In this document: one piece after another, positions 1-20,409 of the stretch
Layout: each line of letters begins with the position of its first letter
Numbering within the stretch: the stretch's first letter is position 1
Origin: a virus
DNA length: 20,409 bases
IMG/VR virus record: IMGVR_UViG_3300025889_001198
Location: 1-20,409 of that record
Reading direction: 5' to 3' (one strand)
Translations under genes and position numbers: made by a program
The notes under the pieces: model-generated
The model's input: only the letters and a program-made list of their open reading frames with translations
Told to the model about the DNA's origin: nothing
The model's database searches: none

Positions 1-2
1 AT

Positions 3-2714
3 CGGGAGGAGCCGGATGTTGTCGGCAAGCTGAATGACGGTCAGAACGTCTATGCCTACAAATATGCCGCTGGCGGCCCTGCGCAGATCGGCCTGATGGC
101 CGATGAAGTGGCGCAGCGGTATCCAGAGGCCGTTGGGCGGCGTCCTGATGGCCTGATGACGGTCGACTACGGCAAGGCCACTGAAGTGCCCGCGGCGATG
201 TCCAGCGGCCTTGGGGCGGCCCGTATGGGCGGCGCAGTGACCGATGGCGGCGACTACGCCCGCGGCGGTTATGCGATTGGAGGTCATTTATCCTATGTTG
301 ACCCTACAGATCCGGGCGCGTCTGATAAGCGCAAAATGGAAGTCCTTCTTTCCAGTCATAGGTCTGGATCTGATGCCTCTGTTCCGACAAAAATGAATAT
401 CCCGACCGGCGCCATTCAGGCGTCGCAGGGGTTGCAGCCGGCGCGTATGAGCGGGAGGCAGCGGCAGGAGGCCACATCCCTTTCCGGTCTTTTGGGCAAG
501 GGCGCCGAGATGGGCGAATCGGCGGCGAAGCTGGCGAAAACATACGACTTTTTTAAAGACAGGTTGTTTAAAGGAGATGGTAGCCCCTCTACGGCCGCTA
601 TTAAGGCTGCTTCTACATCATATCCGGGCGGGGAACTTTATGCTTCCGGCGGCATGCCGTCGATCGACATCCCGACGGAAGCTATCCGCGCCTCCCGTGG
701 CCTTGAGCCCGCGCGCATTTCTTCTGGCTCAGGCGAGGAGGAGGACGACGGCATCCTTGGCGGCCTGAGCAAGGCTGCGGATATCGGCTCAAAGCTTGCC
801 GGCATCGGCACCTTCGCCATGAAGGCAGCGCCGTTTGTGATGTCGTTGTCTGATCCCCGGGCGAAGACCGGCGTGCGACATGGTTACGCCGATCGTGGCG
901 CAGTGCCTGATGAAGGTGGCCTTGACTACCTTGCGCGAACGCTCGTTCGAGAAGCAGGCGGAGAAGGCGAAAAAGGCATGGAGGCTGTTGCCGATGTTAT
1001 CCGCAATCGCCTTCAATCTGGCCGCTACGGCTCGTCACTTCAGGATGTGGTGACGGCTCCAAAACAATTTTCACCATGGAACCCGGAATCCCGTGGGACG
1101 CGCGCTGATCCGCGCCTGGTTGACCCATCTAGCGAAGCTTATAAAACCGCTCTCGGCATTGGCCAGCGCGTAATGGGCGGTGCGGAAGATATCACTGGCG
1201 GAGCCACGCATTTTTATAACCCTGATCTTGCTCGCCCAAAATGGGGCGAAGGCATGCAGGGCGCTCAAATGATTGGTCGTCACAAATTTGGCCGCGCTGA
1301 TGCTGGATCTCGCCCACTTGCCTATACGGCGATGGACCGATCCGCCGGCGAAGACGGCCTTGGCGCCATTAATCGTGTGGCGGATCGCGGAAGCCTTCGC
1401 GCTGACGCTGGGGAGGCACCTTCGGCTGCGGCTCCTCCTCCCGCCGGACTTGGCGCGGCAAAGCCTGCGGAAGAGCCGGGCTTCATGGATAAGTATGCGC
1501 GCGAGGAATATATCGTGCCGGGCCTCGTTGGCCTTGCTGGCGCGGTAGAAGGCGCGCTGTCGGCACCTACCACATCCCTTGGCGCGGCACTGGCCCGCGG
1601 GGCGGCGACGGGTATTGGAGCCGGCGCGAAGGCTTATGAGGATATTCTGACCGCGCAGCCGACAAGGGAGCGGATCAGACAAGAAGCTGGCAAGATCAAA
1701 ACTGAAGCAGCAAAGATTGCTGGCGCTGATACGGAAAAAGTTCGTGCCGAAACCGCGGCCCTCAGAGCCGGCTTGTATCAAATCATCCCGGTTCCGGGTG
1801 AAGGCGTTCTTCTTATTGACAAGAGCAATCCGCAGGGCGGATTCATCAAAATCATGGAGGCAGATGGGACGCCTGTCGCCGGCAAAGAACATCTTGCTAA
1901 TGAAATAAAATCTCAGCCCGGCGGAGGTATGCGACCAACGCCTTCCGAGGCTCCGGTTGAACAGCCGCATCCATGGGAGTCGCCATCGGTCACGGCCCCT
2001 CCAAAAGATTTCAAGCCGGCCAATCAGGCAATGCTCGCAATTGATCCGGCCGCTGCTGAACAGGCCAAGTCAAGCGGATATGCTGAGGCTGAAAAGGCTC
2101 GATCCTCTGGATCTGACGCTTCTCGTCAAATGATGCGTATCAAAGAAATGGAAGAGGCTGTTCGTCAAATTGATTCACCAAAGGGTGGTTGGTTGACAAA
2201 ACAGGGTCCTTGGGCGGATCAGAGATTGATGTTGGCCAAGAACATAAATTTCCTTTCTTCTGCCATCACCGGTCGCACGCCGATTCCAGAGGAAGAAATT
2301 GCATCTATGGAAGTGCTAAACAAAGATGCCTTTAGGCTTGGCGCCTCTGCCGCGTCCGGCTTTCAGGGGCATCCGGCTCAGTCCATTATTCAGCAATCTG
2401 TTGTTGCAACGCCAAGTCTCGCGAATACCAAAATGGGGTATCAGCGGCTTCTTGCCGGGCTGAAAATGGCGGCTCAGTATGAGCAAGACCGCGGCAAGTT
2501 CTTCAGCAATTACTACAATAAGTTCCACAATACGATCCAGGCTCAGGAGGCTTTCGATAAATATAATCCTCCAGAGCAGTATGCCAGACGCGCAGTTTCA
2601 TCCGTAATCAAGCCTTCTCACCTTGAGGCTCTGAAAAAATACGGGTCAAATATAGCAGACCAAATAGACAAGATTTACGGGGCTGGAACGACACAAGTTC
2701 TGATGGGGATGTAA
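3..2714 (+). CDS. Modular virion protein with S74-like core and SleB-type cell wall hydrolase domain (5' partial)
   Basis: The frame is open from the first bases of the window, so the true start lies upstream; 903 codons are visible. The first ~65 residues match the middle of an S74-type chaperone core (VYAYKYA, then IGLMADEVAQRYPEAV, then MTVDYGKATE). A low-complexity Gly/Ala region follows with two copies of a 21-residue motif (393-455 and 663-725, pattern IPTxAIxASxGLxPAR). A second S74-like opening, LSDPRAKTGVR, follows it. Bases ~925-1300 encode a Hydrolase_2/SleB-like domain: LVREAGGEGEKG, ADVIRNRL, then THFYNP. Such domains cleave peptidoglycan; in a virion protein this would fit local wall opening during DNA entry. 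The C-terminal ~450 residues are Ala-rich or helical and unrecognised. The hydrolase call is firm, the virion role is inferred from position, and an S74 core that is not C-terminal is odd. Confidence 0.75.
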   Translation, partial: REEPDVVGKLNDGQNVYAYKYAAGGPAQIGLMADEVAQRYPEAVGRRPDGLMTVDYGKATEVPAAMSSGLGAARMGGAVTDGGDYARGGYAIGGHLSYVDPTDPGASDKRKMEVLLSSHRSGSDASVPTKMNIPTGAIQASQGLQPARMSGRQRQEATSLSGLLGKGAEMGESAAKLAKTYDFFKDRLFKGDGSPSTAAIKAASTSYPGGELYASGGMPSIDIPTEAIRASRGLEPARISSGSGEEEDDGILGGLSKAADIGSKLAGIGTFAMKAAPFVMSLSDPRAKTGVRHGYADRGAVPDEGGLDYLARTLVREAGGEGEKGMEAVADVIRNRLQSGRYGSSLQDVVTAPKQFSPWNPESRGTRADPRLVDPSSEAYKTALGIGQRVMGGAEDITGGATHFYNPDLARPKWGEGMQGAQMIGRHKFGRADAGSRPLAYTAMDRSAGEDGLGAINRVADRGSLRADAGEAPSAAAPPPAGLGAAKPAEEPGFMDKYAREEYIVPGLVGLAGAVEGALSAPTTSLGAALARGAATGIGAGAKAYEDILTAQPTRERIRQEAGKIKTEAAKIAGADTEKVRAETAALRAGLYQIIPVPGEGVLLIDKSNPQGGFIKIMEADGTPVAGKEHLANEIKSQPGGGMRPTPSEAPVEQPHPWESPSVTAPPKDFKPANQAMLAIDPAAAEQAKSSGYAEAEKARSSGSDASRQMMRIKEMEEAVRQIDSPKGGWLTKQGPWADQRLMLAKNINFLSSAITGRTPIPEEEIASMEVLNKDAFRLGASAASGFQGHPAQSIIQQSVVATPSLANTKMGYQRLLAGLKMAAQYEQDRGKFFSNYYNKFHNTIQAQEAFDKYNPPEQYARRAVSSVIKPSHLEALKKYGSNIADQIDKIYGAGTTQVLMGM

Positions 2715-2716
2715 CA

Positions 2717-4480
2717 ATGGTTGATCGCTATCAAGCCCCACCGGAAGGATTTCAGTTGGATCAGGCTGAAGAGCCGGTGAGAGAACGTGCGCCTGCCCCC
2801 TCTCAATATGCAAAGCCTCCTTCTGGGTTCGCTCTTGAGCCGCTTGAGCCTGCGGCACCGAAAAAGCCTGTTGCGCCCGTTCCCGCTGGGCCCTTGTCCA
2901 CAGGACAAATGTTTAAGTCTGCGTATGAGCATGCTGTTCCTAGCGCCATCAAGACGGCGCAGGAAATTGTGCATCCGTTCCTGCATCCTCAAGAAACATA
3001 TGAGGGGCTAAAGACGATCGGCTCCGGCCTAATTTCGAAAGCCGGCATCCGGCCCGATCCAGAGTCCGAAAAGGCTCTTTCTGCGATCGGCGATTATTAC
3101 GGTCAAAGATACGGCGGCATCGAAGCCGCCAAGAGATCTTTTGCCGAAGATCCCTTTGGCGTTGCTTCAGACGTTGCCACGGCTTTAACCGGCGGCGGCG
3201 GCGCTTTGAAGGGTTTAGGCAAAGTTGCTGAACTCGGATCATTAGCGAAAACCGCAGGCGGCCTTGGCAAGGTCGGCGAAGTTGTGGGTGAGGCTGGTCG
3301 CTTTGTCGATCCTGTTACCGCGGCGGCAAGCCTGACTTCAATGGCAGCAGAGCCTATCACCAAGGGCCTTACGCCTTTGGCGCTAAGCTTCAAGTCGGGT
3401 AAAACACTAACATCCCTTCGTCAGGCTGAAGAGGCCGGCGCGACTGCAAATCCGGAGTTCTGGCGTCACTATAAGGGTGAAGGAAAGCCTGAAGAAGTCA
3501 TTGACGCCGTCAAGGGATCAATCGACAAGATCAAGGATGAGCGACGCAACGATTATTTGAATTCAAGTCAGGGCTGGAAGTCCAATCAGGCTCAGCTTGA
3601 TATGACACCTGTCATTGGAGCCTTTTTGCAGCATAAGCAGCAATTTGCCCCAACAGGAACGACGCCTGTCTATATGGCTCCTGCGATGCAGGATATAGGC
3701 AATACAATAAATCACTGGTCAAAGTCTGGCCGCACGATGGCTGACTTTGATTTTATGAAAAGAGATTTGGATAAGCTTTATAATACTCCAAATTTCAGAG
3801 GCAATCCTGAAGCACAGGCGGTTCTTACAGGCGTAAGAAACGAAACGTGGAAATCTATTGTAAACCATGATCCGGTTTATGCCGATATCATGAACAAATA
3901 CGAAAACGCGACCAAAGAAATTAATGCCATCAATCAGGAAGTTGGCTCCAATAAGGCCGCAGCGACGACTCGATTAAAAAAACTTATTGCGGCAAGCGAC
4001 AAAGGCACGATTGACCGTCTTTTGCAGGAAAATCCAAATCTTCCATATATGATTGCTGGGCAAGAACTGAGCCCACTTATGCCGGAAGGGCTTCGCGGGG
4101 CTATTATGTCCAGCCTCGCGTATTCCTTGCCTGCGATGGCGGTCCATCCAGGAGCAATGCTTGGCGCTCTTGGAGCCTCTCCGAAAATTGCTGGCGGCCT
4201 GCAATACGGTCTTGGCGCCGCAAGAAAACTTCCGATGCAGGTTGAGAGCATGGCTATCCCGCCTTCTGCCAGGCGCGCAACCATGGCGGCCGAGCAGCCA
4301 TTTATGGATGAAAACCGCCCTGTCCGCGCCACCGGAGGCCGGATCGGCATGACCGCGGAGCGGCTGCTATCGATGCTGGAAGGCGCAAAGCGAAGCGTCC
4401 AGAAGGATACGGAGGCTCTGCTTCAGGAGCCGGATGAAAAGATCGCAAAGGCGCTAACGATCGCCAAAGAAGGAATCTGA
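2717..4480 (+). CDS. Probable internal virion / DNA-ejection-type protein
   Basis: 587 residues, starting 2 bases after the previous stop. I do not recognise a catalytic domain. The N-terminus is proline-rich and repeats a short motif, APPEGFQLDQ and KPPSGFALEP. Residues ~150-225 are Gly/Ala-rich with amphipathic potential (ATALTGGGGALKGLGK), the middle is helical and charged, and residues ~455-500 form a hydrophobic, Gly-rich stretch (MSSLAYSLPAMAV) that could touch a membrane. I have seen proteins opening with PPxGF motifs and carrying amphipathic Gly/Ala tracts as large internal proteins of podovirus-like phages, next to wall-hydrolase and fibre genes. The order here, hydrolase protein then this gene then fibres, fits that. 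Function is inference; scaffold-like or tail-tube-associated roles are also possible. Confidence 0.55.
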   Translation: MVDRYQAPPEGFQLDQAEEPVRERAPAPSQYAKPPSGFALEPLEPAAPKKPVAPVPAGPLSTGQMFKSAYEHAVPSAIKTAQEIVHPFLHPQETYEGLKTIGSGLISKAGIRPDPESEKALSAIGDYYGQRYGGIEAAKRSFAEDPFGVASDVATALTGGGGALKGLGKVAELGSLAKTAGGLGKVGEVVGEAGRFVDPVTAAASLTSMAAEPITKGLTPLALSFKSGKTLTSLRQAEEAGATANPEFWRHYKGEGKPEEVIDAVKGSIDKIKDERRNDYLNSSQGWKSNQAQLDMTPVIGAFLQHKQQFAPTGTTPVYMAPAMQDIGNTINHWSKSGRTMADFDFMKRDLDKLYNTPNFRGNPEAQAVLTGVRNETWKSIVNHDPVYADIMNKYENATKEINAINQEVGSNKAAATTRLKKLIAASDKGTIDRLLQENPNLPYMIAGQELSPLMPEGLRGAIMSSLAYSLPAMAVHPGAMLGALGASPKIAGGLQYGLGAARKLPMQVESMAIPPSARRATMAAEQPFMDENRPVRATGGRIGMTAERLLSMLEGAKRSVQKDTEALLQEPDEKIAKALTIAKEGI

Positions 4481-4481
4481 T

Positions 4482-5291
4482 ATGACCACCAAGACCAATT
4501 TGGCGCAGCCTTCCTTCAACAGCACATCATGGAATACGCCGCTCAATTCCAACTTTAACATCACAAATCTTGCTTTTGGCGAGACGGAATCCGTTAACGT
4601 CGCTTCAGGCAACGTCACGTTAACAGCCACGCAGGCGCAGAACCAGAGGATTGCTGTTACCGGCTCTCCGGGCGTTGCAAGGACCGTCAACCTGCCCAAT
4701 GGCGTAACCGGTTCCTGGGTTATCACAAATGGCTCAAACGCCTCTGTGACGATCAAGAGCGATGGCGGTGGCGCGACAGGGACGGCGGTTGCTTCAGGCT
4801 ACTCAGCAACCGTCTTTGCAGCCGTATCTGGCGCCTCTGTTGAGGTATTTTCCGCTGAAAGCGATGTCATCAGAAAGACAGGTGATACCATGGTCGGGAC
4901 GCTTAACTGCGCCTCGAATGGATTTACAGTCGGATCAACCCAGCTTTATGTTTCAGGCGGAAACGTCTACACATCCGGCAACTTTTTCGCGACGTCCAAC
5001 GTCACGGCCTACAATACATCCGATGAGCGGCTGAAGGAAAACATCAAGACGATTGAAGGAGCCGTTGAGATCGTCAAAAAGCTTCGCGGCGTATCTTTTA
5101 CCAGCAAACTTGACAGCGAAGAATACATTGGCGTCATCGCTCAAGAGATTCAGTCTGTCCTCCCCCAGCTTGTCAGGCAGGGCGAAGAGGATGACTATTT
5201 GTATGTCGCTTATGGAAACATTGTCGGCGTCTTGATCAATGCTATTAAAGAATTGGCCGACAGGGTGGAGCGGCTGGAGGGAAATAAATGA
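4482..5291 (+). CDS. Tail fibre/spike protein with C-terminal S74 intramolecular chaperone
   Basis: 269 residues. The N-terminal ~170 are Asn/Thr/Ser/Gly/Val-rich beta-type repeats, typical of fibre shafts. From residue 180 the sequence SDERLKENI opens a classic Peptidase_S74 domain, followed by YIGVIAQEIQSVLPQLV and a helical end (INAIKELADRVERLEGNK). In this family the domain helps trimerise the fibre and then cuts itself off in front of the serine; here Ser180 and Lys185 are the expected catalytic pair. The start codon lies one base past the previous stop, and the stop overlaps the next ATG (ATGA), suggesting coupled translation of fibre components. The short shaft suggests a small side fibre or a distal part attached to another protein. 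The S74 assignment is strong; receptor and virion position are unknown. Confidence 0.88.
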   Translation: MTTKTNLAQPSFNSTSWNTPLNSNFNITNLAFGETESVNVASGNVTLTATQAQNQRIAVTGSPGVARTVNLPNGVTGSWVITNGSNASVTIKSDGGGATGTAVASGYSATVFAAVSGASVEVFSAESDVIRKTGDTMVGTLNCASNGFTVGSTQLYVSGGNVYTSGNFFATSNVTAYNTSDERLKENIKTIEGAVEIVKKLRGVSFTSKLDSEEYIGVIAQEIQSVLPQLVRQGEEDDYLYVAYGNIVGVLINAIKELADRVERLEGNK

Positions 5292-6061
5292 CGCTGCCTT
5301 CTCCCGGCGTATCTTTATCGCTTCAGCAAATAAATGCAGAGTTTGGGCTTGGGACCAACCTTGGAGCCTATCGAGGCGTCAGGTGGTATAAAGATAATGC
5401 CGCAACGGGGACGTTCCCGACGACAGATATTTCAATCAATGATTTTTATGAAAAGCGACCCAATAGCCCGGCGACCCCCGCTGGATATAATTTTTATAAC
5501 GGATCTCCAACGATCGCCGGATACACGAACACGTCTCTTTCCTATAATGCTGGGACGAACGACTACCGCGGCAATTTTACGATACCACTTTACAGCTACA
5601 TGACCGTTACGATCCGCGGCGCAGGTGGGGGCGGGGGCGGCGCAGGCGGAGCTGTAAGCGCGGGTGGAAGCGGTGGCACAGGGACAGCGTCGTCCTTTTC
5701 TTCTTATGGAAGCGCACCTGCTGGAACAGGCGGCCAAGGCTCTGGGTCAACCGTGGGAACGGCTGGGGCAGGTTCTGACGGATCTCCTGCCGGCGGCGCT
5801 GGCGGTGGCGGGTGGGGAGCCGGATCAACAAATGGCGCTGCTGGCGGAGCAGGAGGCAAGACAACTCTTGTTCTATATAATCCCGTTTCTGGCAATCCTC
5901 CTCCGTATGGCCCTGCGGTTGGCGCAAGTGTTCAGATCATAATTGGAAATGGAGGAACAGGCGGAAGCGGTGGTGGTGGCTTTGATATCTTTGGAAATCC
6001 AAGAAATGGAAGTGCCGGTGGTAAGGGCGGCAACGGCTCTGTTGCTATTTACATCCAATGA
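5288..6061 (+). CDS. Glycine-rich tail adhesin-like protein
   Basis: 257 residues; the ATG overlaps the fibre stop (ATGA) and has GGAGG at 5276-5280. The N-terminus (SLSLQQINAEFGLG, then LGAYRGVRWY, then TTDISINDFYEKRP) follows a pattern common at the start of phage fibre or tip proteins: a short SLSQINAEFG-type helix and an ISINDFYGK-like strand end. From about residue 110 the protein is dominated by Gly runs (GAGGGGGGAGGA, GGAGGGGWGAG, GGNGGTGGSGGGGFD), resembling polyglycine-II bundles in gp38-like adhesins of T-even phages, where loops between Gly helices bind the receptor. Location next to the S74 fibre supports a host-recognition role. The Gly-rich fold and receptor role are inference; a structural tail-tip role is the main alternative. 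Confidence 0.7.
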   Translation: MTLPSPGVSLSLQQINAEFGLGTNLGAYRGVRWYKDNAATGTFPTTDISINDFYEKRPNSPATPAGYNFYNGSPTIAGYTNTSLSYNAGTNDYRGNFTIPLYSYMTVTIRGAGGGGGGAGGAVSAGGSGGTGTASSFSSYGSAPAGTGGQGSGSTVGTAGAGSDGSPAGGAGGGGWGAGSTNGAAGGAGGKTTLVLYNPVSGNPPPYGPAVGASVQIIIGNGGTGGSGGGGFDIFGNPRNGSAGGKGGNGSVAIYIQ

Positions 6062-6204
6062 TGATGCATCCCAATGACTTCGAAAAGCTTCTGTTTATTG
6101 CGAAACTATTTCTCGTTATCGGGATGGCCATCTATTCGGCCAAAATCCTGAGAGTTGTCTATTTAATGTTACTACAGGCTTTTTACCGCGACGGCGTGAT
6201 GTAG
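6058..6204 (+). CDS. 48-residue single-span membrane protein, holin candidate
   Basis: The ATG overlaps the adhesin stop (ATGA) and three Met codons follow in a row. The peptide (MMMHPNDFEKLL, then FIAKLFLVIGMAIYSAKI, then LRVVYLMLLQAFYRDGVM) has one clear hydrophobic span around residues 10-28 and an amphipathic tail with basic residues. There is no strong Shine-Dalgarno, so translation probably depends on coupling to the gene before. Its last 22 bases overlap the 3' end of the opposite-strand gcrA gene. Single-span peptides directly after fibre genes are often holins or other lysis helpers in phages, but no endolysin gene is adjacent and sequence alone cannot prove this. The coding call rests on the overlap and hydrophobic pattern. 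Confidence 0.5.
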   Translation: MMMHPNDFEKLLFIAKLFLVIGMAIYSAKILRVVYLMLLQAFYRDGVM

Positions 6205-6599
6205 CAAATCCTTGCATGCGCGTCACAATATGAAACCTTTTCTATTGGATCCGAACAATAAACCGCGCCATATGTGTCATGCATTGAGATAATATAGCGG
6301 CAATCTCCGTGCCTCAGATCATCAAGTATCTTACCCTTTTCTGGTTTTGGCTCCAGTTGCAGTTTTTCAGTTTCAATTATTGCAACTTTTTTTATAACAG
6401 GCTTGAGCTTTTCTTTGATTGGAGTTTTGTTTTTTAAAACAGTCTGAGGACCCGAACGCAGGTTAAGGCCGTCACGCTTGGCTCGATGAATAATCCCCAT
6501 AACGGAGTTCCTTGTTATATTTAGGGATTCGGAGATTTGACCGCTGCTTTTTCCTTCCTGCCACAGACTGATAACCATTTCTTTTACATTCGGTTCCAT
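6183..6599 (-). CDS. gcrA: GcrA-family transcription regulator
   Basis: 138 residues from the ATG at 6599, preceded by AAGGAAG at good spacing; a longer upstream reading lacks a comparable site. The N-terminus (LWQEGKSSGQISESL, then ITRNSVMGIIHRAKRDGL) is the GcrA helix-turn-helix. A Lys-rich linker follows, and the C-terminus has the family box: DDLRHGDCRYI, YCSDPI, YCDAHARICY. In Caulobacter, GcrA binds sigma-70 and activates promoters carrying methylated GANTC. A phage copy could redirect host polymerase or serve phage promoters. It is the last gene of the leftward block, and its 3' end overlaps the rightward membrane peptide. The linker and tail are shorter and more divergent than in host GcrA as I recall it. 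Family assignment is good; targets are inferred. Confidence 0.85.
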   Translation of the reverse strand: MEPNVKEMVISLWQEGKSSGQISESLNITRNSVMGIIHRAKRDGLNLRSGPQTVLKNKTPIKEKLKPVIKKVAIIETEKLQLEPKPEKGKILDDLRHGDCRYIISMHDTYGAVYCSDPIEKVSYCDAHARICYITPSR

Positions 6600-6673
6600 A
6601 TCGATCTTCCTTTCATAGTATACAAATGTCGAAGAGGTGTTATCATTCAGGTTTGTCAATAATGGAGGCTCAG

Positions 6674-6829
6674 ATGAGCGCACTCATTCCATTCTTTGCA
6701 CTGACGGACATGGCCTTCTGCATCGGGGCTTTACTTGCCTGTGGCATTTTGACGCACCACTTACTTTTTTTGATGGTGTCTCAGCCAAAGGCAATTCCGG
6801 TGCGAATCAGACGCCGGCGCCCGTTCTAG
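6674..6829 (+). CDS. 51-residue membrane protein with arginine-rich tail
   Basis: The ATG at 6674 is preceded by GGAGG at 6664-6668. The peptide has a long hydrophobic stretch at residues ~3-35 (FFALTDMAFCIGALLACGIL, then HHLLFLMVS) and ends in a basic tail, VRIRRRRPF. By the positive-inside rule the C-terminus should be cytoplasmic; the span could cross once, or twice as a short hairpin. It is the only rightward gene within the leftward block, divergent from gcrA across 74 bases. Its stop shares the palindrome CTAG (6826-6829) with the stop of the leftward lipoprotein gene. Small size and topology would suit a holin, antiholin or exclusion protein, but nothing identifies which. Confidence 0.45.
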   Translation: MSALIPFFALTDMAFCIGALLACGILTHHLLFLMVSQPKAIPVRIRRRRPF

Positions 6830-7008
6830 ATAGATTTGCACTCCTGCCGGTATTTTGTAACCCACTTGCACTTCACCGGCGCCTGCATGCCTGAACTGTA
6901 GTAGCCGTTCGTATCATCAATTCTTCCACGCACGCACGCGGCAAGGGTTAGCGTCAGCATGCCCAAAAGTAAAATTGCAAAAAGGGTCTTTTCGAGCATC
7001 AACATCAT
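6826..7008 (-). CDS. Small lipoprotein, possible outer-membrane spanin subunit
   Basis: 60 residues from the ATG at 7008, with AGGAAG close upstream. The N-terminus is a lipoprotein signal: basic start (MMLMLEK), hydrophobic core (FAILLLGMLTLTL) and lipobox LAAC with Cys25 as the acylated residue. The mature part is only 36 residues (VRGRIDDTNGYYS, then VKCKWVTKYRQECK) with two further cysteines. Its first ~92 bases overlap, in another frame, the 3' part of the upstream membrane-protein gene. That layout, a small lipoprotein overlapping the end of an inner-membrane protein gene, is the Rz/Rz1 spanin arrangement. However, the mature part lacks the proline-rich character of Rz1 and the pair lies outside an obvious lysis cassette, so another lipoprotein function is possible. 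Confidence 0.6.
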   Translation of the reverse strand: MMLMLEKTLFAILLLGMLTLTLAACVRGRIDDTNGYYSSGMQAPVKCKWVTKYRQECKSI

Positions 7009-7168
7009 TTTTACTTCCTATCTGCATTATCAGGAAAAAGGAAAATGCGACGGCTATTGATGACAGAATCATCGCCAGCGCAATCAGCATCAACGAAGTA
7101 TCAGGGTTATCCGGATCTCCTGTTTTCATTGCGTCATCCCATTGTCTCCTCACGAATCCCCAAGACAT
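6917..7168 (-). CDS. Small single-span membrane protein, possible inner-membrane spanin partner
   Basis: Up to 83 residues. Starts are ambiguous: ATG at 7168 (overlapping the previous gene, no clear ribosome site), GTG at 7153 (forming GTGA with the upstream stop, with GGGGA in front), or ATG at 7129. After a polar N-terminus (MKTGDPDNPDTS) there is one long hydrophobic span (LMLIALAMILSSIAVAF, then SFFLIMQIG), then a short hydrophilic tail with two cysteines (KDPFCNFTF, ADANPCRV). The 3' third overlaps the lipoprotein gene in another frame. The tail is much shorter than in typical Rz proteins and shows no clear coiled coil, which weakens the spanin reading. The membrane assignment is strong; function unknown. 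Confidence 0.5.
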   Translation of the reverse strand: MSWGFVRRQWDDAMKTGDPDNPDTSLMLIALAMILSSIAVAFSFFLIMQIGSKNDVDARKDPFCNFTFGHADANPCRVRAWKN

Positions 7169-7506
7169 TCTGTTAAATACTCTATCTTTGCTTCCATCTC
7201 GGCAATCGTCTTTACTTGTTCGGCCATGATCCTTCGCGCGCTACGCGCCGGCATGTCGGAGATTGCCTTTTCAAGGTCAAGACGTTGCTGCTCGCATTCA
7301 CTCAAACAGGCTTCTAAGGTAGAAACGCGCCCCTCCATTTTTGCTTTAGCAAGAAGCAATTGCACATCCAATTCTTCAATCCGAGCCTTTGCATGTTTTA
7401 TAAGGCTTAAACTAGCTCCCGGTAAGTTTTTACAGTCTCCCAAGCCCCATATATCAAGAGCTTCATATAAAGAAATTGTCCAGCCATCCTCTTCCCATGT
7501 TTTCAT
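7150..7506 (-). CDS. Coiled-coil protein of unknown function (paralogue of the 80-residue protein at 7973-8215)
   Basis: 118 residues from the ATG at 7506, which overlaps the XF1762 gene stop as TGATG and has GGAGAG just upstream. The N-terminus (WEEDGWTISLYEALDIWGLG) is unfamiliar. Residues ~38-115 are a heptad-like helix rich in Glu, Lys, Leu and Ala. Within it, AISDMPARSARRIMAEQ and VKTIAEMEAKIEYL closely parallel QLADMPAHGAQKMMAEK and AKRIAELEALV in the gene three steps upstream. The two are therefore related by duplication, with this copy carrying an added N-terminal part. No enzyme motif is visible. A coiled-coil adaptor or inhibitor role is possible but not shown. Confidence 0.65.
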   Translation of the reverse strand: MKTWEEDGWTISLYEALDIWGLGDCKNLPGASLSLIKHAKARIEELDVQLLLAKAKMEGRVSTLEACLSECEQQRLDLEKAISDMPARSARRIMAEQVKTIAEMEAKIEYLTECLGDS

Positions 7507-7976
7507 CACTTCTCTCCATTCAGCGCGGCGCGGTTTACTACCTCAAACAGCAATCGCGGTATCAAGTCTGTCTTGTCCTTCCTTGGTCGGCTAGGCACGC
7601 TCCAAGATTTACCGGGTGTCTCGCCAATTAGACGCCAACCGCACGCTTTAAGGCTTGTTCCCGGCTCGTCTTGCCGAATATATGTGCCGATGCGCCGATA
7701 TCCTAAAGCGAACGCGGCTCTAGCAGCTGCGCCGTAGAGGAACGAACAAGCGTTTTTAGTGCCGTCAGAACAGAGGCGCGTTACTTCAAGTGTCGCGCCA
7801 TCGTCCCTATGCCGAGAAACTGGACGCCCCACTATAACGACCCCAACGATATTTTCACCATCAGTCGCCGCGATTGAGAATTTATGCCCGACAACCGGCG
7901 TGTGGTGCCTATGATGGCGCAGCACAAACTCATTTGCCCCTTCCAGATTTATTGGGACGGCGCGCAGCCTGCTCAT
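7506..7976 (-). CDS. XF1762-family phage protein (GNAT-like fold suspected)
   Basis: 156 residues; its start ATG overlaps the stop of the upstream gene (ATGA) and follows a GGGGAAAAGGG-type ribosome site. The pattern FVLRHHRHHTPVVGHKF, VVIVGRPVSRHRDDG, LEVTRLCSDGTKNACSFLYG and EPGTSLKACGWRLIGE matches what I recall of the conserved XF1762 family, common in accessory regions of phages infecting Proteobacteria. The central part, with a strand, a Cys/Asn helix and a GYRRIGTYI strand, looks like an acetyltransferase-type fold, but no substrate is known to me. The last residues, AALNGEK, are also the end of the unrelated upstream gene product. Family recognition is good; activity is unknown. Confidence 0.82.
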   Translation of the reverse strand: MSRLRAVPINLEGANEFVLRHHRHHTPVVGHKFSIAATDGENIVGVVIVGRPVSRHRDDGATLEVTRLCSDGTKNACSFLYGAAARAAFALGYRRIGTYIRQDEPGTSLKACGWRLIGETPGKSWSVPSRPRKDKTDLIPRLLFEVVNRAALNGEK

Positions 7977-8215
7977 CCCTTTTCCCCATTCAGCGCGGCG
8001 AGGGCGAGACTTGTCATCCAGTACTTTTCAAAATGTTTCGCCGCCTGTTTTGGGTGTTGGTATTGGTACGCCGCATCAAACCAACCTTCTTCGTAAGCGG
8101 ATTTGACAAGTGCCTCCAATTCCGCAATACGCTTCGCCTTCTCAGCCATCATCTTCTGCGCTCCGTGAGCGGGCATGTCGGCAAGCTGCGCTTCCATTTC
8201 TGTGATGTCAGTCAT
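7973..8215 (-). CDS. 80-residue coiled-coil protein, short paralogue of the 118-residue protein
   Basis: Start chosen at the ATG at 8215, which overlaps the stop of the 30-residue membrane peptide (ATGA) and follows a strong GAGAGGAGAGGTGGG site; a longer reading to 8293 only re-reads that peptide in another frame. The first half is a charged helix (MTDITEMEAQLADMPAHG, then MMAEKAKRIAELEALV). The second half (YEEGWFDAAYQYQHP, then QAAKHFEKYWMTSLALAA) is aromatic-rich and helical. It ends in AALNGEKG, nearly the same C-terminus as the next gene, XF1762. The helix matches residues ~80-115 of the 118-residue protein downstream. Function unknown; context is a tightly overlapped string of accessory genes. 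Confidence 0.65.
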   Translation of the reverse strand: MTDITEMEAQLADMPAHGAQKMMAEKAKRIAELEALVKSAYEEGWFDAAYQYQHPKQAAKHFEKYWMTSLALAALNGEKG

Positions 8216-8304
8216 CCCACCTCTCCTCTCGGCGCAATCAATGCTGCCGCCCACATGAGCGCCGTCAAGATGGCGATTATCCAGTAGATCCATCTGAGCA
8301 TCAT
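8212..8304 (-). CDS. 30-residue membrane peptide
   Basis: This gene is very short but well supported. It starts at ATGATG (8304) one base after the stop of the basic repeat protein, with GGGAGGT just ahead, and its stop overlaps the next start (ATGA). The peptide reads MMLRWIYWIIAILTALMWAA followed by ALIAPRGEVG: one Trp-rich hydrophobic helix over residues ~4-24 and a short charged tail. It is too short for most annotation programs. Tiny single-span peptides in phage early operons may modulate membrane enzymes or exclude other phages; nothing here says which. Confidence 0.55.
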   Translation of the reverse strand: MMLRWIYWIIAILTALMWAAALIAPRGEVG

Positions 8305-8305
8305 G

Positions 8306-9061
8306 CTACCTCCCATGCCACTTCATTAACGCCGTAAGCCTTCCCATTTTAGGCTTTTGATACGGGCGGGTAACCGGCTCTGACTTGCGAGCAGTCGGCT
8401 CCTCGGTTGCTTTTGCTTCACGCTCAGCACGCTTCCTGGCGGTTATCATGCGCTGATACTTCGCCTTCTGCTCTCGGCGCCGGCGAGCTCTTTCTTCCTT
8501 CTCCCGATCCGTCAATTCGACCTTGGGCTTCAACGGCCTTTTTGCGCGCATCTTTTCAAGATACGCTTTGTGCTGCTCAGGATCGGCAAGCATCCTTGCA
8601 TATTTGGCTCTTTTGTATTTCCGCTGCTTCTCATAGTAAGCTTCTTTGAGCGCGGGATTCTCCTCAAACTTTCTCTTGAGCCTTTCATAATATCTTTTGC
8701 ATGCGCTTCTGTCTGAACCGTTCTTCCGAGCCTCTTTTTCCTGTTGCTTCCTGATATACTCAGGATCAGAAAGAAGCGCAGCACGAGCGGCAGCCACTTT
8801 CTCGCGCCTGCGTTGCTTCGCATCCTCCCTGTGCTTTTTTATTCTTTCACGATTGTTTGCACGCCAGCGGCGATCCTGCTCTCGATGCTTTTCACGCCCT
8901 TCAGGCGTAGCAAGCGCCCTGGAGCGACGCGCCTTTGCCTTCGCTTTTGCCTCCTCAATCTGCTCAGGAGACATGCGCGCACGTCTTTCTTCAGACCATT
9001 TACGCCATTTTGCGCGAAGGATATCCCGCGGGCTAAGGCCGCCTTCCGTCGTATCGTCCAT
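8306..9061 (-). CDS. Highly charged, repeat-containing helical protein, probable nucleic-acid binder
   Basis: 251 residues from the ATG at 9061, preceded by GGAAGA; a longer reading would need a TTG. After a short acidic start (MDDTTEGGLSPRDILRAKW) nearly the whole protein is Arg, Lys, Glu and Ala. About four diverged units begin with a Pro-turn and run into a basic helix: TPEGREKHREQDRRWRANN, SDPEYIRKQQEKEARK, ENPALKEAYYEKQRKYKR and ADPEQHKAYLEKMRAKR (near residues 52, 98, 134 and 159). The tail is again basic. I know similar YxxKxRxxR repeat proteins from phages as hypothetical proteins. Net positive charge and repeated helices suggest binding DNA or RNA, by inference only. It heads the accessory string that continues with the 30-residue membrane peptide. 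Confidence 0.7.
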   Translation of the reverse strand: MDDTTEGGLSPRDILRAKWRKWSEERRARMSPEQIEEAKAKAKARRSRALATPEGREKHREQDRRWRANNRERIKKHREDAKQRRREKVAAARAALLSDPEYIRKQQEKEARKNGSDRSACKRYYERLKRKFEENPALKEAYYEKQRKYKRAKYARMLADPEQHKAYLEKMRAKRPLKPKVELTDREKEERARRRREQKAKYQRMITARKRAEREAKATEEPTARKSEPVTRPYQKPKMGRLTALMKWHGR

Positions 9062-9075
9062 GTCGATCTTCCATA

Positions 9076-9270
9076 TCAATCAGATTCATTTTTAGCATCA
9101 TCAGGGCGGTAGTCAAATCTCGGATAAACAGGTTCCCCTTCTCCGGTCCATCGATACAGGCTCGAATAAACGCAGTGCGGCGGCCCAAGATCGTTCTCAT
9201 ATTCCCACCCTAAAGCCTCGAACTCCTTCTGGCGATGATGCGGGACATAGGCATAGGTAACACTTGTCAT
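9076..9270 (-). CDS. Conserved small phage protein, function unknown
   Basis: 64 residues from the ATG at 9270, which has GAGG eight bases upstream; the longer reading to 9309 has no such site. The sequence (VTYAYVPHHRQKEFEALGWE, then GPPHCVYSSLYRW, then GEPVYPRFDY) follows a pattern I recall from many small phage proteins: YVPxHRxxEFExLGW, a GPH box, then a strand ending in RW. Aromatic and His residues are conserved-looking, but no catalytic set is recognisable. Its stop lies 14 bases ahead of the start of the basic repeat protein. Likely a compact alpha/beta domain; role unknown. Confidence 0.65.
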   Translation of the reverse strand: MTSVTYAYVPHHRQKEFEALGWEYENDLGPPHCVYSSLYRWTGEGEPVYPRFDYRPDDAKNESD

Positions 9271-9310
9271 ATCAGCCTCGGAAAAATGGGCGCACAAGGC
9301 GCCCATCATA

Positions 9311-9664
9311 TCAATAAGACCTGTCTCTGTTAATCAGATCGGAAACTACCGTGTCCGGTATCTTGAAGGCCGGAGGGCTGCGTGGCGCAACAGGCCCTGG
9401 CTCCTTCTGCTCAGAAAAATGCGCCGCAAAAGCAAGATAGCTGATGCCGTCGACATAGTTGTCTTCGTAATCGGGACGCTCAGGAATCCGTCCAAGCTTC
9501 GTGCAAAGCAGCATGATCGCTACGTCCCGCGGCGTTATCTCTTTATCCAGCATCACCGAGGCGATCTTGGCGATCCTGTAAAAGCACTGATCAGGGCTTC
9601 CATATTGCGCAGCCCTGTCCCCAATAGCGCTTGCGGATGCACGCATAGTCTCATCATATCGCAT
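9311..9664 (-). CDS. DUF6378-like phage protein
   Basis: 117 residues from the ATG at 9664, with AAGGAG upstream and one base after the preceding stop. The N-terminal 85 residues (DRAAQYGSPDQCFYRIAKI, then EITPRDVAIMLLCTKLGRI, then NYVDGISYLAFAAHF) match the layout I recall for DUF6378: a DRxxQYGxP box, ITPxDVAxMMxxxKxxR, and a DNYVDxxGYxAxAA helix. The helical pattern with the final D-Y-x-D resembles all-alpha NTP pyrophosphatase-like proteins (MazG fold), so a nucleotide clean-up role is possible but unproven. The Pro-rich tail (PGPVAPRSPPAF) is probably disordered. It sits in the early block downstream of the replication genes. Confidence 0.75.
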   Translation of the reverse strand: MRYDETMRASASAIGDRAAQYGSPDQCFYRIAKIASVMLDKEITPRDVAIMLLCTKLGRIPERPDYEDNYVDGISYLAFAAHFSEQKEPGPVAPRSPPAFKIPDTVVSDLINRDRSY

Positions 9665-9665
9665 A

Positions 9666-9911
9666 TCAATCTCCTTTGTATGGACCGAGAACCTTTATCT
9701 TTCCGACGTATCTATGGTTGATGGCGACGGGACCGCGAGAATAGTATTCACCATCTACGCGATCCTTGTAGAATTCCTCAACAATGATGAAGTCATTTGT
9801 TGATAGAGCTTCGACAAGCGCATCAAGGCTTTGAGCCGGGTATTCGGCATTGACCTGATGAACCGAATTGCCGGAATAGGACGGCATATTTAACGTCAGA
9901 AGGAATCTCAT
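9666..9911 (-). CDS. Small conserved phage protein, function unknown
   Basis: 81 residues; the ATG at 9911 follows GAGAGAG. The sequence (RFLLTLNMPSYSGNSVHQVN, then SLDALVEALSTNDFIIVEEF, then VAINHRYVGKIKVL) predicts a small alpha/beta fold: a strand, a helix, then two or three strands. The end, HRYVGKIKVL, looks like a strand closing a small barrel or sheet. I do not recognise a named family. The next start (9664) comes one base after this stop, so it is co-translated with the DUF6378-like gene. It is separated from the ssDNA-binding gene by 89 bases holding two hairpins. Confidence 0.6.
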   Translation of the reverse strand: MRFLLTLNMPSYSGNSVHQVNAEYPAQSLDALVEALSTNDFIIVEEFYKDRVDGEYYSRGPVAINHRYVGKIKVLGPYKGD

Positions 9912-9930
9912 ATATCTCTCTCTTGTGAGC

Positions 9931-9992
9931 GGCGCGGGCAGACAGAGGCCAAATCCACCCGCGCCATATCAAGGCTGCGGACCAACGCAGCC
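9931..9992 (-). promoter_or_regulatory. Two strong hairpins between the ssDNA-binding gene and the next gene
   Basis: GGCGCGGG (9931-9938) pairs perfectly with CCCGCGCC (9958-9965), and GGCTGCG (9973-9979) pairs with CGCAGCC (9986-9992) across a 6-base loop. On the leftward transcript the second lies directly after the ssDNA-binding gene stop. Neither has a U-run, so they look more like RNA-processing, stabilising or partial-attenuation elements than intrinsic terminators. Confidence 0.5.
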
Positions 9993-10000
9993 CTGATTAG

Positions 10001-10669
10001 TTAACCGAAGTCATCTTCATCAAAAGAGGTCGGCGCAGACACCCGGGTCGAACCCGTCGACGGCGCAGATCCATAGGCAGCAGCGGCAGGAGCCGGGGAC
10101 GGCGACGAACTACGTGGCGTGTAAACAAGATCCTCAGGACGATTGACCCATCCGGTGATCTCGAAAACAGGCACATAGTTCGTCGACTTCTTCTGCCCTT
10201 CCCCAGAAGTCTCCGCGACCGTGTCGAGAAGAGATACGATCGGCAGTTTGCCAGGATTGGCCTTGGCGCCCTCCTGATAGTCCGCAAATAGCTTACGCAC
10301 GCCCTTCATGAAGGCGCGGGCATTGGATGCAAGCTCGCGAACATCGCCGCCGTTATCCTTCGACAACTTGATCACGAAGCGAACGCCACGCTTGAAGCCT
10401 TCACCGGGCGACTCTATCGGCGTTCCGTCCGCCATACGCGACATGTTGAACACAGGCGCAGCGCCGGCAGGGAACATGATCCATCCAGCCTCGACGTTCT
10501 CCATGTCAAAAATCGCCTTGAAGCTGCGCGTGATATCAATCTCATTGACGCCATCGGCTCCCTTATCCCGCTTCGAAACACGACCCGCGCGAGCATCATA
10601 TTTGATGATCGGAAGAAAGTTCGCCCCGGAGGTTTCCGTGAAGAACGAATCAAAATTATAACCAGCCAT
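10001..10669 (-). CDS. Probable phage single-stranded DNA-binding protein with acidic tail
   Basis: 222 residues from the ATG at 10669, with AGGAGAAG upstream. The body (SFKAIFDMENVEAGWIMFP, then PVFNMSRMADG, then GFKRGVRFVIKLSKDNGGDV, then VPVFEITGWVNRPEDLVY) is strand-rich with aromatic and basic residues. It is followed by a Ser/Pro/Ala linker and an acidic end, SFDEDDFG. A disordered linker plus acidic tip with a terminal aromatic is the usual architecture of ssDNA-binding proteins such as bacterial SSB and T7 gp2.5, where the tip recruits partners. A nuclease two genes upstream and a PrimPol-helicase elsewhere support this. The domain itself is not classical SSB by eye, so the call rests on tail and context. 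Hairpins flank the gene on both sides. Confidence 0.65.
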   Translation of the reverse strand: MAGYNFDSFFTETSGANFLPIIKYDARAGRVSKRDKGADGVNEIDITRSFKAIFDMENVEAGWIMFPAGAAPVFNMSRMADGTPIESPGEGFKRGVRFVIKLSKDNGGDVRELASNARAFMKGVRKLFADYQEGAKANPGKLPIVSLLDTVAETSGEGQKKSTNYVPVFEITGWVNRPEDLVYTPRSSSPSPAPAAAAYGSAPSTGSTRVSAPTSFDEDDFG

Positions 10670-10684
10670 TTGCTTCTCCTTTGC

Positions 10685-10790
10685 GCGACGATCTGGCTCG
10701 TCGCTTGCCTTCGCCCGTTACGGGCAAACCATTCTGCGAATGCTTTGAGCTTCGCAGCAAACCATTATGCAAGAGCCTTAAGCCCTTGCA
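10685..10790 (-). repeat. Array of four hairpins in the leader of the ssDNA-binding gene
   Basis: Four consecutive stem-loops lie between 10670 and 10797: GCGACGA/TCGTCGC (10685-10704), GCCCG/CGGGC (10713-10725), TGCGAA/TTCGCA (10735-10756) and TGCAAG/CTTGCA (10768-10790). The last two share the same build, with inner GC/GC pairs and a 5-base loop, but differ in stem sequence by paired changes. The linker GCAAACCATT follows the second and third stems (10724-10733, 10757-10766), and a variant GCAAAACCT follows the fourth, giving a ~33-base period. On the leftward transcript the array ends 15 bases before the start codon. Confidence 0.75.
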
Positions 10791-10797
10791 GCAAAAC

Positions 10798-11022
10798 CTA
10801 CAGCATGCTCGGATGAATGTTCTCAAGCTGCTCCAATATCTCATCTACCGTCTCGACAACGACGATGCCGTCCTTACCGCCAAAGCTGATGTGCGAACCA
10901 TAGTCCTCGCCAGGAAGAATGCAGGCGATGCGCCTCGCGCTTATCAAAACGCCGGCTACATCCTCATCACCCTTAAGCGAGAGAGAAAGATAGCCAAACT
11001 TGTTTTCCGGCATGACCATCAT
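10798..11022 (-). CDS. Small beta-rich protein, function unknown
   Basis: 74 residues from the ATG at 11022, which lies one base after the nuclease stop and follows GGGGGA; the longer reading to 11112 only re-reads the nuclease gene. The sequence (FGYLSLSLKGDEDVAGVLIS, then ARRIACILPGEDYGSHISFG, then DGIVVVETVDEILEQLENI) predicts five or so strands and a C-terminal helix. The order of a strand, RIxxI, a GS-type turn, a strand, then VxETxxEILxxL recalls the FlbD-like small fold also seen in phage hypothetical proteins, but I cannot assign it firmly. It lies between the nuclease and the ssDNA-binding gene; its stop sits at the edge of the hairpin array. Confidence 0.6.
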   Translation of the reverse strand: MMVMPENKFGYLSLSLKGDEDVAGVLISARRIACILPGEDYGSHISFGGKDGIVVVETVDEILEQLENIHPSML

Positions 11023-11023
11023 G

Positions 11024-11779
11024 TCAAATCCCCCATATATCCCATGCCATTTTGCGCGTGTCAGGATCGGAAAAGTAGAAGGAGTCCCGATCGGGAACGC
11101 AGTATCTCGCAAGAACGCGAGGATCGTCGGATATCGACAGGAAGTTCTGTATCGTCAGCGCGATTCGTTCGAGCGATTTAACATGCTCCGATATGTTCTC
11201 CAGACGATATGTGGCCGCTTTCTTTGGCGTGACGTAGGTAAGTCTGCCATCCACATCGCCGCCCTTCGCCGCACAATATAGGGCAACCTGACGAGCGTGC
11301 TTGTTGCTGATTTTCGAGGGGAGAGCATGTGTCGTCTTAAGGTCAATAAGGATCTTCTTGTCATCCCACTGGAGATCATAGTAACCGATGAGCGGCACGG
11401 CAAGGTCTTCAACATGATATTCAATCTTGCCCTGCGTCGACGTCGGCTTACCATAGGCCTTAAGCTCCTCAAGCCCAACCTTGACCATTTCGGGGACAGC
11501 GGCGTCTTCCTTGTCCCGGCGAGGATCAACAGACAGCGCCGTCAGCCGCCAGAACTCTTTTGAGGCCACCTGCATGCATTCCTGCACATGGGCGCCTGTC
11601 GTCAGGCCATGGACTATGCCGGCCTCCACAGACGTCCCGCGATGCGCAGCAGCCCCGACCTCTCCCTTTGTCTTCATGCATTTCTGCATGACAAAGGCAG
11701 CCGGCGACGCCTCAAAGAGGTTGCAGGAACTGGGGCTTAGATGCTGGATGCCATAGGCGGAAAACGGATCGTTTTTCAT
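11024..11779 (-). CDS. PD-(D/E)XK (RecB/Cas4-like) nuclease
   Basis: 251 residues. The motifs of the PD-(D/E)XK superfamily appear in order: an N-terminal LSPSSCNLFEASPAAF segment as in RecB-like proteins, HRGTSVEAG with Glu52, GYYDLQWDD with Asp135, ILIDLKTT giving the D-x-K pair (Asp146, Lys148), and the downstream HARQVALY helix (Gln164, Tyr168) seen in RecB-type and lambda-exonuclease-like members. These enzymes cut or resect DNA with divalent metals. In phages they typically act in recombination or end processing, paired with an ssDNA-binding or annealing protein, as here. It is the first leftward gene, starting just left of the divergent control region. Superfamily is firm; exonuclease versus endonuclease cannot be told. 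Confidence 0.85.
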   Translation of the reverse strand: MKNDPFSAYGIQHLSPSSCNLFEASPAAFVMQKCMKTKGEVGAAAHRGTSVEAGIVHGLTTGAHVQECMQVASKEFWRLTALSVDPRRDKEDAAVPEMVKVGLEELKAYGKPTSTQGKIEYHVEDLAVPLIGYYDLQWDDKKILIDLKTTHALPSKISNKHARQVALYCAAKGGDVDGRLTYVTPKKAATYRLENISEHVKSLERIALTIQNFLSISDDPRVLARYCVPDRDSFYFSDPDTRKMAWDIWGI

Positions 11780-11804
11780 AATCCCTCAATCTCGATTCGA
11801 GCTG

Positions 11805-11834
11805 ACAATACAGGGGGGAGGAGCAGGCAGGCAA
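11805..11834 (-). promoter_or_regulatory. Candidate leftward early promoter
   Basis: On the minus strand TTGCCT (11834-11829) and TATTGT (11810-11805) are 18 bases apart, a weak to moderate sigma-70-type pair pointing at the nuclease gene. The palindrome CTCGATTCGAG (11791-11801), containing a GATTC site, falls near the expected transcription start and could be an operator. Confidence 0.4.
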
Positions 11835-11852
11835 CCGTTAACAAAAAATCTT

Positions 11853-11881
11853 TTGACACAAAACAGATTCGCCCATAGCCT
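11853..11881 (+). promoter_or_regulatory. Candidate rightward early promoter with GATTC in the spacer
   Basis: A perfect -35 TTGACA (11853-11858) is followed after exactly 17 bases by a weak -10, TAGCCT (11876-11881). A GATTC (GANTC-type) site occupies 11866-11870, between the two elements. A CCCG/CGGG inverted repeat (11889-11900) follows just downstream. A good -35 with a weak -10 would fit a promoter that needs an activator. Confidence 0.5.
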
Positions 11882-11913
11882 CAAAGCTCCCGCGATCGGG
11901 TGTTGATATTTGA

Positions 11914-12621
11914 ATGGAGATGGAGATGGACAGGCAACTTTTTGTGCTGGGTGAAGATATATGGAACAGCATAGACTGCGATGATGTGATTGCTACTTCC
12001 AACGCCTTGCAAGAAATTAATATGTTTAAGGCTCCCTTTGAGGAGTTTGACCTCAACATAACAATGTCTGGTCAGCAATACGCAAAATTTATGAAAGTAA
12101 CCGATGACCCTGAAAGTTATGGGGCTGATGTTTTTATGCCTCGAACCATTAGATATAAAATCAGGTATGATGAGACGGGTATTTTTTTTCAATATAAAAT
12201 AAAATTAAACAATGGCGATTTTGTCAGTCGCGGGGAAATAAAGAAAAACTTTAATGACAGCGTTAAGTCTGCGGATCACTTTGCCGATGTTTATCTTTCA
12301 GTTCTTATAGTTTTGCTGGCAACAAAAAACGCAGAAAAACAAACAGAACAGGTCAAGCGACATGGCCCAAAAAGCCGTAAGCGGCCTCGTGAATACAGAT
12401 ACATAACAACCATCAAAATCGGCAAGATCACAGAGACTATGCGCAGCAACGGCGAAAGCCGCGGTCCTGTTCGTGCGCATCTTCGTCGTGGTCACATTCG
12501 CAATCAGCGGTTTGGCGAGGGGCTGAAGGAGATAAAACAGATCTTCATTCAACCTGTCTTCGTCAATGCCGATGAGGGATGGATTGAAAACCAGAGGAAG
12601 GAGTATCGGGTAAAGATGTAA
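11914..12621 (+). CDS. Phage protein of unknown function, first gene of the rightward early block
   Basis: Up to 235 residues; three in-frame ATGs (11914, 11920, 11926) are possible, and the third has GGAG six bases ahead, so the protein may be 231 residues. The N-terminal half (LFVLGEDIWNSIDCDDVIAT, then FDLNITMSGQQYAKFM, then YKIRYDETGIFFQYKIKL) is strand-rich. The AT content of this half is clearly higher than that of its neighbours, suggesting separate ancestry. The last ~70 residues are basic (YRYITTIKIGKI, then RAHLRRGHIRNQRFGEG, then QIFIQPVFVNADEGWI), resembling a C-terminal pattern I know from unannotated phage proteins. No catalytic motif is evident. As the first gene after the candidate promoter it may act early. 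Confidence 0.65.
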   Translation: MEMEMDRQLFVLGEDIWNSIDCDDVIATSNALQEINMFKAPFEEFDLNITMSGQQYAKFMKVTDDPESYGADVFMPRTIRYKIRYDETGIFFQYKIKLNNGDFVSRGEIKKNFNDSVKSADHFADVYLSVLIVLLATKNAEKQTEQVKRHGPKSRKRPREYRYITTIKIGKITETMRSNGESRGPVRAHLRRGHIRNQRFGEGLKEIKQIFIQPVFVNADEGWIENQRKEYRVKM

Positions 12622-12719
12622 ATGAGGACGCCTTGACAGACTTATGGCGTCCGTCGCATGCTGAAACCGCCTTCCGGAGCACGGGCATAAGCTGCTTCAT
12701 AACAACTGAGGTTATCAAG

Positions 12720-13796
12720 ATGTTGAATTCGCATGAGATATCGCTTGTGAAGACGTATCTGTCTTTAGGTCACAAGCAGCATGAAATTGCAGCCCACTTT
12801 AACGTAAACAGCGGTCGGATTGCGGAGATCGCAACCGGTCGTGTGGGCGCTTATGTCGCGCCGGCAAAGACTGAAGACTGCCCGCCTATCGAGAAAAAGC
12901 CTGCGCGTTTCTTCACGCCGAAACAGTCTCTTGAAGAGCAGATTGCGATCTTTACGGATCTCGTAAATTCTGCGCGTCCGAATGCACCAGCATATGTGCA
13001 TCTGATCACGCCGCAGTTGGCAGAGTGGTTGCTTAAAAATCGCAACGGCGGCAATCGACCGAGAAGCAGCAAGAACATTGATCTTTACGCTGAAGCAATG
13101 GAGGAGAAAGATTGGCCCGTTACCGGTGCAACGATCATTGTTGGCCGGGCAGGATTTCTACTCGACGGGCAGCATCGTCTTTGCGCCTGCGTAAGATCCG
13201 GCGAAAGCTTCATGACCTATGTTGTGTTTGGAATTGATGAAGCAAACTTCACAAGGATTGATACGGGACGCAAACGCACAAATATTGATGCGTTTCACGT
13301 CGCCGGTATTCCGAATGCAAGCGCCGCAGCCAAAGCGGCGAGGTGGCTCAAAATTCATTGGGATAATCCTGAAGACCGTAGTGTCACATATACGAATGAC
13401 GACCTCATCAAATGGATCAGGAATGAAGGCGGCATAAACATTGATCTGTTCAATGAATGCGTGTCGCTTGCAATCTCTGTGAAGAAAGATTCGAAGCTTC
13501 TGAAATGCGAAATGCCGGATGGGCAGATGGCTGCTCTTCTTTACCTCTTCGCAAAGAAAAACAAAAAGCAGATGCTTGAGTTCGCCAACATTCTTCGCGT
13601 TGGGAACAAGCAGCCAGCGATCTCGCTTTACGCCTCTATCAAAAAAGTGAAGGGGGATAGCGGAGGTCGCGTAAATGAGGTTCTTCGCAATGGCCGCGTC
13701 ATTCAGGCGTGGAATCTCTGGCGTGAAGGAAAACGTGTTTCTGAAAGAAACATCGACTACACACCGCTTTCTGATGAATATCCCCATATCGTCTGA
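12720..13796 (+). CDS. HTH plus ParB/Srx-like domain protein
   Basis: 358 residues from the ATG at 12720, with GAGG upstream; a longer TTG reading from 12633 looks non-coding. The N-terminus (HEISLVKTYLSLGHKQHEIA, then HFNVNSGRIAEIATG) is a clear helix-turn-helix. Residues ~95-195 (WPVTGATIIVGRAGFLLDGQ, then HRLCACVRSG, then TYVVFGIDEANFTRIDTG) carry the DGQHR box typical of ParB/sulfiredoxin-like folds found in phage DNA-modification and regulatory proteins. The remaining part is helical (AAKAARWLKIHWDNPEDR, then SLYASIKKVKG). ParB-like domains can bind DNA, hydrolyse CTP or act as nucleases; which applies is unknown. It sits immediately upstream of a second ParB-type gene fused to a methyltransferase, suggesting a shared role in DNA modification or transcription control. 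Confidence 0.7.
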   Translation: MLNSHEISLVKTYLSLGHKQHEIAAHFNVNSGRIAEIATGRVGAYVAPAKTEDCPPIEKKPARFFTPKQSLEEQIAIFTDLVNSARPNAPAYVHLITPQLAEWLLKNRNGGNRPRSSKNIDLYAEAMEEKDWPVTGATIIVGRAGFLLDGQHRLCACVRSGESFMTYVVFGIDEANFTRIDTGRKRTNIDAFHVAGIPNASAAAKAARWLKIHWDNPEDRSVTYTNDDLIKWIRNEGGINIDLFNECVSLAISVKKDSKLLKCEMPDGQMAALLYLFAKKNKKQMLEFANILRVGNKQPAISLYASIKKVKGDSGGRVNEVLRNGRVIQAWNLWREGKRVSERNIDYTPLSDEYPHIV

Positions 13797-13804
13797 TTAA
13801 CATA

Positions 13805-13826
13805 AGGGGCGGCGAAGGCCGCCCCT
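13805..13826 (+). terminator. Strong GC hairpin between the two ParB-type genes
   Basis: AGGGGCGGC and GCCGCCCCT form a perfect 9-bp stem closed by the 4-base loop GAAG, eight bases after the stop of the HTH/ParB-like gene. No U-run follows, so it may stabilise the upstream mRNA or act as a weak, Rho-independent pause rather than a full terminator; the next start is only 19 bases on. Confidence 0.5.
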
Positions 13827-13845
13827 ACCACATGAAAGCCTCGAC

Positions 13846-14970
13846 ATGACCGCCTATAAAATACATCCGCTTGCGGATCTATTCCCCTTTGCCTCAGAGA
13901 CCGACTTTGCGACGCTGGTGCAGGACATCAGCCGAAATGGTCTTCTGGAGCCGATCGTCCTTCTTGATGATGCCATCCTCGACGGCCGCAACAGATATCG
14001 AGCCTGCGCCAACGCCGGCGTCGAGCCCCGCTTCGTTCAATATGAAGGAAACGACCCCTTATCCTTCGTCGTCAGCAAGAACCTCGCCCGCCGGCATATG
14101 GACGAATCCCAGAGGTCTATGGTGGCTGCCAGAATTGCGGATATGCGGCAGGGTCAGAGAAATGACCTTGCTTCAATTGAAGCAACGTCTCAAACACAAG
14201 CCGCAGAAATGCTGAATGTTTCCAGAAGCACGGTTCAGCGCGCCAAAAAAGTTCTTGATTCCGGAGATCAAGATCTTATCGCCGCTGTAGATAGCGGCCG
14301 CATGCCAGTCTCTGTAGCGGCCAAAATTGCCGGCATCGAAGATCCGGAAGCCCGCAAGGAAATCATAAACGACTCCCGCCCGGATCAGGCGGTAAAGAAA
14401 TCTGCCCGAAAGCAGAAGGAGAGAAACCTCGCCAAAAAGCAGGTAAGTCTCCCGACAAAGAAATATGGGGTTATATACGCCGATCCGGAGTGGAAGTTCG
14501 AAACCTTCTCCGACAACGGGATGGACCGATCGGCAGACAATCATTATCCAACGAGCTCCACCGACGACATCTGCAAGCGCGACATCCCCTCAATCGCCGC
14601 GAAAGATTGCGTTCTGTTTCTTTGGGCGACAGTGCCGATGTTGCCAGATGCGCTGAAGGTGATGGAGGCTTGGGGTTTTACATACAAGTCCCAGGCTGTT
14701 TGGGTTAAGAACCGGATCGGGACGGGATACTGGTTTCGGAATGCTCATGAAATCCTGCTTGTCGGAACCAAAGGGAAAATCCCGGCTCCGGCTCCGGGTA
14801 TGCAGTGGCAGTCTGTGATACAGGCTGACGTCGGCGCCCATAGCGAAAAGCCGGAAGTCTTTTATGATCTTATTGAGGAGTATTTCCCGAGCCTTCCGAA
14901 GATTGAACTGAATGCGCGTAAATCCCGGGATGGCTGGGATTCGTGGGGAAATGAGGCTCCAACGTCATGA
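13846..14970 (+). CDS. ParB-like domain fused to MT-A70 adenine-N6 methyltransferase
   Basis: 374 residues. Residues 5-100 are a ParB N-terminal domain (KIHPLADLFP, ILDGRNRYRACANAG, SKNLARRHMDESQRSM). Residues ~117-137 form an HTH (TQAAEMLNVSRSTVQRAKKV). A Lys-rich linker leads to an MT-A70 domain from ~205: YGVIYADPEW (catalytic motif DPEW at 213-216 in place of the usual DPPW), DNHYPTSSTDDI, CVLFLWATVPML, SQAVWVKNRIGTGYWFRNAH, EILLVGT, HSEKPEVFYDLIE. It should methylate adenine N6 in DNA, guided by the ParB/HTH part; I recall the DPEW variant from related alphaproteobacterial proteins. There is no good ribosome site, but a five-codon reading (MKAST) from 13831 ends in TGA overlapping this ATG. 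The 3' end overlaps the resolvase start. Target sequence is unknown. Confidence 0.88.
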   Translation: MTAYKIHPLADLFPFASETDFATLVQDISRNGLLEPIVLLDDAILDGRNRYRACANAGVEPRFVQYEGNDPLSFVVSKNLARRHMDESQRSMVAARIADMRQGQRNDLASIEATSQTQAAEMLNVSRSTVQRAKKVLDSGDQDLIAAVDSGRMPVSVAAKIAGIEDPEARKEIINDSRPDQAVKKSARKQKERNLAKKQVSLPTKKYGVIYADPEWKFETFSDNGMDRSADNHYPTSSTDDICKRDIPSIAAKDCVLFLWATVPMLPDALKVMEAWGFTYKSQAVWVKNRIGTGYWFRNAHEILLVGTKGKIPAPAPGMQWQSVIQADVGAHSEKPEVFYDLIEEYFPSLPKIELNARKSRDGWDSWGNEAPTS

Positions 14971-15428
14971 TCAAAATTGAATGCATTATGGGCGTCGACC
15001 CCGGCGTCTCCGGGGCCGTAGCTTTCTATTTCCCCGAGCATCCGCATCGCATAGCCGTTTATGACATGCCGTCGATCGGCAAGGAGGTGAATGCGCCGCA
15101 CCTCGCCGAACTGGTTCATCAATACAAGCCCGACATAGCCTTTATCGAATTTGTCCACGCCATGCCGAAGCAGGGCGTCACAAGCTCTTTCAATTTTGGC
15201 ATGGCTTACGGGATGATGCGCGGCGTCATTGCCGCCTGTGGAATTCCGCAGCAGCTTGTGGCGCCAAATAAATGGAAGAAGCATTTCAACCTGAACGCCG
15301 ATAAGGAGCTATCCCGCCGGCTGGCGATTCTGACGTGGCCGGAAGCAGGAAAGTTCAATCGGAAAAAGGATGACGGCCGAGCTGAGGCGGCGTTGCTGGC
15401 GCTCTACGGCGCGGCCCTGACAAGATAA
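14967..15428 (+). CDS. RuvC-like Holliday junction resolvase
   Basis: 153 residues; the ATG overlaps the methyltransferase stop (ATGA). RuvC/RNase H-type motifs are in place: MGVDPGVSGAVAF with catalytic Asp11, the strand IAFIEFVHAMP with Glu61, the SSFNFGMAYGMMRGVIAACG helix typical of RuvC (F-x-G..G..G), and the C-terminal KDDGRAEAALLALYG carrying Asp136 and Glu140. Length is close to that of bacterial RuvC (~170), slightly shorter as in many phage versions. It should cut branched DNA formed during replication and recombination, which fits the nuclease, ssDNA-binding protein and PrimPol-helicase nearby. Junction specificity cannot be read, but the four acidic residues suggest an active enzyme. 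Confidence 0.87.
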   Translation: MIKIECIMGVDPGVSGAVAFYFPEHPHRIAVYDMPSIGKEVNAPHLAELVHQYKPDIAFIEFVHAMPKQGVTSSFNFGMAYGMMRGVIAACGIPQQLVAPNKWKKHFNLNADKELSRRLAILTWPEAGKFNRKKDDGRAEAALLALYGAALTR

Positions 15429-15450
15429 AAAAAGACCCCCTTGAAGGGGG
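15427..15450 (-). terminator. Intrinsic terminator oriented leftward
   Basis: CCCCC (15436-15440) and GGGGG (15446-15450) form a hairpin with a short TTGAA loop. Seven A's at 15427-15433 on the plus strand give a U-run directly after the stem on the minus strand, the signature of a leftward terminator. On the plus strand it has no U-run and would at best be a weak terminator after the resolvase gene. Confidence 0.6.
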
Positions 15451-15474
15451 CCCGTAGTTTGGGAGGAAACGCCC

Positions 15475-15555
15475 ATGAGGCGGGGGCCTCATGAACAAAA
15501 AGACCCTATCCCGCCTCTCGATGCCTGGTCAATAATAATCTTCGGTTTGATATAG
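15475..15555 (+). CDS. Possible 26-residue peptide with start codon inside a hairpin
   Basis: An ATG at 15475 has GGGAGG eight bases upstream and reads MRRGPHEQKDPIPPL followed by DAWSIIIFGLI before a TAG eight bases ahead of the helicase start. The end is hydrophobic. CATGAGGC (15474-15481) pairs perfectly with GCCTCATG (15486-15493), so the start codon sits in a stable stem. It could be a regulatory leader peptide, a small membrane peptide or chance. Confidence 0.35.
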   Translation: MRRGPHEQKDPIPPLDAWSIIIFGLI

Positions 15556-15563
15556 AGGCCGCC

Positions 15564-17759
15564 ATGAATATTGATTTTGATGACGAGTTCGCTTCGCCGG
15601 CGGACTATGCAAAGATCTATCGATCCATCGGTATGCAGGTCGTCCCGGCAAACTTCCCGGGCGAGGTGAAGGAATGGAAGCGCCCGCATTACGATCTGAA
15701 ATGGAAGCAATATCAAAAGTCGCTGATGAGCGACGAGGAATTCAATAGCCTGTTTGGACCCGGCTCAAGATACGCCAGCCGATCCAATATGGGGATTATC
15801 ACAGGCGTCTCACCGCGGCGCATCGTCGTCGTCGATCTGGACACGCACAAGAACCCGAAGGCGCAGGAATGGTGGGACGGTATCCACGCCGAGCACGCCT
15901 ATGGGATCATGACAGAGACCGTGGCCCAGAGAACGGGCGGAGGCGGCTCACAGCACTTCTTTCTGGCGCCGGAGGGCTGGACATGCCCGACAAACAAAAA
16001 CTCATCTATTGGGGTCGACAGCCGCGGTGACGGCGGCTTCGTGATGATCGCCCCCTCACGGCACGAAAGCGGCAGGAACTACGAGTGGATCGAAGGCTGC
16101 GCCCCGTGGGAGATTGAAATTGAGGTCATGCCGGAATGGATGTGCCGGGAGGTGGAGGCCATCCTCGGCGTTGGTGTATCCCAGACAGGATCAGGCGATC
16201 GGGTCAGGACAGCAACGCCGGAATATCAGGTTAATCCTCTCGGCGGCGTTGTAGACGGCCGTGAGGATCTGATGATGCGCATCGTCTTCCGGGCGGTGCT
16301 CGAACTTTACCGCAGCAGCCCGGAACATCCAAATATTGATACTCAGGCTATGGCGAAGGAAATCGCATTCAGGGGATATCTCGACGCCGTTGAGACGCGG
16401 CTTGGCGTCTCTATGGCAGGTAAGGAGGCGGCTCTTGAGAGAGAGGGGCGCGGGAGAAGCCTTTTTGAAAAAAAATGGTCTTCTGCCATGCGGCAGTGGA
16501 ACGACAAGATCAGTGTGGAGGCCGCCCGCCCTTTTGTAAAACCAGAACCGGAAAGGATTGATCCATTTGCTGAGCCACCACCGGAGCCAGGGACGAAAGA
16601 ACCGCCTGATGAGCCTTCCGGGGATCAGCCAAATAACAGCCAGAAGAGGCCAGAAGAAGATTTTGACTTTGAAGCAAAGAAAAAGAAGCTTCTGAAGCTT
16701 TACACGATGGACGAGGTCGAGGCTCTGGGGCCCGTCCAGGCGCTTATCCAGGATATGGTGGCTGAGAGCAGCCTCGGGTTCATTTACGGCGCCCCAGGCT
16801 GCGGCAAGACGTTTGTGGCCCTGTCTATGGGGCTGAGCCTTGCCTATGGCTTCGACAATTGGTTCTGGGACAAGAAGATACTCCGCCCGGGGCCGGTGGT
16901 TTACATCAGCCTTGAAGGAAAAGCGGATATTGGCAACCGCCTGAAGGCGTGGAAGATCTTCAATGGCGTATCTCATAACGACGATCGGTTTCGGCTGATC
17001 CTCGATGAGGTGAATTTTCTGTCCGACGAAAGCATCAAGCTCTTCGTGGATTCGGTCGATGACTACATGTCGGCGAGGAATGCGCCGGTCATGATTTTCA
17101 TAGACACTGTTTCTCGCGCGATCGCCGGCGGTGCTGAAAACGACCAAAAGGAAATTTCCAAGTTCATTCAGACATGCGACCGGCTCAAGAACCGATACAA
17201 TACGAATATGACCGGCATCCATCACTCAGGTCGTCTTGGAGATCATATGCGCGGATCGACAGTCTTTGACGGCGGCGCCGACTACATGTTTCGGATTGAG
17301 AGAAAAAAGGAAAATGGTCTTAACGGCATCTTCTACGCAGAGAAGATCAAGGCCTATTCCGACAAGTGGGAGATGCCATTCAGGCTCGTAAAAATTGATC
17401 TTGACGACTTCGGAGCACAGTCTTCGCTGGTGGCTACGTCAAAGGAAGATCCCCTCGCAAAGGCGCCAGAAACAGACTTTGGAGGCAACCAGGAGACCGG
17501 AAAAGAGCCTGACATGGACACCTGTAAAAGGATGGTTGAGGCCATCGACGCCGCCTGGAGAGGGGGCTATCCATGGTCAAAAGTTAGAAGCCCCGACTCA
17601 GATCGAGTCGCGGCGGAGCGCCTCAGTGATTCGTTTAATTACTCCGTTGAGGTCTGTCAGAAGTATGTAAACATATGGCACAGAAACGATGTCATCGTGA
17701 CCGATAAATGGGGTGACAAGGGGCAGAAGCGTGGCCTTAGAAAAGGGAAGGGGCTGTAA
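15564..17759 (+). CDS. Bifunctional primase-polymerase / AAA helicase
   Basis: 731 residues; GAGG precedes the ATG. Residues ~10-205 form a PrimPol domain (prim_pol type): IVVVDLDTH with the metal-binding Asp91/Asp93, SQHFFL with His131, and VDSRGDGGFVMIAPSRH at 151-167. A helical zone and an acidic Pro-rich linker (residues ~325-370) lead to a RepA/DnaB-like AAA_25 ATPase: Walker A GAPGCGKT (409-416), VVYISLEGKADI, Walker B MIFIDTVSR (Asp514), and GIHHSGRLGDHMRGST with the sensor-like HHSG at 553-556. The C-terminal ~90 residues resemble a small winged-helix-like region. It should prime and unwind the phage genome as the core replication enzyme. Repeats resembling an origin follow within 15 bases of its stop. 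The fusion order is usual for phage and plasmid replicases. Confidence 0.9.
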   Translation: MNIDFDDEFASPADYAKIYRSIGMQVVPANFPGEVKEWKRPHYDLKWKQYQKSLMSDEEFNSLFGPGSRYASRSNMGIITGVSPRRIVVVDLDTHKNPKAQEWWDGIHAEHAYGIMTETVAQRTGGGGSQHFFLAPEGWTCPTNKNSSIGVDSRGDGGFVMIAPSRHESGRNYEWIEGCAPWEIEIEVMPEWMCREVEAILGVGVSQTGSGDRVRTATPEYQVNPLGGVVDGREDLMMRIVFRAVLELYRSSPEHPNIDTQAMAKEIAFRGYLDAVETRLGVSMAGKEAALEREGRGRSLFEKKWSSAMRQWNDKISVEAARPFVKPEPERIDPFAEPPPEPGTKEPPDEPSGDQPNNSQKRPEEDFDFEAKKKKLLKLYTMDEVEALGPVQALIQDMVAESSLGFIYGAPGCGKTFVALSMGLSLAYGFDNWFWDKKILRPGPVVYISLEGKADIGNRLKAWKIFNGVSHNDDRFRLILDEVNFLSDESIKLFVDSVDDYMSARNAPVMIFIDTVSRAIAGGAENDQKEISKFIQTCDRLKNRYNTNMTGIHHSGRLGDHMRGSTVFDGGADYMFRIERKKENGLNGIFYAEKIKAYSDKWEMPFRLVKIDLDDFGAQSSLVATSKEDPLAKAPETDFGGNQETGKEPDMDTCKRMVEAIDAAWRGGYPWSKVRSPDSDRVAAERLSDSFNYSVEVCQKYVNIWHRNDVIVTDKWGDKGQKRGLRKGKGL

Positions 17760-17772
17760 AAATGATGTTTCG

Positions 17773-17859
17773 TAACCCTCTGTTCCCATTGCCTGTTTTT
17801 TACAAAATGGCAAAAAAATACTATATTCGTTGATAACCCTCTGTTCCCATTGCCTGTTT
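17773..17859. repeat. Two 26-bp direct repeats 61 bp apart (iteron-like)
   Basis: An identical 26-base sequence beginning TAACCCTCTGTTCCC and ending TGCCTGTTT lies at 17773-17798 and 17834-17859. The 35 bases between are AT-rich, and the motif AAAAATACT follows each copy at a distance. No convincing gene covers the stretch 17760-18016. Directly repeated sites beside an AT-rich segment immediately downstream of the replicative helicase gene suggest initiator-binding iterons, though recombination or regulatory sites are possible. Confidence 0.6.
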
Positions 17860-17870
17860 GGAAAAATACT

Positions 17871-17944
17871 CCCCCCCCCCCTTTAGGGGGATTCCCCCCT
17901 CTGCTCGCTCGCTGCGCGCCTGCCGGCGCTGCGCTCGCTGCGCG
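17871..17944. repeat. C-run hairpin and GC-rich short repeats
   Basis: Eleven consecutive C (17871-17881) are followed by TTTA and five G (17886-17890), able to form a CCCCC/GGGGG hairpin, then another C-run. A 12-base direct repeat, GCTCGCTGCGCG, occurs at 17907-17918 and 17933-17944, flanking a GCGCC/GGCGC hairpin (17916-17929). The long C-run is also prone to length errors in sequencing. Confidence 0.55.
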
Positions 17945-17961
17945 ACAGACGGGAGAAGGTC

Positions 17962-17994
17962 TTGACGGGGTTGGGGGAGCGGGTGTAACGTTAC
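17962..17994 (+). promoter_or_regulatory. Candidate promoter and 10-bp palindrome upstream of the 90-residue protein
   Basis: TTGACG (17962-17967) and TGTAAC (17984-17989) are 16 bases apart, a plausible if imperfect sigma-70-type pair. The -10 overlaps a perfect palindrome, GTAACGTTAC (17985-17994), which could be an operator. The gene start follows at 18017 with GGAGG just ahead. Confidence 0.4.
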
Positions 17995-18016
17995 GACGTT
18001 TTTGATATTGGAGGCT

Positions 18017-18286
18017 ATGATGATCGAAGAAGTGATAATAATTAACGAAAACTTTCTGCTCTTTAAAATACCTGTCGAAAAGCCGTCCGAAGAGTGGATT
18101 AACTTTCGGGTAAAGACTCGCCGAAAAAAGGGTGAGCCTGTCAAAAGGAGTCGTCTTGCATATAGCCGGGTTCAAAATCGGATGTCTTTCACCAACGCTA
18201 CAAAGGCGTTTATGGAGAAAGATATCGATGCGTTTAATGAGGTCGTAGACCTTATTCGATTGGCCATAAGCAAGGGTCTTGTGTAA
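18017..18286 (+). CDS. Small basic protein of unknown function
   Basis: 89 residues from the ATG at 18017, which follows GGAGG by two bases (the ATG at 18020 gives slightly better spacing). The N-terminus (MMIEEVIIINENFLLFKIPV) predicts two strands. A very basic segment follows (NFRVKTRRKKGEPVKRSRLA), then a helical end (NATKAFMEKDIDAFNEVVDL, IRLAISKGLV). The basic stretch could bind nucleic acid. I do not recognise the family. It lies alone between the repeat-rich region and the next gene, with a candidate promoter and palindrome upstream, so it may be separately controlled. Confidence 0.6.
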   Translation: MMIEEVIIINENFLLFKIPVEKPSEEWINFRVKTRRKKGEPVKRSRLAYSRVQNRMSFTNATKAFMEKDIDAFNEVVDLIRLAISKGLV

Positions 18287-18312
18287 AAGTAAGCTTAGGT
18301 TTTTCTTCTTAT

Positions 18313-18348
18313 ATCGAAATCAGCATCGAAATCAGCATAGAAATCAGG
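18313..18348. repeat. Three tandem 12-bp repeats upstream of the 234-residue protein
   Basis: ATCGAAATCAGC occurs at 18313-18324 and 18325-18336, and a near copy ATAGAAATCAGG at 18337-18348. The repeats end 12 bases before the next start codon and so lie in its leader or promoter. One full turn of the helix roughly separates the copies, which would suit cooperative protein binding on one face of the DNA. Confidence 0.7.
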
Positions 18349-18360
18349 ATCGGCACAAAG

Positions 18361-19065
18361 ATGGCCAGGAAACCTTCCAGAAACAGACCTACGGCTGACC
18401 GCAGTGTTCCTGTCAGTAGCTACAAGCCACCGCCGTGGCAGGGGACGGCGGGGATGTTCCTGGCGGGTCGCGAGGCGATCGATGCAGCGAACTATCTGCA
18501 TGAGCAGATGGAGTCGAAATGGGGCTGCGGCAGGCTGCGGCTTTTGGTCGACGCAAACCTTCGAAACAAGCTGGATCGGCAAAGATATTTGTTCCTTCAG
18601 GCTGTCGACGGCGGTCAATTGATCGACGTGCAGCGTGAGGGGCGCAGGATGTGTGCGGCGTGGAGGGCTCTGGATCGGGCTGCGGAGGCTACTGGCGCGT
18701 CTCCGACTGATCCGGCGGTATGGGAGCTTGTCGTGCCGTTTGGCATATTCAAGGGGCTGGTTGTGGCGATCGTGAAGGACGATCGGGACGTGGCGAAGGT
18801 CAGGGCCGAAGGCCGGCATACGATCGTCTATGGGCTGGACGAGATCGGCAGGCTGATTGGCGCGGATCACTTCAGCCTCACATGCAAGGAGAACTTCCCC
18901 GGCGCCGAGGTGGTGACGGCGATAAAGCCGAAGGATCCGGTCAGGCCCAAGCTGTTTGAGGAGGAGGAGGGAATCCTCGACATATCGGCGCCAATAGACG
19001 ATGTCGCAGGCTTTGCGAGGTCAGACGGCTTTGATGAGAAAAAAGGGGATGTGATTCCCTTTTGA
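18361..19065 (+). CDS. Conserved-looking phage protein ending in an SSB-like IPF tip
   Basis: 234 residues from the ATG at 18361 (weak ribosome site, AGGATCGG). The N-terminus is basic and disordered (MARKPSRNRPTADRSVPVSS). The middle (KWGCGRLRLLVDANLRNKLD, RQRYLFLQAVDGG, MCAAWRALDRAAEAT, WELVVPFGIFKGLVVAIV, VYGLDEIGRLI) is a mixed alpha/beta domain I have seen in phage hypothetical proteins without a function. The C-terminus (FARSDGFDEKK, then GDVIPF) ends like bacterial SSB, whose DDDIPF tip docks replication and repair proteins. This suggests it uses or blocks SSB-interaction surfaces, by inference. Three 12-bp repeats precede it. It lies in the rightward block after the helicase gene. Confidence 0.65.
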   Translation: MARKPSRNRPTADRSVPVSSYKPPPWQGTAGMFLAGREAIDAANYLHEQMESKWGCGRLRLLVDANLRNKLDRQRYLFLQAVDGGQLIDVQREGRRMCAAWRALDRAAEATGASPTDPAVWELVVPFGIFKGLVVAIVKDDRDVAKVRAEGRHTIVYGLDEIGRLIGADHFSLTCKENFPGAEVVTAIKPKDPVRPKLFEEEEGILDISAPIDDVAGFARSDGFDEKKGDVIPF

Positions 19066-19101
19066 TGGTTTTAATGATCAGGATCGAAATGGAGGTTTCA
19101 T

Positions 19102-19518
19102 ATGCCGGTATCTTTCTGCAACAATAAACATCGTTGGCGGGCGGAAATATTCTTTGAAGGCGCACGCATGCATGTCGGCTATTTCATGCTCAAGGAGGAT
19201 GCGCAGACGGCGTTTGACGCAGTCATGGAAAAGATCAACGCCGGCAAGATACCGGATAGGCTCAGGACGAAGCAGTTGCGGCTGAAGCCCGGATCCAGAA
19301 AATACGGGAACATCGAACTCAGCAACGGGCAGACAATGCCAAAAACGCAGGTCGTGATACCGCTCGGGGATGGCAGAAAATTTACGATCGAAAGCAATAC
19401 GAGGGTCATCGTATCGGATGCTTGGTCCAAGCCATCAAGCGACGAGATACCGGCGCGAAAGCGTGTTATGTTTCTCAGCTTGCCGAGGGTAAAATGGCTT
19501 GAGCGGCCGGTGATATGA
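19102..19518 (+). CDS. AP2/ERF-like DNA-binding protein
   Basis: 138 residues from the ATG at 19102, with GGAGG six bases ahead. The N-terminal 45 residues (NNKHRWRAEIFFEGARMHVG, YFMLKEDAQTAFDAVMEKI) match the AP2-like fold: a three-strand sheet with the WRAxI and HxGYF patterns, followed by the helix EDAQTAFDAV. In phages this domain is mostly attached to HNH homing endonucleases and contacts DNA; here no HNH motif is present. The rest (KYGNIELSNGQTMPKTQVVI, GDGRKFTIESNTRVIVSD, ARKRVMFLSLPRVKW) is strand-rich and unrecognised. The stop overlaps the ATG of the C5 methyltransferase, so the two may act together, or this could be a degenerate homing-type insertion. Confidence 0.65.
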   Translation: MPVSFCNNKHRWRAEIFFEGARMHVGYFMLKEDAQTAFDAVMEKINAGKIPDRLRTKQLRLKPGSRKYGNIELSNGQTMPKTQVVIPLGDGRKFTIESNTRVIVSDAWSKPSSDEIPARKRVMFLSLPRVKWLERPVI

Positions 19519-20409
19519 TGGCGGCCTATTACAACGAGATTGAGCCGTTTGCAGCTCATGTTTTGAGGCAATTGATAAAGGACGGCGTCATCGCGGATGG
19601 CGATGTTGATACCAGGAGCATCGCCGATGTCGGACCAGAAGACCTTGCCGGATACACACAGTGCCATTTCTTCGCAGGAGGAGGGCTCTGGAGCGTTGCA
19701 GCCAGACTTGCAGGGTGGCCAGACGACAGACCTCTTTGGACAGGCTCCTGCCCGTGCCAGCCGTTCTCGGTCGCGGGTAAGGGAGCCGGAACCGACGATC
19801 CAAGGCACCTGTGGCCGCACTTTCATCGCCTCATCCGTTCCTGCCGGCCCCCTGTCGTCATGGGAGAACAGGTTGCGGGAGCGGCTGGCTATGGTTGGTT
19901 CGACGGAGTTCACGCTGATTTGGCGGGAGAAGGTTACGCCAGCCGGGCGGTTGATATCCCGGCTTGCTCCGCAAACGCGCCGCACATCCGATCAAGATTG
20001 TATTGGATCGCAGCAGACGTGGCCAACGCCGAAAGCATCGGACGGAGAGGGCGGCCGCACGACGAAGACGAAAGGCGGCGGGAACAGCCATCTGCCGATC
20101 CATGCGCGGGAGGCGGCGATGTGGCCAACGCCACGGACAACGGATGCGGCGGCGGGTCGGTTGCTGACGGAGGACGGGAAGCGCACGAACGAGACGGGGG
20201 CAATGACTTTTGGGGCGAACGTGTCGGACCTGGTGCATCTGTATCCGACGACGACGACATGGCCGACGCCGACGACGCGGGACGGGAAGGACGGACAATT
20301 CTGCCCGAACGTGCCGACGAACAGTCTGCTTGGTCGCGAGGTGTGGAATGGCGACGAGGCGCAGACGGAAAAACGAGGCGCGTTAAATCCGGAGTTCGTC
20401 TTCTGGTTG
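19515..20409 (+). CDS. DNA cytosine-C5 methyltransferase (3' partial)
   Basis: The ATG overlaps the AP2-like gene stop (ATGA), and the frame stays open to the window end (298 codons). C5-methyltransferase motifs are clear: CHFFAGGGLWSVAARLAGW (motif I, Gly-rich), SCPCQPFSVAGKG with the catalytic Cys81 of the PCQ loop (motif IV), PPVVMGEQVAG (motif VI, EQV instead of ENV), and APHIRSRLYWIA (motif VIII). Then comes an acidic and Gly-rich part with three D[VM]A[ND]A repeats, and near the edge WRRGADGKTRRVKSGVRLL, which looks like the start of the conserved C-terminal region. It should methylate cytosine to protect phage DNA. From 19627 onwards a second frame is also coding-like. The target sequence cannot be inferred. 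Confidence 0.88.
   Translation, partial: MMAAYYNEIEPFAAHVLRQLIKDGVIADGDVDTRSIADVGPEDLAGYTQCHFFAGGGLWSVAARLAGWPDDRPLWTGSCPCQPFSVAGKGAGTDDPRHLWPHFHRLIRSCRPPVVMGEQVAGAAGYGWFDGVHADLAGEGYASRAVDIPACSANAPHIRSRLYWIAADVANAESIGRRGRPHDEDERRREQPSADPCAGGGDVANATDNGCGGGSVADGGREAHERDGGNDFWGERVGPGASVSDDDDMADADDAGREGRTILPERADEQSAWSRGVEWRRGADGKTRRVKSGVRLLV
19627..20409 (+). CDS. Overlapping-frame WPTP-repeat protein within the methyltransferase gene (3' partial)
   Basis: In the +1 frame relative to the methyltransferase, an ATG at 19627 has AGGAG (19614-19618) eight bases ahead and is followed by 261 codons without stop to the window edge. The product (MSDQKTLPDTHSAISSQEEG, GGQTTDLFGQAPARAS, SSWENRLRERLAMVGSTEF, TLIWREKVTPAGRLISRLAP) has three WPTP motifs (residues 132, 166 and 212), each followed by a D two to four residues on, and ends NPEFVFWL at the edge. 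I recall phage proteins with this same order (TLPDT start, TLxWKxxxTPxGR, WPTP, NPEFVxWL) annotated as hypothetical or methyltransferase-linked. No function is known to me. Alternative: a conserved by-product of the methyltransferase frame, though the ribosome site and family-like pattern argue against that. Confidence 0.65.
   Translation, partial: MSDQKTLPDTHSAISSQEEGSGALQPDLQGGQTTDLFGQAPARASRSRSRVREPEPTIQGTCGRTFIASSVPAGPLSSWENRLRERLAMVGSTEFTLIWREKVTPAGRLISRLAPQTRRTSDQDCIGSQQTWPTPKASDGEGGRTTKTKGGGNSHLPIHAREAAMWPTPRTTDAAAGRLLTEDGKRTNETGAMTFGANVSDLVHLYPTTTTWPTPTTRDGKDGQFCPNVPTNSLLGREVWNGDEAQTEKRGALNPEFVFWL

Follow-up and report, generated by a model that had tools for sequence, protein, structure and literature searches.

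The locus and its two reading frames

The window analysed here is the whole of a 20,409-base virus fragment (IMG/VR record IMGVR_UViG_3300025889_001198). Two overlapping open reading frames lie at the end of its forward strand. The first, alpha (19515-20409, starting at ATG 19515, frame 0), is a C5-cytosine methyltransferase frame (PF00145, 2.1e-12; phrog_363, 8.8e-62). The second, beta (19627-20409), lies in the +1 frame, matches phrog_1008 (1.7e-22) and aligns with the +1 proteins of relatives. As the record is a fragment, both ORFs are cut at the contig end and neither stop codon is present. The original prediction had described an overlap of 261 codons that was open in both frames from 19627 to 20409, and its coordinates and motifs were reproduced on the sequence. 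The AGGAG ribosome-binding site that it assigned to the +1 frame was found on the forward strand at 19614-19618, 8 bases before the ATG at 19627; a Shine-Dalgarno match and an ATG at this place are shared by 68 of 133 relatives.

All features of the pair are on the forward strand. Alpha harbours the motif I region HFFAGGG (19665-19685; HFFAGIG in the consensus of the family alignment), motif IV with the catalytic cysteine (PCQPFS, 19752-19769), motif VI (GEQV, 19863-19874) and motif VIII (APHIRSRLYW, 19977-20006). PCQPFS, GEQ and RxR are invariant in the family alignment. At 19665-19691 the window reads HFFAGGGLW vs. HFFAGIGGW in the family; since leucine takes the place of the final glycine in the AdoMet loop, this copy of alpha may be weakened.

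Beta contains putative recognition modules followed by motif IX. Module 1 (WPTPKASDGEGG..., 20020-20121) is nearly identical to a module of another locus (L002), module 2 (WPTPRTTDAAAG..., 20122-20259) was recognised from the module families of relatives, and module 3 with its linker (WPTPTTRDGKDG...FCPNVPTNSLLGREVW, 20260-20373) has a near-identical counterpart in Komagataeibacter phage phiKX1 (L056). A count by eye between the two copies of module 3 gave 26 identical residues of 31 in the beta frame and only about 15 of the 31 in the alpha frame. The first part of motif IX (RGALNPEFVFWL..., 20374-20409) was identified by hhalign comparison to canonical and single-chain C5-methyltransferases. 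The contig end cuts this motif, so that its last part is missing, and motif X of alpha would fall past the same point.

A 12-base repeat had been proposed to drive motifs in both proteins. The dual reading was confirmed: the copies at 20019-20030, 20121-20132 and 20259-20270 give DVANA, DVANA and DMADA in frame 0 and TWPTP, MWPTP and TWPTP in the +1 frame. The idea of an independent repeat did not stand, as each 12-mer is the head of one of the three modules. In module-head DNA generally (GTGGCCGACGCC-like), alpha reads VADA and beta reads WPTP.

Elsewhere in the window, the gene at 13846-14970 encodes an MT-A70 (m6A-type) methyltransferase domain (residues 207-370; PF05063, 4e-24) preceded by an N-terminal half that is ParB-like by eye; counting alpha/beta, the phage therefore has two genes for DNA methyltransferases. 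A cell-wall hydrolase domain (PF07486) is encoded at 96-2714, and a Peptidase S74 (endosialidase chaperone) domain ends a probable tail protein at 4482-5291. On the reverse strand, 15419-15488 gave a borderline Rfam match to the suhB/mmgR sRNA (41.1 vs. a cut-off of 41). This sRNA family is alphaproteobacterial, and the match hints at an alphaproteobacterial host.

Dual coding of the overlap is under selection

Long overlapping genes on the same strand are rare and usually doubted. When the alpha codons of the window gene were shuffled synonymously, the +1 overlap stayed open in 8.5% of the shuffles (P 0.085); consequently, its openness in this gene alone is not significant. Relatives were then compared. 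A search with the alpha protein alone retrieved 43 distinct genes, of which 39 (3.3 expected) had an open +1 frame across the stretch that begins before motif VI and reaches motif X. The +2 frame of the same genes was close to normal (346 stops vs. 394 expected). Stops in the +1 frame of close homologues, the outcome set beforehand as speaking against the overlap, thus did not occur. After motif VI, 171 genes showed 7 stops in the +1 frame (395 expected) and 1245 in the +2 frame (1345 expected). Even at 36% G+C, in a locus from Bacteroidetes, both frames are open. The two frames are jointly open over more than 90% of beta in 212 of 216 loci, and the remaining four fall short only because beta runs on downstream. 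A +1 ATG preceded by a Shine-Dalgarno sequence was present at the beta start in 68 of 133 genes, where synonymous shuffles predict 9.5. Selection on the beta start site exceeds what alpha itself requires.

The third codon position of alpha is the second position of beta. The ratio of third- to first-position substitutions (p3/p1) was 1.2-1.3 in the recognition part of the nested genes, vs. about 3 in the alpha-only N-terminus and 2.5-4.7 in flank genes. This flank control was computed without the near-identical Roseovarius loci, where tandem repeats gave a bin with p1 above p3. In single-chain actinophage homologues, in which the same segment lies in frame 0, the ratio was 2.2-2.6, and 70 +1 stops were present in 4705 codons. 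The reduction of synonymous change in the overlap that had been looked for was therefore found (1.2-1.3 vs. 2.2-4.7 in the controls). Third-position freedom was lost from near motif VI onward, the region where the per-window diversity of third positions also drops. The first approximately 70 residues of beta are open, yet show little amino-acid constraint.

There is purifying selection in both frames of this same-strand pair. The overlap is a genuine gene pair, old and widespread, whose dual coding is under selection; stop avoidance, loss of third-position freedom and a selected beta start in relatives bear out the original view of two protein families in overlapping frames. The nested pair was present at hundreds of loci, in phages and in genomes of many phyla. 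One Roseovarius chromosome harbours five near-identical copies, with tandem repeats adjoining (loci L197-L202). A second protein encoded without the methyltransferase frame was also searched for, and no standalone beta gene was present among the 216 beta loci (best 80 loci per scan), although distant ones may exist.

Methyltransferase motifs are divided between the two frames

Alpha carries motifs I-VIII. Canonical enzymes are matched by PF00145 through to its last positions, but the match of alpha stops around position 160-182 of 324. In the 217 nested loci, motif X was located in the alpha frame 212 times and never in beta, and motif IX was absent from the alpha frame throughout. Motif IX was in beta in 205 of 217, a count that is partly favoured by the search, since the beta profile that retrieved most loci included WLMG. 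The C-terminal pattern of beta is RGALNPxFxxWLMGxPxEW. Compared with ten canonical C5-methyltransferases, the beta profile had motif IX as its sole match, which scored above 60 of 60 column shuffles but was weak in absolute terms (probability 2%). The C-terminal half of beta matched single-chain actinophage enzymes at motif IX with a probability of 97% (E 5e-11).

Pfam and NCBIfam gave no match for any of 96 beta proteins, the family being phrog_1008 in PHROGs, and PDB sequences searched with the beta profile gave chance hits only. Structure models were built on input from which public-record loci had been removed. The model of alpha (pTM 0.73) resembles M.HhaI (E 3.6e-8), and its recognition stretch (171-197) is disordered. 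Beta modelled alone was poor (pTM 0.28) and Foldseek found no fold match for this model; such a model fits a subunit that would fold only within a complex.

Modules of 30-50 residues belong to at least 21 families in the relatives, where they occur at varying positions and with varying neighbours; at about 40 residues they are exchangeable units like those of the multispecific modular C5-methyltransferases. One module family is common to nested and single-chain enzymes. This distribution looks like an exchange of recognition cassettes. The modules are probably recognition domains, each of which may read its own DNA sequence. Locus L047 (3077-4057) has an insert in the beta frame that encodes an endonuclease VII/HNH-like domain (phrog_3322, 2e-27); beta continues on either side of the insert and the alpha frame is also open through it. 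Rfam gave no match to a group I intron at this insertion. An in-frame insertion of this kind would fit a translated beta.

In Mycobacteriophage Wachhund and its relatives, motifs I-VIII, "LPTPxxxDGNGG" modules, motif IX (FPEWMMGWPAGWVTE) and motif X (GNGVVPQQA) are all encoded in one ORF, and phrog_1008 matches the Wachhund single chain at residues 282-472 (E 9e-73). In Gordonia phage Jumbo, motifs I-VIII are in one frame and the modules, motif IX and motif X are in the +1 frame. From the single chains of the Wachhund type and the layout of Jumbo, it follows that the C-terminal half of beta is the segment of recognition and motif IX, one frame over. Beta is most likely this displaced segment of the same enzyme and not an unrelated newcomer. 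Both parts of the original suggestion, overprinting and a dual-coded specificity region, survive in this form, with the second-frame protein now specified.

Other layouts were also met. Two actinophage loci (L279 and L252) have some modules in the +1 frame but return to frame 0 for motifs IX and X, a layout between the single-chain and nested ones. In Krischvirus LF73P4 (L258, 1486-2341), motifs I-VIII of alpha, motif X and motif IX occupy three frames while keeping the same relative shift, as though a single indel had moved both readings. On a tree of the catalytic core (100 columns, many unresolved forks) the nested forms need 1-3 state changes, and canonical enzymes group with most of the single-chain ones. 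The direction of evolution is suggested but not settled by this tree, because it has too few columns.

A proposed two-subunit enzyme and the alternatives

We propose, with a probability of roughly 85%, that the locus encodes a two-subunit phage C5-cytosine methyltransferase of the M.EcoHK31I type, with both subunits encoded by one stretch of DNA in different frames. Alpha would bind AdoMet and catalyse the reaction through motifs I-VIII, and would also provide the C-terminal motif X in relatives. Beta, with its own Shine-Dalgarno sequence and ATG, would supply a row of exchangeable WPTP-headed recognition modules and then motif IX. Together the two polypeptides would form a single enzyme for the methylation of phage DNA, with protection from host restriction as its probable role. 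Displacement would account for the layout: the segment of recognition and motif IX, which is in frame with motifs I-VIII and X in the single chain, would lie one frame over here. The alpha reading through the recognition segment (the VANA/VADA repeats) may be a disordered spacer, and the N-terminal half of beta may be an out-of-frame reading of the catalytic region.

The small subunit of M.EcoHK31I is reportedly read from another frame inside the large-subunit gene, a nesting seen here in 212 of 216 loci. In M.EcoHK31I, a two-polypeptide enzyme, motifs I-VIII and X belong to the larger chain and motif IX to the smaller (PMC3404938); compared by motif layout, the pair described here is like M.EcoHK31I and M.EaeI in this division. 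The predicted recognition domain of M.EcoHK31I was placed in alpha, its large subunit (PMC3404938), whereas the WPTP cassettes are in the beta frame here; unlike the shared layout, this placement would count against the recognition role proposed for beta. M.AquI is also split between motifs VIII and IX, but its small subunit carries both IX and X (PMC3404938), while motif X stays in alpha in the nested loci (in beta in 0 of 217). Jumbo, a member of this family, looks AquI-like. The single-chain actinophage enzymes share a homologous catalytic half, the PTP modules and motif IX, and differ in having everything in one frame and one polypeptide. The multispecific C5-methyltransferases of Bacillus phages (SPR, phi3T) have rows of exchangeable recognition modules of roughly 40 residues. 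Their likeness is by description, and they differ in being single chains that are not dual-coded.

The same nested pair has been deposited with both ORFs annotated in E. coli K1ind phages ("C-specific methylase" and "Mte8-like protein") and in Paenibacillus phage Jacopo (gp56/57), and these annotations give no explanation of the relation between the two ORFs. In the literature on overprinted phage methyltransferases, no description of this family was found among open-licence papers. One enzyme is already known to follow the nested principle; the breadth and modularity of the arrangement and its single-chain relatives appear undescribed.

Could beta instead be an overprinted protein of unrelated function, for example anti-restriction or regulatory, with a de novo origin within the methyltransferase gene? 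Beta is a real protein family with neither a Pfam/NCBIfam assignment among 96 members nor a fold match, as such a newcomer might be. Its modules and motif IX, however, are found in frame in single-chain methyltransferases, and alpha is without motif IX in every locus checked, so that we regard this origin as improbable. Somewhat less probable still is a single polypeptide for which the ribosome would undergo programmed frameshifting into the +1 frame and later return to alpha. Motifs I-VIII, IX and X would then be joined in their canonical order, and the layout of Jumbo would need one shift only; against this, the nested form would need two shifts, the beta start with its Shine-Dalgarno sequence is under selection, and M.EcoHK31I is a two-polypeptide enzyme (PMC3404938).

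We consider it very improbable, and the least probable of these alternatives, that a G+C-rich codon bias alone keeps an untranslated +1 frame open. The non-significant openness of the window gene alone (P 0.085) and the free third positions in the first third of the overlap are what such a bias would give. Stops are nevertheless avoided family-wide, also at 36% G+C, third-position freedom is lost compared to both the single-chain and the flank controls, and the beta start site is conserved. The two-subunit methyltransferase remains the preferred reading.

On a broader scale, we see about even odds that one methyltransferase family shifts its segment of recognition and motif IX between frames, giving single-chain, AquI-like and nested enzymes, that phages swap cassettes kept open in two frames, and that the specificity code is dual-coded across much of the bacterial domain. 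The nested pair combines hundreds of loci with single-chain natural controls and a concrete proposed function for the second frame. Because annotation mostly calls one ORF and there is no Pfam or NCBIfam model of beta, half of a common phage enzyme has been missed, and alpha expressed alone would look inactive. The family offers a testable route for the origin of overlapping genes, in which an existing domain is displaced to another frame rather than invented from nothing, and its modules would serve as a reservoir of new C5 specificities.
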